From: Xanthomarina arctica
Lineage (GTDB): Bacteria; Bacteroidota; Bacteroidia; Flavobacteriales; Flavobacteriaceae
DNA length: 64,000 bases
Assembly (NCBI RefSeq): GCF_014638915.1
Contig: NZ_BMFQ01000003.1
Location: forward strand, 372,001 to 436,000
Reading direction: 5' to 3'
Shown in pieces: positions 1 to 64,000 of this stretch; positions within the stretch are counted from its first letter, which is position 1, and every line of letters starts with the position of its first letter. A model generated the notes under the pieces. It did no database searches. It worked only from the letters and a program-made list of their open reading frames with translations, and had not been told where the DNA came from. The translations under genes and the position numbers were made by a program.

Positions 1-1
1 A

Positions 2-469
2 TTGAAGAAACCTTTAAGTCCGAAAAAAATTGTCAGTTTTAAAGTGGATGATATTGAGCTGAAAGTTTTTTACAACCGCCCATCTAAACGCAACCGAGAT
101 GTCTTTGGTGCGCTTGTACCTTTCAATGAGGTTTGGCGGACTGGAGCTAATGAAGCAACTACTTTTGAAACCAACAAAGCTTTAAAAGTTGGAAATGATT
201 CGCTTCCTGCTGGAAAATATACTTTATGGACGGTTCCTAGTGACTCGACTTGGCACGTGATGTTTAACAAAAAACAATATTCTTGGGGTGTGGACATGGA
301 AATGAAAGCCATGAGAGAACCAGAATTTGATGTGATAGATGTAGAAGTTCCTTCTCAAAAAATAGATACTACGGTTGAACAATTTACTATTGGTTTTGAT
401 AATTCTACAGATCATCTCTTACTTACTTTGGCTTGGGATGACACTAAGGTGGTAGTGCCTTTGAAATAA
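2..469 (+). CDS. DUF2911 domain protein, 5'-truncated by window edge
   Basis: The reading frame is open to the left edge, so the true start and a probable signal peptide lie outside the window. The visible 155 residues are a DUF2911 domain: an N-terminal beta-rich part with the diagnostic stretch around GALVPFNEVWRTGANEATTF (about residues 36-55), then LPAGKYTLWTVPS and a C-terminal LTLAWDDTKVVVPLK. The family is common in Bacteroidota, is usually secreted or periplasmic, and has no established biochemical function. It ends with TAA at 467-469 and is followed by a 204-bp spacer that contains short cag/tcg repeats. The domain call is firm; the role is unknown. Confidence 0.85.
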   Translation: MKKPLSPKKIVSFKVDDIELKVFYNRPSKRNRDVFGALVPFNEVWRTGANEATTFETNKALKVGNDSLPAGKYTLWTVPSDSTWHVMFNKKQYSWGVDMEMKAMREPEFDVIDVEVPSQKIDTTVEQFTIGFDNSTDHLLLTLAWDDTKVVVPLK

Positions 470-479
470 GTTCTCACGC

Positions 480-548
480 CTTCGCTGAAGCTACGGACGG
501 GCAAGTAGTCTCTGTCTCAGTTTACAGTCGCAGTCGCAGTGTTTCCTT
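480..548. repeat. Degenerate intergenic repeat (CTTCGCTGAAGCT plus CAGTCG units)
   Basis: Just after the DUF2911 stop there is a CTTCGCTGAAGCTACGG segment followed by CTCTGTCTCAGT and then three cagt(cg) units (CAGTCGCAGTCGCAGT). The core CTTCGCTGAAGCT recurs near 50106-50118. No coding potential is seen. This looks like a remnant of a dispersed intergenic repeat. Confidence 0.6.
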
Positions 549-673
549 CTTTGTAAATGTTAAGGCAGGGAATTTGATTTACTATTTGTTTTTTCTTCAA
601 AACAATAATTGATATCTTTATATTTTATTGGCTCAATGACATGTTGAACCTTAAATTTTGAATAAAAGACTTC

Positions 674-1756
674 GTGGCTACAGAAAGAAAATCGGCATTA
701 GAGGAAAAAGATGGGGTCTTACAACCAGACACTATCAACACATCTTATATAGAAAAATTAAAATCTAAGCGGCATAAGCAACCCAGTACGGAAGACTTAA
801 TTTCAGGGATTTTAAAGGGAGACATTACGGCATTAAGTCGTGCCATTACTATTATAGAAAGTAAAAATCCTGCTCATTTTGAAAAAGCAAATACACTGGT
901 TACAAACTGTTTACCACACGCTAATAATTCCATAAGAATTGGCATCACAGGAGTTCCAGGTGTTGGAAAAAGCACCTTTATAGAAGTCTTTGGAACCCAT
1001 TTAACAGGTTTGGGTAAAAAAGTGGCTGTGTTGGCAGTGGACCCTAGTAGCTCTTTGACTAAGGGCAGTATTCTGGGAGATAAAACTAGAATGGAAGCAC
1101 TTGTTAAAGACCCCAATGCTTTTATTAGACCTTCAGCTTCGGGAGATTCTCTTGGTGGGGTTGCTAGAAAAACTCGTGAAACCATTATTTTATGTGAAGC
1201 GGCAGGTTTTGATACCATTATTATTGAAACTGTAGGCGTGGGACAAAGTGAAACTGCTGTTCATAGCATGGTGGATTTCTTCCTATTATTAAAACTTTCA
1301 GGCGCTGGAGACGAATTACAAGGCATTAAACGCGGTATTATTGAAATGGCTGACCTAATTGCTATCAATAAAGCTGATGGAGAGAATTTGAGATCCGCTA
1401 AAATAGCGAAACTAGAATTTAACAGAGCCCTGCATTTATACCCTAAGAAATCATCGGATTGGCAACCCATTGTCTTGCTTTGTAGTGCTATAAAAAATGA
1501 AGGAATTGGAGCCATTTGGGAACAGATTCAAGAGTACACTCTTTTAGTTTCAGAAAATGATTACTTTCAGAAGAAACGCAGTGAACAAAATAAATTCTGG
1601 TTGATTCAGACTATTGAAGATCATTTAAAATCGAACTTCTTTAATAATAAAGAGATAAAAATTGCTTTAGAAATACAGCTACAACTTATTGAAGACCATA
1701 AAACGACTCCTTTTGCGGCGGCTGATTACTTATTGGGTTTGAGGTTTGAGGTTTAA
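674..1756 (+). CDS. meaB: Methylmalonyl-CoA mutase-associated GTPase MeaB
   Basis: MeaB/ArgK is a G3E-class GTPase chaperone that protects and reloads adenosylcobalamin-dependent methylmalonyl-CoA mutase in the cytoplasm. The 360-residue frame shows the P-loop GVPGVGKST at about residues 93-101, DPSSSLTKGSILGDKTRM at 123-140, the switch region ETVGVGQSE near 185-193 and the base-specificity motif NKAD near 232. The start is GTG at 674; the N-terminal 40 residues are weakly conserved, so a slightly later start is possible. The mutase genes are not in this window. The last codons (giving LRFEV) and the stop are made of a 7-bp GAGGTTT repeat. The downstream neighbour is convergent. Confidence 0.95.
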   Translation: MATERKSALEEKDGVLQPDTINTSYIEKLKSKRHKQPSTEDLISGILKGDITALSRAITIIESKNPAHFEKANTLVTNCLPHANNSIRIGITGVPGVGKSTFIEVFGTHLTGLGKKVAVLAVDPSSSLTKGSILGDKTRMEALVKDPNAFIRPSASGDSLGGVARKTRETIILCEAAGFDTIIIETVGVGQSETAVHSMVDFFLLLKLSGAGDELQGIKRGIIEMADLIAINKADGENLRSAKIAKLEFNRALHLYPKKSSDWQPIVLLCSAIKNEGIGAIWEQIQEYTLLVSENDYFQKKRSEQNKFWLIQTIEDHLKSNFFNNKEIKIALEIQLQLIEDHKTTPFAAADYLLGLRFEV

Positions 1757-1774
1757 GGTTTGAGGTCTGAGGTT
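1741..1774. repeat. 7-bp GAGGTTT degenerate tandem repeat between convergent stops
   Basis: Five units (GAGGTTT, GAGGTTT, AAGGTTT, GAGGTCT, GAGGTT) run from the last codons of meaB to the stop of the convergent epimerase. The meaB TAA (1754-1756) lies across the unit boundary, and the epimerase stop (1773-1775) lies at the array end, so both genes end inside the repeat. Confidence 0.85.
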
Positions 1775-2717
1775 AATTTTCAAAATTAGCCTGATACCAT
1801 TCTACTTGTTTTCTAACTCCTTCCAGTAAAGTAGTCTGAGGATTGTAATCAAGTAAGTCTCTAGCCTTGTCTATAATGGCTTTGGTACGAAGTTGATCTC
1901 CTGCCCTAGCCTCAACATGGTTTATCTTAATAGATTTCCCTATAACAGCTTCTACAGCTTCAATACCATCTTGGGTAGTATGTTCTACTTCTGTTCCTAG
2001 ATTAATAATCTCTCCATCTACAACAACTTCTTTGCCAATTATACTAACAATACCATCCACAATATCTCCAACATAGGTAAAACTACGTAAATGGGTTGCG
2101 CTACCTTCATATAAAGGAAAGGAATCGTTATTAAAGGCACAGGCAATTAATTTGGTGTACATTTTTTCTGGTCTTTCACGTGGTCCAATAACAGAATACA
2201 ATCTTAAGGAACAGGTTTTCATCTGTTTTTCTCTTGATTTTTGAAGCACCAATTGTTCTGCTGCTAATTTAGTTACTCCATAATGAGAGGCAGGTTCCGG
2301 AGCCATACTTTCGGGAAAGGTGGCTTCCAAACCATAAATAGAGGAGGTTCCAATATTAACAAACATTTTTAAGTCGGTTAATTGTTGGGCATAATCCATC
2401 AAATTTTTAGTAGCCAAGATGTTATTTGTGAAATAATCTTCGAAAGTCGAAGTTTTAGAAATTCCTGGTTGTGCAGCAAAATGAAAGATGTATTCAATAT
2501 CATTTGGTAAGGCATCTTTTAAGTCAGCATCTCTTAAATCTTTTTTAATAACAGAAATACCCTTATCGGCAAGCGCTTTTTCATTTAATTCCTTCAAGGC
2601 TACGCTGTAATATGGTGAATAATTATCCACTCCTATCACTTCATGTCCCAAGCTCTGTAAACGTTCTGCTGTATGAGAACCAATAAATCCGACGGCTCCT
2701 GTTACTAAAATTTTCAT
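1773..2717 (-). CDS. NAD-dependent nucleotide-sugar epimerase/dehydratase (UDP-glucuronate 4-epimerase-like)
   Basis: Extended short-chain dehydrogenase of 314 residues. The Rossmann motif GAVGFIGSH has glycines at 7, 10 and 13. The active site shows S125/S126 and YGVTK with Y146 and K150. Extended SDRs with this pattern interconvert UDP-sugars; similarity of the overall layout suggests a UDP-glucuronate/UDP-galacturonate-type epimerase, but the substrate cannot be read from the sequence. It diverges from the GT2-LAB_N-GT39 operon across a 156-bp spacer, so it may supply that operon's sugar donor. The C-terminus abuts the GAGGTTT array shared with meaB. Confidence 0.88.
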   Translation of the reverse strand: MKILVTGAVGFIGSHTAERLQSLGHEVIGVDNYSPYYSVALKELNEKALADKGISVIKKDLRDADLKDALPNDIEYIFHFAAQPGISKTSTFEDYFTNNILATKNLMDYAQQLTDLKMFVNIGTSSIYGLEATFPESMAPEPASHYGVTKLAAEQLVLQKSREKQMKTCSLRLYSVIGPRERPEKMYTKLIACAFNNDSFPLYEGSATHLRSFTYVGDIVDGIVSIIGKEVVVDGEIINLGTEVEHTTQDGIEAVEAVIGKSIKINHVEARAGDQLRTKAIIDKARDLLDYNPQTTLLEGVRKQVEWYQANFEN

Positions 2718-2847
2718 ATCTATTTCCTATTAATTATCACCTTCAAATAAAAAATCAAATCCTTTATTATTCTTCGATTTTAGAAGTATTTAATCTAGTA
2801 CAAAGAAACATTTTTTTTCTGTAAGATTAGAATTCTTTAAAAAAGAA

Positions 2848-2855
2848 TACATTTG
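2848..2855 (+). promoter_or_regulatory. Candidate -7 element (TACATTTG) for the GT2 operon
   Basis: TACATTTG fits the Bacteroidota -7 consensus TAnnTTTG and lies 18 bases before the ATG at 2874. No good -33 TTG is seen at 18-20 bases upstream, so this rests on the -7 element and its position alone. Confidence 0.5.
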
Positions 2856-2873
2856 TATTATTAAAATCTATCT

Positions 2874-3587
2874 ATGAATTATCAGTTTACCATTATTGTT
2901 CCCGTTTATAATGAAGAAGAAAATTTACTTCGTGTTGAACAAGCTTTATTGGACTTTATAAAAATAGCAACTAAGAAAACTAAAATTCTTTTTGTTAACG
3001 ATGGTTCTAAAGACAAAAGCCAGGAACTTATTGAAGCTATATGTCATAGACAACCCGATTTTACCTTTATTAGTTTTCGAGAAAACAGAGGTTTAAGCGC
3101 GGCTATAAAAGCAGGATTTGACCATGTTAACACCGAATTTGTGGGGTATATTGATTCTGATTTACAAACAGCTCCTGAGGATTTTAATTTACTTTTGGAC
3201 CAAATTGGACCATACGATTTAGTTACCGGTGTTCGCGCCAACAGAAAAGATAGTTTTGTGAAAAACATGTCATCGACTATAGCCAACGGCATTCGTCGTG
3301 CGTTTACCCACGATGGGATGGATGATACGGGATGTCCGTTAAAAGTAATTAAAACAGATTATGCCAAACGAATCCCAATGTTTAAAGGGTTACATCGTTT
3401 TTTACCTGCCATGATTTTATTACAGGAAGGAAAAATTATTCAAATTCCTGTACAACATTTCCCCCGTCTTGCTGGAACTGCCAATTTTGGGGTTTGGAAT
3501 AGACTGCTGGGGCCTTTAATGGATTGTTTTGCTTACTTGTGGATGAAGAGAAAATATATTAACTATTCTATAGCTAAAAAAGGGTAA
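2874..3587 (+). CDS. Family 2 glycosyltransferase, polyprenyl-phosphate-sugar synthase type
   Basis: A 237-residue GT-A glycosyltransferase resembling dolichyl/undecaprenyl-phosphate sugar synthases. It has the nucleotide-binding start IIVPVYNEEENL (7-18), VNDGSKDKS (41-49) and the metal motif DSDLQ (94-98). It lacks the C-terminal membrane anchors seen in some ArnC-like members. The expected reaction is transfer of a sugar from a nucleotide donor to a polyprenyl phosphate on the inner leaflet. Its TAA overlaps the next ATG (TAATG), which implies translational coupling. With the LAB_N and GT39 genes it resembles the lipid-A-modifying Arn/Rgt logic. The sugar is unknown. Confidence 0.88.
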   Translation: MNYQFTIIVPVYNEEENLLRVEQALLDFIKIATKKTKILFVNDGSKDKSQELIEAICHRQPDFTFISFRENRGLSAAIKAGFDHVNTEFVGYIDSDLQTAPEDFNLLLDQIGPYDLVTGVRANRKDSFVKNMSSTIANGIRRAFTHDGMDDTGCPLKVIKTDYAKRIPMFKGLHRFLPAMILLQEGKIIQIPVQHFPRLAGTANFGVWNRLLGPLMDCFAYLWMKRKYINYSIAKKG

Positions 3588-4207
3588 TGAGTAGCTGGAT
3601 TATATATAGTATTGGCTTTTTAGCCCAAATTTTATTCTCTTCCAGACTTATAATTCAATGGCTGACTTCGGAAAAGAAAAAACAAGTGACCACTCCCACC
3701 TTATTTTGGTCTTTAAGTTTATTTGCATCCTTCCTGTTATTTATTTACGGGTATTTAAGAAATGATTTTGCCATTATGTTTGGGCAAGCCCTTACCTATT
3801 ACATCTATATTAGAAATTTACAGTTACAGAACCAATGGCAACGTTTGCCTAAGTTGGTTCAATGGCTATTATTTTTTGTACCTATCTTTATCGTCATATT
3901 TTATTACAATAATAATGCGATAGATGTGGAATTGTTATTTAAAAATGAAGCCATTCCGTTTTGGTTATTAGTCTTAGGTATTGTTTCTCAGGTAGTCTTT
4001 ACCCTTCGGTTTGTTTATCAATGGATATATTCTGAAAGACGTAAAGAATCTGTTTTACCACTAGGTTTTTGGATCTTAAGTTTAATAGGTTCTATTTTAA
4101 TTTTAACCTATGCTATTTTTAGACAGGATCCAGTTCTTTTTGTCGGTCATATTTTAGGAATGGTTATTTACATTAGAAATCTTGTTTTAATACGTAAATC
4201 TGCATGA
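3587..4207 (+). CDS. Tandem LAB_N (lipid A biosynthesis N-terminal-like) membrane protein
   Basis: This 206-residue protein is almost all membrane. It holds two copies of the LAB_N domain: residues about 5-82 (SIGFLAQILFSSRLIIQWL ... YYIYIRN) and about 127-203 (GIVSQVVFTLRFVYQWIYSE ... MVIYIRN). Each copy has three helices with the same order of motifs: (S/T)xRxxxQW, an aromatic-rich middle and a closing YIRN. LAB_N belongs, as I recall, to the MtN3/PQ-loop group of small-molecule transporters. A duplicated copy could therefore form a semiSWEET-like carrier, perhaps for lipid-linked sugar, but this is inference. It overlaps the GT39 gene by ATGA. Confidence 0.85.
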   Translation: MSSWIIYSIGFLAQILFSSRLIIQWLTSEKKKQVTTPTLFWSLSLFASFLLFIYGYLRNDFAIMFGQALTYYIYIRNLQLQNQWQRLPKLVQWLLFFVPIFIVIFYYNNNAIDVELLFKNEAIPFWLLVLGIVSQVVFTLRFVYQWIYSERRKESVLPLGFWILSLIGSILILTYAIFRQDPVLFVGHILGMVIYIRNLVLIRKSA

Positions 4208-5841
4208 TAAAACCTGTTAAAAAGTATCCGGTAATTGCTATTTGCTTGTTTACAGCCATCATGCTATTGCCAAATCTAGATGTCTTAGATGTGACCATTA
4301 TGGAAGCCAGAAGTTTTATAACTGCTAGAGAAATGGTAACAGATGGCAACTGGTTATTAACGACTATGAATGGCGAACCACGCTACGAAAAACCGCCTTT
4401 ACCAACTTGGTTAACGGCTATTTCTGGCAGTATTTTTGGCATGAATAGCACCTTTGCTCTCAGGCTTCCTGCTATTTTGTTTATTATGTTGCTTGCAGTA
4501 TCTATCTTTAAAATATCCTTATTACTTGTTAAGGACACGACACAGAGCTTGCAACATGCTTTTATAGCCATAACCTCCTTTTATATTATTGGAATCACCA
4601 TAGAAGCTCCTTGGGATATTTTTACCCATGGTTTTATGTGCGTGGGTATTTATCAGCTGTTTCTATTGTTTGAAAAAAACAAATCCTATTGGAAACACAC
4701 GTTGCTAGCAGGATGTTTTATTGGGTTCTCCTTTTTAAGTAAAGGCCCGGTTTCCATGTATGCTTTAATGCTTCCTTTTTTATTAGCTTATGGGTTTACT
4801 TATAAATTTAAAAACTTAAAAGCCAAAGCATTTTCTTATGTAAGTGTTTTAATTTTAGCACTTGTAGTTGGTGGTTGGTGGTATATTTACGTTCGATTTC
4901 AAGATCCCCTTGTTTTCAACACAATTACAGAAAAAGAAACTTCGAATTGGTCAAGTTATAATATTAGACCTTTTTATTACTACTGGAGCTTTTTTGTACA
5001 AAGTGGCCTTTGGACGATTCCAGCCTTTATCAGTTTGTTATATCCTTATTTAAAAACCAGAGTCAATCATTTAAAAGGCTATCAATTTAGTTTGCTTTGG
5101 ACCCTTTTTGCGGTGGTGTTATTATCCATTATTCCTGAAAAGAAATCGAGATATCTCATGCCTGTATTAATTCCGTTGGCTATTAATATTGGGTTTTATA
5201 TCGATTATTTAATCAGACGCTTTAAAACCATGTCCGATAAACGAGAAACCATTCCTGTGTATTTTAATTTCGGGTTGATTGCTTGTATTGGCCTTGCTTT
5301 TCCTGTTTTAGCTTATGTATTCTTAAAAGATAGTATTGCCAATCATTGGTTTTCATTCATATTAGCTTCAGTGGTGTTATTTACCATAGGTGTTTTTATT
5401 CTTCTTTATTTAAAGAGAAAAAATATGAATGTGGTTTTCAAACTCACGGTGTTATTTTTCGCCTGTTTGATCTTAACAGCTTTACCGCTTTCTAAAGGTT
5501 TTACAAGTGACACCTACCATCCCATTTCAAATCTCAAAACTGAGGTTGAAAAAGACGGATTCACTTTGTATGGAAGCGAATATATTTCGCCAGAAATGCT
5601 TTGGTATTATGGTGATAAAATCCCTTTTATCTCTTTACATGACGATTTAGAAACCTTACCAAAAGATGATACATTTGGGCTTCTCACCAAAGATGTGCTA
5701 GATGAAAACATGCTAAATAAGCTAGAACCTACCTTTCACATTAAGAAAATTACGACCTATAATTTAAATCGTGTTTCTCAAGATTCCAGACAGTATAACG
5801 ATAGACTTTTAAATGTGTATTATATTTTTGAGAGAAAATAG
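4204..5841 (+). CDS. ArnT/PMT-like family 39 glycosyltransferase
   Basis: A 545-residue polytopic protein with a hydrophobic N-terminal helix, then a periplasmic loop carrying the ArnT-like signature MEARSFITAREM (about 32-43) and RYEKPPLPTWL (about 60-70), about a dozen further hydrophobic segments, and a C-terminal soluble domain after residue 430. GT39 enzymes transfer a sugar from polyprenyl phosphate to lipid A, other surface lipids or proteins on the periplasmic side. Its start overlaps the LAB_N stop (ATGA), completing a three-gene operon. The stop (TAG, 5839-5841) lies one base from the stop of the convergent PAP2 gene. The acceptor is not determined. Confidence 0.88.
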   Translation: MIKPVKKYPVIAICLFTAIMLLPNLDVLDVTIMEARSFITAREMVTDGNWLLTTMNGEPRYEKPPLPTWLTAISGSIFGMNSTFALRLPAILFIMLLAVSIFKISLLLVKDTTQSLQHAFIAITSFYIIGITIEAPWDIFTHGFMCVGIYQLFLLFEKNKSYWKHTLLAGCFIGFSFLSKGPVSMYALMLPFLLAYGFTYKFKNLKAKAFSYVSVLILALVVGGWWYIYVRFQDPLVFNTITEKETSNWSSYNIRPFYYYWSFFVQSGLWTIPAFISLLYPYLKTRVNHLKGYQFSLLWTLFAVVLLSIIPEKKSRYLMPVLIPLAINIGFYIDYLIRRFKTMSDKRETIPVYFNFGLIACIGLAFPVLAYVFLKDSIANHWFSFILASVVLFTIGVFILLYLKRKNMNVVFKLTVLFFACLILTALPLSKGFTSDTYHPISNLKTEVEKDGFTLYGSEYISPEMLWYYGDKIPFISLHDDLETLPKDDTFGLLTKDVLDENMLNKLEPTFHIKKITTYNLNRVSQDSRQYNDRLLNVYYIFERK

Positions 5842-5842
5842 A

Positions 5843-6415
5843 TTAGTGCAGTTTGTATTTATGCTTTAAAAACTGACTTAATTTATAAAACATAAGTCCT
5901 GAAAGCCCTCCAAAAATAAATCCACATAAGATATCTAATGGATAATGAACTCCGATATAGATTCTACTATACCCCATTAATGCAGACCAGAACAGTAAGA
6001 TGAAGATCATATATTTGTACTTATGTCTTAACAACAAACCTGCAAAAACGGCTACTGCCATGGAGTTTGATGCATGGCCAGAAAAATAACCAAATTGTCC
6101 CCCACAACCTTCCTTAACAATTCTCATGACTTCTTTGACACCTACTTGATGACAAGGTCTTAATCGTTCAAAACTATCCTTAAACAAATTGGTGATTTGG
6201 TCTGTAAACGTAATCATAAGGGCAATTGTAACCAGAATAATTAAAAACATTCTAGGCGTATGTTGTCTGAAAATTAAAAATAATAGAATAGCATAGAACG
6301 GAATCCAATAAAACTTGGTTGTATAAAACATCCAAAAGGCATCCCAAGAGGTACTGCCTAAATTATTAAGATATAAAAAAAGTTCTGTGTCTAATTGTAC
6401 TAATTGTTCTAACAT
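5843..6415 (-). CDS. PAP2-family membrane phosphatase
   Basis: A 190-residue type 2 phosphatidic acid phosphatase with all three catalytic motifs: KDSFERLRP (KX6RP), FSGH in GYFSGHASNS, and SRIYIGVHYPLD (SRX5HX3D). Five or six hydrophobic segments surround them. Family members dephosphorylate undecaprenyl pyrophosphate, lipid A or phosphatidylglycerol phosphate. The tail-to-tail position with the GT39 operon favours a lipid-carrier or lipid A role. Its start codon is 6 bases from an inverted repeat, and its upstream region is the 9-bp tandem array, so array length may affect its expression (inference). Confidence 0.9.
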   Translation of the reverse strand: MLEQLVQLDTELFLYLNNLGSTSWDAFWMFYTTKFYWIPFYAILLFLIFRQHTPRMFLIILVTIALMITFTDQITNLFKDSFERLRPCHQVGVKEVMRIVKEGCGGQFGYFSGHASNSMAVAVFAGLLLRHKYKYMIFILLFWSALMGYSRIYIGVHYPLDILCGFIFGGLSGLMFYKLSQFLKHKYKLH

Positions 6416-6421
6416 ATTTTG

Positions 6422-6452
6422 AGTGCCTAAAGTGTACTAAAGTTATAAGTGC
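6422..6452 (+). repeat. Left 31-bp terminal inverted repeat of the repeat island
   Basis: These 31 bases (beginning AGTGCCTAAAGTGTACTAAA and ending GTTATAAGTGC) match the reverse complement of 7384-7414 at 30 of 31 positions; the only difference is A versus G at the 15th base. The copy starts 6 bases upstream of the PAP2 start codon and runs directly into the 9-bp array. Confidence 0.9.
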
Positions 6453-6462
6453 CTAGAGTTAT

Positions 6463-6588
6463 GTGTCTAAAGTGTCTAAAGTGTCTAAAGTGTCTAAAGT
6501 GTCTAAAGTGTCTAAAGTGTCTAAAGTGTCTAAAGTGTCTAAAGTGTCTAAAGTGTCTAAAGTGTCTAAAGTGTCTAAAGTGTCTAAA
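6463..6588. repeat. 9-bp tandem repeat, 14 perfect units (GTGTCTAAA)
   Basis: Fourteen uninterrupted identical copies of GTGTCTAAA (126 bp) followed by a broken copy. There is no spacer and no long reading frame, so it is neither CRISPR nor coding. It lies about 48 bp upstream of the PAP2 start and downstream of the small acidic protein gene. Perfect identity implies recent slippage expansion, so the copy number should vary between isolates. Confidence 0.97.
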
Positions 6589-6653
6589 GTGTAAAATAAA
6601 TAAACTTATGCTTCTTCATAGTTAAAAAGACTTAAAGTTTTGTTTGCTCTTAG

Positions 6654-6881
6654 TTAGTCATCGTAACGAGAGATTTCTCGGTCGTAGAAATCTGTAGCTT
6701 GCTGGATTAAACCTTCAGCTTCGATCTCAAGTTCTTTCTGGTCGTGCTGATCGAAATCTTCAAGCCATTCTACTTCGTCGTCTTCCAAATTGATTATAAA
6801 TCTTGGAAATTCTGTATGTATTACAAAAATTGCTGTTGGATAATCTGTGTTATCGCCGAGTAAGAATTTTGGGAAGTCCAT
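6654..6881 (-). CDS. Small acidic protein of unknown function
   Basis: A 75-residue soluble, strongly acidic protein with no signal peptide. The N-terminal half is hydrophobic-patterned (PTAIFVIHTEFPRFIINL) and resembles a small beta unit; the C-terminal half is an acidic helix (EDDEVEWLEDFDQHDQKELE). I do not recognise a named domain. It sits inside the inverted-repeat-bounded island, with the 9-bp array on its 3' side and the 16-bp array directly before its start. It may be a resident gene around which repeats accumulated, or island cargo. Balanced composition and a plausible ATG support it as real. Confidence 0.7.
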   Translation of the reverse strand: MDFPKFLLGDNTDYPTAIFVIHTEFPRFIINLEDDEVEWLEDFDQHDQKELEIEAEGLIQQATDFYDREISRYDD

Positions 6882-6884
6882 GTT

Positions 6885-6971
6885 TAAGTTATAAGTATTT
6901 AAAGTTATAAGTGCCTAGAGTTATAAGTGTCTAGAGTTATGAGTGTTTAAAGTTATGAGTGTCTAGAGTTT
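6885..6971. repeat. 16-bp degenerate tandem array (AAAGTTATAAGTGCCT-type)
   Basis: Five 16-bp units start at 6885, 6901, 6917, 6933 and 6949, followed by a partial unit. They alternate AAAGTTAT/AGAGTTAT with AAGTGCCT/GAGTGTCT. Bases 6901-6924 are identical to 6439-6462 in the left end, so all arrays of the island belong to one family. The array separates the four-helix-bundle gene from the small acidic gene. Confidence 0.9.
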
Positions 6972-6977
6972 GTGTTT

Positions 6978-7331
6978 TTATAGTTTGTTTGCAATGGATG
7001 TAAATATAGCCAGTAGTTCTTTAGATTCAGCCCTTAATGACTTTAAATTATCCATTTTACTCCAATTTAGAGTTTCAATAATTTCTAACCAATAATCTGT
7101 CTCACTTGCTTCTGCAACACTAATCTTTATTTTGTTTTTAAAATCGTTTGGACTTCTAGACCTATTCGCTTCTCGGTAATTGGCACCAATACTAGTGCCT
7201 GATTTTGAGAGTTGATTTCTTAGAACTAAAGCTTCAGGTGTGTGCGGTAAACTGCTGGAAAACATTAATACATCTATGGCAAACTTTACAGTTCTCTTTT
7301 CTAATTGCTGCCCAAATTCTTTATTTGTCAT
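6978..7331 (-). CDS. Four-helix-bundle protein, 23S rRNA intervening-sequence (IVP/S23) family
   Basis: A 117-residue all-helical protein with the family signature SGTSIGANYREANRSRSP (about 46-63), followed by DFKNKIKISVAEASETDYWLEI. Relatives are encoded inside 23S rRNA intervening sequences of some bacteria and resemble the Avd accessory protein of diversity-generating retroelements; they form small oligomers with a basic face thought to bind nucleic acid. Here it is free-standing. It lies inside a 1-kb island with 31-bp inverted ends and three related repeat arrays, which suggests a link between protein and repeats (inference). No reverse transcriptase or rRNA is nearby. Confidence 0.9.
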   Translation of the reverse strand: MTNKEFGQQLEKRTVKFAIDVLMFSSSLPHTPEALVLRNQLSKSGTSIGANYREANRSRSPNDFKNKIKISVAEASETDYWLEIIETLNWSKMDNLKSLRAESKELLAIFTSIANKL

Positions 7332-7383
7332 AATCTCTGTGTATAAAATTCCAATAAACTACAAGTAGCCTAGGCACTTTAGA

Positions 7384-7414
7384 GCACTTATAACTTTAGC
7401 ACACTTTAGGCACT
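7384..7414 (-). repeat. Right 31-bp terminal inverted repeat of the repeat island
   Basis: Reverse complement of the left end (6422-6452) with one mismatch. It overlaps the 3' end of the MATE gene: the final Ser-Ala codons and the TAA (7406-7414 read on the minus strand) come from the repeat. A further partial unit (CTAGGCACTTTAGAG) lies on its inner side at 7370-7384. Confidence 0.9.
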
Positions 7415-8782
7415 TTGTGAAATCAATTTTTTAGTCAGATAATTAAATCGAAGATACAATAAAATAGCCGCAGTGGTTAAGCCAGCCAGTAGTCCCATCC
7501 AGATTCCGAAACTTCCGTACATTTCTTCTTTTCCTAAGAAAAAACTAATAGGAAAGCCTATTACCCAATATGAAATAAAGGTTATAATGGTTGGTATTTT
7601 CACATCTTGCAAACCTCTTAAAGCTCCAAGCATCACTACTTGTATGCTATCGCTTATTTGAAAGAACGCCGCAGCAATTAATAATTTGGAAGCAATGCTG
7701 ACCACTTCGGTGTTATCTGCCAGATTTTCTAAATCGTTGAAATCGACATAGATTTTTGGAAGTTGCTTATGGAATATAAAAAAGAGTAAACCAAAGATAC
7801 AGGCGAAAATAAAACCTAATAAAAATATTGAAAATGCGATACGTCTTAGTTCTAAATAATTCTTTAAGCCTTTTTGGTTTCCAACACGAATCATGGATGT
7901 GACACTTAATCCCATAGCAATCATGAAAGTCATTGACGATAGGTTTAATGCAATCTGATTTGCCGCTTGAGGGTTTTTACCTAATAAGCCACTAAGCCAA
8001 ATGGCCGCCGTAAAAATAGCCACTTCAAAAAACATTTGCATGGCGCTAGGTGACCCTAAATTCATCAGCTTTTTAAGCATCAATTTATTTAAAGTAAAGA
8101 ATTTGATATTCGTGACATAGGCTTTGGATTTCTCTTTGCCTTTAAGTAACCACCAAATGTAGGCTACCATAACAAGACGAGACACTAAGGTTCCATAAGC
8201 GGCTCCAACGATTCCCATTTCTGGAAATCCGAACTTACCAAAAATTAGCAGGTAATTTAGAATAACGTTTATCACGTTTGCCAAAATAGTGGCATACATT
8301 GGGTATCTAGTCATGGACAAGCCATCACTAAACTGTTTAAAGGCTTGAAAAATAATTAAAGGAATGATAGACGCTGCTACTAAGTTTAAATAGGGAATGG
8401 CCAGTTCGACTACCTCAATAGGTTGTTTCATTAGATACATAAGGGGTTTTGCAAAAAGCAAAATTCCGAATAATGCAATCCCTAAAACCGTACATAAAAA
8501 CAAGCCATGTTTGAAAGCCGATTTTCCTCTAGCAAAGTTTTTAGAGGCATCTGCTTCGGCAACCAAAGGTGTAATAGCCGTTGAAAAACCAATTCCTAAA
8601 GACATGGCAATAAACATAAAACTATTTCCTAAGGATACGGCCGCTAATTCGGCTGTTCCAATTTGTCCAACCATGATATTGTCGACAAATTGTACAAAGG
8701 TATGACCAAGCATACCCAACATAACTGGAGCCGATAGTTTCCAGTTGTATTTAAATTCTTTCGTGTAGTTACTTAATACCAT
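7406..8782 (-). CDS. MATE-family multidrug/cation antiporter (NorM-like)
   Basis: A 458-residue inner-membrane protein with about twelve helices in two homologous halves, typical MATE length, and family motifs such as MLGHTFVQFVDNIMVGQIGTAELAA near residues 23-48 and the MRVGN-like SMIRVGNQKG near 297. MATE proteins export cationic drugs or metabolites using Na+ or H+ gradients. The substrate is not predictable. The last residues, SQSA, are encoded partly by the right inverted repeat of the adjacent island, so the native C-terminus may have been replaced. The gene stands alone. Confidence 0.93.
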   Translation of the reverse strand: MVLSNYTKEFKYNWKLSAPVMLGMLGHTFVQFVDNIMVGQIGTAELAAVSLGNSFMFIAMSLGIGFSTAITPLVAEADASKNFARGKSAFKHGLFLCTVLGIALFGILLFAKPLMYLMKQPIEVVELAIPYLNLVAASIIPLIIFQAFKQFSDGLSMTRYPMYATILANVINVILNYLLIFGKFGFPEMGIVGAAYGTLVSRLVMVAYIWWLLKGKEKSKAYVTNIKFFTLNKLMLKKLMNLGSPSAMQMFFEVAIFTAAIWLSGLLGKNPQAANQIALNLSSMTFMIAMGLSVTSMIRVGNQKGLKNYLELRRIAFSIFLLGFIFACIFGLLFFIFHKQLPKIYVDFNDLENLADNTEVVSIASKLLIAAAFFQISDSIQVVMLGALRGLQDVKIPTIITFISYWVIGFPISFFLGKEEMYGSFGIWMGLLAGLTTAAILLYLRFNYLTKKLISQSA

Positions 8783-9087
8783 TTAATACTCGTGGTTTCT
8801 TAGATTATATAATGCCTTTTGTTTTCATTAAAATAAGAATTTTAAGAAAAGGCTTAAACCATTGGCAAAAATAGTATTTAGGTTTTTGTAAAACTAACTA
8901 AGCATGATTTTTATAATGTAAAACTAGGTTACTTGTATTTGGTGCGAAGTTGTTATGATATTTTTAGAAAGGAACTGATAAAAAAGGTATGGCTATTTAA
9001 AATATAAAAAGGCAAAGTGATAGAAGGTATTTCAATTTTAAACTATTTGAGGGCTTTCCTTATTTTGAGCTTCTAGTAGTTATTAAA
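8783..9087. other. 305-bp AT-rich intergenic region
   Basis: No gene or RNA recognised. A weak CAAAAATA at 8866-8873 (minus-strand TATTTTTG) could be the -7 element for the MATE gene, although no -33 TTG is seen. GCCTTTT and AAAAGGC at about 8812-8853 form distant hairpin arms. The remainder has no structure I can support. Confidence 0.4.
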
Positions 9088-9852
9088 TTAATCATAACTA
9101 GATGAATAAATCCCAAAACTTGTATAAGAATCCACTTTTTCTCCATTGAGCGTACCTGGCAACCAAATTAATTCTGGATTATTAGTTTTTTCCTTTATAA
9201 TAGCTATGAACCTTTTATTTAAATAAGATCCATTAGCATCAATTTCACCTATAGTTCCATCTTTTTTAATTAAAATAGAGATATTTGCGACAAAAGATTC
9301 TGATGGTTCGTTTTTCTTTTGTGTTAAAAAATAAGTTAGATTAATATCATTCATTAAGGTAGTAACTCCTCCAACTAAATCGGGAACACAATCCATTTCT
9401 CTTTTAACACGTTCGCTATTTATAATCACATCGCGTGGATAGTTTTTGCCACAGCTACTTGAGTAATTCAAGGTATTTGTGTCATGATTGTAGGTATGTA
9501 GCAGGCTCCTTCTCACTTCATCATAATATTCCCAAACTCCTACTTTTTTTCCATTTTTATAATACCCTTCGCTTTTAAGAGATCTAGGACTAAACATCCA
9601 TTCTTGCCACAAACCTTCCTTTTTACCAAATTTATAGGTTCCTGAAACTTCTAGTTGTTTGTAATGCGTATTAATTATTTTATAATAACCATGTTTAGTT
9701 TTCTTATTAGATTTTAAAACTTGGTATTTAATGTTGGTTATGCCATTTATACCTTTTTCCGTTTTTATTTTTACTTTTTCAGGTTTCTGAGCTGATGCTA
9801 TGGAGATTAAAAAGATACAAAAGGAAAGAGTGAGAAGGTGTTTAAATTTCAT
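9088..9852 (-). CDS. Secreted protein with MORN/YwqK-like repeats and TonB_C-like domain (paralog 1)
   Basis: A 254-residue protein with a signal peptide (ending ASAQ near residue 22). The middle carries MORN/YwqK-like strands (GTYKFGKKEGLWQEW and EGYYKNGKKVGVWEYYDE, about 70-110). The C-terminal 70 residues resemble the TonB C-terminal fold: ILIKKDGTIGEI, then ELIWLPGTLNGEKVDSY. No membrane anchor or proline-rich spacer exists, so it is not a working TonB. It is a clear paralog of the gene at 9906-10664. Its upstream 50 bp duplicate the leader of the LRR gene. The function is unknown; the fold suggests periplasmic protein binding. Confidence 0.8.
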   Translation of the reverse strand: MKFKHLLTLSFCIFLISIASAQKPEKVKIKTEKGINGITNIKYQVLKSNKKTKHGYYKIINTHYKQLEVSGTYKFGKKEGLWQEWMFSPRSLKSEGYYKNGKKVGVWEYYDEVRRSLLHTYNHDTNTLNYSSSCGKNYPRDVIINSERVKREMDCVPDLVGGVTTLMNDINLTYFLTQKKNEPSESFVANISILIKKDGTIGEIDANGSYLNKRFIAIIKEKTNNPELIWLPGTLNGEKVDSYTSFGIYSSSYD

Positions 9853-9911
9853 AGTAGTTGGGGTTTAAAATTTAAATAATAATAATAATAATAATACGAA
9901 TTAATTTAAAA
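9850..9911 (-). repeat. Duplicated leader with (AAT)7 microsatellite
   Basis: The stretch from the start codon of the 9852 gene through TAGTAGTTGGGG, TTTAAAT, seven AAT units (9875-9895) and ACGAATTAATTTA matches 11868-11920 upstream of the LRR gene, where fewer AAT units are present. On the minus strand it forms a complete 5' leader with CCCCAACTACT before the ATG. Confidence 0.85.
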
Positions 9912-10664
9912 ATACTCACCTAACTTGAATCTCATACTTACATAGGCATCCACTTTTTCGCCATGAAGTTCAGCAGGTAACCACTCACCTCTGGTTTCGT
10001 TTATTTGTGCTTTTAAAATATCTAAGAAATCTGGATTCGAAAAAGAAGTTGTGGCTTTTATATCACCTATACTCCCATCTTTTCTAATTAAAATATCAAC
10101 ATCAGCAAAAAAATCTTTTTTGTCAGGATGTTTCTTTTTTAATGTAATATATGCTAATCCTATATCTTGTTTCGTGTATGAAAACTCCCCTATTAACAAA
10201 GGAGGATTATCCAGAGCATCCCAAACAATCTCACCATTTACTATAACATGGTACTCACTCGTTTTATGGTGTTTACTTGCGTACAATAAGGTATTCGTAT
10301 CATAATTATAGGTATGAAGCTTTTTTCCGTCAACAAATTCATAATACTCCCAAACCCCTACTTTTTTTCCATCTTTATAATACCCTATACTTCTAGGTAA
10401 CCTAGTTGAAGTAAACCACTCTTGCCATAAACCATCTTTTTTATTTAAATGATAGTTTCCAGAAACCACGAGCATTTTATGAAATAAATTATACTCCTTA
10501 TAATAGCCTTGTTTTGTTTCCTTGTCAGATTTTAATACTTGATATGAAGTGGAAATTAAAAAGTTTTTTTTAGTTATTTTTTTGAGTTTTATAGGGTTTT
10601 GAGCTATAACTATAAAACCTAAAAATAGACAAAAGCAAAGAGTGAGTAGGTATTTAAATTTCAT
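9906..10664 (-). CDS. Secreted protein with MORN/YwqK-like repeats and TonB_C-like domain (paralog 2)
   Basis: A 252-residue paralog of the downstream 9088-9852 gene, with the same architecture: signal peptide (MKFKYLLTLCFCLFLGF, ending VIAQ), MORN-like block (GNYHLNKKDGLWQEW and GYYKDGKKVGVWEYY), and a TonB_C-like end (ILIRKDGSIGDI, then GEWLPAELHGEKVDAY). The two diverge most in the region before the TonB_C part. It starts only 18 bp after the LRR gene stop, so it is probably co-transcribed with the LRR gene. It is one product of a tandem duplication. Confidence 0.8.
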   Translation of the reverse strand: MKFKYLLTLCFCLFLGFIVIAQNPIKLKKITKKNFLISTSYQVLKSDKETKQGYYKEYNLFHKMLVVSGNYHLNKKDGLWQEWFTSTRLPRSIGYYKDGKKVGVWEYYEFVDGKKLHTYNYDTNTLLYASKHHKTSEYHVIVNGEIVWDALDNPPLLIGEFSYTKQDIGLAYITLKKKHPDKKDFFADVDILIRKDGSIGDIKATTSFSNPDFLDILKAQINETRGEWLPAELHGEKVDAYVSMRFKLGEYF

Positions 10665-10682
10665 CGTTAGGTTTTAGATGTC

Positions 10683-11870
10683 TTACTTAATAATTTTTTT
10701 TATGACTATAGCATTTTCTGTATCTTTAGCTTTTAGAAAATAAACACCACTGCTAAAACTAGAAAAATCAATTTTATGCTTTCTATTAACTATAGTACTT
10801 GAAAACACTTGATTTCCAAGGGCATCAAAAATCCAAAATTCCTTAATTTGATTATTAGAATTCTCTAAGTAGAGTATGTCTGAAACTGGATTTGGATATA
10901 TTTTTAGTGAATTTGTTACAAACTCTTCCGTACTTAAAGAACCACAATCTTCTGAGTAGATATTGACATTATCCACATACCAACCTGAATCATAAGGAGC
11001 TAACCCATTTATGGCATCAGAAGCATTATCCACTTCAATACAAACCAAATTAGGGTTATTAAATGCGTTAAATGTAGCTTGAAAAGAATTATTTCCATTT
11101 TTAATTTTAATATTTTCTAGTAAATTGTCTTCAGCAAGAATCCAAACAATATCTATACTAGAGCTTAAATCTAAATTACCAGTTAATTGGTTATTATAAA
11201 TGCCAAAGGTTCCTAAGTTCTCCCATGAATCAAAAATTCCAGATACAGATCCTGATAAATTATTATCATTAATCCAGAATTGCTCCATATTTATTAAGTT
11301 TGAAAACTCTGCTGGTATTTCACCTGATAATTGATTTTCTTCTAAAGAAAGAGAATTAAGATTTGTACAATTAGCTAGACTAACTGGTATACTCCCTGTT
11401 AACTGATTATCCCACAACAATAACCACTCTAGGTTATTTAAATTGCCTATTTCTGAAGGAATACTTCCAGATAGACGGTTATGGTTCAGTTCTATCTCAA
11501 CCAAATTAGTAAGATTTCCTATTTCTGAAGGAATACTACCGTATAAATCCTTCCGATTTATTTTAAGTATGGTAAGATATGTTAAATCCCCTATTTCAGG
11601 AGGTATAACTCCCGTTACTGTGTTAGTTGTCTGCATTAGATCAAATTCTGTTACATGGTCTGTTCCTGAAATGTTAGTAACTGTGATACCTGACCAAGTA
11701 GAAACAGGATTGCTTGTATTCCAATTTTCAAACATATATGGATTCCAATTTGGCCCATCTGTAGCGTTATAAAATGCTATTAAAGCATCCCTTTCTGAAG
11801 TTGGCACTTGGGCATTGGAAAAATTTAAAAAAAATAGGCAAGAAAATAACGATAAGTAAAAATGTTTCAT
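10683..11870 (-). CDS. Leucine-rich-repeat surface protein with T9SS sorting domain
   Basis: A 395-residue secreted protein. A signal peptide (ending SNAQ, residue 21) is followed by the plant-type LRR N-cap (SERDALIAFYNATDGPNW) and about six 24-residue LRRs of the form L..L.L..N.L.GSIP.EIGNLTNL (about 88-250). Last comes a type IX secretion Por sorting domain starting at LKIYPNPVSD (about 324) and ending VIKKIIK. T9SS delivers such proteins across the outer membrane to the cell surface or medium. LRRs usually bind proteins or glycans; the ligand is unknown. It is first in an operon with the 10664 gene. Confidence 0.93.
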   Translation of the reverse strand: MKHFYLSLFSCLFFLNFSNAQVPTSERDALIAFYNATDGPNWNPYMFENWNTSNPVSTWSGITVTNISGTDHVTEFDLMQTTNTVTGVIPPEIGDLTYLTILKINRKDLYGSIPSEIGNLTNLVEIELNHNRLSGSIPSEIGNLNNLEWLLLWDNQLTGSIPVSLANCTNLNSLSLEENQLSGEIPAEFSNLINMEQFWINDNNLSGSVSGIFDSWENLGTFGIYNNQLTGNLDLSSSIDIVWILAEDNLLENIKIKNGNNSFQATFNAFNNPNLVCIEVDNASDAINGLAPYDSGWYVDNVNIYSEDCGSLSTEEFVTNSLKIYPNPVSDILYLENSNNQIKEFWIFDALGNQVFSSTIVNRKHKIDFSSFSSGVYFLKAKDTENAIVIKKIIK

Positions 11871-11925
11871 AGTAGTTGGGGTCTATAATTTAAATATTAA
11901 TAATACGAATTAATTTACAAATTCG
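11868..11925 (-). repeat. Leader of the LRR gene, parent or copy of the 9850 leader
   Basis: The sequence CATAGTAGTTGGGGTCTA, then ATTTAAATATTAATAATACG and AATTAATTTA nearly repeats 9850-9909. The similarity includes the region just before the start codon and stops at the adjoining coding sequence of nitronate monooxygenase. Confidence 0.8.
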
Positions 11926-12856
11926 AAACAAACTGTTTAGCCTCCTCGAACTCCTGCATCATATCTTCTACAATTTGAGCTGTTGGTTTAATGTCGTGAA
12001 TCAAGCCTGCAATTTGTCCGATTTCTAATTCGCCATCTTCTAAATCGCCTTCAAACATACCTCGTTTGGCTCTGGCTCTTCCAAGTAATTCTATAAGTTG
12101 TTCTTTAGTTGGGGACGTTTTATATAAGTCTTGAATCTCATTAAAAAACTTGTTCTTTACCAGTCTTACAGGCGCCAATTCTTTTAAAGTTAATTGGGTG
12201 TCCCCTTCTTTGGCATCTACTACTACTTGTTTAAAGGCTTGATGTGCCGAACTTTCCTCACTAGCAACAAATCTACTCCCAACTTGAACGGCATCTGCTC
12301 CCAAAATCATAGCAGCCAACATGGCTTTTCCTGTGGCAATCCCTCCTGCTGCGATTAATGGAATTTGTAACTGTTCCTTCACCATGGGAATCAATGTTAA
12401 AGTGGTCGTTTCATCTCTTCCGTTATGACCTCCTGCTTCAAAACCTTCAGCAACTATGGCATCTACGCCTGCTTCTTGTGCTTTTAAAGCAAATTTCACA
12501 CTACTAACCACATGAACTACTGTAATGCCTTTTTCCTGTAACCAGCTCGTCCATGTTTTCGGATTTCCAGCAGAGGTGAAAACAATTTTAACACCTTCTT
12601 CCACAATAATATCCATGATTTCTTGAACATTAGGATATAACATGGGCACATTCACCCCAAAAGGTTTGTTAGTTGCTTTTTTACATTTCTGAATGTGCTC
12701 GTGCAATACATCTGGATACATGCTTCCTGCTCCAATTAAGCCTAAAACTCCTGCATTACTTGCTGCCGAAGCCAAACGCCAACCAGAATTCCAGATCATG
12801 CCTGCTTGAATAATTGGGTATTTTATATTGAATAATTGGGTGATTCTATTTTGCAT
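11915..12856 (-). CDS. Nitronate monooxygenase / 2-nitropropane dioxygenase-like flavoprotein
   Basis: A 313-residue FMN TIM-barrel oxidoreductase of the NMO family. It shows the start PIIQAGMIWNSG (14-25), the active-site region AEGFEAGGHNGRDETTT with its catalytic-type histidine, and the phosphate-binding AAGGIATGKAMLAAMILGAD with VQVGSRF. The family oxidises nitronates, or acts on other substrates such as enoyl intermediates, and many members lack a defined substrate. Its ATG overlaps the stop of the upstream subtilase gene (TAATG), so the two are translationally coupled; a functional link is not evident. Confidence 0.9.
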   Translation of the reverse strand: MQNRITQLFNIKYPIIQAGMIWNSGWRLASAASNAGVLGLIGAGSMYPDVLHEHIQKCKKATNKPFGVNVPMLYPNVQEIMDIIVEEGVKIVFTSAGNPKTWTSWLQEKGITVVHVVSSVKFALKAQEAGVDAIVAEGFEAGGHNGRDETTTLTLIPMVKEQLQIPLIAAGGIATGKAMLAAMILGADAVQVGSRFVASEESSAHQAFKQVVVDAKEGDTQLTLKELAPVRLVKNKFFNEIQDLYKTSPTKEQLIELLGRARAKRGMFEGDLEDGELEIGQIAGLIHDIKPTAQIVEDMMQEFEEAKQFVSNL

Positions 12857-14457
12857 TACCTTTTGATAAGTTTTTTAGTTTGTGTGCCATTTTGAGTTTC
12901 CAATTTTAATAGATAAATTCCATTTGATAAAGACGACACATTAATAATTGAAGATGAATTTATCTGGGTTTCCAACACCTTTTTTCCTAAGATATTATAA
13001 ACAATAACTTGAACCTGCTTTTCTGTTGAAGGCATTGAAATATGAAGTTCATTAAGAACAGGGTTGGGATACACATTCATCTGATTTTGAAAAAGTTCCA
13101 CTTCGTTGATACTTAAGCCTTGATTTAAAGCTATAGCCAGATTAGGAATACCATATCCTATAAAATAATCTGGCATATTGAATTGTGAAGCCGATTCCCT
13201 AACGAGTTGCATGATTTCCGCATTGCTTAAATCGGGTAAAGCTTGCCACAAACAAGCCAAAGCACCTGCCATGATTGGAGAACTAAAAGAGGTTCCATTT
13301 GCAGCACCTATTGAATTATCTCCCCAAATAACGGCACTTGCCTGTCCTTGAGTAGCAACATCTGGTTTTTGAGTAGGTTGGAAAGCGCTACCTACAGAAC
13401 TAAAAGTAGCATAATCGCCATTAGAATTTACTGCTGCAATAGTAAAAACACCAGCGGCATCTGCAGGCGCATTTAAGCCATCTTCTCCAGAATTACCAGC
13501 AGAATTCACAATAAGAATACCTTTTTCGAATGCGATATTGGCACCTTTACTAATGTAAGTAGTTAATCCATCTAAAGATGCATCCGTATGACTATAATTG
13601 GGATTATCGTATGTTTTATAACCTAAAGACGAGTTAATAATATCTACACCTAAGCTATCTGCACGTTCTGCGGCTTCTACCCAAAGGCTTTCTTCCACGG
13701 GATTTTCGTTTGGAGCATTTTCAGTTCTAAACAAATAATAAAAAGCATCTGGCGCGGTACCCACATATTCGTCAACTATATAACCAGCCATAGTGCTCAA
13801 AACTAGAGTGCCATGAGAGCTGGATGTGTTAACATACATATCAGGGTTTCTATCATAAAAATCGTAACCCCCTAAAATTAGGCCATTATCCCTTGCATAC
13901 TGAAAGGCTCCCATGTTGATGACATCTGCAAAACCAGCGTCAATAACAGCAATAGTCATTCCTGTTCCGGTATAATCATCTTGATGAAGCACATCGCCTT
14001 GAATCATTTCAATTTGATTTGCAGCCGAACCATAAGTATAGGTAGTTCTCGCACCTTCTAATTCGAATTTATTCTTTGGCTCGCTTGTTCTTGCATTCAA
14101 ATTATTATCAGCAAAAACAATATAATTTACAAAAGTTAAATCGGTTAAAGTATTGATGTTTGTTTCACTACCTCGCACATGAACCGCATTAAACCATTTG
14201 GATTTAGCAAGAACAGTAATGCCAGTTTGGGTTTTTAATTGTGAAATATATGTTTCGTTTACAGGCACATCTCGTACGTCTATTGGAACATTATGAGCTA
14301 CTTTCCTATCAATAGCTTTTTGAGTTAAAATTGAAATGGGATTTGCTATGGAAGCAACAACAGCTTCTTTATCTGTAAGATAAACCCAGGCATCTTCTTG
14401 GGCAAAAGCTTGAAATTGATAACATAGTAAGCATACTAAAAGTAGTTTTGAGGTCAT
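12856..14457 (-). CDS. T9SS-secreted subtilisin-like serine peptidase (S8)
   Basis: A 533-residue precursor with a signal peptide (ending AFAQ, residue 20), an N-terminal propeptide-like region to about 160, then the S8 domain with the complete triad: D173 in AVIDAGFAD, H215 in SSHGTLV, S390 in NGTSFSSP, and oxyanion N322 in SAGNSG. The C-terminus from about residue 460 (MNVYPNPVLNELHI ... TKKLIKR) is a type IX sorting domain. It should act as an extracellular or cell-surface protease. The order with mnmA, nitronate monooxygenase and the MORN gene looks like ordinary flavobacterial synteny. Confidence 0.95.
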   Translation of the reverse strand: MTSKLLLVCLLCYQFQAFAQEDAWVYLTDKEAVVASIANPISILTQKAIDRKVAHNVPIDVRDVPVNETYISQLKTQTGITVLAKSKWFNAVHVRGSETNINTLTDLTFVNYIVFADNNLNARTSEPKNKFELEGARTTYTYGSAANQIEMIQGDVLHQDDYTGTGMTIAVIDAGFADVINMGAFQYARDNGLILGGYDFYDRNPDMYVNTSSSHGTLVLSTMAGYIVDEYVGTAPDAFYYLFRTENAPNENPVEESLWVEAAERADSLGVDIINSSLGYKTYDNPNYSHTDASLDGLTTYISKGANIAFEKGILIVNSAGNSGEDGLNAPADAAGVFTIAAVNSNGDYATFSSVGSAFQPTQKPDVATQGQASAVIWGDNSIGAANGTSFSSPIMAGALACLWQALPDLSNAEIMQLVRESASQFNMPDYFIGYGIPNLAIALNQGLSINEVELFQNQMNVYPNPVLNELHISMPSTEKQVQVIVYNILGKKVLETQINSSSIINVSSLSNGIYLLKLETQNGTQTKKLIKR

Positions 14458-14644
14458 GAGTTTTTATTTAATACCAAATGAATATTAGAACGATTGATAA
14501 TAAATTTGAATTATTTTTTCTTTAGATGAAACAGAAAATATAAGCATAGCCTCAGTTACGGTTCTATTTAATGTTGAAAAATTAAGAAAAAAGAAACGAA
14601 TTTAATCGATCATTTTGAATTTTATTTGGTGCAATTCATGCAAT

Positions 14645-15841
14645 TTAAGAAATTACTCCTGAACCTACTAATTCATTTTTCAGATACCAAGCAACAAATT
14701 GCCCTTCGGTAATGGCTGATTGAGGATTTTGAAATTCCACATACAAACCTGATGCTTCTTTATAAAGCATGGCTTTTTCTAAAGGTTGTCTATAACGAAT
14801 TCTCGCCAGAACCTCCATATTCTCCCCATCCTGAAGTTTTAAATCTTCCCGAATCCAATGTAATTCTTCATTTGAAACAAAAAGAGCCGACTTAAATAAT
14901 CCCGGATGCTGATTGCCTTGTCCTGTGTAAATAACGTTTTCCACCACATCTGTATCGATAACAAAAAGAGGTTCTACGGTTCCCCCAACAGCCAAGCCTT
15001 TGCGTTGTCCTTTAGTGAAATAATGTGCGCCTTGATGTTTACCAACTACTTTTCCCGAGGAAAGCGTATAGGCTATTTTTCTTGAGAGATATTGGAGTTC
15101 CTCTTCTTTTGAATGAAAGGTAGGACGCTCTTGTTTATAAGCATCCAAATCTGCAGGAACTTCAACAATAACCCCTTCTTTAGGTTTTAGTTGTTGTTGA
15201 AGGAATTCTGGCAACCTTACTTTTCCAATAAAACATAGGCCTTGAGAATCTTTCTTCTCGGCAGTAATTAAATCTTGTTGCTTGGCAATTTCCCTAACTT
15301 CTGGCTTTTGCAATTCTCCAATTGGAAATAAAGCTTTTGCTAACTGCTCTTGAGATAACTGACATAAAAAATAAGATTGGTCTTTATTGTTATCTGCTCC
15401 AGCTATTAATTGATAAACCTCTTTACCATCTTTTTCAAGAGTGCTTTTTTTGCAATAATGACCTGTAGCGACATAATCTGCTCCAAGTTCTAAAGCAATT
15501 TTCATAAAGACATCGAACTTAATTTCGCGATTACAAAGGACGTCTGGGTTTGGCGTTCTACCTTTTTCATATTCGTTAAACATATAGTCCACGATACGTT
15601 CTTTGTATTCCTTGCTTAAATCGACCGATTGAAATGGAATGCCTAATTTATCGGCTACTAACATGGCATCATTACTATCATCTAACCAAGGACATTCGTT
15701 AGAAATAGTCACTGAATCGTCATGCCAGTTTTTCATAAACAAGCCTATAACCTCATACCCTTGCTCCTTTAATAAGTAAGCAGCTACACTGGAATCTACA
15801 CCTCCAGAAAGTCCAACTATTACGCGTTTTTTCTTCATCAT
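14645..15841 (-). CDS. mnmA: tRNA-specific 2-thiouridylase MnmA
   Basis: MnmA thiolates U34 of tRNA-Lys, tRNA-Glu and tRNA-Gln in the cytoplasm. The protein (398 residues from the ATG at 15841) has the PP-loop LSGGVDSS (about 11-18), the first catalytic cysteine in [12 protein letters not shown], the second in [10 protein letters not shown], and a C-terminal beta-barrel with RIRYRQP. A TTG codon two triplets upstream is in frame, but the promoter element TATCTTTG ends only 5 bases before it, so I chose ATG 15841 (or 15838). The message would then have almost no leader. Confidence 0.96.
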
Positions 15842-15851
15842 TTTCAATTTG

Positions 15852-15859
15852 CAAAGATA
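15852..15859 (-). promoter_or_regulatory. -7 promoter element (TATCTTTG) of mnmA
   Basis: Minus-strand TATCTTTGC is a textbook Bacteroidota -7 element, 10 bases before the chosen ATG. No TTG is seen at the expected -33 spacing. Its position decides the mnmA start. Confidence 0.7.
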
Positions 15860-16077
15860 CGGATTTTAACTAAATCTGTTTATTAAGTATATTTAAAATT
15901 AAATGCCGCTTAATTACCTTTATGATACTCAATAATTTATAAATTATTTTATTTTTATAAAGTTATAACCTTTCGAATAAGCTCATTTTTTTTATATTTA
16001 CAGCACTTATGTTTAGGTGGAATCCTTTCTTCGTTTGATTAATAGCTTACTCAACTTGTGATATCCCTAAAAAAGTA

Positions 16078-16105
16078 AAGCTCCTTATTTTTATAAGGAG
16101 CTTTT
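16078..16105. terminator. Bidirectional hairpin terminator after the MORN-repeat gene
   Basis: AAAGCTCCTTA, a five-T loop and TAAGGAGCTTT form a perfect 11-bp stem with T-rich flank on the plus side and A-rich on the other. It lies in the 375-bp gap between mnmA and the gene at 16217. The rest of that gap holds the mnmA promoter at 15852-15859 and the repeat at 16121-16194. Confidence 0.85.
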
Positions 16106-16120
16106 ATATTTGGCCTCTCC

Positions 16121-16194
16121 CAGAACTGCAAAATGGCAGTTCTGACCTCTCCAAAGGAGAGGTGTTTCGGAAACCTCGAAATAAAATATCGAGG
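16121..16194. repeat. Composite palindromic intergenic repeat (three hairpins)
   Basis: Three consecutive stem-loops: CAGAACTGC/GCAGTTCTG (16121-16144), CCTCTCC/GGAGAGG (16146-16162) and CCTCGA/TCGAGG (16174-16194). The composition (higher G+C than surroundings) and tandem palindromes are typical of a dispersed intergenic repeat of the REP/BIME kind. Confidence 0.75.
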
Positions 16195-16216
16195 AATTCT
16201 TTTGATTAAAGATACA

Positions 16217-16927
16217 TTAGTCCTTTTTATTATATGGGTTTTTAGAATAACGGGTATAGTCCTTTTCATCTGAAAGTTCACCATCCTTATAGTATTTCCA
16301 AATACCATCCTTTTGGTCGTTTTTATACTGACCTTCAATTTCTAAAGCTCCTTCAGCTAGGTAAAATTTAGCCTCTCCGTGTAATAAACCATTCTCGTAA
16401 TGATATATTTTCATTTCATTGCCATTTTCATAATACCAGATAGCTTTACCTTGCACTTTATTTTTGATAAAATGGCGCTTTTCTGCCAGCTGTCCGTCAC
16501 TATAATAAACCATGCTTTCCCCATCTAATTGTCCTTGGTTATTATAATGTTCTAAGGTCATTACTTGGGTGGAACTATTATGATAAATGGTCCATTCCCC
16601 AATATTATCTTTTCCATTCATGATCCCTTTACTTATTACTTTTCCGTTGGATGCATAATAGGTTACCTCAGCAAGATTGTCCTTTTCATTAAACTGCTTG
16701 GTTGCTGTTAAAACCGCTGTTTTATTGATGCTTTTATAAAATTTGAATAACCCAATTTCTTTTCCGTGTAAAAATGTCCCTTCATATCTTACGATATTTG
16801 TGTTGTCGAAGTTCTTTTTCCAAACACCATCTCTTTTCCCGTTTTTATCCAATTGATTAACGGATTGCGCCATGAACAAGGTTGGAATTAATAGAAATAT
16901 AAAAATATGAATTTGTTTTATGTTCAT
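16217..16927 (-). CDS. Secreted MORN/YwqK-like repeat protein
   Basis: A 236-residue protein with a signal peptide (MNIKQIHIFIFLLIPTLFMAQ) and about eight repeats of the MORN/YwqK kind along its whole length, such as GKRDGVWKKNFDN, GQLDGESMVYYSDGQL, NGLLHGEAKFYLAEGAL and NDQKDGIWKYYKDGEL. Databases often label such proteins as YwqK-family antitoxins, but there is no toxin partner and the name is not evidence of that role. The repeats form a beta-sheet solenoid, probably in the periplasm or on the surface. It lies between mnmA and yidC. The function is unknown. Confidence 0.85.
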   Translation of the reverse strand: MNIKQIHIFIFLLIPTLFMAQSVNQLDKNGKRDGVWKKNFDNTNIVRYEGTFLHGKEIGLFKFYKSINKTAVLTATKQFNEKDNLAEVTYYASNGKVISKGIMNGKDNIGEWTIYHNSSTQVMTLEHYNNQGQLDGESMVYYSDGQLAEKRHFIKNKVQGKAIWYYENGNEMKIYHYENGLLHGEAKFYLAEGALEIEGQYKNDQKDGIWKYYKDGELSDEKDYTRYSKNPYNKKD

Positions 16928-17160
16928 TTGGATCAGTTTCTTTAAGATTCGTAATTATAACGATAGTTTTACTAAAATGTTACAGTATGGGATAAATGTA
17001 TTAAAATCGACTTTCTCTTTTTAAGACAGGAATTACACTAATTAACACACATGTAAAAATCTAAAATTTTCTAAAAATCAGTGTGAATCGTAGCGCAATA
17101 TAATTTATGTATTTAGCCTATAAAAGAACTTTTAAAACGCTTTAGTCTTTAAATTAGTAT

Positions 17161-17189
17161 AAAAAAAAAGCTGCCAATAAAGGCAGCTT
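17161..17189 (-). terminator. Intrinsic terminator of yidC
   Basis: On the minus strand AAGCTGCC, a six-base loop and GGCAGCTT are followed by a run of nine T. It begins 8 bases beyond the yidC stop. Confidence 0.9.
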
Positions 17190-17196
17190 CTTACTT

Positions 17197-19101
17197 TTAT
17201 TTCTTACGCTTTTGCTGCGCTTCTTTTTGTTGCTCTGCTTGCTCCATCATATCCGCCATCTTCTTTTGGAATTTATTTTGCTTTTTAGGCTTGGCTTTAT
17301 TCACCTGAATTTGAGCATGTATTTTATCTTCATCAAGAATAAAATTCTTAATTACCAACATGATTCCAATACTAATAGCATTCGAGACAAAGTAATATAA
17401 ACTTAAACCTGAAGCGTAGTTATTAAAGAAGAATAACATCATTAAAGGCGACAAGTAAATCATATACTTCATCATTTTAGCCATATCAGGCATCCCTTCT
17501 TGTGTTGGTTGTGAAGCCATTTGCTGTCCTGTTGTCATTTTCATATAAAAGAAAATAGCGATTGCTGCCAAGATTGGGAACAAACTTACGTGGTCTCCAT
17601 ACCATGGAATTTTAAATGGTAAATAAGCCACAGCATCATAAGATGATAAATCGTCTGCCCAAAGGAAACTTTTTTGTCTTAATGCGAATGCTGTTGGGAA
17701 AAACATGAACAAGGCGTAGAATACCGGTAATTGTATTAACCCTGGTAAACATCCACTTAAAGGACTAGCTCCTGCTTTATTTTGAAGCGCCATAGTTTCT
17801 TGTTGCGCTTTCATTTTATTGTCTTTGTACTTTTCTCTAATAGCATCCAATTCCGGTTTTAATACCTTCAATTTTGCTTGAGATAAAAATTGCTTGTATT
17901 GTACAAAAGACATAAGTACTTTAATAAGAATAGTCATGACAATAATAGCAACTCCATAAGGAAGGAACCCACTTAAAAAGCCGAATAATGGAATAAACAA
18001 GGCTTTGTTAATCCATCCAAAAATACCCCAACCAAATGGAATACTTTCTTCTAAATTTTCGTCGTATTTTTTTAATATTTTACTATCGGTTGGTCCAAAA
18101 TAGAATCTTAAAGGTTGGTTGATTTCACCGGCTACAAAATTCAAAGGAAGTTTTGTATTGAACTGTTTTGTAAAAACGGTATCAATATCTTCGTTTGCTA
18201 CTAAATCTTCCGAAGAAATAATAACCCCATTTAAAGGTGCTTTAGAAACTAAAATAGAACTAAAAAAGTGCTGTCTGTATGATAACCATGTTAGGTCGTT
18301 AATAATCTCTTCATCTTCCCCGGCTTGAGAGAGCTTGTCTATCTTACCATCTTCGTATTGGTATGTTAAACGTGTGTAACGATTTTCATAAGTAATACTT
18401 TGGTCATGACGATAGGTTTTTAACTTCCAATCTAAATTAACCTCTTGAGAACTATTAATCACATTATTTAAACCTTGAGATTTAATGGTAAAATCTACCA
18501 TATAATCGTCTGGTTTCAATTCGTAACGATACTCTAAATATTTTTCTGGAGACACCATCAGTTTCATAGAAACTACTGTATTCTCACCATTTTTTGTAAC
18601 TGTAGGTTGAAAATAAAGATCTTTGGTATTTAAAATACGACTGTCTGTAGTACCAAAATTGATATTGAAATCCGTATTACCATTTCTAACCAAATAAATT
18701 GGAACAGAATCAAAATCGACAAACTGTTTTAATTTTATTTCAGATAAATAACCACCTTTGTTACTGAATTTCAGGGCTAGCACCTCTGTTTCAATAACTG
18801 TTTCGTTATCTGTTGCTGAAGGAAGCGTTGAAGAATAAGCAAAAGCGCCTAATTTATTGTTTAAAGCAATTAATTGTAGAGAATCTGTAGTTGTTGCTAC
18901 TGAAAAATCTTCGGCAACTGCAACTGCTACATCGGCTTCTATGGCGGCTACTTTCTCTGCTTCAACTTGTTCTTGTTTGGCTTTTTCTTGAGCGGCTTGC
19001 TCTTCTTCGGTTGGTTTGTTCATGTACATCATGTACACAAGTATTCCAAAAATTAGTACAAATCCGATTATAGATTTTACGTCAAGTTTCTTTTCTTCCA
19101 T
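17197..19101 (-). CDS. yidC: Membrane protein insertase YidC
   Basis: YidC inserts inner-membrane proteins alone or with SecYEG. The 634-residue protein has an N-terminal helix (about 12-27), a large periplasmic domain (to about 350), then the conserved five-helix core with GWINKALFIPLFGFLSGFLPYGVAII, a coiled cytoplasmic loop (KLKVLKPELDAIREKYK), SPLSGCLPGLIQLPVFYALF and the final ASGLSLYYFVSNAISIGIM. The C-terminal tail is lysine- and glutamine-rich (KKQNKFQKKMADMMEQ), suited to ribosome contact. It follows pyrG on the same strand with 141 bp between, which includes a perfect palindrome. Confidence 0.97.
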   Translation of the reverse strand: MEEKKLDVKSIIGFVLIFGILVYMMYMNKPTEEEQAAQEKAKQEQVEAEKVAAIEADVAVAVAEDFSVATTTDSLQLIALNNKLGAFAYSSTLPSATDNETVIETEVLALKFSNKGGYLSEIKLKQFVDFDSVPIYLVRNGNTDFNINFGTTDSRILNTKDLYFQPTVTKNGENTVVSMKLMVSPEKYLEYRYELKPDDYMVDFTIKSQGLNNVINSSQEVNLDWKLKTYRHDQSITYENRYTRLTYQYEDGKIDKLSQAGEDEEIINDLTWLSYRQHFFSSILVSKAPLNGVIISSEDLVANEDIDTVFTKQFNTKLPLNFVAGEINQPLRFYFGPTDSKILKKYDENLEESIPFGWGIFGWINKALFIPLFGFLSGFLPYGVAIIVMTILIKVLMSFVQYKQFLSQAKLKVLKPELDAIREKYKDNKMKAQQETMALQNKAGASPLSGCLPGLIQLPVFYALFMFFPTAFALRQKSFLWADDLSSYDAVAYLPFKIPWYGDHVSLFPILAAIAIFFYMKMTTGQQMASQPTQEGMPDMAKMMKYMIYLSPLMMLFFFNNYASGLSLYYFVSNAISIGIMLVIKNFILDEDKIHAQIQVNKAKPKKQNKFQKKMADMMEQAEQQKEAQQKRKK

Positions 19102-19170
19102 ATTTAATATTTTCTCCTCTATTATATGAAGAGAGCCAAGTAGTGGTTAGTTTTTATCTTAATGTATTTG

Positions 19171-19203
19171 AGACCTACCAGGTTTTAGAAACCTGGTAGG
19201 TCT
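19171..19203. repeat. Perfect 15-bp palindrome repeat
   Basis: AGACCTACCAGGTTT, a TAG loop, then AAACCTGGTAGGTCT. It lies between pyrG and yidC. There is no adjoining T-run, so it is more likely a dispersed palindromic repeat than a classical terminator, although it could act as a transcript-end stabiliser. Confidence 0.85.
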
Positions 19204-19242
19204 GGATCGATTAATTAGTCAAAAATTAATCCAATATTATTT

Positions 19243-20886
<1,644 letters not shown>

Positions 20887-20897
20887 TTAAACGCCTG

Positions 20898-20913
20898 CAA
20901 AATTACAAAATTA
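20898..20913 (-). promoter_or_regulatory. Candidate -7 elements of pyrG
   Basis: Two adjacent minus-strand copies of TAATTTTG (20898-20905 and 20906-20913) match TAnnTTTG. They lie 21-36 bases before the start codon. No -33 TTG was found for either. Confidence 0.45.
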
Positions 20914-21002
20914 AAGAGTTATTAAGGTATTGTTTCTAGTAATTTATTCGGCATTTTATTATGAAGGTCATTCGATGGAGAATTAACTTACTTTAACCTA
21001 AT

Positions 21003-21233
21003 TTATTTTGGGAATTGCCTTTTAATATTCCTAATTAAATCTTCTAAACCATTTAACTTTAGTTCATAAACTGTTTGAAGCATGTCGCCCAATTTCCCTT
21101 TTGGAAACCCTTTATTATGATACCAAACCACATAATATTCGGGTAGCTCTATAAGATCTCTATTCTTATATTTCCCGTATGGCATTTTGGTATGAGCCAA
21201 TTTAATTAAAAAATCTTTATCTGGTTCTAACAA
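21003..21233 (-). CDS. DUF3820 family protein
   Basis: A 76-residue protein with the family core MPYGKYKNRDLIELPEYYVVWYHNKGFPKGKLG. DUF3820 proteins are small, often next to or fused to exonuclease domains, and of unknown function. The same MxxGKxxG(K/R) theme is also seen at the C-terminus of the exonuclease at 41580-42362. The gene begins 2 bp after the DUF922 stop, so the two are in one operon. Confidence 0.85.
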   Translation of the reverse strand: MLEPDKDFLIKLAHTKMPYGKYKNRDLIELPEYYVVWYHNKGFPKGKLGDMLQTVYELKLNGLEDLIRNIKRQFPK

Positions 21234-21235
21234 AA

Positions 21236-21793
21236 TTAATTGGAGGATTTAAAATTTGAAAGCTGGGTTAATTCTTTATGAACTTGCTCTTGCCATTTAG
21301 CTTGAGCTTCTATTTTTCTGGAATAATCTGTTTCAGAATCGTATAAGTCCTGCATTTTATTTAGATCTTTAATACTATTTTTATATAAGGCATCTAAATT
21401 TTTAGGTAGCTTTTCTGAAATTTCTAAAGCTTTTATTTGCTGTTTAAATTTTCTTGCATGCCATTCTGTAATATCAAAATGAAGTTGCTCATGAGACAAA
21501 ATATGGGCATTTGTTCTTTCAGGTTTACACCACGATTTTTCAGGATAAAAAAGTGTTTGTACCTGAGTAGTAAACCCTGTAATTTGGTTGTCGCTTGTTT
21601 GTACTGCATATTGGAACGTTATTCCCGAAGCTGTAATAGCTACAGCATCTGAATTTGGCTCCGGCTTCTCTTTAAAATTTTCCCAAGATAATTTATTGGA
21701 TTCTTCCCATATAATTACTGGTTCTTCGTTTTGTGAGAAACTAAAAAACCAACTTCCAAGAAGAATAAAAAACCCTATTTTTCTAAGCCACAT
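21236..21793 (-). CDS. DUF922 secreted putative zinc protease
   Basis: A 185-residue protein with a signal peptide (WLRKIGFFILLGSWFFSFSQ). It carries HEQLHFDITE (H101, E102, H105), an HExxH zinc-protease motif with a nearby ITEWHARKF that may supply a further ligand or glutamate. The family DUF922 is annotated as predicted secreted Zn-dependent proteases. The C-terminal part is a helix with periodic aromatic and charged residues. The substrate is unknown. It is probably co-transcribed with the DUF3820 gene downstream. Confidence 0.85.
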   Translation of the reverse strand: MWLRKIGFFILLGSWFFSFSQNEEPVIIWEESNKLSWENFKEKPEPNSDAVAITASGITFQYAVQTSDNQITGFTTQVQTLFYPEKSWCKPERTNAHILSHEQLHFDITEWHARKFKQQIKALEISEKLPKNLDALYKNSIKDLNKMQDLYDSETDYSRKIEAQAKWQEQVHKELTQLSNFKSSN

Positions 21794-21845
21794 AAAAAAT
21801 CAATTATATCAAATTATTTAATCAAACTTGTGACTTTAATAAGCG

Positions 21846-23765
21846 CTATTCTACTTCTATAATTTTTAAATCTTGATATTTAACAAGGTAAACCGTTTCG
21901 TTATAATAGCCACCCAAAAACTTCTTTTTGTAAGCAAATTTATTTTCAACATATTCTGTTAACGGCGTTTCGGTTACAGATAAATATAAATCTTCTGATG
22001 TTACTAAACGCAACACCACATCCATAGTAAGATCGAAACCACGAACTGCAATTTTATTTGGTGTTATTCCGTAGCGTTTTTCATAGGCTTTTACAAACGG
22101 ATTTCTATCCTCTTCACTATAAGATTTTGAAATAGTAGGAAAATGAAATTGCAAATTCGATAGATGGTAATTAGAAACCTCATCGTTTTCAAAAGCATCA
22201 TTCATGTTAGTGGTAACTAAAACAATACTACTCGTACTGGTTTTTAAGGAATTTAATTTACTAGTTACATTAGAAATAAATCCAGGATTATCTGTTTCTA
22301 AAAATATGATATTTTTTCCGGGCTTCAATCTACTTGTAATGTCGTTATCTAAAATATAGAAAGCGTCTTCCTCTTTTTTGTTTTTTCTAGAAAACACTTG
22401 TGGTGCCGCAGGAAAGGTGCGCTTCAAGTTATCGTTTTCTTTTGTATGTTTTATATCTGAAACAATAATCACCTGACTTACAGAACTATCATTTTTAACG
22501 TAATTAACCATTTTATCATATAACAAATCTTCAGATGGTCTGGATTGAAATACATTTTCAGAAAGCGTGACATTTTTTGTAATTGGTGAAATTACAGGAA
22601 TGTTATACGCGTTTAATTCTGAGGCTACTTTTTCGATATTATTTGGCATAATTGGACCGATAACCGCATTGACACCGCTAAAGGATTTTGTGCTGAGAAT
22701 AGTTGAAACTTCACTTAGTGAATTTCTAGTGTCGTACACATCGACCTTTAATGAAATACCTAACTTTTTAAGGGAATCTAAGGCCATTAAAGAACCAGAA
22801 TAAAAATCTAAAGATGTGCTTAAAAAATGATTTGTTCTTAATTCTCTTTTTGCATCTTGAATTGAATCGGCATGCACCTTATTAAGCTGAAAAGGAAGCA
22901 TAATTACAATATGCTTGGTTTTATAACTTTTTATATTGTCTGTTAAATCGGTGCCTTCTTCTTCTACAATTACAACTGTTTTTTCCAATGAAGCGTTGTA
23001 AGGCACTTTTAAAATCATCCCCTCTTTTAAACCAGCCTCCTTAAGCTCTGGATTTAATGTTTCTAATTGTACCTGCTCTAAACCAAGTTTTAATTTAAGC
23101 CTATAAAAACCTTCCTTAGGTAAAACCTTATAATAAGAGTACCCGTCGTCAATTGGTTTTTCTTCTTTTAATTCAATATTTGGAACATTTATTTGGTCTT
23201 CAGCATTAAGAACCTCATTCATTCCAGGGTTTAAAACCTCTAACTGTTCTACTGTGATTCCAAATTTATAAGCTATACGCCATTTTCCTTCCTTAGGCTG
23301 CACGGTGTATAATTTAGTAGTGGATTCTGGTTCAGTAACAACTAAAACTTTTTTGTAAACAGGAATTTTTAATTCATCTCCCTTTTTTAAGTTGTTGGCA
23401 TATAAAAAGGTGTTGTGTTTTTTTAGTTCGTCTTGGGTAACATCATACTCCTTAGCTAAACTATACATAGTTTCTTTACGTTTAACTTTATGCTGTTTAA
23501 AACCAACCAATTCTTTTACTATAGTAGCTTGTGGCGCAGTATTTAAATCTTTAGACTTTGGAATAATTAAAACGGTATTAGGTTTAATACCTTTTTTAGC
23601 ATCCGGATTTAAACCATAGACATCATTAACAGAAACTTGGTAAGTTTTTGCAATGCTTTCAATGGTCTCTCCTTGTTTTACTTTATGGGTCTTGAAGTTT
23701 TGAGCTTGGGTAGCAGAACAACCAAACATAAAAACTAAGCATAGGATGTATATTATTTTTTTCAT
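21846..23765 (-). CDS. LysM-repeat lipoprotein with periplasmic-binding-protein-like domain
   Basis: A 639-residue envelope protein. The N-terminus MKKIIYILCLVFMFGCSA has a lipobox-like FGC, although cleavage at AQA is also possible. Four LysM units follow (about 27-70, 92-136, 152-196, 212-256). The first two are canonical (HKVKQGETIESIAKTY); the last two are degenerate with KEG in place of GET. From about 285 the sequence (HIVIMLPFQLNK ... VNAVIGPIMPNN ... IPVISPITKNV) matches the type 1 periplasmic binding fold. It may hold peptidoglycan and sense or bind a ligand; neither is proven. It lies downstream of guaA on the same strand, after a 261-bp gap. Confidence 0.9.
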   Translation of the reverse strand: MKKIIYILCLVFMFGCSATQAQNFKTHKVKQGETIESIAKTYQVSVNDVYGLNPDAKKGIKPNTVLIIPKSKDLNTAPQATIVKELVGFKQHKVKRKETMYSLAKEYDVTQDELKKHNTFLYANNLKKGDELKIPVYKKVLVVTEPESTTKLYTVQPKEGKWRIAYKFGITVEQLEVLNPGMNEVLNAEDQINVPNIELKEEKPIDDGYSYYKVLPKEGFYRLKLKLGLEQVQLETLNPELKEAGLKEGMILKVPYNASLEKTVVIVEEEGTDLTDNIKSYKTKHIVIMLPFQLNKVHADSIQDAKRELRTNHFLSTSLDFYSGSLMALDSLKKLGISLKVDVYDTRNSLSEVSTILSTKSFSGVNAVIGPIMPNNIEKVASELNAYNIPVISPITKNVTLSENVFQSRPSEDLLYDKMVNYVKNDSSVSQVIIVSDIKHTKENDNLKRTFPAAPQVFSRKNKKEEDAFYILDNDITSRLKPGKNIIFLETDNPGFISNVTSKLNSLKTSTSSIVLVTTNMNDAFENDEVSNYHLSNLQFHFPTISKSYSEEDRNPFVKAYEKRYGITPNKIAVRGFDLTMDVVLRLVTSEDLYLSVTETPLTEYVENKFAYKKKFLGGYYNETVYLVKYQDLKIIEVE

Positions 23766-24005
23766 AGGGGTACTCTTGAAAATGAGTGACTTTTAATTAT
23801 AATCATCAATCGTTAAAACGTTTTCTACTGTTTTGCTTCCTAAACCCAAATATGATTAATTATCTGAGTTACTAAAACATGGTTCTTTTAATAAGCCATT
23901 TTTATGCCAAAGCATTAAAAATAGCGAAAAAAGATTTAAGTGTAAAACGATACTTTTCGACTGGCAAGCTTCCATAACATAAAAATATGAGTTCCTATGA
24001 ATGAG

Positions 24006-24025
24006 ATTCCTGCCTGCGCAGGAAT
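24006..24025. repeat. Dispersed 8-bp-arm palindrome (ATTCCTGC/GCAGGAAT)
   Basis: ATTCCTGC, CTGC loop, GCAGGAAT, one base beyond the guaA stop. The same element with a TTTC loop is at 56676-56695, and a half copy is at 50090-50098. It probably ends the guaA transcript. Confidence 0.85.
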
Positions 24026-24026
24026 T

Positions 24027-25562
24027 CTACTCCCACTCGATAGTTGCTGGCGGTTTTGAGCTAATATCGTACACTACTCTATTAACGCCTTTTACTTTAT
24101 TTATTATATCGTTTGAAGTTTTTTGTAAAAACTCGTATGGTAAATTCACCCAATCGGCCGTCATACCATCCGTACTTTCTACGGCTCTAAGAGCCACGCA
24201 TTTTTCGTAGGTACGCTCGTCTCCCATTACTCCTACACTATTAACAGGTAAGAGAATGGCTCCAGCTTGCCATACTTTATCGTACAAATTCCATTCCTTT
24301 AAACCATTGATAAAAACAGCATCCACTTCTTGTAAAATACGCACTTTTTCAGCAGTAATATCACCCAAAATTCTGATGGCCAATCCAGGACCGGGAAATG
24401 GGTGACGCCCTAAAAGTGTAGCATCCATATCCATAGAAGCACCTACACGGCGAACTTCATCTTTAAATAAAGCTTTTAAAGGCTCTACTATTCTAAGTTT
24501 CATAAAATCCGGCAAACCACCTACATTGTGATGGCTTTTAATAGTAGCACTTGGACCTCCAGTTGCCGAAACACTTTCTATAACATCTGGATAAATAGTA
24601 CCTTGAGCCAACCATTTAACATCTGATATTTCGTGAGCCTCATCATCAAAAACTTCAATGAATACTCGACCAATAGCCTTTCTTTTTTCTTCTGGATCGC
24701 TTAGTCCTGCAAGGGCATCTAAAAAGCGAGTTGAAGCATCGACACCTTTTACATTAAGGCCCATGCCTTTATATTGTTCTAAGACATCTGTAAACTCATT
24801 TTTTCTTAACAAACCATTATTTACAAAAATACAATACAAGTTTTCACCAATAGCTTTATGCAATAACATGGCAGCTACGGAAGAATCAACTCCTCCAGAG
24901 AGACCTAAAACAACTCTATCGTTACCCAATTTGGTTTGTAAATCTTCAACCGTTTCTTCAACAAAAGATTGTGGTGTCCAGTCTTGCTCAACTTTTGCAA
25001 TATGAACTAAAAAGTTTTCTAATAATTGTTTCCCATCAGTTGAATGATACACTTCCGGATGAAATTGAATGGCATAGGTATCCTCACCTTCAATTTTATA
25101 AGCGGCATTTTGCACATCGTTTGTACTTGCCAATAAAACGCCATTAGTAGGAAGATTTTTGATGGTATCACTATGACTCATCCAGACTTGGCTTCCTTTG
25201 TTTATATTTTCAAAAAAGGCTTCATCAGATTTTACAAAAGATAAGTTTGCTCGCCCATATTCTCTTGTATTTGAAGGAGCTACTTCGCCACCTGAAAAGT
25301 GTGCCAAATATTGTGCGCCATAACAAACAGCTAATAAGGGTTTTTTGCCTCTAATTTTTGATAAATCAGGATGAAGTGCATTTTCGCCTCTAACTGAAAA
25401 TGGACTTCCAGAAAGAACGACTGCCTTGTATTCTTCTACGTTGTTAGGAATTTTATTGAAGGGATGAATCTCGCAATAAATATTGAGTTCTCTCACTCTT
25501 CGTGCAATAAGTTGTGTGTATTGCGAACCGAAATCTAATATAAGTACCTTGTTATGCTGCAT
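24027..25562 (-). CDS. guaA: GMP synthase (glutamine-hydrolysing)
   Basis: GuaA aminates XMP to GMP. I place the start at ATG 25562 (511 residues, [22 protein letters not shown]), because the 40 in-frame residues upstream have no counterpart in the family. The class I amidotransferase domain contains the nucleophile in [10 protein letters not shown] and the catalytic His in QFHPEVYHS. The ATP-pyrophosphatase domain has [14 protein letters not shown], and the dimerisation domain ends [12 protein letters not shown]. It follows the PLP decarboxylase gene by 56 bp on the same strand. Confidence 0.97.
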
Positions 25563-25618
25563 GTGCAAAAATAGTAATTGATTCTTTAATTCTCTGTTTA
25601 GCAAACCTGTTTTTGAAA

Positions 25619-26989
25619 TTAATTCATGGACTCCAAAATCAACCGAATATCTTCTTCTGTGGTATCCGGATTGATAAAGCAAAAACGAGAAACCGTTTCA
25701 AAAGTATCTCCATTTTTCCATTTGGTTGGCGTTACTAAAGCAAAGCCTTTTTTATGATTTTCGTAAGTCCAATGCGTGTAGTCTTCCGGCTTCCATCCAA
25801 TTCTTCTGTAAAGAACACAAGACAAACTTGGTTCTCTTACCAATTCGACATTCGGATTTTCTTCAATTAATTTACCAGCAATCTGGGCTAATTCCAGACC
25901 ACGCTCTACGGCTTCTTTATATTTATCGGTTCCGTGTGTTGCTAAAGAAAACCATAAAGGTAAACCACGAACACGACGCGTTAATTGTATTTGATAATCT
26001 GTTGGATTAAAACCATGAGCACCTTCATCTTTAAAAATATCCAAATAAGACCCTTGTTGCGAATGCGCGTTTTTAGCTAATTCTGGATTTTTATAAATAA
26101 CTGCGCCACAATCGTATGGCGAAAACATCCATTTATGAGGATCTATGGTAATACTATCTGCTCTTTCAATACCATTAAATAAATGTCTTACAGAATCGGC
26201 CGCCAAAGCACCTCCACCATAAGCGGCATCTACATGAAGCCAAATATTTTCTTTTTCGCAAATTTCTGCAATACCTTCTAAATCGTCGATAATTCCGGCA
26301 TTGGTTGTACCACCAGTTGCAACAACGGCAAACAAACGTTTTCTTTGATGAAAATTTAGTTTATCAATTGTTTCACGGAGATCAGATCCCGTTAATCGCT
26401 CTTCAGAATCTACCAAAAGAATATCCACATCGGCTACTTTCGCCATAGCTTTTACTGATGAATGCGCTCCAATTGACGTAATAATTAAACCTTTTTCTCT
26501 TTTGTAGGTATCATCTTCCCTCCAATGTTCTCTAGCAGTTACTATAGCAGATAAATTGGCTGCAGTTCCACCACTAGTAAACACACCAAAAGCTCCTTCA
26601 GGTAAACCTGTTAAGGAAACAATCCATTTCATGGCTTCATTTTCACAAAAAATACCACCTGCACCTTCCATCCAATAAGCACCATGAATGCTAGAGGCAG
26701 AAGTTACCAAATCGAACATAATTGCCGCACGTGTTGGAGATGCAGGCACAAAAGCTAAATTTCTAGGATGATCCACCGGCACATTGGCTTTAGACAAATG
26801 CTCTTTCCATAAGTTGAAAGCATATTCGCCACCAACACCACTTTCGGTTACGGTCTCGCCAACAAGCTCTTTAAGTTCTTCGTACTTTTTTGGTTTCCCT
26901 ATAGGATGCTCGGTTGCAGAAATTCTACCAATGGCATATTTCATAACATCTAAGGTCATTTCTATTAGGTCTATATCTATTTTGTGCAT
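25619..26989 (-). CDS. Group II PLP-dependent amino-acid decarboxylase
   Basis: A 456-residue fold-type I decarboxylase related to aromatic-L-amino-acid, diaminobutyrate and aspartate decarboxylases. Cofactor residues are visible: GAHSS (H176), the aspartate in [10 protein letters not shown] (D254) and the Schiff-base lysine K286 in [15 protein letters not shown]. The substrate is not predictable; aspartate would give beta-alanine and glutamate GABA. It starts 4 bp after the bshC stop, in one operon with bshC and just before guaA, a context that suggests amino-acid or thiol metabolism only loosely. Confidence 0.9.
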
Positions 26990-26993
26990 GGAA

Positions 26994-28598
26994 TTACTCT
27001 AAATTTAATATTAAAAACTCTCCTTTTAGAGGCTGCAAATTTAACATTAACTGCTGAATAAATTGGTCTCCATACTCCAAATAAAACTCAGAAAAATTAG
27101 CTTGTCGTTCTTGAAGACTCTGATTTGGAAATAATTCGTTTTGAAGTAAAACTACGCGGTCTAAAATCTCTTTTAATTTTCTTTTTTGAGCTTTTAATAA
27201 TCTTTTCTCAAGATTCTCTAAACCTTGAATTTGTTTCTTTTCTTGAGCAGAGACTGCTCCTAGAAATGACTTGTCCGTTTTATTAGCTAAATCGTATAAG
27301 TCTTCAAATTGCTTTTTTAAGAGATTCTTTTGGTTCGAAAAATCGATATCTATTTCCGAAAGTTTTCTGGTTACTTTTTCAATTAAGTCGACTTGATTCA
27401 GGAATAAATCTGCTAAAGTAAGCTCTAATTTTTCCAGTTTAGCCTGTTGCTTTTCTGACACTAACAAAGCAGAATTCCTAAGTAATAAAATAGGAAAAGG
27501 CACTTGATGTGCTTCAAAATTAGACTTTAGCTGAAACCAATAAGCCAATTCTCCACCTCCTCCAATATAACAAAGGTTTGGAAGAATCACTTCTTGATAT
27601 AAAGGTCTTAAAATAACATTGGGACTAAAACGCTCTGGGTACTCATTGAGGTGTTCTATTATCTCGTCCTTGCTCCATTTAATATTTGTATTTAGAACTT
27701 TAAAGATCTCTTCTTCAAAAACAATACGTTCTCTCAGATTTTTATTTAAATAAAATAAATTAATCTCTCTTGGATTAACTTGTATCTTATAGTTCTCGGT
27801 TAAGGTATTCAGTTGTTCAGAAGTCTCAGTAACTTTCTTGAAAGACGTTTGATTTAGTAATTCGTCTTTTGCATTAGGAATAAATTCACGCTTTAAATCT
27901 GTATCATTTCCATCAATTATAACAAGACCTGTTTCTGCAAACATCTCGTTTACCAAATATCTGGTGGCATCGGTTAAATTAGCATGTTTGGTATAAGCCT
28001 TTTCAAACAAAATCTTTAAACTTTCAGCATTTTGTCCAGAATTTAAATGCGATCCAAACAGATCTGATATTTGTTGTAACCCTTCTAAATCTAATTCTCC
28101 TACAGCTCCTGAAGCATCTTTATTCCATCGGATTTTTTTACCTTCAAAATTAAAATAATTAATTTCCTCAAAATCATGATCTTCTGTTGCCATCCAATAA
28201 ACAGGTACAAAATTTTGCTTTGGATAGGCTTGTTTTAGCTCTTTGCATAGATTGATGGTAGAAATAATCTTATAGAAAAAATACAAAGGTCCTGTAAACA
28301 AATTAAGTTGATGACCCGTTGTAATTGTGAAGGTATTTTCTTCTAGTAAAGATTGAATATTTTGATCTGTAAGCGATGAAATTTTCAGGTCTTGATATTG
28401 ATGTTTTAAACTGGACACCAAAGTTGTTCTAGACTTTTCTGAAAAAGATATTCCTTTTTCTTCTATTTGATTTTTAAAATTCCCCAGGTTAGGAAACCTA
28501 TTATAGAAAGGTTTTAGATGGTCTTCTTCATCTAAATAATTACAAATTAAAGCTGAGAAATAATTGGTGTCTTTAAAGGGGATACAGTCTGATGGCAT
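26994..28598 (-). CDS. bshC: Bacillithiol biosynthesis cysteine-adding enzyme BshC
   Basis: BshC adds cysteine to glucosaminyl-malate, the last step of bacillithiol synthesis. The 534-residue length is typical. Visible family features are LLEENTFTITTGHQLNLFTGPLYFFYKI (about 83-112), the segment VYWMATEDHDFEEINYF (about 133-149), YIGGGGELAYWFQLK near 350, and a long C-terminal coiled coil (about 395-505) with many Lys/Leu heptads. BshA and BshB are not in this window. A minus-strand TATCTTTA at about 28630 is a possible promoter. Co-transcription with the decarboxylase is likely (4 bp). Confidence 0.93.
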   Translation of the reverse strand: MPSDCIPFKDTNYFSALICNYLDEEDHLKPFYNRFPNLGNFKNQIEEKGISFSEKSRTTLVSSLKHQYQDLKISSLTDQNIQSLLEENTFTITTGHQLNLFTGPLYFFYKIISTINLCKELKQAYPKQNFVPVYWMATEDHDFEEINYFNFEGKKIRWNKDASGAVGELDLEGLQQISDLFGSHLNSGQNAESLKILFEKAYTKHANLTDATRYLVNEMFAETGLVIIDGNDTDLKREFIPNAKDELLNQTSFKKVTETSEQLNTLTENYKIQVNPREINLFYLNKNLRERIVFEEEIFKVLNTNIKWSKDEIIEHLNEYPERFSPNVILRPLYQEVILPNLCYIGGGGELAYWFQLKSNFEAHQVPFPILLLRNSALLVSEKQQAKLEKLELTLADLFLNQVDLIEKVTRKLSEIDIDFSNQKNLLKKQFEDLYDLANKTDKSFLGAVSAQEKKQIQGLENLEKRLLKAQKRKLKEILDRVVLLQNELFPNQSLQERQANFSEFYLEYGDQFIQQLMLNLQPLKGEFLILNLE

Positions 28599-28715
28599 AG
28601 TGTTTCTTTACTGTTTTTAAAAAAGTAAAGATACGGTTTATAGTCTTAAAAATAACTTAAAATATATGTGGTTTAGAGCTAGAAAGAATACTTATATTTA
28701 CCTAAAAATAGAGAT

Positions 28716-29297
28716 ATGCTTGGTTTAAAATTAGCTACAGACCCAAGATGGGTTGATATTGTTGAAACGAATATTGAAGAAATCTTAACAGATCACGCTT
28801 GGTGCGAACAAAAAGCAGCTACGAATGCTATTACTATTATCACGCTAAATTCGGAACATGAAGATTTAGTTACGGAATTGCTTGCTTTGGCAAAAGAAGA
28901 ACTTGAACATTTTCAAATGGTACATGACATTATCAAAAAACGAGGTTATACACTTGGACGCGAACGCAAGGATAGTTACGTCAATGAGCTTTATAAGTTT
29001 ATGAATAAAGGCGGAAGCAGAGTTCAAAGCATGGTAGATAGACTTTTGTTTTCAGCCATGATTGAAGCCAGAAGTTGCGAACGTTTTAAACTTTTATCTC
29101 AAAAAATTAAAGATCCAGAGCTTTCTAAATTTTATCATGAATTAATGATTAGTGAAGCTGGACATTACACAACTTTTATTGGATTTGCCCGACAATATGG
29201 CCAAGATGTAGATGTAGACAAGCGCTGGAAAGAATTAATAGAATTTGAAGGAGAAGTAATTAAAAGCTACGGAAAGGAAGAAACAATGCATGGTTAA
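28716..29297 (+). CDS. miaE: tRNA-(ms2io6A)-hydroxylase MiaE
   Basis: A 193-residue non-haem diiron monooxygenase that hydroxylates the isopentenyl group of 2-methylthio-N6-isopentenyladenosine at tRNA position 37. The ferritin-like four-helix fold supplies the ligands: EELEHFQ (about 66-72), EARSCERF and SEAGHYTTF (about 147-155). It diverges from bshC across a 117-bp spacer, with TATATTTA about 20 bases upstream as a weak -7 element. MiaE is found in several Bacteroidota. Confidence 0.95.
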   Translation: MLGLKLATDPRWVDIVETNIEEILTDHAWCEQKAATNAITIITLNSEHEDLVTELLALAKEELEHFQMVHDIIKKRGYTLGRERKDSYVNELYKFMNKGGSRVQSMVDRLLFSAMIEARSCERFKLLSQKIKDPELSKFYHELMISEAGHYTTFIGFARQYGQDVDVDKRWKELIEFEGEVIKSYGKEETMHG

Positions 29298-29401
29298 ATA
29301 TTCTTAAGGATTATGTTATTTATTAAATAATAATATATTTTTATTGTTTTTCAATAAATTTTTATTGATATTTGCTTTAAATAATTTTAAATCGAATAAT
29401 A

Positions 29402-29941
29402 ATGAAAACACAAACCGACCTTATTCTTACAGCCATGAAAGTGATCTTTTGGGTTGTATTTATTGGATTATGCATTAAAACAGGGGCTTTACTAATCTCT
29501 TTTATTGTAAGCTTGGCAGTAAACCCAGAAGCTGCAAGTAATTTATACCTAGGACTTGATTTATCTGAATTACAAAACACCAATCAGTGGTATTACATTC
29601 ATGTAGCAAGTTTCATTATTTCTATTTCAGCTTTAAAAGGGTATTTAGCCTTTTTGGTTCTCAAGATTTTCTCAAAAATTGATTTTAAAAAACCTTTTAC
29701 TGAAGCTACCTCTTTATTAATCAGCAAGATTAGCCATATTGCTTTAGGCATTGGGGTTTTAGCCATTATAGCAAGCAGATATAATATTTGGCTTATTAGA
29801 AGCAAAGAATCTATACTTGACACACAGTACTATTTAGACGGAGGCAAGGAATTTCTACTTCTGGCAGGAATTATTTTTATCATTTCTCTCATCTTCAAAA
29901 AAGGGATTGATTTGCAAACCGAAAATGAACTAACTGTATAA
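29402..29941 (+). CDS. DUF2975 membrane protein
   Basis: A 179-residue protein with four hydrophobic segments (about 10-40, 63-90, 110-130, 145-165) matching DUF2975. The family is nearly always encoded next to a small Xre/YozG-like regulator, as here (3 bp before the start of the 29945 gene), which implies an autoregulated two-gene unit. No biochemical function is established. Upstream there is an AT-rich 100-bp spacer with GATATTTGC as a weak promoter candidate. Confidence 0.85.
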   Translation: MKTQTDLILTAMKVIFWVVFIGLCIKTGALLISFIVSLAVNPEAASNLYLGLDLSELQNTNQWYYIHVASFIISISALKGYLAFLVLKIFSKIDFKKPFTEATSLLISKISHIALGIGVLAIIASRYNIWLIRSKESILDTQYYLDGGKEFLLLAGIIFIISLIFKKGIDLQTENELTV

Positions 29942-29944
29942 GTC

Positions 29945-30154
29945 ATGGCAATAACTGTAAATTTAGATGTTGTGATGGCCAAGCGAAAAATGTCCCTAAA
30001 TGAACTCTCAGAAAAAGTAGGCTTAACCTTAGCAAATTTATCCATTCTTAAAACGGGAAAAGCAAAAGCCATCAGATTTAGCACCTTGGAAGCTATTTGT
30101 GAAGCATTAGATTGCCAACCTGGAGATTTGTTGGTGAATGAACAAGACAGTTAG
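29945..30154 (+). CDS. Xre/YozG-like helix-turn-helix regulator
   Basis: A 69-residue Cro/CI-type protein made of a single HTH domain: MAKRKMSLNELSEKVGLTLANLSILKTGKAKAIRFSTLEAICEALDCQPGDLL. This length and ending are typical of the YozG-like partners of DUF2975 membrane proteins. It probably represses its own operon, possibly with the membrane protein modulating its activity (inference from the pairing). Confidence 0.92.
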   Translation: MAITVNLDVVMAKRKMSLNELSEKVGLTLANLSILKTGKAKAIRFSTLEAICEALDCQPGDLLVNEQDS

Positions 30155-30220
30155 TATTTGAATATTTTCCTGAAATACACTAACTTCGATTCTGCTAATT
30201 GGCAGACAGACCCAGTAAAT

Positions 30221-30858
30221 ATGAATCAAGAAGTAGATACTTATCTTAATAACCTTAAAAAATGGAATAAGGAATTAACGAAACTTCGCAAGCTCATCCT
30301 TGATTGTGGTTTGGACGAAGAATATAAATGGATGCATCCTTGCTATACCTATAAGAATAAAAATATTGTATTAATTCACGAGTTTAAAAATTATTGTGCG
30401 ATTCTTTTCCACAAGGGAGCCTTGTTGAAGGACTCCATGAATATTTTAGTCCATCAACAGAAAACACGCAATCTACAAGACAAATTAGGTTTACAAGTAC
30501 TTCAGAAATTAATGAACGTGAATCTGTAATCAAAGCCTATATTTATGAAGCTATTGAAGTTGAAAAAGCAGGCCTAGAGGTAAAAAAGAAAAAAACGTCA
30601 GAATTTGAAATGCCAGAAGAATTAAAGAAACTATTTGAAGTAAATCCGGAATTTAAAAAAGCCTTTAAAAATCTAACTGAAGGAAGACAAAGAGGTTATC
30701 TTTTACATTTTACTAAACCAAAACAAGCCAAAACCCGATTTTCACGAATTGAAACAAACATGGAAAGAATACTTGATGGTTATGGTTTAAACGATTGTAC
30801 TTGTGGATTATCTAAACGAAAACCTAATTGTGATGGCTCTCACAAACAATTAGAATAA
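30221..30858 (+). pseudogene. YdeI/OmpD-associated family protein, frameshifted, with C-terminal CDGSH motif
   Basis: Two overlapping frames together make one YdeI-family protein of about 212 residues. The first (ATG 30221; a TTG at 30158 is also in frame) carries the DUF1801-like domain to about FHKGALLKDSMNILVHQ. The homology continues in another frame with TENTQSTRQIRFTS. One missing A at about 30456-30457 (CAACAG for CAAACAG) restores continuity. The second half has the YdeI helix PEELKKLFEVNPEFKKAF and ends with CTCGLSKRKPNCDGSH, an exact CDGSH iron-sulfur consensus (C-x-C-x2-S-x3-P-x-C-D-G-S-H). It may be a real mutation, slippage-dependent expression or a sequencing error. Confidence 0.85.
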
Positions 30859-31212
30859 GTTGAAAAAGCAAGCTTGTTTTGACTTTGTGCCAGCAAATGG
30901 GTATTAAGTGTTAAATCAAAATCCTAAAAATAAAACAACTTACAACCTAAGTACTTAAATTAACTATGTTATTCCATCTATAAGAAGAAACTATATCTTT
31001 AAGTTACAGATTCTTCGCTTTGCTCTGAATGACAGAAACCCTTTTTTAAAACTCTAAGTCTATTATTTTTAGTGATTTTTTTAATTAAAAATCTAACTGT
31101 TTTTAACTAAATTTTAGTCTCTTCTCATTTAACTTTTCATCTAAAACATTCATGATAAAAACAAATCTTTAAACCCCTAATTTAATTACTTTAGCCGTTT
31201 ATCATTCACCTT
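30859..31212. other. 354-bp intergenic region with a degraded dispersed repeat
   Basis: No gene seen. Bases 31008-31031 (AGATTCTTCGCTTTGCTC, then TGAATGACA) match the arm of the TGTCATTC-type repeat found at 33724 and 54740. The M14 peptidase promoter should lie near 31180-31200, where TTACTTTAG is a weak -7 candidate. Confidence 0.5.
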
Positions 31213-33705
31213 ATGAAATCATATACAAAATTCCTTCTAATTGTTTCTGCTGTTTTCTGCACTTTCAATGTAACATCACAAAACATAAAGTCCCCTTCAG
31301 AATTTTTAGAATACGAATTGGGTACTCGGTTTACAAGATATCATCAAGTCATAGACTATTTCAAATATATAGCTGAAAGTATGCCTAATCAAGTCGTACT
31401 TGAAAAATATGGAGAAACCTATGAACATAGACCTCTATATCTAGCATATTTGAGTTCCAAAGACAATATGAGTAAGCGTGAGACCATTCAGCAAAACAAT
31501 TTAAAAAATGCTGGGATTTTAGATGGTACTTCTAACACAACAGATGTGGCCATTGTTTGGTTAAGTTATAATGTTCATGGTAATGAAGCGTCGAGTACAG
31601 AAGCATCAATGGAAACACTTTATACCCTAGTTACCCAGAAGCAAGACTGGCTAAACAATACCATGATTATCATTGATCCTTGCGTGAATCCTGATGGGCG
31701 TGATAGATATGTTAATTGGTATAATGAAACTGCAAGTACGCCATATGATTCCGACCAACAAGCCAGTGAATATGATGAGCCTTGGCCAAGAGGAAGAGCC
31801 AACCATTATCTGTTTGATTTGAACAGAGATTGGGTTTGGGCCTCGCAAACAGAAACCCAAGCGCGCATTAAAGTTTATAACAAATGGCTACCACAAATAC
31901 ATGTAGATTTTCATGAACAAGGCATTAATGAACCTTACTATTTTGCACCTGCAGCAGAACCTTTCCATGAAATAATTACCGATTGGCAACGTGATTTTCA
32001 AACGCAAATAGGACAAAATAATGCCTCTTATTTTGATAGAAACGGCTGGTTATACTTTACTCGAGAACGTTTCGATTTGTTATATCCAAGTTATGGAGAT
32101 ACGTATCCAACTTATTTAGGTGCCATTGGAATGACCTACGAACAAGGAGGACAATCTGGTTTAGGAATTATTAACGATGAAGGGATCGAGCTTACTTTAG
32201 TAGATCGCGTTGCACACCATAATGTCTCTGGTTTATCAACCGTAGAAATGGCTTCTAAAAATGCAAAAATACTAAATAGTGAATTCAAAAAATATTTTGA
32301 CAACAGCCAATTAAAATACAAAAGTTATGTGATGCAAGGCAATCAAGATAACATCAATGCGCTAAAAACCTTACTAGACACTCACGAAATTTCATATGGC
32401 AATGCGACAAAAGGAAAGGTTTCTGGTTACAATTATAATACATCAAAAGACGGCTCTTTAAACACATCAACCATGGATTTGGTAGTAAGTACCAAGCAGC
32501 CCAAAGGAAAAATGGTGACTGCTTTATTTGAACCTCAGTCTAAATTATCAGACTCGATAACCTACGATATTACTGCTTGGAGTCTGCCGTATGCTTATGG
32601 CTTGCAGGCTGTGGCTAGTAAAAGTTTGGCTTCTACTAGCGTTGCAGAAATTACTCCAATCAAGAACTCTATAAATACCCAAGCTGTTGCATATATTCTG
32701 AAATGGAATAGCATGGAAGATGCTACGTTTTTAGCCGACATATTAAAGCAAAACATAAAAGTTCGTTTTAGTGAAAAACCTTTTACCACTAGAAACCCAG
32801 AGCAGTTTTTTGATAGAGGCTCTCTAATTATTACTAGAGGCGATAATAAAAATGTTACGGATTTTGACGCTAAAGTAATTGAAGCTGCTAACAAATTTAA
32901 TAGACATGCTTTTGCAGCCACCAGTGGTTTTTCAAAATCAGGACCTGATTTTGGCTCGCCAGACGTTAAATTGATAAGACCCCCAAAAATCGCTATGCTT
33001 TCTGGTAATAGCACCTATTCCTTAAGTTATGGAGAATTGTGGTACTTTTTTGAGCAAGAATTACAATATCCCGTAACTTCCATAAATACAAATAGTTTTG
33101 ACGGTGTTAACTTAAACAAATACACCATCTTAATTCTTGCTAATGGGAATTACAAAGATCTTTTTGATGAAGCCAATATAGAAAAACTTCAAGATTGGGT
33201 TCGTAAAGGAGGAAAAGTGATTGCGATAGATGGAGCTTTAAAAAGTTTTGCCGATAAGGACGGGTTTAGTTTGAAAATGAATACATTTCCTAAAGATTCT
33301 ACAAAAACCAACATCATCCCATATGCTGAAAGAGAACGAAATGATACTAACGACTTAATTACAGGAGCTATTTTTAGAACTACGGTAGATAACACACATC
33401 CTATGGCCTTTGGATATGGGAAGGAATATTTTACATTAAAACAAGGAAGTGAATCTTACAGCTTATTGGAAGCAGATTATAATATTGCCTATTTAGGAGA
33501 TCAACCTAAAAATGTTGCAGGTTTTGCCGGAAAAGAAGCTCTGAAAAAACTAGATAATTCTTTGGTGTTTGGAGAAGAGCGCTTAGGAAATGGGAGTATG
33601 ATTTATATGGTAGATAATACCTTATTTAGAAATTTCTGGCAAAATGGGAAGCTCTTTTTTGTAAATGCCATTTTCTTTGTTAATAACAATGCATTTGAAT
33701 TATAA
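31213..33705 (+). CDS. Secreted M14-family zinc carboxypeptidase
   Basis: An 830-residue protein with a signal peptide (about 1-23, ending VTSQ). The M14 domain has the zinc motif H122-x2-E125 in NVHGNEASS, substrate-binding NPDGRDRY (about 159-166), the third zinc ligand in HVDFHEQG (H234 region) and a probable catalytic glutamate in GMTYEQGG. After about residue 370 two further domains follow; the latter (PPKIAMLSGNSTYSLSYGELWYFF onward) resembles a class I amidotransferase-like Rossmann fold lacking an obvious catalytic triad. Similar long M14 proteins are common in Bacteroidota as periplasmic or secreted peptidases. It is monocistronic. Confidence 0.93.
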   Translation: MKSYTKFLLIVSAVFCTFNVTSQNIKSPSEFLEYELGTRFTRYHQVIDYFKYIAESMPNQVVLEKYGETYEHRPLYLAYLSSKDNMSKRETIQQNNLKNAGILDGTSNTTDVAIVWLSYNVHGNEASSTEASMETLYTLVTQKQDWLNNTMIIIDPCVNPDGRDRYVNWYNETASTPYDSDQQASEYDEPWPRGRANHYLFDLNRDWVWASQTETQARIKVYNKWLPQIHVDFHEQGINEPYYFAPAAEPFHEIITDWQRDFQTQIGQNNASYFDRNGWLYFTRERFDLLYPSYGDTYPTYLGAIGMTYEQGGQSGLGIINDEGIELTLVDRVAHHNVSGLSTVEMASKNAKILNSEFKKYFDNSQLKYKSYVMQGNQDNINALKTLLDTHEISYGNATKGKVSGYNYNTSKDGSLNTSTMDLVVSTKQPKGKMVTALFEPQSKLSDSITYDITAWSLPYAYGLQAVASKSLASTSVAEITPIKNSINTQAVAYILKWNSMEDATFLADILKQNIKVRFSEKPFTTRNPEQFFDRGSLIITRGDNKNVTDFDAKVIEAANKFNRHAFAATSGFSKSGPDFGSPDVKLIRPPKIAMLSGNSTYSLSYGELWYFFEQELQYPVTSINTNSFDGVNLNKYTILILANGNYKDLFDEANIEKLQDWVRKGGKVIAIDGALKSFADKDGFSLKMNTFPKDSTKTNIIPYAERERNDTNDLITGAIFRTTVDNTHPMAFGYGKEYFTLKQGSESYSLLEADYNIAYLGDQPKNVAGFAGKEALKKLDNSLVFGEERLGNGSMIYMVDNTLFRNFWQNGKLFFVNAIFFVNNNAFEL

Positions 33706-34014
33706 TAAATATTTGTAAACAACATGTCATTCCGAAGCCAGGAGGAATCTATGAGTTTAAGTGACAGATTCTTCTTTTTGTACTTTGACTCCTTTTTCAT
33801 TTGTACTTCAGTGGACATGTGGGCTCAGTGTGACCCTATAAATGACAGAAACATCTCCGTAAAAGTCGACCTTGGTTTAACAGCCGAGTAAATTAACTTA
33901 TTGTGAACCTAGTGGAGGTTTAAAATGTGTTTAAACTAGTCTTAATCAATACTTAAGAAATCCAGATAACATTCAATTATTTTACCTACCTTTGACGTTA
34001 GTAACGTTAAAGAT
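33706..34014. other. 309-bp intergenic region with TGTCATTC repeat and higBA promoter
   Basis: Bases 33724-33772 (TGTCATTCCGAAG, GAGGAATCT, then AGATTCTTC) are a copy of the dispersed inverted repeat, and 33835-33850 (AATGACAG) is its far arm. The last 30 bases hold the higBA promoter and operator. Nothing else is recognised. Confidence 0.6.
33987..34007 (+). promoter_or_regulatory. higBA promoter and palindromic operator
   Basis: TACCTTTG (33987-33994) fits the -7 consensus. It is directly followed by ACGTTA-G-TAACGT (33995-34007), a perfect palindrome over the expected transcription start, 8 bases before the toxin ATG. HigA-type antitoxins autorepress through such sites. Confidence 0.75.
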
Positions 34015-34296
34015 ATGATATTATCCTTTGGCTCAAAAGAAACAGAACAAATTTGGAACGGTATTCGGGTTAAGAAAATGCCGATTGAAATTCAGAACGT
34101 GGGACGTCGAAAATTAAGAATGTTGAATAATTCAGAGGACATTGCCGATTTGCGAATTCCACCATCAAACCGACTAGAAAAACTGACTGGAAGATTAAGT
34201 GAATTTTACAGCATTCGGATTAATAAACAATGGAGGATTATCTTTATTTGGGACAAAAGAAACGCTAGTGAAGTGGAAATAATAGATTATCATTAA
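34015..34296 (+). CDS. higB: HigB-type toxin (RelE/ParE superfamily)
   Basis: A 93-residue protein with the HigB pattern: KETEQIWNG near the start, RRKLRMLNNSEDIADLRIPPSNRLEKL in the middle and FYSIRINKQWRIIFIWD near the end. HigB toxins are ribosome-dependent mRNA endoribonucleases. The toxin-first order, 11 bp before the antitoxin, is characteristic of higBA. All core elements appear intact, so the module is probably functional. Confidence 0.93.
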   Translation: MILSFGSKETEQIWNGIRVKKMPIEIQNVGRRKLRMLNNSEDIADLRIPPSNRLEKLTGRLSEFYSIRINKQWRIIFIWDKRNASEVEIIDYH

Positions 34297-34307
34297 ATGA
34301 TGAAAAA

Positions 34308-34610
34308 ATGGAGAAATTAGCAAATATACATCCTGGAGAAATCTTAAATCACGAATTTCTTGAGCCTTTTGAAATTACAGCATACCGTCTTTCAAAGGAT
34401 TTGAAAATTCCGCAGACCAGAATTTCAGAAATCATAAAAGGAAATCGCCGAATTACAGCAGACACAGCTTTACGTTTAAGTAAATATTTTGGGAATTCTG
34501 CCAAATTCTGGCTCGGAATCCAAGATGATTATGATATTGAAGAAGAAAAAGAAAATAAAAAAGAAGAACTAAACGATATAAAAAAGTTCGCTGATAAAAA
34601 TGTAGCCTAA
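34308..34610 (+). CDS. higA: HigA-type antitoxin (Xre family)
   Basis: A 100-residue protein: HPGEILNHEFLEPFEITAYRLSKDL is the HigA start, followed by an HTH (IPQTRISEIIKGNRRITADTALRLSKYFG) and a charged tail (about 83-100). It neutralises HigB and should repress the operon through the palindrome at 33995-34007. The operon ends before a terminator hairpin at 34738. Confidence 0.94.
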   Translation: MEKLANIHPGEILNHEFLEPFEITAYRLSKDLKIPQTRISEIIKGNRRITADTALRLSKYFGNSAKFWLGIQDDYDIEEEKENKKEELNDIKKFADKNVA

Positions 34611-34737
34611 TACCTTAATTAATGTTTAAGAAAAGAAGTGAAACTCTTAACATACATCTTTAGTCTGCCGTTAAATTAGATTAGTTCAAAAACAACCTTG
34701 TCATTCTGAAGAAATGAGGAATTTATATATTCTAAAC

Positions 34738-34771
34738 ACAGAACCCTGTCATTTTCACGACAGGGTTCTGT
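34738..34771. terminator. Strong hairpin between higA and rimO
   Basis: ACAGAACCCTGTC, an eight-base loop and GACAGGGTTCTGT, followed by ATTTATTTT on the plus strand. It separates higA from the convergent rimO gene. The arms also include part of a dispersed repeat (TGTCATTCTGAAG at 34699), so its origin may be repeat-derived. Confidence 0.75.
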
Positions 34772-34784
34772 ATTTATTTTATGT

Positions 34785-34816
34785 ATTAGTTGCTTTGCAG
34801 ATTAGTTGCTTTGCAT
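34785..34816. repeat. 16-bp direct duplication near rimO 3' end
   Basis: ATTAGTTGCTTTGCAG (34785-34800) is followed directly by ATTAGTTGCTTTGCAT (34801-34816), 15 of 16 identical. It lies 53 bp beyond the rimO stop. Confidence 0.85.
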
Positions 34817-34868
34817 GCACTTCGACTCACTTCAACTTGGTTCAGTAATCAGCGATTAGTGTGACACT

Positions 34869-36176
34869 CTAAACAACAGCTACTTCAGCATAAAGATCAA
34901 AATCTGCCGCTTCCGTTATAATAACATTAGCAAACTCCCCTGTTTTTAAGTAGGTTTTAGTTGCATCTATAAGAACTTCGTTATCTACGTCTGGAGAATC
35001 AAACTCCGTACGTCCAACAAAATATTCACCTTCTTTTCTATCGATAACCACTTTAAATGTTTGTCCGATTCTAGCTTGGTTTAACTCCCAAGAAATTTGA
35101 GACTGTACTTCCATAATCTGATTCGCGCGATCTTGTTTTACATCTTCTGGCACATTATCTTCCAAGTTATAAGCATGTGTGTTTTCTTCATGACTATAAG
35201 TGAAACAACCCAAACGCTCAAAACGCATGTCTGTAACCCACTGTTTTAATTCTTGGAAATCTTCTTCAGTTTCTCCAGGATATCCAACAATAAGAGTCGT
35301 TCTAATAGTCATTTCTGGAACCTCTTTTCTAAACTCCTTAAGTAACTTAGTTGTTTTCTCTTTGGTTGTACCACGACGCATACTTTTTAAAATATGATCT
35401 GATATATGTTGTAAGGGAATATCTATATAATTACAAACTTTAGGCTCACGATTCATAACATCCAACACATCCATAGGGAATCCTGTAGGAAATGCGTAAT
35501 GCAATCTAATCCACTCAATACCTTCTACTTTTACAAGAGCCTCAAGTAGCTCAGCAAGGTTTCTCTTTTTGTATAAATCTAGGCCGTAATAAGTTAAATC
35601 TTGTGCGATAAGAATCAATTCTTTAACACCATTAGCTGCTAATTTTTCAGCTTCAATAACAATCTCTTCAATAGGTGTCGATCTGTGTTTTCCACGCATA
35701 ATTGGAATGGCACAAAAACTACAAGGTCTGTCGCAACCTTCAGCTATTTTTAAATAAGCATAGTTTTTAGGAGTCGTAGTTAAACGTTCACCAATCAATT
35801 CGTGTTTATAATCTGCCCCTAAAGCCTTTAATAAAGCTGGCAATTCGGTTGTCCCAAAATACTGATCCACATTTGGAATTTCTTTTTGTAAGTCTGGCTT
35901 ATAACGTTCGCTTAAACATCCAGTCACAAAAACTTTATCCACTTCACCATCTTCTTTTTTCTGCATAAAATCAAGAATGGTATTAATACTTTCTTCTTTG
36001 GCATTATTAATAAAACCACAAGTATTTATAACCACAATATTTCCTTCCTCTTCATGTACAACATCTTTACCACTGGCTTTAAGTTGTCCCATTAACACTT
36101 CGCTATCGTAAACATTTTTACTACAGCCAAGAGTTATCACATTGATTTTGTTCTTTTTAAGCGATTTTGTTCTCAT
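34869..36176 (-). CDS. rimO: Ribosomal protein S12 methylthiotransferase RimO
   Basis: RimO methylthiolates an aspartate of S12 using two 4Fe-4S clusters and SAM. The 435-residue protein has the UPF0004 cluster cysteines C18, C53 and C87, the radical-SAM motif C148-x3-C152-x2-C155 in AEGCDRPCSFCAIP, GYPGETEEDF near 300 and a C-terminal TRAM domain. It lies last in the rpmB-rpmG-DUF4295-ftsY-rimO order, but the lipoprotein gene between it and ftsY is on the other strand, and rimO has its own TATATTTG promoter candidate. Confidence 0.96.
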   Translation of the reverse strand: MRTKSLKKNKINVITLGCSKNVYDSEVLMGQLKASGKDVVHEEEGNIVVINTCGFINNAKEESINTILDFMQKKEDGEVDKVFVTGCLSERYKPDLQKEIPNVDQYFGTTELPALLKALGADYKHELIGERLTTTPKNYAYLKIAEGCDRPCSFCAIPIMRGKHRSTPIEEIVIEAEKLAANGVKELILIAQDLTYYGLDLYKKRNLAELLEALVKVEGIEWIRLHYAFPTGFPMDVLDVMNREPKVCNYIDIPLQHISDHILKSMRRGTTKEKTTKLLKEFRKEVPEMTIRTTLIVGYPGETEEDFQELKQWVTDMRFERLGCFTYSHEENTHAYNLEDNVPEDVKQDRANQIMEVQSQISWELNQARIGQTFKVVIDRKEGEYFVGRTEFDSPDVDNEVLIDATKTYLKTGEFANVIITEAADFDLYAEVAVV

Positions 36177-36234
36177 ATATTTTTACTACGAAAGTGGAGA
36201 TTTTTTTTATTAATAACACCATTTTTACAGACTG

Positions 36235-36242
36235 CAAATATA
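36235..36242 (-). promoter_or_regulatory. Candidate -7 element (TATATTTG) of rimO
   Basis: Minus-strand TATATTTGCA matches the TAnnTTTG consensus, 58 bases before the rimO start. No -33 TTG at 18-20 bases. Confidence 0.5.
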
Positions 36243-36348
36243 GTCTTCTTTTTAGAGTTTATTACACATTTTAAAAATTGAAGTATAATCTTCCATTATA
36301 AGGCAACAATTTCTATATTAGCTTGTCCTAATTCTAATAAAAACTACT

Positions 36349-37314
36349 TTGAAACATACTATTCTTTTTCTTTCCCTCTTATTATTTGTATTTAGCTGTT
36401 CAAGTGACAATACAGACGATTCAAACACATGTCATTCTCCAGTTAATATTACAACAAATTCGATTACAGCACATTCTGCTTTAATAAATTGGACAACCAA
36501 CAACTCCAATTCTTATCAAATTGAATACGGATTTTCAGGTTTTACTCAAGGACAAGGAACTAATATTATGACTTCTGATTCTAGTTATAATTTAATTGGA
36601 CTTACTCCAGCTACTGCATATGATTTCTATATCACGACTATTTGTAGTGATATTAATTATAGTGATGCCATAGGCCCTAATTCATTTAATACAGAAATAG
36701 CTTGTCAGCAACCAACTTCACTTAATTTAGAAAATGTTGATATATGCAGTATCTCTTTAAATTGGGAAACTAATGGCGAATCTTCCTTTAAAGTAGAATA
36801 TGGTGTGTCTGGGTTTGCATTAGGTACAGGAAGAGTTAAGACCACCACAGAAAATAATATTATAATAGATTCAAATATTAGTCAAGGAATTACTTATGAT
36901 ATTTATGTTCGAGCCAATTGTGGCTCGGATAGTTATAGCGAATATTCTGAAGCTTTAACAATAACTACAATCTCTCAAGATTTAACTGGGTCTTATCAAG
37001 TTACGGTAACCAGACATGACGGATTTGTGGTTGATCTAGGTATTGAAACCATTACATTAATTTCTCCTAATTATTACAAGACCCAAACAACCGGACATTG
37101 GCCCATTGGATACTATAACACCGACCAAGGTTATAATTTTGAAAATTCATGTGGAGAAATTATAATTCCTGATCAACAATTATTTCAAGGTACTTATAGT
37201 GAAATGGTTTTTAGCACAAGTGGTCATGTCTTTCCTAATGGCAATTTTGTAGTAGAGTATATCGTAGAAGCCTACGATGATTTATTGTACTCTGCATTTT
37301 ACACTAAGCAATAA
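36349..37314 (+). CDS. Surface lipoprotein with two fibronectin type III domains
   Basis: A 321-residue lipoprotein starting at TTG (36349): MKHTILFLSLLLFVFSCSSDNTDDS. C17 is the lipidation site, and the following acidic stretch SSDNTDDS resembles the Bacteroidota surface-export signal. Two FN3 domains follow (about 28-110, CHSPVNITTNSITAHSALINW ... ; about 116-206, CQQPTSLNLENVDICSISLNW ...), then an unrecognised C-terminal beta domain (SGSYQVTVTRHDGF-like). TTG is chosen because no ATG precedes the signal peptide. It is inserted between ftsY and rimO in opposite orientation. The function is unknown. Confidence 0.85.
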   Translation: MKHTILFLSLLLFVFSCSSDNTDDSNTCHSPVNITTNSITAHSALINWTTNNSNSYQIEYGFSGFTQGQGTNIMTSDSSYNLIGLTPATAYDFYITTICSDINYSDAIGPNSFNTEIACQQPTSLNLENVDICSISLNWETNGESSFKVEYGVSGFALGTGRVKTTTENNIIIDSNISQGITYDIYVRANCGSDSYSEYSEALTITTISQDLTGSYQVTVTRHDGFVVDLGIETITLISPNYYKTQTTGHWPIGYYNTDQGYNFENSCGEIIIPDQQLFQGTYSEMVFSTSGHVFPNGNFVVEYIVEAYDDLLYSAFYTKQ

Positions 37315-37317
37315 TTT

Positions 37318-38292
37318 TTACTTGAAGAAAGAATCTACAAATTCGTATTTATTAAATACTTGTAAATCTTCTAGGCCTTCACCTACTCCAATATATTTAA
37401 CTGGTATTTGAAACTGATCTGAAATACCAATAACAACACCACCTTTGGCTGTACCATCTAATTTAGTGACCGCAAGTGAGGTTACTTCGGTTGCTGCTGT
37501 AAACTGCTTTGCTTGCTCAAAGGCATTTTGTCCTGTAGAACCATCTAATACCAATAAAACATCGTGAGGTGCATCTACAATCACTTTTTGCATGACACGT
37601 TTTACCTTGGTAAGCTCGTTCATTAAATTCACTTTATTATGTAAACGTCCAGCTGTATCGATAATAATCACATCGGCATTTCGATTCACTCCAGATTGCA
37701 TAGCATCAAATGCTACAGAAGCAGGATCGCTACCCATATCTTGTCTAACCATTGGCACATCTACTCTATCTGCCCAAACCTGTAATTGCTCTATGGCAGC
37801 CGCTCTAAAAGTATCTGCAGCTCCAAGAACCACATTAAGGCCTTGTTTTTTAAATTGATAAGCTAATTTTCCGATAGTCGTTGTTTTCCCAACTCCATTT
37901 ACACCTACAACCATTAAAACGTAAGGCGTTTTATTACCTTCAGCATCTAAAGGAAGTTTTGGAATGGTGTATTCTGTTTCTTCTCCAGAATTTGTTTCAC
38001 TTAGTAAACCAGCGATTTCTTCACGAAGAATTTTATTAAGTTCGTCTGTACCAAGATATTTATCTTCTAGAACGCGAGCTTCAATACGTTTAATAATTTT
38101 AAGAGTTGTATTAACACCAACATCACTGGATACCAAGATTTCTTCTAGATTATCTAGAACATCATCATCTACCTTAGACTTACCGGCAACTGCTTTGCTT
38201 AACTTATTAAGGAAATTGGTTTTGGATTTCTCTAAACCTTTATCTAGTGTTTCCTTTTTTTCTGAAGAAAATATTTTTTTGAAAAAACTCAT
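37318..38292 (-). CDS. ftsY: Signal recognition particle receptor FtsY
   Basis: FtsY is the SRP receptor GTPase that docks ribosome-nascent-chain complexes at the membrane. The 324-residue form lacks the long acidic A domain, as usual in this phylum. It shows the N domain (about 20-100), G1 GVNGVGKTTTIGKLA, DTFRAAA, G3 DTAGR, G4 TKLDGTAKGG and the closing GVGEGLEDLQVF. It follows DUF4295 with two hairpins in between, so its expression may be uncoupled from that of the ribosomal genes. Confidence 0.97.
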   Translation of the reverse strand: MSFFKKIFSSEKKETLDKGLEKSKTNFLNKLSKAVAGKSKVDDDVLDNLEEILVSSDVGVNTTLKIIKRIEARVLEDKYLGTDELNKILREEIAGLLSETNSGEETEYTIPKLPLDAEGNKTPYVLMVVGVNGVGKTTTIGKLAYQFKKQGLNVVLGAADTFRAAAIEQLQVWADRVDVPMVRQDMGSDPASVAFDAMQSGVNRNADVIIIDTAGRLHNKVNLMNELTKVKRVMQKVIVDAPHDVLLVLDGSTGQNAFEQAKQFTAATEVTSLAVTKLDGTAKGGVVIGISDQFQIPVKYIGVGEGLEDLQVFNKYEFVDSFFK

Positions 38293-38420
38293 TCTATATC
38301 GATTCTATTACGTTCATAAATCAAAAATCCTGCCTAAGTGAATTGGCTGAACATTTGTCATATAAATCATTTGTAAAGAAAATGAATATTTTTTAAAACA
38401 CCTTTAGTATACATAAAAAG

Positions 38421-38480
38421 ATTCCCTCTTTCGAGGGAATAAATAAAATAAAAGCTGCTCTCTAAATTAGAAAGCAGCTT
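38421..38480 (-). terminator. Two hairpins between DUF4295 and ftsY
   Basis: On the minus strand the first hairpin downstream of DUF4295 is AAGCTGCT/AGCAGCTT (38452-38480) followed by TTTATTTTATTT. The second is ATTCCCTC/GAGGGAAT (38421-38440), followed by CTTTTT. Both can reduce read-through into ftsY. Confidence 0.7.
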
Positions 38481-38503
38481 AAAATATGTTTTACAAGTAA
38501 GGA

Positions 38504-38656
38504 TTATTGTTTAGATAACCACTCGTTAACTTGATCCGGAGCCATAATAGATTCAACAAACATGTAAGCTCCTGTTTTTGGAGACTTAACCATTTTTATT
38601 GCTTTTGTTAATCTTTTAGATCCTGTTTGTAACGATGCAACTGATTTCTTTGCCAT
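38504..38656 (-). CDS. DUF4295 small basic protein
   Basis: A 50-residue protein, MAKKSVASLQTGSKRLTKAI at the N-terminus and a C-terminal EWLSKQ. DUF4295 is a short, basic, Bacteroidota-specific family always found beside rpmB and rpmG, so a ribosome-associated role is suspected but unproven. It starts 108 bp after rpmG. It is easy to miss because of its size. Confidence 0.92.
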   Translation of the reverse strand: MAKKSVASLQTGSKRLTKAIKMVKSPKTGAYMFVESIMAPDQVNEWLSKQ

Positions 38657-38764
38657 GTTTTATATTTTTTGAAACTTTAATAACTAAAGTTCTTAATTAA
38701 TGTTCTTTGACGATTTCAACTGATAAAAACTTCAAATTAGATTTTTACTAATGTAAATAACTAA

Positions 38765-38947
38765 TTATTTAATTTCTTTATGAACAGTCATTTTCTTTAA
38801 GATAGGATTGAATTTTTTAATTTCCATTCTATCAGGAGTGTTCTTTTTATTTTTGGTAGTAATGTATCTAGAAGTTCCTGGTTGACCAGACTCTTTATGC
38901 TCAGTGCACTCTAAAATTACTTGTATTCTATTACCTTTCTTTGCCAT
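38765..38947 (-). CDS. rpmG: 50S ribosomal protein L33
   Basis: A 60-residue protein, [20 protein letters not shown], then [20 protein letters not shown] and [14 protein letters not shown]. It is the form lacking the paired CxxC zinc ligands (only one cysteine). It lies 24 bp after rpmB in the same operon. Confidence 0.97.
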
Positions 38948-38971
38948 TTTCTTAACTTTTAATTGAGGTTA

Positions 38972-39208
38972 TTATTTATAAAACCCTTTTGATTTAGCTT
39001 CTTTCATTGCAGCTGCAATACCTATTTTATTAATAGTTTTTAAAGCCGCAGTTGAAACTTTTAAAGTTACCCACTTATCTTCTTCTGGAAGATAAAAACG
39101 TTTTTTAATAAGATTCGCATCAAATTTACGTTTTGTTTTGTTCATTGCGTGAGACACGTTGTTTCCAACCATCGCTTTCTTTCCAGTAAGTTCACAAACT
39201 CTTGACAT
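38972..39208 (-). CDS. rpmB: 50S ribosomal protein L28
   Basis: A 78-residue protein starting MSRVCELTGKKAMVGNNVSH, which is the family start; 15 in-frame residues upstream are rejected. The rest (NKTKRKFDANLIKKRFYLPE ... KTINKIGI) is typical of L28. It is the first gene of the rpmB-rpmG-DUF4295 unit, with a good promoter at 39282-39311. Confidence 0.97.
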   Translation of the reverse strand: MSRVCELTGKKAMVGNNVSHAMNKTKRKFDANLIKKRFYLPEEDKWVTLKVSTAALKTINKIGIAAAMKEAKSKGFYK

Positions 39209-39281
39209 TTCTTCTAACTTTATTATGATTAATTGGTCTATTTTTTCAATCATCCTTTTACAAATGATTTTAAACAGGCTG

Positions 39282-39311
39282 CAAATTTAGTAAAACTTTA
39301 CAATATCAGCA
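39282..39311 (-). promoter_or_regulatory. Promoter of rpmB operon (TTG-N19-TAAATTTG)
   Basis: On the minus strand, TTG (39309-39311) is separated by 19 bases from TAAATTTG (39282-39289), matching the -33/-7 pattern of the primary sigma factor of Bacteroidota. It lies about 74 bases before the rpmB ATG. Confidence 0.7.
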
Positions 39312-39322
39312 AACTAAAATTG

Positions 39323-40570
39323 TTACTTTTTTAAAATTTCTTTTTGAAGCATTTCAAAAGCCTTGTTTACAGCTTTCATTATGACTTTTTTTCGGTGATT
39401 TCCTAAGTTGAATTTTTCAGAAAAAACGGTATCTTTTGTGGCTATTGCAATAAAAACAGTACCAACCTCTGCAGGAGAGTCTCCCTTGTCTGGCCCTGCA
39501 TTTCCGGTAGTTGCAATGGCATAATCTGTTTTAAATAAAGCTAAAGCACTTTTAGCCATCGCCTCTGCTACTTGAGAACTAACTACAGAATATTGCTCAA
39601 TAAGTTCTTCTGGAACATTTAAGATGTCTATTTTAGCTTGAGTGGCATAACTAACCACACTTCCTTTAAAATATTTTGAAGCGCCTGCAATTTTGGTGAA
39701 AGATTCTGCTATTTTCCCTCCAGTACAACTTTCTGCAGTAGCAACCGTTTTCCCTAAATGAGTTAACTGACTTCCTATAACAGCTTCAATGGAATCATCT
39801 GCTTCAAACCCAACAAAAATATCTTGAATTTGTGGCAAAAGGGAATCTATTTGCTGCTGCATTTCTGCTTCAACCAATGCTTTATCCATGTTTTTTGCAG
39901 ACAAACGTAAACGCACACGTCCTAATCCTGGTAAATAAGCGAGTTTTATAAAACTTGGCAAATTATCTTCCCATGCTTCAATTCTTTCTGCTAAAGAGCT
40001 TTCTCCCAAACCATAAGTTAAAATGGTGGTATGTTTTATAAATGGAAATTTGTAGGTTTCTCTTAATTTAGGAATAACCAGGTTTTCCATTAAAGCTTTC
40101 ATTTCAAATGGGACTCCTGGAAGTGAAATAAATACTTTATTATCTTTTTCCATCCACATGCCTGGCGCACTGCCATTGACATTCATTAAAACTTTAGCTT
40201 TTGAAGGTACCAGTGCCTGATCGATATTCACTTGGCTCAAGGGTTGCTTGATATATTGCTCCCAAAGATGCTCGATGTTTTTTAAAACAGCATCGCTTTG
40301 AACTAAGGTATCGTTAAAATATGTGGCTATGGTTTTTTTAGTAATATCGTCTTTGGTTGGTCCTAAACCTCCCGTAATGATTATAATATCAGCATTCTCT
40401 TCTGCTTCTTTTAAAGATTTTAAGATATGTTCTTTATCGTCTTGCACAGAAGTAATCTGATATACAGAAACACCAATTGTATTTAAAATCTTGCTTATAA
40501 ATGCAGAATTAGTATCTACAATTTGGCCAATAAGAATTTCGTCGCCTATAGTTATAATTTCTGCTTGCAT
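39323..40570 (-). CDS. cinA: CinA-like nicotinamide-nucleotide amidohydrolase / competence-damage protein
   Basis: A 415-residue two-domain protein. The N-terminal MoaB-like domain (about 1-170) has IITIGDEILIGQIVDTNS and GGLGPTKDD. The C-terminal PncC domain (about 255-410) has the catalytic region TVATAESCTGGKIAE and ATTGNAGPDKGDSPAEVGTVFIA. PncC deamidates nicotinamide mononucleotide to the nicotinate form, and the N-domain acts on ADP-ribose in related proteins. Its ATG overlaps the stop of the Hpt gene by one base. Confidence 0.95.
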   Translation of the reverse strand: MQAEIITIGDEILIGQIVDTNSAFISKILNTIGVSVYQITSVQDDKEHILKSLKEAEENADIIIITGGLGPTKDDITKKTIATYFNDTLVQSDAVLKNIEHLWEQYIKQPLSQVNIDQALVPSKAKVLMNVNGSAPGMWMEKDNKVFISLPGVPFEMKALMENLVIPKLRETYKFPFIKHTTILTYGLGESSLAERIEAWEDNLPSFIKLAYLPGLGRVRLRLSAKNMDKALVEAEMQQQIDSLLPQIQDIFVGFEADDSIEAVIGSQLTHLGKTVATAESCTGGKIAESFTKIAGASKYFKGSVVSYATQAKIDILNVPEELIEQYSVVSSQVAEAMAKSALALFKTDYAIATTGNAGPDKGDSPAEVGTVFIAIATKDTVFSEKFNLGNHRKKVIMKAVNKAFEMLQKEILKK

Positions 40571-40911
40571 TACAAGTTGAAATCTGCCTTCATTTCTTCT
40601 GAAGTATTTTTAATAGCAGTAATAACAATCTCTAACTTTTCTGAGATATCTAAACCTGTTTTTTCGAATTTACCCCAATCTTGGACTTCAATTAACTCTT
40701 GAAGCACTCCAAGCTCAAACATATCTATGGTTGGCTTCATTTTATGAGCCGCTTGATAGGTATTGTAATAATCCTTTTCAGAAACTGCTACTCGTAAACG
40801 TTCTGCATCTTCAGGTACTTCCCCTAAAAAGGCTTCAGCCAAGGCTTTTACGAAATCTTCGTCACCATCGGCTAATTCTCTTACTCTAAATAACTTATAA
40901 TGTTGTTCCAT
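40570..40911 (-). CDS. Orphan histidine phosphotransfer (Hpt) protein
   Basis: A 113-residue helical protein with the Hpt core YNTYQAAHKMKPTIDMFEL, in which H57-K-M-K-P replaces the classical HxLKG. Hpt domains relay phosphate between response regulators or hybrid kinases. No kinase or receiver is in the window. It is tightly packed between the FAH hydrolase (1 bp) and cinA (1-bp overlap), which probably reflects shared transcription rather than function. The partner kinase is unknown. Confidence 0.85.
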   Translation of the reverse strand: MEQHYKLFRVRELADGDEDFVKALAEAFLGEVPEDAERLRVAVSEKDYYNTYQAAHKMKPTIDMFELGVLQELIEVQDWGKFEKTGLDISEKLEIVITAIKNTSEEMKADFNL

Positions 40912-40912
40912 T

Positions 40913-41524
40913 TTATTTTACTGTTATTGAAAACATTTGCTTGTTTTCTAAAAATCCTACTAATTTATCTTCTGCATTTACTCTCCCAACTCCAGCAGGA
41001 GTTCCTGTAAAGATAATATCTCCAATCTTTAAAGTGAAATATTTTGAGATATATTCTATTAATTCATCAATTTTCCAGAGCATGTAACTGGTATTTCCAG
41101 TTTGCACCACTTCGCCATTTTTTTCTAAAGTAAATGAGATATTATTTACATCCTTAACATCTTCCTTAGACATCCAATTTCCAATAACAGCTGCACCATC
41201 AAAGGCTTTGGCTTTTTCCCATGGCAAACCTTTTTCTTTTAGTTTGGCTTGTAAATCTCTTGCTGTAAAATCAATTCCTAAACCAATCTCGTCATAATAT
41301 TTATGAGCAAATTTTTTATCGATATGCTTTCCAACTTTAGTGATTTTCACTAAAATTTCCACTTCGTGATGCACATCATCAGAAAAATCTGGAATAAAAA
41401 ATGGTTGCTTCTTTAATAAAACAGCAGTGTCTGGTTTTAAAAAGATTACAGGATCTGTTGGTTTTTCGTTTTCCAACTCCTTAATATGATCTGTATAATT
41501 TCTTCCTATGCAAATGATTTTCAT
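40913..41524 (-). CDS. Fumarylacetoacetate hydrolase-family protein
   Basis: A 203-residue FAH-fold enzyme. It shows IGRNYTDHIKELENEKPTDP near the start, the metal ligands in HHEVEILVKI (E-x-E) with a later D in GLGIDFTARDLQ, the catalytic-type KAFDGAAVIGNW, and ending IIFTGTPAGVGRV. Members cleave or decarboxylate oxo-acids such as acylpyruvates or oxaloacetate. The exact substrate is not predictable. It is in the same operon as the Hpt and cinA genes. Confidence 0.92.
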   Translation of the reverse strand: MKIICIGRNYTDHIKELENEKPTDPVIFLKPDTAVLLKKQPFFIPDFSDDVHHEVEILVKITKVGKHIDKKFAHKYYDEIGLGIDFTARDLQAKLKEKGLPWEKAKAFDGAAVIGNWMSKEDVKDVNNISFTLEKNGEVVQTGNTSYMLWKIDELIEYISKYFTLKIGDIIFTGTPAGVGRVNAEDKLVGFLENKQMFSITVK

Positions 41525-41579
41525 TAGTAAAAAAAGTTGAGTCGTTTGTTGTTTGTTGTTAAGTTGAGACTGAAACTAC
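41525..41579. repeat. Short degenerate repeat between exonuclease and FAH genes
   Basis: The 55-bp gap is almost filled by GTTTGTTGTTTGTTGTT and AAGTTGAGACTGAAACT. It directly follows the stop of the exonuclease. It has no coding potential and is similar in style to other repeats that lie just after stop codons in this window. Confidence 0.6.
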
Positions 41580-42362
41580 TTAATCGAGTTTATTATTAAA
41601 TTGTCTTAATTTGATAGCTGTCAATACCTTTTTAGTATATAGTGGGAAATCTGCATTAAGCAACCATCCAAAATAACCAGGTTCAGATTCTAAAACATCT
41701 AGAACACGTTTTCCTTTATGTTTTCCAAAAGAAAAGCACTCTTCATCTTCCTTATTATAGATTAGGAATCCAGCAAAATCGGCAAACTTTTTTCTAGAAC
41801 TAAATTCTGCTAAAAACTTGGTATCGTTTTCGATTTCTTCATATTTTGCTACTTGAGCCTTTAAAACTTCATAAGTAGCTAAAGTATCTGCCTTTGCACT
41901 ATGTGCATCTTCTAAGCTTTTATCGCAATAAAATTTATAAGCAGCCACAAGTGTTCTTTGTTCCATTTTATGAAAGATGGTCTGTACATCTACAGATAAT
42001 CGGTTTTTCATATCAAAATCGATGTCTGCACGAAGCATTTCTTCTGCTAATAAAGGAATATCGAATCTGTTCGAATTAAAACCACCTAAATCTGAATCTT
42101 TAATTAGGTTATAAATTTCTTTAGCCAAATCGTTAAAAGTTGGTTTATCTGCCACATCATCATCCGAAATTCCATGAATTAATGTCACCTCAGGAGGAAT
42201 AGGAATAGTAGGATTTACCAAACGTGTATAGCTTTCTTCTTTGCCATCTGGAAAAACTTTCAGGATGGATATTTCCACAATTCTATCGTTTGTGATATTG
42301 ATGCCTGTGGTTTCCAAATCGAAAAAGCAGATGGGTTTTGTAAGATTAAGTTGCATGTCCAT
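41580..42362 (-). CDS. DEDDh 3'-5' exonuclease (DNA polymerase III epsilon-like)
   Basis: A 260-residue exonuclease. Motif I is ICFFDLETTGI (D15, E17), motif II is GFNSNRFDIPLL (about 95-106) and motif III is the AHSAKADTLAT region (about 150-160, H and D). After residue 195 there is a DUF3820-like tail (FSFGKHKGKRVLDVLESEPGYFGWLL) of the same type as the free protein at 21003-21233. The family proofreads or degrades single-stranded DNA or RNA. A TATCTTTG element ends 11 bases before the ATG. Confidence 0.93.
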   Translation of the reverse strand: MDMQLNLTKPICFFDLETTGINITNDRIVEISILKVFPDGKEESYTRLVNPTIPIPPEVTLIHGISDDDVADKPTFNDLAKEIYNLIKDSDLGGFNSNRFDIPLLAEEMLRADIDFDMKNRLSVDVQTIFHKMEQRTLVAAYKFYCDKSLEDAHSAKADTLATYEVLKAQVAKYEEIENDTKFLAEFSSRKKFADFAGFLIYNKEDEECFSFGKHKGKRVLDVLESEPGYFGWLLNADFPLYTKKVLTAIKLRQFNNKLD

Positions 42363-42372
42363 TTATTTTGCA

Positions 42373-42380
42373 CAAAGATA
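42373..42380 (-). promoter_or_regulatory. -7 promoter element (TATCTTTG) of the exonuclease gene
   Basis: Minus-strand TATCTTTGTGCA ends 11 bases before the ATG at 42362, implying a very short leader. There is no clear -33 TTG. Confidence 0.6.
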
Positions 42381-42568
42381 ATGAGAATAAATATAAAAGG
42401 CGTTTTAAGTGATATAAACCTTAGGTATAGAATTTTATTTTACACCTTATTAATAGCCAATTTTTCTCTCTTGAAAACATGAAGGAATTATAATTTATAA
42501 ACTAACTTATTTTGTATCTGTTGTATGTGATGAAATAAAAAAAACAAATATTTGGAAACTTCAAAAAG

Positions 42569-42590
42569 TATTTAGATATTTGTCTAAATA
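42569..42590 (+). promoter_or_regulatory. Palindromic operator of sdpR
   Basis: TATTTAGA-TATTTG-TCTAAATA: perfect 8-bp arms with a 6-bp spacer, ending 10 bases before the sdpR ATG. The arms have the ArsR-family operator character and overlap the probable promoter, consistent with autorepression. Confidence 0.75.
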
Positions 42591-42600
42591 ACTAAATGAA

Positions 42601-42855
42601 ATGAATTCCCTATTCAAAGCTTTAAATGACGAAACACGAAGACAGATTATTGACTTATTAAAGGAAAGAGATATGAATGCAGGAGAAATTGCTGATGAAT
42701 TCAACATCTCTAAACCAAGTATTTCACATCATCTTGATATTTTAAAACGAGCAGACTTAATTATTGGCGAAAAGAAAGGCCAATTTATAGTTTACTCACT
42801 AAACACCACCATATTTGAAGACTTATTAAACTGGATACTAACCTTGAAAAAATAA
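42601..42855 (+). CDS. sdpR: SdpR-type autorepressor (ArsR family)
   Basis: An 84-residue winged-helix protein (MNSLFKALNDETRRQIIDLLKERDMNAGEIADEFNISKPSISHHLDILKRADLI). It lacks the ArsR metal-site cysteines, as expected for SdpR. In Bacillus, SdpR represses its own operon until bound by membrane SdpI. Here sdpI follows after 4 bp, and a palindrome precedes the gene. Confidence 0.92.
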   Translation: MNSLFKALNDETRRQIIDLLKERDMNAGEIADEFNISKPSISHHLDILKRADLIIGEKKGQFIVYSLNTTIFEDLLNWILTLKK

Positions 42856-42859
42856 CTTG

Positions 42860-43513
42860 ATGAAACCAACACTTAAAAAAGATTTACCGCTAATACCTAT
42901 TATTTTACTACCCTTTATTTACTTGGCTTATATCTGGAACTCCTTACCTCAGGAAGTCCCGCTTCAATGGAATATTAATGGTGACATTAACACCTATGGA
43001 GATAAAGGCATGCTTATTTTTATCCCTATTTTACTGCCTTTACTTATGTATTTAATTTTTCTAATAGTCCCAAAAATTGATCCTAAAAACAAATTAAATG
43101 CGATGGGAAACAAACTTCAAAACATGAAGATTCTCTTGACTCTTTTCATGTCTTTATTGGCATTATTTATTTTATATTCTGCAAAAAATGAATCTTTGGA
43201 AAATCCGAATTACCTCATTCTAGGAATAGGAGTTTTATTTTTAATCCTGGGAAATTATTTCAAAACGATTCAACCTAATTATTTTATAGGCATTAAAACA
43301 CCTTGGACTTTAGAGAGCGAAAGTGTTTGGAAAAAGACCCATAAAATGGCAGGTAAAATGTGGTTTGTAGGAGGTTTTGTCATTATTTTAGGAAGTTTGG
43401 TTTTAAGCCAACAAATTAATCGAACTGTCTTTCTTATTATTACAGGCATCATAACCATCATTCCTATTCTGTTTTCTTATTTTGAATATAAAAAAGAAAA
43501 GCAGACCGCTTAA
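42860..43513 (+). CDS. sdpI: SdpI-family membrane protein
   Basis: A 217-residue protein with six hydrophobic segments: DUF1648 (about 5-55, with LPQEVPLQWNINGDINTYGDKG) and the SdpI domain (about 110-210, with NYFIGIKTPWTLESESVWKKTHKMAG). SdpI gives immunity to the SdpC toxin and sequesters SdpR in Bacillus. No SdpC is seen here, so it may respond to another signal. I use ATG 42860; TTG 42857 is in frame but directly adjacent. Confidence 0.92.
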   Translation: MKPTLKKDLPLIPIILLPFIYLAYIWNSLPQEVPLQWNINGDINTYGDKGMLIFIPILLPLLMYLIFLIVPKIDPKNKLNAMGNKLQNMKILLTLFMSLLALFILYSAKNESLENPNYLILGIGVLFLILGNYFKTIQPNYFIGIKTPWTLESESVWKKTHKMAGKMWFVGGFVIILGSLVLSQQINRTVFLIITGIITIIPILFSYFEYKKEKQTA

Positions 43514-43722
43514 ACTTTTCAAAATAAAAAGTTTTAAAAGTAATAAAGCAGAATCCTAAGTTTCTGTTTTATGATTATACAAACCTTGAATGTGAATTTG
43601 ATGTTTTGAAAAAATAGTCGAACTTCGTGCCTGTCTGCGGGAAGGCAGATGACAAAAGATATGAACCAATAAAACTCTTTCATACCAAGTACCTAGATAG
43701 AAGTGCTATAAACAAATTTTAC

Positions 43723-44460
43723 ATGTACGAAAAATTTAAAAGAATAATTCCAAAGACTATAATTAAACACAATGAGAAATTTTTACGTAGTCTGATATCA
43801 ATAGCTTATATAGGTAATAAATTCCAATGTAACATTTGTCTTTTTAAAATGTCAAATTTCATCAAATTAGATAATAATGACAAGCTATGTCCAAAATGCG
43901 GCAGTTTAGCACGAACAAGAAGATTATGGAGCATACTAGAAAATGACATTCATGGAAAAAAAGTTTTACACTTTTCTCCTTCTAAAAGTTTAAAAACAAA
44001 AATAGAATCATTTAATGACATCGAATATATTACTACCGATTTCGTAGGGGAATTTAATGCAACAAAAAGATTAAATATAGAATCCATAGACGAACCTAAT
44101 GATGCGTACGATCTAATAATCTGCTATCACATACTTGAGCACGTTGAAAACGATACAAAAGCGATGGAAGAACTCGAAAGAATTCTTAAACCTGAAGGAA
44201 GGTGCATTATTCAAACACCTTTTAAAGCTGGTGATATATATGAAAATGATACCGTAAAAACAGATGAGGAAAGACTAATACATTTTGGACAAAAGGATCA
44301 TTTACGTATATATTCTGCTGAAGGATTAATAAACAGATTAAAAAGTGTTGGCTTTAATACAAAATTATTAGAATTTAAAGAAATTGAAAATAACTGGCAT
44401 GGCTTTAAAATAGATGAAAATTTAATTATAGCAGAAAAATCTGTTTTTGATAAAAAATAA
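43723..44460 (+). CDS. SAM-dependent methyltransferase with N-terminal zinc ribbon
   Basis: A 245-residue protein. A zinc-ribbon (CNIC ... CPKCGS, about 28-55) is followed by a class I methyltransferase core, with KVLHFSPSKSLK (weak motif I) and DLIICYHILEHVEND then LKPEGRCIIQTPF. The start is placed at ATG 43723. The in-frame GTG at 43627 is rejected because the intervening sequence is a palindromic repeat (CCTGTCTGCGGGAAGGCAG). Methyltransferases of this architecture often occur in surface-polysaccharide loci; here it is isolated, with higher A+T and unlike neighbours, so transfer is possible. The substrate is unknown. Confidence 0.85.
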   Translation: MYEKFKRIIPKTIIKHNEKFLRSLISIAYIGNKFQCNICLFKMSNFIKLDNNDKLCPKCGSLARTRRLWSILENDIHGKKVLHFSPSKSLKTKIESFNDIEYITTDFVGEFNATKRLNIESIDEPNDAYDLIICYHILEHVENDTKAMEELERILKPEGRCIIQTPFKAGDIYENDTVKTDEERLIHFGQKDHLRIYSAEGLINRLKSVGFNTKLLEFKEIENNWHGFKIDENLIIAEKSVFDKK

Positions 44461-44496
44461 ACACCACTAAAACTTGTATTTATTCAACCTGGAAAC

Positions 44497-44529
44497 AAAA
44501 AAAGCACAATCTTAAGATTGTGCTTTTTT
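44497..44529. terminator. Bidirectional terminator between methyltransferase and E2
   Basis: A seven-A run, GCACAATCTTAAGATTGTGC and a six-T run form a fully symmetric hairpin with A/T flanks. It serves both convergent genes. Confidence 0.93.
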
Positions 44530-44568
44530 GCGTTATATGATAAGATCCCTTTTTTCAAAGGGATTTGT

Positions 44569-45882
44569 TTAGATCTCTCTATTAGAATCCCAAGCCTCTA
44601 AATAATCTTTAACAGCTTTTACAAATTGTCCTCCTAACGCACCATTTACAACTCTGTGGTCGTAAGAATGCGATAAGAACATTCTGTAACGGATACCAAT
44701 AAAATCACCTTCAGGTGTTTCTACAACTGCCGGTACTTTTCTAATGGCTCCAAGAGCTAAAATACCTACTTGTGGCTGACTGATAATTGGAGTTCCCATA
44801 ATACTACCAAAAGTTCCAACGTTGGTTACTGTATAAGTTCCGCCTTGAATATCGTCTGGTTTCAATTGGTTTAATCTAGCTCTGTTAGCTAAATCGTTCA
44901 CTTTTTTAGTCATACCAACCAAATTAAGTTGGTCTGCATCTTTAATAACAGGAACAATTAAGTTTCCATCTCCTAAAGCGGCGGCCATTCCTAAATTGAT
45001 ATGTTTTTTCTTAACTATTGTATCTCCTTGTAAGGAAATATTCATCATTGGAAAATCGCGTAATGCTTTTGCTACAGCTTCCATAAAAATTGGTGTGAAG
45101 GTTAAATTTTCGCCCTCACGCTTAAAAAAGCCATCTTTAACTTTCTTTCTCCAATTCCATATTTTAGTAACATCTGCCTCAATAAAACTCTGCACATGCG
45201 CAGACGTTTGAACCGATTGTACCATGTGATGTGCAATTAGCTTGCCCATTCTAGACATTTCAATAATTTCGTCGCCTTCACTAGAAATAATAGGAGCTTG
45301 TACTGGTTTTTCAGTTTTAACAGGGGTTGCTTTTGGAGCTTCCGTAGTTTTTACCGGTTGTGGTGTGGCACTTCTAGATTCTAAATGTTCTAAAATATCA
45401 TTTTTAGTAACACGACCATCTTTTCCAGTTCCCGCAAGCGTATCTAATTCCGCTTGAGAAACACCTTCTTTTTTAGCTATATTTTTAACTAAAGGAGAAT
45501 AGAATCTATCTTCCGAAGAACTTACTGAAGTAACGATTTCTTGAGCAACCTCAACTGTTTTCGCTACTTGAGCAACAGATGTTTGTTCTGTAACCGCTTG
45601 CTTAGCAGGTGTTGCTTTTGGAGCTTCAACTGATCCTTCGCCTTCTGTTTCAATAATAGCAATAACTTGTCCTACCTGAACCACATCGTCTACATTGAAT
45701 AATTTCTCAACTAAAACGCCAGTGACTTCACTAGGTACTTCGCTATCTACTTTATCAGTGGCAATTTCAAGAACTGCTTCGTCTGATTCAATAGTATCCC
45801 CTACTTCTTTTAACCAAGAAGTAATAGTCGCTTCTGCTACACTTTCTCCCATTTTCGGGAGTTTTAATTCAAATTTTGCCAT
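44569..45882 (-). CDS. 2-oxo acid dehydrogenase dihydrolipoamide acyltransferase (E2)
   Basis: A 437-residue E2: lipoyl domain (about 1-78) with the lipoylated K44 in EIATDKVDSEVPS, an Ala/Pro/Thr linker, the peripheral subunit-binding domain (SPLVKNIAKKEGVSQAEL, about 132-170), a second linker, and the catalytic domain from about 205 to the end. The active-site motif reads HSYDHRVVNGALGG, with Asn in place of the usual Asp of HxxxDG; I recall this variant in other Bacteroidota. It could belong to 2-oxoglutarate, branched-chain or pyruvate dehydrogenase; no E1 or E3 is adjacent. A minus-strand TAATTTTG at 45920-45927 may be its promoter. Confidence 0.93.
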   Translation of the reverse strand: MAKFELKLPKMGESVAEATITSWLKEVGDTIESDEAVLEIATDKVDSEVPSEVTGVLVEKLFNVDDVVQVGQVIAIIETEGEGSVEAPKATPAKQAVTEQTSVAQVAKTVEVAQEIVTSVSSSEDRFYSPLVKNIAKKEGVSQAELDTLAGTGKDGRVTKNDILEHLESRSATPQPVKTTEAPKATPVKTEKPVQAPIISSEGDEIIEMSRMGKLIAHHMVQSVQTSAHVQSFIEADVTKIWNWRKKVKDGFFKREGENLTFTPIFMEAVAKALRDFPMMNISLQGDTIVKKKHINLGMAAALGDGNLIVPVIKDADQLNLVGMTKKVNDLANRARLNQLKPDDIQGGTYTVTNVGTFGSIMGTPIISQPQVGILALGAIRKVPAVVETPEGDFIGIRYRMFLSHSYDHRVVNGALGGQFVKAVKDYLEAWDSNREI

Positions 45883-45919
45883 ATCTGTAATGGAAAGATG
45901 TTTTTTTAAATAATGAATG

Positions 45920-45927
45920 CAAAATTA
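45920..45927 (-). promoter_or_regulatory. Candidate -7 element (TAATTTTG) for the E2 gene
   Basis: The minus-strand element TAATTTTGCATT fits TAnnTTTG, 37 bases before the start. It lies within the 80-bp gap after the GT2 gene. Confidence 0.45.
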
Positions 45928-45962
45928 ATGAAAATTCATTAATTCTATTGCAGTTTATTCAA

Positions 45963-47069
45963 TTAATTATTTTTTATATGAATGACTTCTCCGCGACTTT
46001 TAGAGCTATTACTTCCTAAAATAACTTGGGATGATGTTAGCAAGAATTTAAAAGTACTAGGCGAATTCTTCTGGTTTCCTAAAAGGATCTTAATGGCTCT
46101 TTTAAAACCTAGAAAATTCAAATCTAATATATATTCCACATGTGGAACATAATTTGAAACTCTTTCTTGAGTCTCCATATTTTTGTCCAGCGTGTGTTGA
46201 AGTTGTAAGTTTTTATCATTTGAAATAAATACATACTCACTGACATTACTAGAAGTTGCTTCTCCTTTTGGATAAAAAATGGAAACTATTTTAATTCCAA
46301 TCCATATTAAAATATTAAAAAGCCAATTGGGTTTAAAATGTTTCTTAAAAAACAACTGCATAGCTCCATTGAATCTTTTAGCATAGGTTTTATCTTTTAA
46401 GGTACTTTCTCCTTTAAAATGAATAACCGTTGTATCTGAATTATAATAATTTTGATACCCTGCCTTTAAAACTTTATAAGATAAATCGATGTCTTCGCCA
46501 TACATAAAATAGTCCTCGTCCAAGCCTCCTACTTCCAAGTAAACGGTTTTCTTAACAATCATAAATGCACCAACCAACATAGCCACTTTTCCAATTTGAT
46601 CTGGACTTAAATGATTGGCATAATAAGGTTCTGAATATCCAAGAAGTTTCTGAATGGAAACCATTGGTGTTGGGATATTACGTTTACTTTCTGGTAAAAA
46701 ATCGCCTTTACCATCAATTAATTTACAGCCTAATAGACCTAAATCTGGTAAAGTGTCTGCAAATCTTAAAAGTGTAGTAAAGGTATCTTCAGCTACTACT
46801 GTATCTGGATTTAAAATGCAAAGGTACTCCCCTTTTGCTTGTTTAATTCCTATATTATTTCCTGTTGAAAACCCACCATTAGTTTTGTTTTCAATTAATT
46901 TAACTTTTGGAAATAGGTGCTTGACCATTTCACAACTATCGTCTGGAGAATTGTTGTCAATAACTATAATTTCAGCATCGATATTTGAAACCGCGGCCTC
47001 AACACTTCTTAGGCAAAGCTCCAAGAAATAGCGTACGTTATAATTTAATATGATGACAGATAATTTCAA
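45963..47069 (-). CDS. GT2 glycosyltransferase (WbbL-like)
   Basis: A 368-residue protein: GT-A domain with LSVIILNYNVRYFLELCLRS (3-22), VIDNNSPDDS (about 36-45), the metal-site CILNPDTVV and FMYGEDIDLSYKVLKAGYQNY (about 188-208). A hydrophobic segment (WLFNILIWIGIKIVSIFY, about 254-271) may anchor it at the membrane. WbbL-like members add rhamnose or other sugars to lipid-linked glycans. The C-terminal 90 residues are family-specific. It starts 8 bp after recR in the same direction. The sugar is unknown. Confidence 0.9.
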   Translation of the reverse strand: MKLSVIILNYNVRYFLELCLRSVEAAVSNIDAEIIVIDNNSPDDSCEMVKHLFPKVKLIENKTNGGFSTGNNIGIKQAKGEYLCILNPDTVVAEDTFTTLLRFADTLPDLGLLGCKLIDGKGDFLPESKRNIPTPMVSIQKLLGYSEPYYANHLSPDQIGKVAMLVGAFMIVKKTVYLEVGGLDEDYFMYGEDIDLSYKVLKAGYQNYYNSDTTVIHFKGESTLKDKTYAKRFNGAMQLFFKKHFKPNWLFNILIWIGIKIVSIFYPKGEATSSNVSEYVFISNDKNLQLQHTLDKNMETQERVSNYVPHVEYILDLNFLGFKRAIKILLGNQKNSPSTFKFLLTSSQVILGSNSSKSRGEVIHIKNN

Positions 47070-47077
47070 AAACTAGG

Positions 47078-47695
47078 TTAAGATTTTAATGATAATTCAA
47101 AAGGGATGCGATTAATAATACTTCGTCCAAGGGTAATTTCGTCTGTGTACTCTAATTCATTTCCAACCGAAATCCCTCGAGCTATAGTTGAAGTTGTTAT
47201 TTTGTAATCCTGTATTTGTTTATAAATATAAAAATTGGTAGTATCTCCTTCCATCGTGGAACCTAAAGCAAAAATAAGCTCTTTTACTGTTCCTTGTTTC
47301 ACCTTTTCTACCAAAGGTTGAATATTTAAATCGTTGGGACCAATGCCATCCATAGGAGAAATTTTTCCACCTAAAACATGATAAAGACCTTTAAATGAAC
47401 TGGTGTTCTCTATAGCCATGACATCGCGAATATCTTCAACCACACAAATTATTTCGTTGCTTCTGTGAGGATTAGCACAAATTTCACAAATCTCGTGGTC
47501 ACTAATATTATTACAACTTTTACAGAATTTTATTTCTGTTCTCATGGATTCCAAGGCTTTAACTAATTGAAGCGTCTGATCTTCAGGTTGTCTTAATAGA
47601 TGTAACACCAAACGTAATGCCGTACGCTTACCTATTCCTGGTAATTGCGACATTTCATGAACTGCTTTTTCTAAAAGTTTCGAGGAAAATTCCAT
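47078..47695 (-). CDS. recR: Recombination protein RecR
   Basis: RecR forms a clamp with RecO/RecF for RecA loading at gaps. From ATG 47695 (205 residues, [29 protein letters not shown]) it contains the HhH motif, a C4 zinc finger ([16 protein letters not shown]), a Toprim domain ([13 protein letters not shown]) and the C-terminal Walker-B-like region (TLGRSIINR). Nine in-frame residues upstream of the chosen ATG are not conserved and are left out. The GT2 gene follows by 8 bp. Confidence 0.96.
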
Positions 47696-47829
47696 AGCTG
47701 CGAATTTACTACTTAGACTCAAATTACACTAATTTTACTTGATTCTTTTTAATTGTGATTTCTGTGACTATTTTATTTGGATTTTGCTATATAATACGTG
47801 TAATTTGAACCCTAGAAATTTCTTTTCTC

Positions 47830-49269
47830 ATGAATTCGACTCAAATTATCTTACTTATATTATCTTATTTTGGTGTATTAATTTTAATTTCTTATTTCAC
47901 TGGAAAAAAATCAAGCAACGATGCTTTTTTTAAAGGAAATAAAGAATCCCCTTGGTTTGTTGTTGCATTTGGAATGATTGGCGCTTCGCTTTCTGGGGTT
48001 ACTTTTATTTCAGTTCCTGGCTGGATTGAAGCCTCTCAGTTTAGTTATATGCAAGTTGTTTTAGGCTATATTGTTGGTTATTTGGTGATTGGAACCGTTT
48101 TACTTCCGCTTTATTATAAACTAAATTTAACCTCAATTTATACGTATTTAGAAGAACGTTTTGGAGATTACTCCTATAAAACCGGGGCTTCTTTTTTCTT
48201 AATCTCCAGAGTTGTAGGAGCTAGTTTTAGGTTGTTTTTGGTGGCAAATGTTTTGCAAATAATTCTATTCGATGAAATAGGTATCGCCTTTTGGCAAACC
48301 GTTGTTATCACCGTTTTATTAATCTGGTTATACACTTTTAAATCTGGAATTAAGACCATTGTATGGACAGATACCTTACAAACATTATTTATGCTGATAG
48401 CCGTTGGTGTCTCTATTTATTTTGTTAGTGATGAATTAGGTTTAAATAGTGGCAATATTTTAAGTTTTGTGCTTGATAACGATTTATCTAAAACCTTCTT
48501 TTTCGACGATTTCAAATCCAGCGATTACTTTTGGAAACAGTTTATTTCTGGAGCTTTTATTGCGATAGTAATGACTGGATTAGATCAAGATATGATGCAG
48601 AAAAATCTAACCTGCAAAACGCTAAAAGATGCGCAAAAAAACATGTTCTGGTTTACCATTGTTTTAACCATTGTCAACTTTATCTTTCTAAGTTTAGGTT
48701 TATTATTAACAGTATATGCAGAGCAAAATGGTATCGATGCACATAAAGACGACTTATTTCCTCTCTTGGCAAAAAACTATTTGGGAACTGGGGTTTTTGT
48801 GTTTTTCTTAATTGGATTAATCGCTGCTGCCTACAGTAGTGCAGACAGTGCTTTAACAGCATTAACAACATCGTTTAGTATTGATATTTTAGATATTGAA
48901 AAGAAACTGGATGAGAAAGCACAAGTGGTTAAAAGGAAACAAATTCACATTCTGTTTTCTCTTATTTTAATTCTTGTTATTATTTCGTTTAAGTATCTTA
49001 TAAAAGATGAAAGTGTTATTGCTAAACTCTTTGTATTTGCCGGATATACTTATGGTCCGTTATTGGGATTATACGCTTTTGGATTGTTTACAAAATGGCA
49101 GGTAAAGGATAAATTGGTTCCTATAATTGCGATACTTTCACCTATCTTATCTTATATTATTAGCATGTACAGCTCGAAATGGCTAGGCTTCGAATTTGGA
49201 TTCTTTATTTTGATCTTAAATGGTTTCTTAACCTTTATGGGATTATTAATGATAAAAAGGAAGGTTTAG
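47830..49269 (+). CDS. Sodium:solute symporter
   Basis: A 479-residue inner-membrane protein with about 13 helices of the SSS family. Family landmarks are GKKSSNDAFFKGNKESPWFVVAFGMIGASLSGVTFISVPG (about 25-64), LEERFGDYSYKTGASFFL and the unwound-helix region AAAYSSADSALTAL (about 333-346), which contributes to the Na+ site. The solute is not predictable. It diverges from recR across 134 bp. Confidence 0.93.
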   Translation: MNSTQIILLILSYFGVLILISYFTGKKSSNDAFFKGNKESPWFVVAFGMIGASLSGVTFISVPGWIEASQFSYMQVVLGYIVGYLVIGTVLLPLYYKLNLTSIYTYLEERFGDYSYKTGASFFLISRVVGASFRLFLVANVLQIILFDEIGIAFWQTVVITVLLIWLYTFKSGIKTIVWTDTLQTLFMLIAVGVSIYFVSDELGLNSGNILSFVLDNDLSKTFFFDDFKSSDYFWKQFISGAFIAIVMTGLDQDMMQKNLTCKTLKDAQKNMFWFTIVLTIVNFIFLSLGLLLTVYAEQNGIDAHKDDLFPLLAKNYLGTGVFVFFLIGLIAAAYSSADSALTALTTSFSIDILDIEKKLDEKAQVVKRKQIHILFSLILILVIISFKYLIKDESVIAKLFVFAGYTYGPLLGLYAFGLFTKWQVKDKLVPIIAILSPILSYIISMYSSKWLGFEFGFFILILNGFLTFMGLLMIKRKV

Positions 49270-49335
49270 GTATTACACAGAGCTCCACTGAGAAAACACG
49301 GTGGTTCGCAGAGAGTTTTTTCAAATTATAATTTT

Positions 49336-49373
49336 AGGCATTTGCAACTTTAGACACTTTAAAACTGTCTAGT
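49336..49373. repeat. Copy of the CTAAAGTGTCTAAAG repeat family at a stop codon
   Basis: On the minus strand, the stop of the CoA-binding gene reads TTT TAA AGTGTCTAAAGTT, followed by GCAAATGCCTAAAAT. It is the same repeat family as at 6422-7414, and the TAA stop is part of the repeat unit, as in the MATE gene. Confidence 0.75.
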
Positions 49374-49721
49374 AGAAAGCAATACCAGAGTACAGGCCAC
49401 TTCAAAGTCTATTTTATTCATTTTAAGTATATTATAAAATTCCGAATTTTCTGTACCTGGATTAAAAATAACCCGTTTAGGTTCTAAAGAAATTATATAA
49501 TCGTAATATGGCTTCTGATTTGTAGGATTTAGATAAAGAGTTACTGTATCGATGTTTTTATATGGCATCAAATCTGTATCAATTTGCACTCCATCAACAA
49601 GCCCCACTTTCAAGCCAATGGCTACCACTTCATGACCAGATTGCTTCAATCTATTAATTGCCATATTCGAATATCTACTTGGATTTAAAGAAGCACCAAG
49701 AACTAATGTTTTTTTGCTCAT
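49359..49721 (-). CDS. CoA-binding domain protein (YccU-like)
   Basis: A 120-residue Rossmann protein: KKTLVLGASLNPSRYSNMAI at the N-terminus, LVDGVQIDTDLMPYKNIDTVTLYLNP in the middle and PKRVIFNPGTENSEF near the end. CoA_binding_2 proteins bind CoA or NAD(P); their physiological role is unclear. The final codons run into the repeat described at 49336-49373. A ribosome-binding AG-rich stretch precedes the ATG weakly. Confidence 0.88.
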   Translation of the reverse strand: MSKKTLVLGASLNPSRYSNMAINRLKQSGHEVVAIGLKVGLVDGVQIDTDLMPYKNIDTVTLYLNPTNQKPYYDYIISLEPKRVIFNPGTENSEFYNILKMNKIDFEVACTLVLLSTRQF

Positions 49722-49880
49722 CTGTTAAAGTCTGTTAAGTATTGTTAAAAAAAGTAACATTACTCAAATTTAAACGTCTATTAATTAAATACAAAATAAG
49801 TTTTCTTAAAATAATCTTATAATTATATTTAATAGCCTTCATAATAGTTGATGGTTAGTGTTAAGTCTGGCTATTAAATT

Positions 49881-49912
49881 AAAAAACCCAAAACTTCATG
49901 TTTTGGGTTTTT
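49881..49912. terminator. Hairpin terminator, unit 1
   Basis: AAAAAACCCAAAAC, TTCAT loop, GTTTTGGGTTTTT: perfect stem with A-run and T-run flanks, so usable in both directions. Confidence 0.85.
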
Positions 49913-50044
49913 GATTTCTAATTGTTAAATGATAGTTAAATACGAAAACGGATGAAATAAATTCAACTTTTCTACGTCTTAATAGTAAGTGATAAGTTTA
50001 AAAAACTTTTTATGGTTAGTGTTAGTTAAGATTGGTTAGTAGTG

Positions 50045-50077
50045 AAAAACCCGAAACAGTTATGTTTCGGGTTTTTT
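50045..50077. terminator. Hairpin terminator, unit 2 (KAS III terminator)
   Basis: AAAAACCCGAAAC, a six-base loop and GTTTCGGGTTTTTT. It is the first terminator met by leftward transcripts leaving the KAS III gene at 50141. Confidence 0.9.
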
Positions 50078-50140
50078 GTATTTATAAAGATTCCTGCCTT
50101 TCAACTTCGCTGAAGCTAGGCTGAACAATGGCGTAGGGAT

Positions 50141-51151
50141 TTACCATTTAATTATAACAGAGCCCCAAGTAAATCCACTACCAAAAGCGGCTAAAACTAC
50201 GGTATCTCCTTCTTTTATTTTTCCTTCTTCCCAAGCCTCGGTTAAAGCAATTGGAATAGAAGCTGCAGTGGTATTTCCGTATTTTTGGATATTATTAAAA
50301 ACTTGATCGTCTGTTAACTGAAATTTTCTTTGTATAAACTGTGAAATTCTTAAATTAGCTTGATGTGGTATCAACATATCGATATCACTTACCTGCAAAT
50401 TATTTTTCTCTAAACCTTCATTAATTACTTCACTAAAACGAACTACGGCATTTTTAAATACAAATTGCCCATTCATATAAGGAAAATAGCTATCGTCTTC
50501 AGGGTTATTTTCGGCAAGAATATCTGTCACCCAACGTGTTCCCATTCCTGGAGCTTTTACTACCAATTCTTCGGCATATTCTCCTTGAGAATGTAAATGC
50601 GTTGATAAAATACCTTTAGAATTATTTTCTTCTCTAGTTAATACAGCAGCTCCAGCACCATCTCCAAAAATTACTGAAACACCTCTTCCTCTATCTGTTT
50701 TATCCAAGCCGTGAGAATGCAGTTCACTACCAATAACTAGTATGTTTTTATACATACCTGTTTTAATAAAATTATCAGCTACAGAAATAGCATAAACGAA
50801 ACCTGAACATTGATTTCTAACATCTAAAGCCCCAACAGTTTTGATATCTAATTCTTTTTGAACAAAAACACCTGGACCTGGGAAATAATAATCCGGACTT
50901 AAAGTTGCAAAGACAATAAAGTCTATATCATCCTTATCAATTCCTGAGCGTTCAATAGCTATTCTAGCGGCTTTTACCCCCATAACAGCAGTAGTATCTC
51001 CAGAACCTTCTTTTACCCAACGTCTTTCTTGGATTCCAGTTCGTTCCTGAATCCATGCATCGTTGGTGTCCATCATTTTAGATAAATCATCGTTGGTCAC
51101 CACATTATCAGGAACATACTTTCCTAAACCAATAATTTTCGAATTATACAT
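50141..51151 (-). CDS. Beta-ketoacyl-ACP synthase III (FabH-like)
   Basis: A 336-residue thiolase-fold enzyme with the triad C115 (VRNQCSGF), H263 (LIPHQANLRIS) and N293 (YGNTTAASIPI). FabH condenses acetyl- or other acyl-CoA with malonyl-ACP to start fatty-acid chains. It stands alone, away from plsX/rpmF, so it may be a second KAS III with a different primer (inference). The start MYNSKIIGLGKYVPDNVV is typical. Confidence 0.9.
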   Translation of the reverse strand: MYNSKIIGLGKYVPDNVVTNDDLSKMMDTNDAWIQERTGIQERRWVKEGSGDTTAVMGVKAARIAIERSGIDKDDIDFIVFATLSPDYYFPGPGVFVQKELDIKTVGALDVRNQCSGFVYAISVADNFIKTGMYKNILVIGSELHSHGLDKTDRGRGVSVIFGDGAGAAVLTREENNSKGILSTHLHSQGEYAEELVVKAPGMGTRWVTDILAENNPEDDSYFPYMNGQFVFKNAVVRFSEVINEGLEKNNLQVSDIDMLIPHQANLRISQFIQRKFQLTDDQVFNNIQKYGNTTAASIPIALTEAWEEGKIKEGDTVVLAAFGSGFTWGSVIIKW

Positions 51152-51289
51152 AAATAAATCTTTTTAGTCATTTTATATGAATGGCAATTTAAACATTAAA
51201 AATAGTATTCTTATAATATTTGATTATAATTCAATATCGTCTCAAAGGTTTAAATTTTGTTTTTTTAAACTCACTTAGTAGTGCAACGC

Positions 51290-51316
51290 AAAAAACCTTT
51301 CAGTTGAAAGGTTTTT
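51290..51316. terminator. Terminator of the OmpA-family gene
   Basis: AAAAAACCTTTCA-GT-TGAAAGGTTTTT, 23 bases beyond the OmpA-family stop on the minus strand, with T-rich continuation. Confidence 0.85.
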
Positions 51317-51339
51317 ATTATGAATTAAAAAACTAAAAA

Positions 51340-51942
51340 TTACTGTTGAGTATAAGCTTTTACAATAATTTCTACTCTTCTATTTTTTGCTTTATTTGCT
51401 TCACTATCGTTTGGAGCAACTGGTCTTTGTTCTCCAAATCCTTGCCCTGAAATAATACTACTTGGAACACCTTTAGAAATTAAGTATTCAGCAACATTGT
51501 CTGCACGTGCAGATGATAATTCTAAATTTGTAGCGTATTTTTTTGCTAATACTGGACCTATAGACTCGTTATCCGTAAATCCTTGAACAACAATTTGCTG
51601 TCCAGAAAGCTTAGATAATGAAGGTGCAATTTTAGCTAAAGCTATTTTCCCTGCAGCATTAACCTCATAACCTCCTTCTGAGAATACAATCGAATTAACC
51701 AAAGTCACCTTTAATTGATCTTTTAATTCTGTTATTTGAATTTCATTACTAGCAATTTGAGCCTGATCACCAATCAAAGCTGCAGTTAATTGCTGATTTA
51801 ACGCTGCATAAACATTTACTGTCTGAACTGCAGCATCAGTTTGCTGAACTTGATCTGTATAAGTCTTTTTCGACACACAACTCGATACTAATAAAGCAAT
51901 AGAAAATAAAAAAAGGCCTAATAATTTTTTTGTGAATTTCAT
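51340..51942 (-). CDS. OmpA-family peptidoglycan-binding lipoprotein
   Basis: A 200-residue lipoprotein: signal MKFTKKLLGLFLFSIALLVSSC with lipidated C22, a short helical linker rich in Gln (to about 75), then an OmpA C-terminal domain (about 80-198) with GFTDNESIGPVLAKKYATNLELSSARADNVAEYL and NRRVEIIVK. The Asp and Arg of the TD...R pattern bind diaminopimelate. It should tether the outer membrane to peptidoglycan. It is monocistronic. Confidence 0.93.
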   Translation of the reverse strand: MKFTKKLLGLFLFSIALLVSSCVSKKTYTDQVQQTDAAVQTVNVYAALNQQLTAALIGDQAQIASNEIQITELKDQLKVTLVNSIVFSEGGYEVNAAGKIALAKIAPSLSKLSGQQIVVQGFTDNESIGPVLAKKYATNLELSSARADNVAEYLISKGVPSSIISGQGFGEQRPVAPNDSEANKAKNRRVEIIVKAYTQQ

Positions 51943-52237
51943 TTTTTTTTAAAATTTAAATTTAGAATGTAAAAATACAATTTATCTCAAAATAAAAAAC
52001 GTCGTAAACGATTAAAAGTGAGGAGCATATTCTGTTTCAAAAAGTGTGTTTTTTTTAAACACTGAAACCGTTTTCTAAAGGCAAATTAAATTCAACAAAG
52101 TTGCATAATGGTTAGCTTTATTGTGCGTGAAATTTATTTAGAAAAGAAATAATTTTAACTATAAACTCTTTTTCAACAAGTTTTTAATAATTTCATCTTA
52201 AGTTTTAGTAGTTTTAAAAATCAAAAACAAAAACCTT

Positions 52238-54670
52238 ATGAAAATACCCTTATTTTACACACTTTTATTTGTTACTTTTTTAGGTTTCGGACAAGATAAT
52301 TTGACTTATCAAAGCCCTCCTGAAAGTATTTTAGAACTTGCTGAAGCTCCTCTTGCACCTAGTATTAGAATGGATAGTAAAGGAAATAATATTGTCTTTT
52401 TATATGGAAGCAATTTTAAAAGTATTGATGAACTTTCTGAAACAGAAATGCGTTTGGGTGGCTTGCGGATCAATCCAATAACAAACATTGGGAGCAGAAC
52501 GCGATATTATATAGATGTAAAAGTAAAAAATGGGAAAGATGCGAAAGAAATAAATATATCTGGACTTCCAGAAAATGGTCGTTTTGCCAATTTTACTTGG
52601 TCGCCAAACCAAGAATACATGGCTTTTACAAACACCATAACTTCTGGAGTTGAACTTTGGGTCTTGGATATAAACAAAGCTCAAGCCTCAAAACTAAGTC
52701 AGCCAAATTTAAATGCCAATATGGGAAATCCGTTTACTTGGTTTAAAGACAGTCATGCTATTTTAGTAACGACTTTACCCGCAAATAGAAAAGCTTTAAT
52801 TGATACCAAAGAAGCCATCCCAACAGGACCAACTATTTCGGTAAGCGAAGCTGGAGTAAAAGCGCAAAACAGAACCTATCAAGATTTGCTTAAAAATGAA
52901 AATGACGAGTATAATTTTGAATTATTAGCACAAGCTGAGTTATATAAATTCAATTTAGATGGCACTTCTACCTTATGGAAAAAAAGTGATATGTATCGCG
53001 ATTTATCCTTTTCCCCAGATGGCAATTATGTTATGATAACTACAATTAACAGACCTTTCTCCTATTTGGTGCCTTATTATAGATTTCCTTCTTCAACAAC
53101 CATCTATAATGTAAATGGTGATTTTGTAAACACCTTTCTTGAAGTTCCTTTAATAGAAGATTTACCTCAAGGTTTTATGGCTGAAAGAACTGGAAAAAGA
53201 GATATAAGCTGGAGAAATGATAAGCCAGCCACTCTAATTTGGGCAGAAGCCTTGGATGGTGGAGATCCTGAAAATGACGTTGCTTTTCGAGATGAAGTAT
53301 TTCAACAAGAAGCACCATTTACTGGAAAAATAAGGTCTCTTTTAAAAACAAAAGACCGTTTTAGATTTATTCAATGGGGAGATGATAATACGGCCCTAGC
53401 ATACGACTATTGGTGGAATACCAGAAACACAAGAACTTATTTGTTCAATCCTTCAAACAATAAACAAGAGCCAAAAGTGGTATTCGATAGAAATTACCAA
53501 GATGTGTATAGCAATCCCGGCAATTTTGTTACAAAAAAGAACCATTTTGACGAATATGTTTTAGACTTAGATAAAAACAACGCTTTTTTAACTGGAGATG
53601 GTTATAGCGATGCTGGAAAATTCCCTTTTATTGATGAAATAAACTTGGAAAATTTAAAGACTACCAGACTATATCAGTCAACATTAACAGAGCAAGTGGA
53701 AGATATTTCCATGGCTTTAAATGCTAATAAAGGCGAATATATAGTTCGAATAGAATCGAAAAATGAATATCCAAATTATTACATACGAAACATTAAGAAA
53801 CGCATCGGATTAATTCCTCTAACACAATTTGAAAATCCGTTTATAAGCATTCAAAATGTTCAAAAGGAAGTTATTAAATACAACCGTGCAGATGGGTTGG
53901 AATTAACAGGCACACTTTATTTACCAACCGATTATGAGGCAGGCAAAAAATACCCCATGATTATGTGGGCTTATCCTGCAGAATTCAAAGACAAAAGTAG
54001 TGCGGGACAAAACACAAAAAGTTCCAATGAATTTACCTATCCTTATTATGGGTCTCCAATTTATTGGGTAACTAGAGGCTATGTTGTTTTAGACGACGCC
54101 TCTTTCCCTATAGTTGGTGAAGGTGACGAGCAACCAAACGATACTTTTATTGTTCAACTGGTTTCCAATGCCAAAGCCGCAATCGATGCTGTTGACACTT
54201 TAGGATATATTGATAGAGATAAAGTTGCTGTTGGCGGACACAGTTATGGCGCATTTATGACAGCGAACTTGTTATCCCACTCCAACCTGTTTGCCGCTGG
54301 AATTGCTAGAAGTGGAGCGTATAATAGAACGTTAACGCCTTTTGGTTTTCAAAGTGAAGAACGAAACTATTGGGAAGCTCCAGAGATTTATTATGAAATG
54401 TCACCATTTATGCATGCCGATACTATGAAAACACCTTTGCTTTTAATTCATGGCGAAGCAGATAATAATTCTGGAACATATCCTTTACAAAGTGAACGTT
54501 ATTTCAATGCCTTAAAAGGCTTAGGAGCGCCAGTTAGATTGGTGATGTTACCGAAAGAGAGTCATGGTTATGCTGCCAAAGAATCTATTTTGCATCTTCT
54601 ATGGGAACAAGATGAATGGCTGGAGACCTATGTAAAAAACAGACCTGAAACATCTGAAATTACAGATTAA
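52238..54670 (+). CDS. Secreted S9-family prolyl-oligopeptidase-like peptidase
   Basis: An 810-residue protein with a signal peptide (ending FGQ, about 19), an N-terminal beta-propeller region (about 40-550, with several SPDG/SPNQ-type blades) and a C-terminal alpha/beta-hydrolase domain. The catalytic triad is S669 in GGHSYGAF, D742 in HGEADNN and H776 in ESHGY. The architecture is closest to S9 aminopeptidases/glutamyl endopeptidases. It should act in the periplasm or outside. The 295-bp region upstream (51943-52237) contains no recognised gene. Confidence 0.93.
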   Translation: MKIPLFYTLLFVTFLGFGQDNLTYQSPPESILELAEAPLAPSIRMDSKGNNIVFLYGSNFKSIDELSETEMRLGGLRINPITNIGSRTRYYIDVKVKNGKDAKEINISGLPENGRFANFTWSPNQEYMAFTNTITSGVELWVLDINKAQASKLSQPNLNANMGNPFTWFKDSHAILVTTLPANRKALIDTKEAIPTGPTISVSEAGVKAQNRTYQDLLKNENDEYNFELLAQAELYKFNLDGTSTLWKKSDMYRDLSFSPDGNYVMITTINRPFSYLVPYYRFPSSTTIYNVNGDFVNTFLEVPLIEDLPQGFMAERTGKRDISWRNDKPATLIWAEALDGGDPENDVAFRDEVFQQEAPFTGKIRSLLKTKDRFRFIQWGDDNTALAYDYWWNTRNTRTYLFNPSNNKQEPKVVFDRNYQDVYSNPGNFVTKKNHFDEYVLDLDKNNAFLTGDGYSDAGKFPFIDEINLENLKTTRLYQSTLTEQVEDISMALNANKGEYIVRIESKNEYPNYYIRNIKKRIGLIPLTQFENPFISIQNVQKEVIKYNRADGLELTGTLYLPTDYEAGKKYPMIMWAYPAEFKDKSSAGQNTKSSNEFTYPYYGSPIYWVTRGYVVLDDASFPIVGEGDEQPNDTFIVQLVSNAKAAIDAVDTLGYIDRDKVAVGGHSYGAFMTANLLSHSNLFAAGIARSGAYNRTLTPFGFQSEERNYWEAPEIYYEMSPFMHADTMKTPLLLIHGEADNNSGTYPLQSERYFNALKGLGAPVRLVMLPKESHGYAAKESILHLLWEQDEWLETYVKNRPETSEITD

Positions 54671-54690
54671 TAATAACATTTATAAAATAT

Positions 54691-54715
54691 AAAAACCACC
54701 TATTTGGTGGTTTTT
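54691..54715 (+). terminator. Terminator of the S9 peptidase gene
   Basis: AAAAACCACC, a short loop and GGTGGTTTTTATATT, 21 bases beyond the stop at 54670. Confidence 0.9.
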
Positions 54716-54739
54716 ATATTTTATAATCATTCCTACTAT

Positions 54740-54905
54740 TTCTGTCATTTCGAATGCAGTGAGACATCTATTATTTATGAAAAGATTATTAAAAAGATTC
54801 CTCCTCATTTCAGCTTCGCTCAATGAACACGTCGGAATGACAAATTTAAATTTTAGAGATTGATTGTTTCCACTTCGACTGCTCAGTGAGACACTCTGAA
54901 TGACA
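54740..54905. repeat. TGTCATTTCG-type composite inverted repeat
   Basis: GTCATTTCGAATGCAGTGAG, GACATCT, AGATTCCTCCTCA, TTCGCTCAATGAAC, then GGAATGACA, followed by a second TTCGACTGCTCAGTGAGACACTCTGAATGACA segment. Related fragments are at 31008, 33724 and 34699. It looks like a dispersed intergenic repeat with inverted ends. Confidence 0.7.
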
Positions 54906-54914
54906 CTTTATATT

Positions 54915-56486
54915 TCAATAAGTCTTTTTAATTTCAATGTAACTCATAGCATGTTCTGAAATAGCTGTTATAGATAAAGACGGGTTCACTCCTGGATTTG
55001 CCGAAATCATCGAGCCATCACACACCAACATGTTTTTGTAACCAAAAACCTTATTGTGTTTATCAATCACACCTTTTGAAGTATCTTCAGCCATTACAGC
55101 TCCTCCAAGAATATGAGCCGTTGTTGGAGTTCCTAACAAAGCATCTGTAAAATTAGCATACGGAATGCCTTTTACTTTTTTTGCCACTTTTTTTCCCAAC
55201 TCCATAGCTTCTGGAATAAAAGCACTTGGTTTAGGACCCGATTCTTTAACGGTTTTCATTTTAGTAAACTTGCCTAATTTAATTTGTAGCGTACTATCCA
55301 AGGTCTGCATAAATAAAAGAATGGTTGTACGTTGGGCATAATTTTTAGAAAAGATAGTTTTAAAGAATCTAGAAGGTGCTTTAAAAAACAAGCCTAGAAT
55401 CCCTAACAATCTGAAAAGTGCAAATTTATTATGAATGGTTGGCATGGTCATAGCTTTCGTAAAACTAGAACCTTCACCATAACGAACTGGTTCCAGATGA
55501 CTATTTTCATCTGTATGTAAAATAGAACCAATAGCTATTCCTTTAGAATAATCTTTTGAGTTTTTGTCTGTAGATGTTATTAATAACAAAGATTCGTTAT
55601 TGGTTCTAATATTTTTACCTACGGCATCAGACAAATTTGGTAATGAAGATGCTTTAAGTTTTAATAATAAGGGAACAGTTCCCACAACACCACCAGAAAA
55701 TATGACACCTTTAGCTGTAACACTTGCTTTGCTATTTCTTCCTATACTCGATTTATAATCTATTTTATAACCCCCAGAACCATCTTTATTTCCTATAACA
55801 GAGACATCAAAAACTTCTTTTTCGGCTATAATTTCAGCACCCAATTGTTGTGCTAAATACAGGTAATTTTTATCTAACGTATTTTTGGCATTGTATCTGC
55901 AACCTGTCATACAAGCACCACAAAACACACAACCCGTTCTATCTGGCCCTTTTCCATTAAAATAGGGATCTGGAACTTTTTTACCAGCTTCCCCAAAATA
56001 TACAGCCACTTTAGTTGCTTCAAAGTGGGCTTCTTTTCCAATATCTTTGGCTAAATCTTTTATTAGTAAATCTGATTCGTAAAGTTTCGGATTGGTAGCT
56101 GCTCCCAACATTTTATGAGCAGTGGAATAAAAAGGTTTCAAATCGCTTTCCCAATCACTTAAACTTGCCCAACTTCCAGTCTTAAAAAAATCTGTTTTAG
56201 GAATAGGCAAAGTATTCGCATAGGTTAGAGAACCACCTCCTACTCCAACCCCAGAAAGCACGGTGACGTGATTTAAAAAAGTCATTTTAAAAATGCCATG
56301 GAGATTTGCTCTAGGCTCCCAAAGCCATTTTTTTAAATTCCAATTGGTTTTTGGGAAGTCTTTGTCTTTAAACCACTTTCCTTTTTCAATAACAAGTACC
56401 TTATATCCTTTTTCAGAAAGTCGCAATGCAGATACAGAGCCTCCAAAACCACTTCCAATAATCACATAATCGTAGTCTAAATTCAC
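54915..56486 (-). CDS. GMC-family FAD oxidoreductase with a ferredoxin-like cysteine cluster
   Basis: A 523-residue flavoprotein. The FAD-binding motif is YVIIGSGFGGSVSALRL (7-23), with SGVGVGGGSLTYA (about 78-90) as the second GMC motif, and the closing GANPSLT-like NPGVNPSLSITAISEH. Residues C186, C189, C192 and C196 (GCVFCGACMTGCRYNAKN) form a CX2CX2CX3C cluster also known from cholesterol-oxidase-type members. Whether it binds iron-sulfur is unproven. It probably oxidises an alcohol or sterol-like substrate. A -7-like TATCTTTA is at about 56510. Confidence 0.9.
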   Translation of the reverse strand: MNLDYDYVIIGSGFGGSVSALRLSEKGYKVLVIEKGKWFKDKDFPKTNWNLKKWLWEPRANLHGIFKMTFLNHVTVLSGVGVGGGSLTYANTLPIPKTDFFKTGSWASLSDWESDLKPFYSTAHKMLGAATNPKLYESDLLIKDLAKDIGKEAHFEATKVAVYFGEAGKKVPDPYFNGKGPDRTGCVFCGACMTGCRYNAKNTLDKNYLYLAQQLGAEIIAEKEVFDVSVIGNKDGSGGYKIDYKSSIGRNSKASVTAKGVIFSGGVVGTVPLLLKLKASSLPNLSDAVGKNIRTNNESLLLITSTDKNSKDYSKGIAIGSILHTDENSHLEPVRYGEGSSFTKAMTMPTIHNKFALFRLLGILGLFFKAPSRFFKTIFSKNYAQRTTILLFMQTLDSTLQIKLGKFTKMKTVKESGPKPSAFIPEAMELGKKVAKKVKGIPYANFTDALLGTPTTAHILGGAVMAEDTSKGVIDKHNKVFGYKNMLVCDGSMISANPGVNPSLSITAISEHAMSYIEIKKTY

Positions 56487-56602
56487 AAGAGATTGTTTTT
56501 TAATGCTACTAAAGATATAACAATAGCTTTAGTATTTTCAAATAGTAGGGATAAGAAATTTCAAGTTCCAAAACCAAAAATCTCAAATATCCAATCTGAA
56601 AG

Positions 56603-56643
56603 TGTCACTTTGTCACTTTTCAAACCTTGGCATTTTTGTTGAC
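56603..56643 (+). promoter_or_regulatory. Candidate sigma-54-like promoter of htpG
   Basis: Two direct TGTCACTT units (56603-56610, 56611-56618) precede TTGGCATTTTTGTTGAC (56627-56643). The latter resembles the -24/-12 pattern TGGCAC-N5-TTGC (TGGCAT-TTTTG-TTGA), with mismatches at the last base of each half. The site lies 70 bases before the htpG ATG. Confidence 0.4.
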
Positions 56644-56675
56644 TATTAGTTAAAAGTAAAACTAAGTCTAAACAG

Positions 56676-56695
56676 ATTCCTGCTTTCGCAGGAAT
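56676..56695. repeat. ATTCCTGC/GCAGGAAT palindrome in the htpG leader
   Basis: The same palindrome as at 24006-24025, with a TTTC loop. It ends 17 bases before the htpG start, so it lies in the 5' leader and could fold there. Confidence 0.85.
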
Positions 56696-56712
56696 ATAAA
56701 TAAAATAAATTT

Positions 56713-58623
56713 ATGGCAAAAGGAAATATTAATGTTTCAGTTGAAAACATTTTCCCATTAATCAAAAAGTTTTTATACAGTGACCACGAAATCTTTTTAC
56801 GTGAGTTAATAAGTAATGCTACAGATGCAACTTTAAAACTAAAACATTTAACAAGTATTGGAGAAGCTACTGTAGAATATGGCAACCCAAAAATTGAAAT
56901 TAAAATCGACAAAGAAGGTAAAAAACTTCATATTATCGATCAAGGTTTAGGGATGACAGGTGAAGAAGTTGAGAAGTATATCAATCAGATTGCTTTTTCA
57001 GGTGCTGAAGAATTTTTAGACAAGTATAAAGATTCTGGAAAAGATTCTGGAATTATTGGGCATTTTGGTCTTGGTTTTTATTCAGCTTTTATGGTTGCTG
57101 AAAAAGTAGACATCATTACCAAATCTTTTAAAGACGAACCTGCAGTTATCTGGACTTGCGATGGTAGCCCAGAATTCACTTTAGAACCTCACGATAAAAC
57201 TGATAGAGGAACAGAAATCGTTCTTCATATAGCAGAAGACTCTACTGAGTTTTTAGCAGAAGCACGTATTAACGAGCTACTTTCTAAGTATAACAAGTTT
57301 ATGCCTATTCCAATTAAATTTGGAACTAAGGAAGTGAATGATCCTGATCATACACCTGCAACTATAAAAGATGCTGAAGGTAAAGAAACTAAAGAGCCTC
57401 AGAAAAAAATAACTGTAGACAACATTATCAACAATCCTAATCCAGCTTGGACCAAACAACCAGCAGATTTAAAAGATGAAGACTATAAAAGTTTCTACAG
57501 AGAATTGTATCCTACACAATTTGAAGAGCCTTTATTCCACATTCATTTAAATGTTGATTATCCGTTTAATCTTACAGGAATCTTGTATTTCCCTAAGATG
57601 ACGAACGATTTAAACATGCAGAAGGATAAAATCCAATTATACCAAAATCAGGTTTATGTAACGGATAATGTGGAAGGAATTGTACCAGAATTTTTAACCA
57701 TGTTACGTGGTGTTATCGATTCTCCAGACATTCCTTTAAATGTATCTAGAAGTTATTTACAAGCTGATGGCGCTGTAAAAAAGATTTCTACTTACATTAC
57801 TAGAAAAGTTGCAGATAAATTAAAATCTTTATTCAATGAGAACAGAGAAGATTTTGAAGCTAAATGGAATGATATTAAAATAGTGATTGAATACGGCATG
57901 CTTTCAGAAGATAAATTCTTTGAAAAAGCAGATGCGTTTGCATTGTATCCAACGGTTGATGGTAAATATTATACCTACGACGAGCTTTTTAATAAAGTAA
58001 AAGCAAATCAAACAGATAAAGACGGGAAATTAGTGCTTCTATATGCGTCTAACCACGATGCACAACACAGTTATATCGAGGCAGCAACTGCTAAAGGTTA
58101 TGAAGTCTTATTATTAGACTCTCCAATTATCAGTCATTTAATGCAAAAATTAGAGTCTACTAAAGAGAACATCACATTTACGCGTGTTGATTCTGATCAT
58201 GTAGATAATTTAATCAAGAAAGACGAAACTAAGATTTCTAAATTATCTGAAGAGCAACAAAAAGAATTGGAAGACATTCTAAAAGAAGTGATTCCTGCTG
58301 AAAAATTCTCAGTGCAATTAGAATCTATGGACAGTACTGCAACACCTTTTATGATTACGCAACCAGAATTTATGCGTAGAATGAAAGAAATGCAACAAAC
58401 TGGCGGTGGCGGTATGTTTGGAATGGGTAACATGCCAGACATGTACAACTTAGTTGTAAATACAAATTCGGAATTGGTTAATGAGATCTTAACTACTAAA
58501 ACGAAGAAAAAACAAGAACGTTTAATTACGCAAAGTTTAGATTTAGCCAGATTGTCCCAAGGCCTACTTAAAGGTGAAGAATTAACAAACTTCATTAAAC
58601 GTAGCTACGAGATGATAAAGTAA
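56713..58623 (+). CDS. htpG: Molecular chaperone HtpG (Hsp90)
   Basis: A 636-residue Hsp90. The N-terminal GHKL ATPase has SNATDATLKL (E30/N35 region), IDQGLGMT and GHFGLGFYSAFMV; the middle domain has NVSRSYLQ and the catalytic arginine region; the C-terminal dimerisation domain ends with TNFIKRSYEMIK. A Gly/Met-rich loop (TGGGGMFGMGNM, about 558-569) occurs near the C-terminus. It should assist folding under heat or other stress, which fits the non-standard upstream element. The gene is monocistronic and ends before a terminator. Confidence 0.97.
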   Translation: MAKGNINVSVENIFPLIKKFLYSDHEIFLRELISNATDATLKLKHLTSIGEATVEYGNPKIEIKIDKEGKKLHIIDQGLGMTGEEVEKYINQIAFSGAEEFLDKYKDSGKDSGIIGHFGLGFYSAFMVAEKVDIITKSFKDEPAVIWTCDGSPEFTLEPHDKTDRGTEIVLHIAEDSTEFLAEARINELLSKYNKFMPIPIKFGTKEVNDPDHTPATIKDAEGKETKEPQKKITVDNIINNPNPAWTKQPADLKDEDYKSFYRELYPTQFEEPLFHIHLNVDYPFNLTGILYFPKMTNDLNMQKDKIQLYQNQVYVTDNVEGIVPEFLTMLRGVIDSPDIPLNVSRSYLQADGAVKKISTYITRKVADKLKSLFNENREDFEAKWNDIKIVIEYGMLSEDKFFEKADAFALYPTVDGKYYTYDELFNKVKANQTDKDGKLVLLYASNHDAQHSYIEAATAKGYEVLLLDSPIISHLMQKLESTKENITFTRVDSDHVDNLIKKDETKISKLSEEQQKELEDILKEVIPAEKFSVQLESMDSTATPFMITQPEFMRRMKEMQQTGGGGMFGMGNMPDMYNLVVNTNSELVNEILTTKTKKKQERLITQSLDLARLSQGLLKGEELTNFIKRSYEMIK

Positions 58624-58675
58624 TCAGTTTATTCAAAACGAGGTTGCTTTATTAAACTAGCAATGAGATATAAAT

Positions 58676-58706
58676 AAAAACCACTTCAATTATGAAGTGG
58701 TTTTTT
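58676..58706 (+). terminator. Terminator of htpG
   Basis: AAAAACCACTTCA, ATTA loop, TGAAGTGGTTTTTT, 53 bases beyond the stop. Confidence 0.92.
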
Positions 58707-58757
58707 AGTTAAAAAAAACTAATTTTACTTAAAATCATTCCTTGCAATAATTGAAAA

Positions 58758-59735
58758 ATGAAAAAAGTTTTTAAAATAATTATTTTTAGTCTTGCATCTT
58801 TATTACTCCTTTGTGCACTGTTTTTCTTTTGGGCGTCTTCGCCAACATTATCTGTAGAAAACTATAATAAAATAACAATCAACAATTTTAAACAAACAAT
58901 TAATAACGATTCAATTTACAGTATTATAACTTATAATATTGGTTATTTAAGTGGCATGACTAATAATCTAGCTATTGCAAAACCAAAATCATTATTTGAT
59001 AACAACCTTGAAAAAGTCATATCAGAATTTAAAACCCTAAATCCAGATTTTATTGCCTTACAAGAAATTGATTATGATGCTTCGAGATCTTATCATGTAA
59101 ATCAACAAACCGAAATTGCTTCTTTAGGTTATAATTATGTTGCTGAAGCTGTAAATTGGGATGACACCTATGTACCTTACCCATATTGGCCTCCTTCTGT
59201 GCACTTTGGGAAAACGGTTTCTGGTCAATCCATATTAAGCAAATATCCAATTGAAAATCAGGAATGTATTGTTTTAGAACGTGTTAATAATGCGCCATTC
59301 TATCGTGATGCGCTATATCCAGAACGTTTGGCACAAATTGCAATAATAAAGATTGAAAACAAAAACGTTATTTTAATAAACGTACATCTTGAAGCTTTTG
59401 ATAAAGCTACTAGAGAAAAACAATTTGCTACTGTATTGGAATTATTTACAAAATATGCTGCAAATTACCCAACCATTTTATTAGGGGATTTTAATAGCGA
59501 TCCCAAATACACCAATGCAGCCGTAACAGACATCTTAAATTCAGAAACCATTGGAAATGCCGCTTACAGTGCTACTCAATACGACAAGACTTACAATTCT
59601 ATAAATCCAGATGTGCGAATAGATTATATTTTTTACTCTAAAAACTCCATTGAATATATTGATGGAAAAGTACTAAACCAATTTGAGCAAGCTTCAGATC
59701 ATTTACCTGTAGAAATGCGTTTTAAATTAAAGTAG
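58758..59735 (+). CDS. Endonuclease/exonuclease/phosphatase-family protein
   Basis: A 325-residue protein with an N-terminal membrane segment or signal (IIIFSLASLLLLCALFFFWA, about 7-26) followed by an EEP domain: ITYNIGYLSG, the metal ligand E in FIALQEIDYD (about 103), NVHLEAFD, LLGDFNSDP (D and N, about 244-252) and the catalytic SDHLPVEM at the end. It could be an extracellular nuclease or a phospholipase/phosphatase; the substrate is not predictable. Confidence 0.9.
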   Translation: MKKVFKIIIFSLASLLLLCALFFFWASSPTLSVENYNKITINNFKQTINNDSIYSIITYNIGYLSGMTNNLAIAKPKSLFDNNLEKVISEFKTLNPDFIALQEIDYDASRSYHVNQQTEIASLGYNYVAEAVNWDDTYVPYPYWPPSVHFGKTVSGQSILSKYPIENQECIVLERVNNAPFYRDALYPERLAQIAIIKIENKNVILINVHLEAFDKATREKQFATVLELFTKYAANYPTILLGDFNSDPKYTNAAVTDILNSETIGNAAYSATQYDKTYNSINPDVRIDYIFYSKNSIEYIDGKVLNQFEQASDHLPVEMRFKLK

Positions 59736-59838
59736 ATTATATAAAAGGCTCTTCATAATAAAAAAAAATAAGAGCACCCAAACCACTTTGGTGCAGACAA
59801 AATGGTTCTTTAGCAGAAAAAAAACTAAGCAAAACTCT

Positions 59839-60246
59839 TTATTCTCGAGGCACTTCTTCTTTATTCATCATCTTTCTTTTCCTAATCGCCCAAACCGCCG
59901 TTGCAGGAATAATCATTAAAGTTGGAATGGTAGAAGCTAATGGTTTTGGAGTACCTTTTAAAAGATGCATGCCATAAGTAAGAATGAGTGTTGTTACCGT
60001 TGGAATTAGAACAGCGGCTACAATTGCAAAGTTGCGTTTTTTAATATGTATGGCAATATATTCACAACCTTTCATTAAAAAACCACCAAATAAAAAGGTA
60101 TAAGTTCCTTGCTTTAAAGCAGCAGTAAGAGATTCTAAAACTAGATTAGTTGAAAAATAGTTTATAGCAAAAACAGTTGTTCCCATAAACAGGGCGCCCG
60201 CAATTCCTATTTTAAAATCGAAATATGTATTTAAATTGAATTTCAT
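59839..60246 (-). CDS. Four-helix membrane protein of unknown function
   Basis: A 135-residue protein with four hydrophobic segments (about 12-32, 45-67, 75-97, 103-122) and a basic C-terminus (IRKRKMMNKEEVPRE). I do not recognise a domain. Its start (ATG 60246) is preceded by an AT-rich region and a hairpin at 60296-60336. The strand and composition match the neighbours. Confidence 0.7.
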   Translation of the reverse strand: MKFNLNTYFDFKIGIAGALFMGTTVFAINYFSTNLVLESLTAALKQGTYTFLFGGFLMKGCEYIAIHIKKRNFAIVAAVLIPTVTTLILTYGMHLLKGTPKPLASTIPTLMIIPATAVWAIRKRKMMNKEEVPRE

Positions 60247-60295
60247 ATGCTTTAAGAAGCTAGAAATATCGGAATTTAATAATAACTATGAAACG

Positions 60296-60336
60296 AAATG
60301 ACTGTCTTTAATCATCAAAATTAAAAGACAGTCATT
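60296..60336. terminator. Hairpin between yitT-like gene and the 60246 gene
   Basis: AAATGACTGTCTTTAAT, a short loop and ATTAAAAGACAGTCATTT. It lies just beyond the YitT-family stop and probably ends its transcript, although the T-run is on the plus side. Confidence 0.65.
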
Positions 60337-60388
60337 TTATTTTATATATGAATTTGGATAATTACCACTTGAAACAAAGTTGCTCAAA

Positions 60389-61246
60389 TTAGGACAATTC
60401 ATTATTAGATTCTAAAACTGTAATAGTTGCAGTTGGATCAATTTTATAAATCATATCACGAACAGTTTCCAATTTCTTAGTATTTCGTGTTATTAAAATA
60501 AGTTTGCCGTTGTTTTCATAGTGTATCAGTTTTAAAATACCATCTGTATGCTTTTTGTTTTCAAGAATAGATTCTTGAATCAACAGATTTTTAGATGAAA
60601 ACACCAATAATGTCATATTTTTCAAAGACTTCTTCATATAGTATTCAATGGTCTTACTAATGGCTATAATAGCAATAATACTGTAAGCTGCCATGGTAAA
60701 ATCTTCAAAGACTAGGATTCCAAAAAAGATAACAATACCATCAATTATAAGAATTAATTGGTTGTAAGGTAATTTTATTTTTGTAGCTAAAATTCTTACC
60801 AGGATATCATTTCCACCAGTTGTTGCTCCTGCATTCATAACAATAGAAACAGCCAAGCCAATAATGACCCCACCAAATATTGAAGAAACCAATGCGTCTT
60901 CGACATAGATTCTATTTTTCAATAAAGCTGAAAACACATCTATATAAAAAGACACCAGAACCATAGAGAAAGCTGTTTTTATACCCGTTTTTAAACCCAA
61001 GACTTTAGTTCCCCATAAAAGCAACGGTATATTTACCAACAAGGCTAGAAGCCCTATGGATAAGCCCGTTAGTTTATTTGCGACAATACTTAGGCCTAAA
61101 ACACCTCCAGGAACAATGTTATGCGGAATAATAAAAATAACATATGCGATGGCTAATAGCACAGAACCACCAAAAACCCATGTATAGCTTTTAAGTTCTT
61201 TAAGGACAATCTCTTTTTTTAATATGAGTGTTAATTTGTTTTTCAT
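60389..61246 (-). CDS. YitT-family membrane protein (DUF161/DUF2179)
   Basis: A 285-residue protein. Five or six helices (about 22-190; motifs VPGGVLGLSIVANKLTGLSIGLL and GATTGGNDILVRIL) form the YitT core, and the C-terminal DUF2179 domain (about 205-280) ends TRNTKKLETVRDMIYKIDPTATITV. Function unknown; a transport role is suspected. I place the start at ATG 61246; a TTG four codons upstream would fall at the foot of the terminator hairpin. A strong terminator ends 11 bases before this ATG. Confidence 0.9.
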   Translation of the reverse strand: MKNKLTLILKKEIVLKELKSYTWVFGGSVLLAIAYVIFIIPHNIVPGGVLGLSIVANKLTGLSIGLLALLVNIPLLLWGTKVLGLKTGIKTAFSMVLVSFYIDVFSALLKNRIYVEDALVSSIFGGVIIGLAVSIVMNAGATTGGNDILVRILATKIKLPYNQLILIIDGIVIFFGILVFEDFTMAAYSIIAIIAISKTIEYYMKKSLKNMTLLVFSSKNLLIQESILENKKHTDGILKLIHYENNGKLILITRNTKKLETVRDMIYKIDPTATITVLESNNELS

Positions 61247-61256
61247 GATTTCATGC

Positions 61257-61298
61257 AAAAAAAAATTCCTTTGATTATGGTGTTAATCAAAGGAATTT
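61257..61298 (-). terminator. Terminator/attenuator directly upstream of the yitT start
   Basis: On the minus strand, AAATTCCTTTGATTA pairs perfectly (15 bp) across a six-base loop with TAATCAAAGGAATTT and is followed by a run of T (nine As at 61257-61265 on plus). It ends 11 bases before the yitT ATG. No minus-strand gene lies upstream except the candidate small RNA, which has its own terminator. It may attenuate yitT or end a short leader RNA. Confidence 0.75.
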
Positions 61299-61428
61299 AA
61301 AATTATAATTAATTTATTTTATTCTCTTCGATATATAGGGATGTACTTACACATATTTTTACATGTAATTATATTTATCCTACAAATTGATGGCATCTTA
61401 AATGACTTCATTTTTAATGTTTTTGTAT

Positions 61429-61555
61429 AAAAAAAGCGTTCTTACTTTTTAGTAGAACGCTTAAATTTATTATTTAAATATATAGTACGTTCTATGGATT
61501 GGGATTTCCCCAAATCATCTGACACTTACTATGTATATTATTTTTTCTCATCTTG
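61429..61555 (-). ncRNA. Candidate small RNA (about 127 nt, possibly 6S-like)
   Basis: A complete minus-strand transcription unit with no reading frame. The promoter is at 61562-61590. The predicted start is at about 61555. The terminator is AAGCGTTCTAC/GTAAGAACGCTT (61434-61462) followed by seven T. In the middle (61484-61530), AGTAAGT/ACGTACT forms an outer stem with one mismatch, an asymmetric bubble (GTCAGAT/CATAGA) follows, and an inner GATTTGGGG/CCCAATC stem closes. A stem with a large open bubble is the hallmark of 6S RNA, and a flavobacterial 6S family exists, but I cannot confirm membership from sequence alone. Confidence 0.6.
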
Positions 61556-61561
61556 AAGCGA

Positions 61562-61590
61562 CAAAGTTATTACTAAATTTTAAGGCACAA
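61562..61590 (-). promoter_or_regulatory. Promoter of the candidate small RNA (TTG-N18-TAACTTTG)
   Basis: On the minus strand, TTG (61588-61590), an 18-base spacer and TAACTTTG (61562-61569), a full match to the -33/-7 pattern. It diverges from the helicase promoter. Confidence 0.75.
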
Positions 61591-61677
61591 GATAAATTTC
61601 TCTTTTTTTTATGATTTTTTTTCGGAAGTCATTATTCCCATTTAAATATTATAAAAATGAAAATATAATTTTAGAAA

Positions 61678-61706
61678 TTGAATCTTTTAAAATTCAACTA
61701 TCTTTG
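61678..61706 (+). promoter_or_regulatory. Promoter of the DEAD-box helicase gene (TTG-N18-TATCTTTG)
   Basis: TTG (61678-61680), 18-base spacer, TATCTTTG (61699-61706). The expected start of transcription is near 61713, which leaves about 10 bases of leader before ATG 61723 and excludes the in-frame TTG at 61678 as a start codon. Confidence 0.8.
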
Positions 61707-61722
61707 TAGAAAATATGAATAC

Positions 61723-62964
61723 ATGTCGTTTAAAGACTTACAACTTATTGATCCCCTTTTAAAAGCCATTGAAGAACAAGGTTATAAAACACCTACTCAA
61801 GTTCAAAAAAAAACCATTCCATTAGTTTTAGCAAAGAAGGATGTTATTACTTCTGCTCAAACAGGAACTGGAAAAACAGCTGCTTTTGCTTTGCCTATAT
61901 TACAGTTGCTTTCTGAAAAACCAGAAGCTTCCAGAGGTGGAAAAACAATTAAGGCGGTTATTGTAAGTCCTACTAGAGAATTGGCACTTCAAATTGGGAA
62001 TAATTTTAAAGCTTACGGTAGACATACGCATCTAAGATCCACGGTTATTTTTGGTGGGACTCCTATTGAACCTCAAATAGATGTTTTAACTAAAGGTGTT
62101 GATATTTTAGTAGCGACTCCTGGACGTTTAATCGATTTACAAAAACAAGAATTTATTGACCTCGATGATGTTGAAATACTGGTTTTAGACGAAGCCGATT
62201 TAATGTTAGACATGGGATTTATTGATGATGTTAAGAAAATTGTTAGTTTATGTCCGAAAGAAAAACAAATTTTATTGTTTTCGGCAACCATGCCATATAA
62301 AGTAGAGCAATTAGCAAATACTATTTTAAATACGCCAGAACGTATAGAGATTCATACCACTTTATCTTCTGCAAATAATATTGGTCAAGTTTTATATTAC
62401 GTACCAAAACGAAATAAAATAGAACTGTGTTTACACTTATTACGAAATGAAATAAAAGGAAGTATTTTAATTTTTAGACGCACCAAATTTGGAGTTGATA
62501 AATTAGAGCAGACTTTATTAAAAAACGAATATCAGGTAGAAACGCTTCATGGAGATAAGTCTCAAGGCGATAGACAAACAGCTTTAAAAAAGTTTAAAAG
62601 CGGAGGCGTAAATATCCTGATTGCTACGGATGTTGCGGCACGTGGGATAGATATCAATGAATTGGATGCTGTAATCAATTTCGATTTACCTAATATTCCT
62701 GAAACTTATGTCCATAGAATTGGTAGAACTGGACGTGCAGGAAATTCTGGAATGTCTTACTCTTTTTGTGCTGCAGACGAGAAAACCTATGTGCAAAGCA
62801 TACAACAGTTGCTACAAATACAAATTCCTGTTGAAGAAGCACATCCTTATCCGTTAGATCCAAATACAAAAGCTGAAATTCATAAATCGAGCCAAACCAC
62901 TAGTAACCATAAAAAAGGACGTAAAAGCGCCGCTTCAAGAAAGAAAAAGAAACGTTGGTATTAA
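61723..62964 (+). CDS. DEAD-box RNA helicase (RhlE-like)
   Basis: A 413-residue ATP-dependent RNA helicase. The Q motif (GYKTPTQVQ), I (AQTGTGKT), Ia (PTRELA), GG, TPGR, II (DEAD), III (SAT), IV (ILIFRRT), V (ATDVAARGID) and VI (HRIGRTGRAG) are all intact. The C-terminal tail is short and basic (KKGRKSAASRKKKKRWY), probably for RNA binding. Such helicases act in ribosome assembly and cold-stress RNA metabolism. The chosen start MSFKDLQLIDPLL is the family start. Confidence 0.95.
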   Translation: MSFKDLQLIDPLLKAIEEQGYKTPTQVQKKTIPLVLAKKDVITSAQTGTGKTAAFALPILQLLSEKPEASRGGKTIKAVIVSPTRELALQIGNNFKAYGRHTHLRSTVIFGGTPIEPQIDVLTKGVDILVATPGRLIDLQKQEFIDLDDVEILVLDEADLMLDMGFIDDVKKIVSLCPKEKQILLFSATMPYKVEQLANTILNTPERIEIHTTLSSANNIGQVLYYVPKRNKIELCLHLLRNEIKGSILIFRRTKFGVDKLEQTLLKNEYQVETLHGDKSQGDRQTALKKFKSGGVNILIATDVAARGIDINELDAVINFDLPNIPETYVHRIGRTGRAGNSGMSYSFCAADEKTYVQSIQQLLQIQIPVEEAHPYPLDPNTKAEIHKSSQTTSNHKKGRKSAASRKKKKRWY

Positions 62965-62965
62965 T

Positions 62966-63014
62966 TTATTGGATGTTGTAGAGTTGTTAGCTGTTGGGTG
63001 TAGAGTCTCTGGCT
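62966..63014. repeat. Degenerate short repeat after the helicase stop
   Basis: Right after TAA, GATGTTGTAGAGTTGTTAG and CTGTTGGGTGTAGAGTCTC are imperfect copies of a GTTGTAGAGT-like unit. It resembles the other short arrays found just after stop codons in this window. Confidence 0.5.
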
Positions 63015-63018
63015 TTAT

Positions 63019-63429
63019 TTAATTAGAATTTAGTCTTTTATCAAAATAACTTTTAAGCATGGGTATTTGTATACAAACCATCATACTTAAAAGCATGATG
63101 CCATACATGGTTGTTGTTCCTAATTTAAATCCAGAAAACGGATTGGAAAACTTCAGCTTAGAAATAAGATTGAAATCTTTGGTAATAAACCAACTATTTT
63201 GTTGTGTATCTGCAGAAAGAAGGACAAATAGAATCAATGCAATTACACTTGCAAAAACAGCAAACCAAACCTTCTTGGAAATTAAAGGCTCATAAACTGT
63301 TACTTTACTTTTAGCAGTAACCTGTTGCATGACAAGAGATGTAAAATCAAATGAAGGAGATTCTAAAACAGAATCCTTCATGGCTTTATCCACTAGTTTT
63401 TCTATGTATTTATCTACGTTCTCTTTCAT
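63019..63429 (-). CDS. Single-gene partner of the ECF sigma factor, membrane protein of unknown function
   Basis: A 136-residue protein from ATG 63429, overlapping the sigma factor stop by 20 bases, so the two are translationally coupled. An N-terminal helical soluble part (MKENVDKYIEKLVDKAMKD, about 1-45) precedes two hydrophobic segments (about 53-73 and 108-127). It has the position and layout expected of an anti-sigma factor, but no zinc-binding HxxxCxxC motif is visible, so the regulatory role is inferred from context. Confidence 0.75.
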   Translation of the reverse strand: MKENVDKYIEKLVDKAMKDSVLESPSFDFTSLVMQQVTAKSKVTVYEPLISKKVWFAVFASVIALILFVLLSADTQQNSWFITKDFNLISKLKFSNPFSGFKLGTTTMYGIMLLSMMVCIQIPMLKSYFDKRLNSN

Positions 63430-64000
63430 AATGCTCAATAATTTCGGGTTCCAAACGCTCTTTTAAAATAGCTGTTAATTTTTTTCTACTCCTAAAGAGT
63501 TTCACTTTTACGTTATTAGCTGTTAAACCAACAACTTTCGCAATTTCATCTAAAGATTGATCTTCAAAATAATATAAAGTAATTAAAAAACTTTCTTCAC
63601 TTGGTAACAAATACAAACAATCCTGAATGGCTTGTTTACGTTCAGTGGCAACCATGTTTTCTAAAGCGTTATCTATGGTTTTTACTTGATGTTCTGTATA
63701 TTCATCAATAGCAACTTCGTTATATTTTCTTTTATTTTTTTTAATTCTATCTAAACAGGTATTATAAGCTACCTTATAAATCCAAGTCGAAAATTTTGAA
63801 TCGCCTTTAAATTTAGACAACGACTTATAGGCTTTTATAAAGGTATCTTGAGAAACTTCTTCTGCTTCTTCCCTATGTTTTAACATTCGTAACGCCAAAG
63901 TAAACACCAACTCTTTATACCGATCTACTAAAATTGCAAATGCATTCGTATCGCCTTCAGTAATTTGATTGATGAGTATTTGGTCGTTGTTGGTGGTCAT
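63410..64000 (-). CDS. ECF-type RNA polymerase sigma factor
   Basis: A 196-residue sigma-70-family factor. Region 2 is present (ILVDRYKELVFTLALRMLKHREEAEEVSQDTFIKAYKSLSKFKGDSKFSTWIYKVAYNTCLDRIKK, about 23-90), then a linker, then region 4 (CLYLLPSEESFLITLYYFEDQSLDEIAKVVGLTANNVKVKLFRSRKKL, about 128-175). No sigma 1 or 3 region exists. The ATG is the last codon of the window, so a longer N-terminus cannot be excluded, though region 2 is complete. The membrane partner follows, overlapping by 20 bases. Confidence 0.92.
   Translation of the reverse strand: MTTNNDQILINQITEGDTNAFAILVDRYKELVFTLALRMLKHREEAEEVSQDTFIKAYKSLSKFKGDSKFSTWIYKVAYNTCLDRIKKNKRKYNEVAIDEYTEHQVKTIDNALENMVATERKQAIQDCLYLLPSEESFLITLYYFEDQSLDEIAKVVGLTANNVKVKLFRSRKKLTAILKERLEPEIIEHYERERR

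Follow-up and report, generated by a model that had tools for sequence, protein, structure and literature searches.

In REP/REPIN systems, the gene for a RAYT, a Y1 tyrosine transposase, has repeats of its own family on either side, each REP being one palindrome, and gene-free inverted copies of these repeats lie elsewhere in the genome. Short repeats of another kind form orphan heptamer arrays, such as the cyanobacterial STRR. The orphan heptamer TAACTGA is described from Beggiatoaceae, cyanobacteria and Bacteroidetes in passages of PMC4679880, and GGGNATC from Xanthomonas and Nostoc in passages of PMC4692102, according to which it prefers gaps between aligned genes and partly occurs as inverted pairs; the main texts of both papers contain neither "S23" nor "helix bundle" or "four helix". 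The intervening sequences (IVS) of 23S rRNA, which share the S23p/IVP protein family with the locus analyzed here, have been proposed to be transposition remnants or a mobile element (passages of PMC4990558). We found no account of an IVP role outside rRNA in the open literature and recognized no paper among its best-ranked matches that links IVP genes to heptad arrays, subscription papers and preprints being mostly outside the scope of the search.

The IVP gene examined here lies in a window of 64,000 nucleotides from the genome of Xanthomarina arctica (G000). The preliminary description treated positions 6422-7414 of this window as one island, and its separate observations were reproduced: 6422-6452 and 7384-7414 are 97% complementary over 31 nt (30/31), 14 perfect 9-bp units lie at 6463-6592 (14.4 copies, 100% matches), an array of the same repeat family with a 16-bp unit (AAGTTATAAGTGTCTA, 7 + 9 nt) occupies 6886-6970 (5.3 copies, 85%), the small acidic ORF (6654-6881) and the IVP ORF (6978-7331) are both present on the minus strand, and Pfam and NCBIfam profile scans of the four ORFs detected no transposase. 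The island is not, however, a single element, as neither the acidic gene nor the outer array on the left (6422-6592) belongs to the insert, which is a unit of approximately 530 bp consisting of the IVP gene and two arms between the MATE and acidic genes. The upstream arm (7371-7416, minus strand) is made of the sense units AAGTGCCTA, AAGTGTGCTA, AAGTTAT and AAGTGCTCTA and both overlaps and terminates the frame of the MATE transporter, a host gene (7406-8782, minus strand) assigned by profile match and genus alignment; the downstream arm, the 16-nt (7 + 9) array (6884-6970, minus strand), is inverted relative to it. The local match between the upstream flank and the reverse complement of the downstream flank scores S=35, a value reached by 0.9% of swapped pairs.

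As had been suggested, the end of the MATE gene is altered: the last 3 residues and the stop codon differ from those of IVP-free relatives and fall inside the arm. In the MATE alignment, the 6 insert-free genus genomes cover residues 1-455 of 458, and G005, which carries the insert, covers 1-458. The junction in related genomes also supports insertion: in 6 of the 8 genus genomes it is clean, the insert is missing and MATE ends normally. The acidic protein (75 aa), whose gene keeps its place between MATE and PAP2, has no match in the Pfam or NCBIfam profile library; this gene follows MATE in 8/8 genus genomes (DNA, by eye), which rules it out as element cargo and identifies it as a host-operon gene. 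The gap between this gene and that of the PAP2 phosphatase, also a host gene (5843-6415, minus strand; ORF list and profile match), holds the solo array at 6422-6592 (minus strand), with the same letters as the arms of the IVP unit, and vestiges of these letters are discernible by eye in the same gap of IVP-free genus genomes. Repeat finding revealed a further solo heptad array, (GGTTTGA)n, at 1717-1788 (plus strand), with no IVP gene; its letters resemble the arms of another IVP locus of the same genome, L010 (GAGGTTTGAGG).

The 117-aa IVP protein passes the cut-offs of both PF05635 (68.8 bits, cut-off 33.8; E 5e-19) and TIGR02436 (86.5 bits, cut-off 24; E 1e-24), and AlphaFold2 predicts a four-helix bundle (mean pLDDT 95) whose top PDB matches, at E <= 0.001, are 2rld, of the S23 family, and 2gsc (XCC0516), an IVP protein of Xanthomonas campestris; both solved IVP structure entries contain five chains. 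By these profile cut-offs and the predicted four-helix fold, the window protein is a member of the IVP/S23 family. Weaker matches (E 0.009-0.03) involve 8ub7, a chain of a diversity-generating-retroelement complex, and Avd (4dwl, TM 0.73), in agreement with the previously noted resemblance to Avd, which is weaker than that to 2rld and 2gsc. IVP genes are common, with at least one in 118 of the 149 Flavobacteriaceae genomes sampled and in 193 of the 247 sampled across the phylum, and the G000 assembly, 99.98% complete, contains 14. A search of 50,697 phage records with one IVP query (E 1e-5) returned no match.

Comparison of genomes within the genus provides occupied and empty versions of three operon gaps, the genes bordering them being named by NCBIfam. 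The MATE/acidic gap lacks the unit in 6/8 genomes; the sdhA/sdhB gap is 10 nt long, stop codon included, where empty (4 copies) and 434-504 nt long where occupied (4 copies measured); and the thiolase/acyl-CoA dehydrogenase gap measures 26-27 nt when empty (2 genomes) and 419-442 nt when occupied (3 genomes). Different IVP subfamilies, each with arms of its own, occur at two of the three gaps, three of these subfamilies between sdhA and sdhB, and there are broken IVP copies as well. At the sdhA/sdhB and thiolase/acyl-CoA dehydrogenase gaps, inspection by eye revealed no consistent target-site duplication. Orientation is strongly biased: 57 of the 58 scorable genus copies, and all 27 in the family set, are in sense with their co-directional neighbours, compared to 156 of 309 (50%) ordinary genes in sense with both neighbours. 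Strands were assigned with a simple ORF caller (ORFs of at least 60 aa) that is weak in GC-rich genomes; with ORFs of at least 100 aa, all fully scorable loci are in sense, 55/55 in the genus and 25/25 in the family set. Among the cyanobacterial copies, 3/14 are antisense between co-directional genes. Operons of core metabolism are among the hosts, IVP genes also lie in cas, nrd, sdh and atp operons, and the host functions are unrelated to one another. Rfam yielded no match at six IVP loci with odd neighbours, including L119, a locus with no neighbouring ORFs that was considered as a 23S rRNA intron.

Inverted arms are found at IVP genes well beyond the window. For each locus, the upstream 160 nt were compared with the reverse complement of the downstream 160 nt, arms swapped between loci of the same set serving as the control. 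Over 222 distinct loci, the mean score is 30.2 compared to 16.7 for swapped arms, and 142 loci exceed the 95th percentile of swapped pairs. The excess recurs in the genus set (26.6 vs 17.8; 28/59 loci in the top 5%; 0/20000 permutations; 59 usable of 61 loci, two having flanks too short at contig ends) and, with 0/10000 permutations each, in the family set (28 loci; 26.5 vs 17.7; 12/28 in the top 5%), the phylum set (28 loci; 28.6 vs 17.1; 13/28), named Bacteroidota (47 usable of 48; 30.7 vs 17.0; 35/47), named other phyla (28 usable of 29; 31.3 vs 16.3; 19/28), cyanobacterial plasmids (14 loci; 36.1 vs 18.3; 10/14) and four non-Bacteroidota genomes (20 loci, 3 of them also in the named set; 41.6 vs 16.0; 18/20). 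The three named loci from Ignavibacteria/Balneolota, too few for a permutation test, score 36.0 vs 16.8 (1626/10000 permutations) and bring the usable named loci to 78/80 (47 + 28 + 3). The genus (61) and four-genome (20) sets comprise every hit listed by the search, and the family, phylum and named sets are best-scoring hits and thus non-random.

The excess disappears once the windows are shifted outward by at least 140 nt. A 7-nt period (lag-7 excess of +0.093 and +0.088 at IVP flanks vs -0.008 in 106 control gaps) is likewise limited to about 100 nt on each side of the IVP gene. In the arm comparison, ordinary genes also score nominally above swapped pairs (19.3 vs 18.9, 393/10000 permutations; 20.2 vs 19.5, 357/10000), but by a margin far smaller than that of IVP genes. 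Because 31/59 genus loci and 80/222 combined loci individually lie under the 5% level, many arms must be decayed or absent. Direct-orientation similarity of the flanks exceeds the swapped 95th percentile at 37/222 loci, 15 of which have no detectable inverted match; therefore, the layout of the arms is not always inverted.

The repeat units are mostly 7 nt long, at times 8 or 9 (7 + 9 in the window unit), and their letters follow the protein. In 88 pairs of IVP loci at different sites with protein identity of at least 60%, arm similarity is 22.3 vs 15.6 (0/2000 permutations), 6 of 94 pairs having been removed after a six-frame comparison of flanks; the similarity between arms of related proteins also rises in the opposite-orientation control, by less. 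The expectation that the same ends would surround other IVP genes did not hold, given that an AAGTGYCTA array is found at only 1 of the 14 IVP genes of G000, the window copy, with a single AAGTGYCTA within 1.5 kb at two others and none at eleven. One repeat alphabet for all IVPs is thereby ruled out. Elsewhere in the genus, AGTGCC-type arms are present at L033 and at a broken copy, L056. Sequence comparison thus indicates that each IVP subfamily carries repeat letters of its own.

Copies of the repeat also occur without the gene. AGTGYCTARAGT is found 56 times in the G000 genome, far more often than chance would give, compared to 1 occurrence of the backward-read pattern, and the AGTGCC-type repeat occupies 11 places, 10 of them without an IVP gene and at least three of the latter being inverted pairs as judged by eye. 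The preliminary description held that repeats as common away from IVP genes as around them would speak against an element, and taken by itself the AGTGCC family, IVP-free at 10/11 places, does so; the element idea survives in a more general form, since an inverted arrangement of a subfamily-specific repeat recurs in many IVP subfamilies. The parallel with REP sequences and their nuclease proved half apt: gene-free inverted pairs exist and the island lacks a transposase, but no test pointed to a nuclease, the IVP protein being a four-helix bundle. Gene-free dispersal in G000 is clear for the AGTGCC family only; k-mers from the arms of all 14 IVPs number 1373 vs 1219 reversed in 462 kb, and those from the arms of congeners 2893 vs 2733. 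The AGTGCC dispersal was seen in G000 only, and G003, which has an intact related IVP in an assembly 75% complete, yielded 1 match. A search for the pattern GGGAATC gave 0/274 genomes, in a sample that may contain no Xanthomonas.

Taken together, these comparisons make it probable that the window unit is one copy of a widespread minimal element consisting of an IVP gene and usually inverted short-repeat arms with letters specific to each subfamily. The recurrence of IVP genes between mirror-image, subfamily-specific arrays in operons suggests an overlooked tiny mobile element, the evidence for mobility being the indirect one of paralogy and of presence or absence at a site. In such an element, the IVP protein, probably a pentamer, would bind its own repeat in DNA, the arms acting as its recognition ends; the unit, selfish or partly domesticated, would spread among transcribed operon gaps, where it would use the host promoter, and gene-free arrays would be derivatives acted on in trans, as REPs are by RAYTs. 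Because the unit encodes no recognizable enzyme for cutting and joining, this activity would be supplied by the host or by another element. IVP units are also a possible source of some of the unexplained seven-letter repeats of bacteria. More tentatively, and with rather more doubt than confidence, one may envisage a bacteria-wide class of IVP units in which a non-enzymatic pentamer and a heptad alphabet co-evolve as a recognition code, seed and maintain many of the orphan arrays (STRR, TAACTGA, GGGNATC) and jump into transcribed operon gaps with the help of host enzymes.

Other explanations account for parts of these data. On the operon mRNA, the two arms might form a stem that encloses the IVP frame and is cut by RNase III, making the unit an mRNA counterpart of the IVS. 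The protein family is shared with 23S rRNA intervening sequences, that of Coxiella has a stem formed by 28-bp terminal inverted repeats and cleaved by RNase III (passages of PMC4990558), and the sense insertion of Bacteroidota units inside operons would suit such an element; moreover, RNA duplexes of cognate arms are more stable than those of swapped arms (mean -39.8 vs -27.9), with 57/191 below the swapped 5th percentile. Antisense RNA, however, folds equally well (-40.1), and selection on an RNA stem is not supported by the transitions, whose wobble asymmetry runs the opposite way (combined set: 97 wobble-compatible vs 132 wobble-incompatible, p=0.02; first set: 74 vs 112, p=0.007). Together with the antisense cyanobacterial copies (3/14) and the loci with direct arrays alone (15/222), this renders an RNA-level element unlikely. 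An IVP protein serving as repressor or translational regulator on its own arrays, tuning the host operon while copies spread by ordinary recombination, would fit arrays that lie no more than about 100 nt from the gene, their protein-specific letters and the sense position in core-metabolism operons. We regard it as quite improbable, since each of the three gaps compared has an empty version in the genus, the sdhA/sdhB gap holds different subfamilies, broken copies occur and the host functions are mutually unrelated.

That polymerase slippage generates heptad arrays and IVP genes are chance passengers nearby is highly improbable: slippage has been proposed for heptamers, of which many bacterial genomes contain an excess (passages of PMC4679880 and PMC4692102), and solo arrays exist, but slippage accounts neither for the mirror-image match of the two flanks of an IVP gene nor for arms that track the subfamily to other sites, and gaps between ordinary genes lack the 7-nt period. 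We give equally little credence to a role like that of Avd in diversity-generating retroelements, in which the IVP protein would partner a reverse transcriptase encoded elsewhere and copies would move through RNA. The Avd-like fold of the protein, and the homology remarked upon in parts of PMC10053308, would be in keeping with such a role; nevertheless, RVT_1 has no match in G000, despite 14 IVPs and 99.98% completeness, which rejects this candidate there, and is found in 3/8 genus genomes.

If IVP units are selfish and have private heptad ends, three questions meet, namely the role of IVP proteins, the abundance of heptamers and the origin of the 23S rRNA IVS. As operons such as cas, nrd, sdh and atp can contain IVP genes, a seeming association with these systems may mark a passenger only, and caution is warranted in guilt-by-association predictions from IVP neighbours. 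The protein-repeat pairs also offer ready material for testing a nucleic-acid recognition code.

Among described systems, the 23S rRNA IVS of Coxiella and Leptospira resemble the window unit in the S23p/IVP protein family and in having an ORF between complementary ends, whereas the window unit lies between protein genes (MATE and the small acidic gene) rather than inside rRNA, and IVP-unit arms are subfamily-private heptad-type arrays with no sign of selection for RNA pairing. Avd shares the IVP fold (TM 0.73 to 4dwl); unlike diversity-generating retroelements, however, the window unit contains no reverse transcriptase, and G000 has no RVT_1. MITEs and insertion sequences are similar in their inverted ends and in their presence or absence at a site, but the IVP unit encodes no transposase and ends in variable arrays instead of fixed terminal repeats. 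As in REP/RAYT systems, the repeats flank the gene and gene-free inverted copies exist (in G000, for the AGTGCC family only), but the sole gene of the window unit encodes, according to Pfam and NCBIfam, an IVP four-helix bundle rather than a Y1 transposase, and the IVP arrays are tandem short units rather than a single palindrome. Finally, orphan heptamer arrays are like the IVP arms in that both are built of 7-nt units and are mostly intergenic.

The window carries every feature named in the preliminary description: inverted ends of 31 nt that agree at 30 of 31 positions, a perfect 9-nt array (6463-6592), a 16-nt array (6886-6970), a small acidic gene (6654-6881, an ORF call) and, on the minus strand, an IVP gene (6978-7331) supported by profile matches. 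These had been taken together as one possible element, and comparison of the MATE-PAP2 junction across the genus redraws its boundaries. The MATE gene is present in one copy in each of the eight genus genomes, that of the window included, and by eye the acidic gene lies after it, ahead of PAP2, in all eight. In six of them (L061-L065, L067), the MATE stop codon is followed by the acidic gene directly or past a short array, without IVP; the insertion recurs in G005 in a broken form. Because the acidic gene is found in all eight genomes and IVP is missing from six, the insert consists of the IVP gene and its two arms, that is, the arrays on either side of it (6884-6970 and 7371-7416); the acidic gene and the outer array (6422-6592) are not parts of it. 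The latter sits one gap further, where vestiges of its letters are discernible by eye in IVP-free genomes. The replacement of the last MATE codons at the right end is borne out, since the six IVP-free relatives align to residues 1-455 of 458 only. Four of these (L061-L064, in G007, G004, G002 and G001) contain in the MATE/acidic gene gap a CAACTAA heptad array that repeats the MATE stop region.

The predicted fold of the window protein is a four-helix bundle (pLDDT 95), and structure comparison identifies 2rld and 2gsc, both S23/IVP, as its nearest solved relatives, with Avd of diversity-generating retroelements ranking after them with weaker scores. IVP and Avd proteins are described as pentamers, and each of the two IVP structure entries contains five chains. 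A search of the window genome for reverse transcriptase domains gave no match.

The window genome (G000) encodes 14 IVP proteins, and several of the further genes are flanked by their own short inverted repeats, with letters differing between them. In the arm test, the 160 nt upstream of a gene were aligned to the reverse complement of the 160 nt downstream, with arms swapped between loci as the control. Among the 61 IVP matches in the eight genus genomes (59 usable), cognate arms score 26.6 versus 17.8 for swapped arms, a sum reached in none of 20000 permutations, and 28 of the 59 loci fall singly within the top 5%. Co-directional ordinary genes of the window genome show a small excess only, 19.3 versus 18.9 (n=150, 393/10000 permutations) and, in a second control, 20.2 versus 19.5 (n=63, 357/10000).

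Cognate arms likewise outscore swapped ones in the family (28 loci, 26.5 versus 17.7, 12 in the top 5%), in the phylum (28 loci, 28.6 versus 17.1, 13), in named Bacteroidota (47 usable of 48, 30.7 versus 17.0, 35), in other phyla (28 usable of 29, 31.3 versus 16.3, 19) and on cyanobacterial plasmids (14 loci taken from 32 matching records, 36.1 versus 18.3, 10), with 0/10000 permutations in each set; three named loci from Ignavibacteria/Balneolota were too few for the test. When every IVP match (20) was taken from four non-Bacteroidota genomes, chosen via one named-set locus each (3 of the 20 loci were already in the named set), the scores were 41.6 versus 16.0, with 18 in the top 5%. For the combined 222 distinct loci, the values are 30.2 and 16.7, and 142 score above the 95th percentile of swapped pairs. 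With 140-nt windows, 64% do so adjoining the gene and 4-6% after an outward shift of 140, 280 or 420 nt. The test detected no inverted arm in 80 of the 222 loci, and some loci depart from the inverted layout. Scored in direct orientation, cognate pairs have a median of 17 versus 16 for swapped pairs, and 37 loci lie above the 95th percentile, 22 with an inverted match as well and 15 without (the strongest are L036, L049, L235, L166 and L138).

The arms have a period of seven nucleotides. Over 191 loci, the excess of lag-7 identity above expectation is 0.093 on the upstream side and 0.088 on the downstream side, versus -0.008 in 106 control gaps of the window genome; echoes appear at lags 14 and 21, and lag 8 gives a weak one. 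Over 222 loci, the period is strong in the first 60 nt and weak from there to 120 nt, after which it is absent. The window element, with units of 9 and 7+9 nt, is an exception.

Furthermore, arm letters follow the protein subfamily. For pairs at different sites, mean arm similarity climbs from 15.6 below 55% protein identity to 20.4 at 60-65% (62 pairs), 24.8 at 65-80% (21 pairs) and 35.8 above 80% (5 pairs); the opposite-orientation control also climbs, but less (14.4, 16.1, 19.9). The mean observed for the 88 such pairs with at least 60% identity was reached in 0/2000 permutations. Clearly different operons are represented by L006 (sdhA/sdhB), L007/L041 (thiolase/acyl-CoA dehydrogenase) and L004 (upstream of hppD), with 66-85% identical proteins, and by L012 with L033 (71%).

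Several operon gaps exist in empty and occupied states. The sdhA/sdhB gap is 10 nt including the stop codon in four copies (G001, the first of G003, G004, G005) and 434-504 nt in four measured occupied ones (G000, the second of G003, G006, G007), and this one gap hosts three IVP subfamilies with differing arms; the occupied G002 site stands outside these figures, since its sdhA stop could not be located, with unread bases there. G003, a 75%-complete assembly, has two sdhB copies (L229 and L232, with 96% and 80% identity to the query), of which one adjoins an empty gap and the other an occupied one; the doubling could be contamination or a second operon. The thiolase/acyl-CoA dehydrogenase gap is empty in two genomes (26 and 27 nt) and occupied in three (419-442 nt); a contig end truncates it in one genome, and another gave no match; in G005 (L308) it measures 102 nt and carries arm-like AGTCTAGAATATAG-type letters without a gene, possibly a deletion derivative of an IVP unit. 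NCBIfam confirms the names sdhA, sdhB, atpA, atpG, thiolase, acyl-CoA dehydrogenase, ffh, folD and hppD; the gene preceding hppD has no NCBIfam match.

Both neighbours lie on the IVP strand in 57 of the 58 genus copies that could be scored (61 total) and 27/27 in the family (28 total), and in 24/27 in the phylum (28), 38/45 in named Bacteroidota (48), 15/23 in other phyla (29) and 12/16 in the four non-Bacteroidota genomes (20), so that a strict sense rule is seen in genus and family and a looser one elsewhere; 156 of 309 ordinary genes of the window genome (50%) lie between two same-strand neighbours. By annotation, 10 of the 14 plasmid copies are sense, 3 are antisense between co-directional genes, one of them in nrdB/nrdA, and 1 is mixed. 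Sense placement may reflect a need for a host promoter. The nrdB/nrdA copy (L234, Nostoc edaphicum plasmid) has (TAGGGAG)n arms, one strand of which could in principle form G-quadruplexes. Units also occur within CRISPR operons of cyanobacterial plasmids (L235, L243, L245), in the orders cas6/IVP/cas4 (two cases) and cas10/IVP/cmr3; a figure legend in a survey of rare CRISPR systems names IVP (PMC10910872), possibly as a passenger.

Arm letters of the window subfamily also occur without the gene. The pattern AGTGYCTARAGT has 56 occurrences in the window genome versus 1 for its reversed reading. The island accounts for 19 of the 56, one array (C4:448807-449025) for 24 and other sites for 13, over 11 places, 10 of them without an IVP gene; part of the single matches may be due to chance. 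The large array (L278), 24 overlapping matches of the window 9-mer array, lies between divergent genes. Gene-free inverted pairs were seen by eye at three or more AGTGYCTARAGT places (L281, L282, L285), and L073 is an additional pair with similar letters. Other genus genomes have 1-3 matches each, and controls 0-1. These observations support a REP-like derivative class for the AGTGYCTARAGT subfamily only. A solo (GGTTTGA)n heptad array without an IVP gene lies at window positions 1717-1788, at the end of an ORF (674-1756), and is similar in its letters to the arms of another IVP gene of the same genome, L010.

Subfamily-private letters, a mostly mirror-image layout and tandem short units suggest that the IVP protein recognises the arms, each protein presumably binding its own. 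As a guess, a pentamer on about five 7-nt units would cover 35 nt, not far from the 29 nt of the median aligned arm. Pairing of the arms in RNA is not favoured, because wobble-compatible transitions between cognate arms are rarer than incompatible ones (97 versus 132) and duplex stability is about equal for sense and antisense (-39.8 versus -40.1).

The Coxiella IVS, in which terminal inverted repeats enclose an S23p ORF, has been discussed as a transposition remnant or mobile element (PMC4990558); heptamer arrays, their cause unsettled, have been described in Beggiatoaceae (PMC4679880) and in Xanthomonas and Nostoc (PMC4692102). A link between IVP genes and heptad arrays was not found in the open-access literature searched. 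What IVP units share with 23S rRNA IVSs, the protein and the inverted ends, is already known; the tie of IVP genes to heptad arrays appears to be new.
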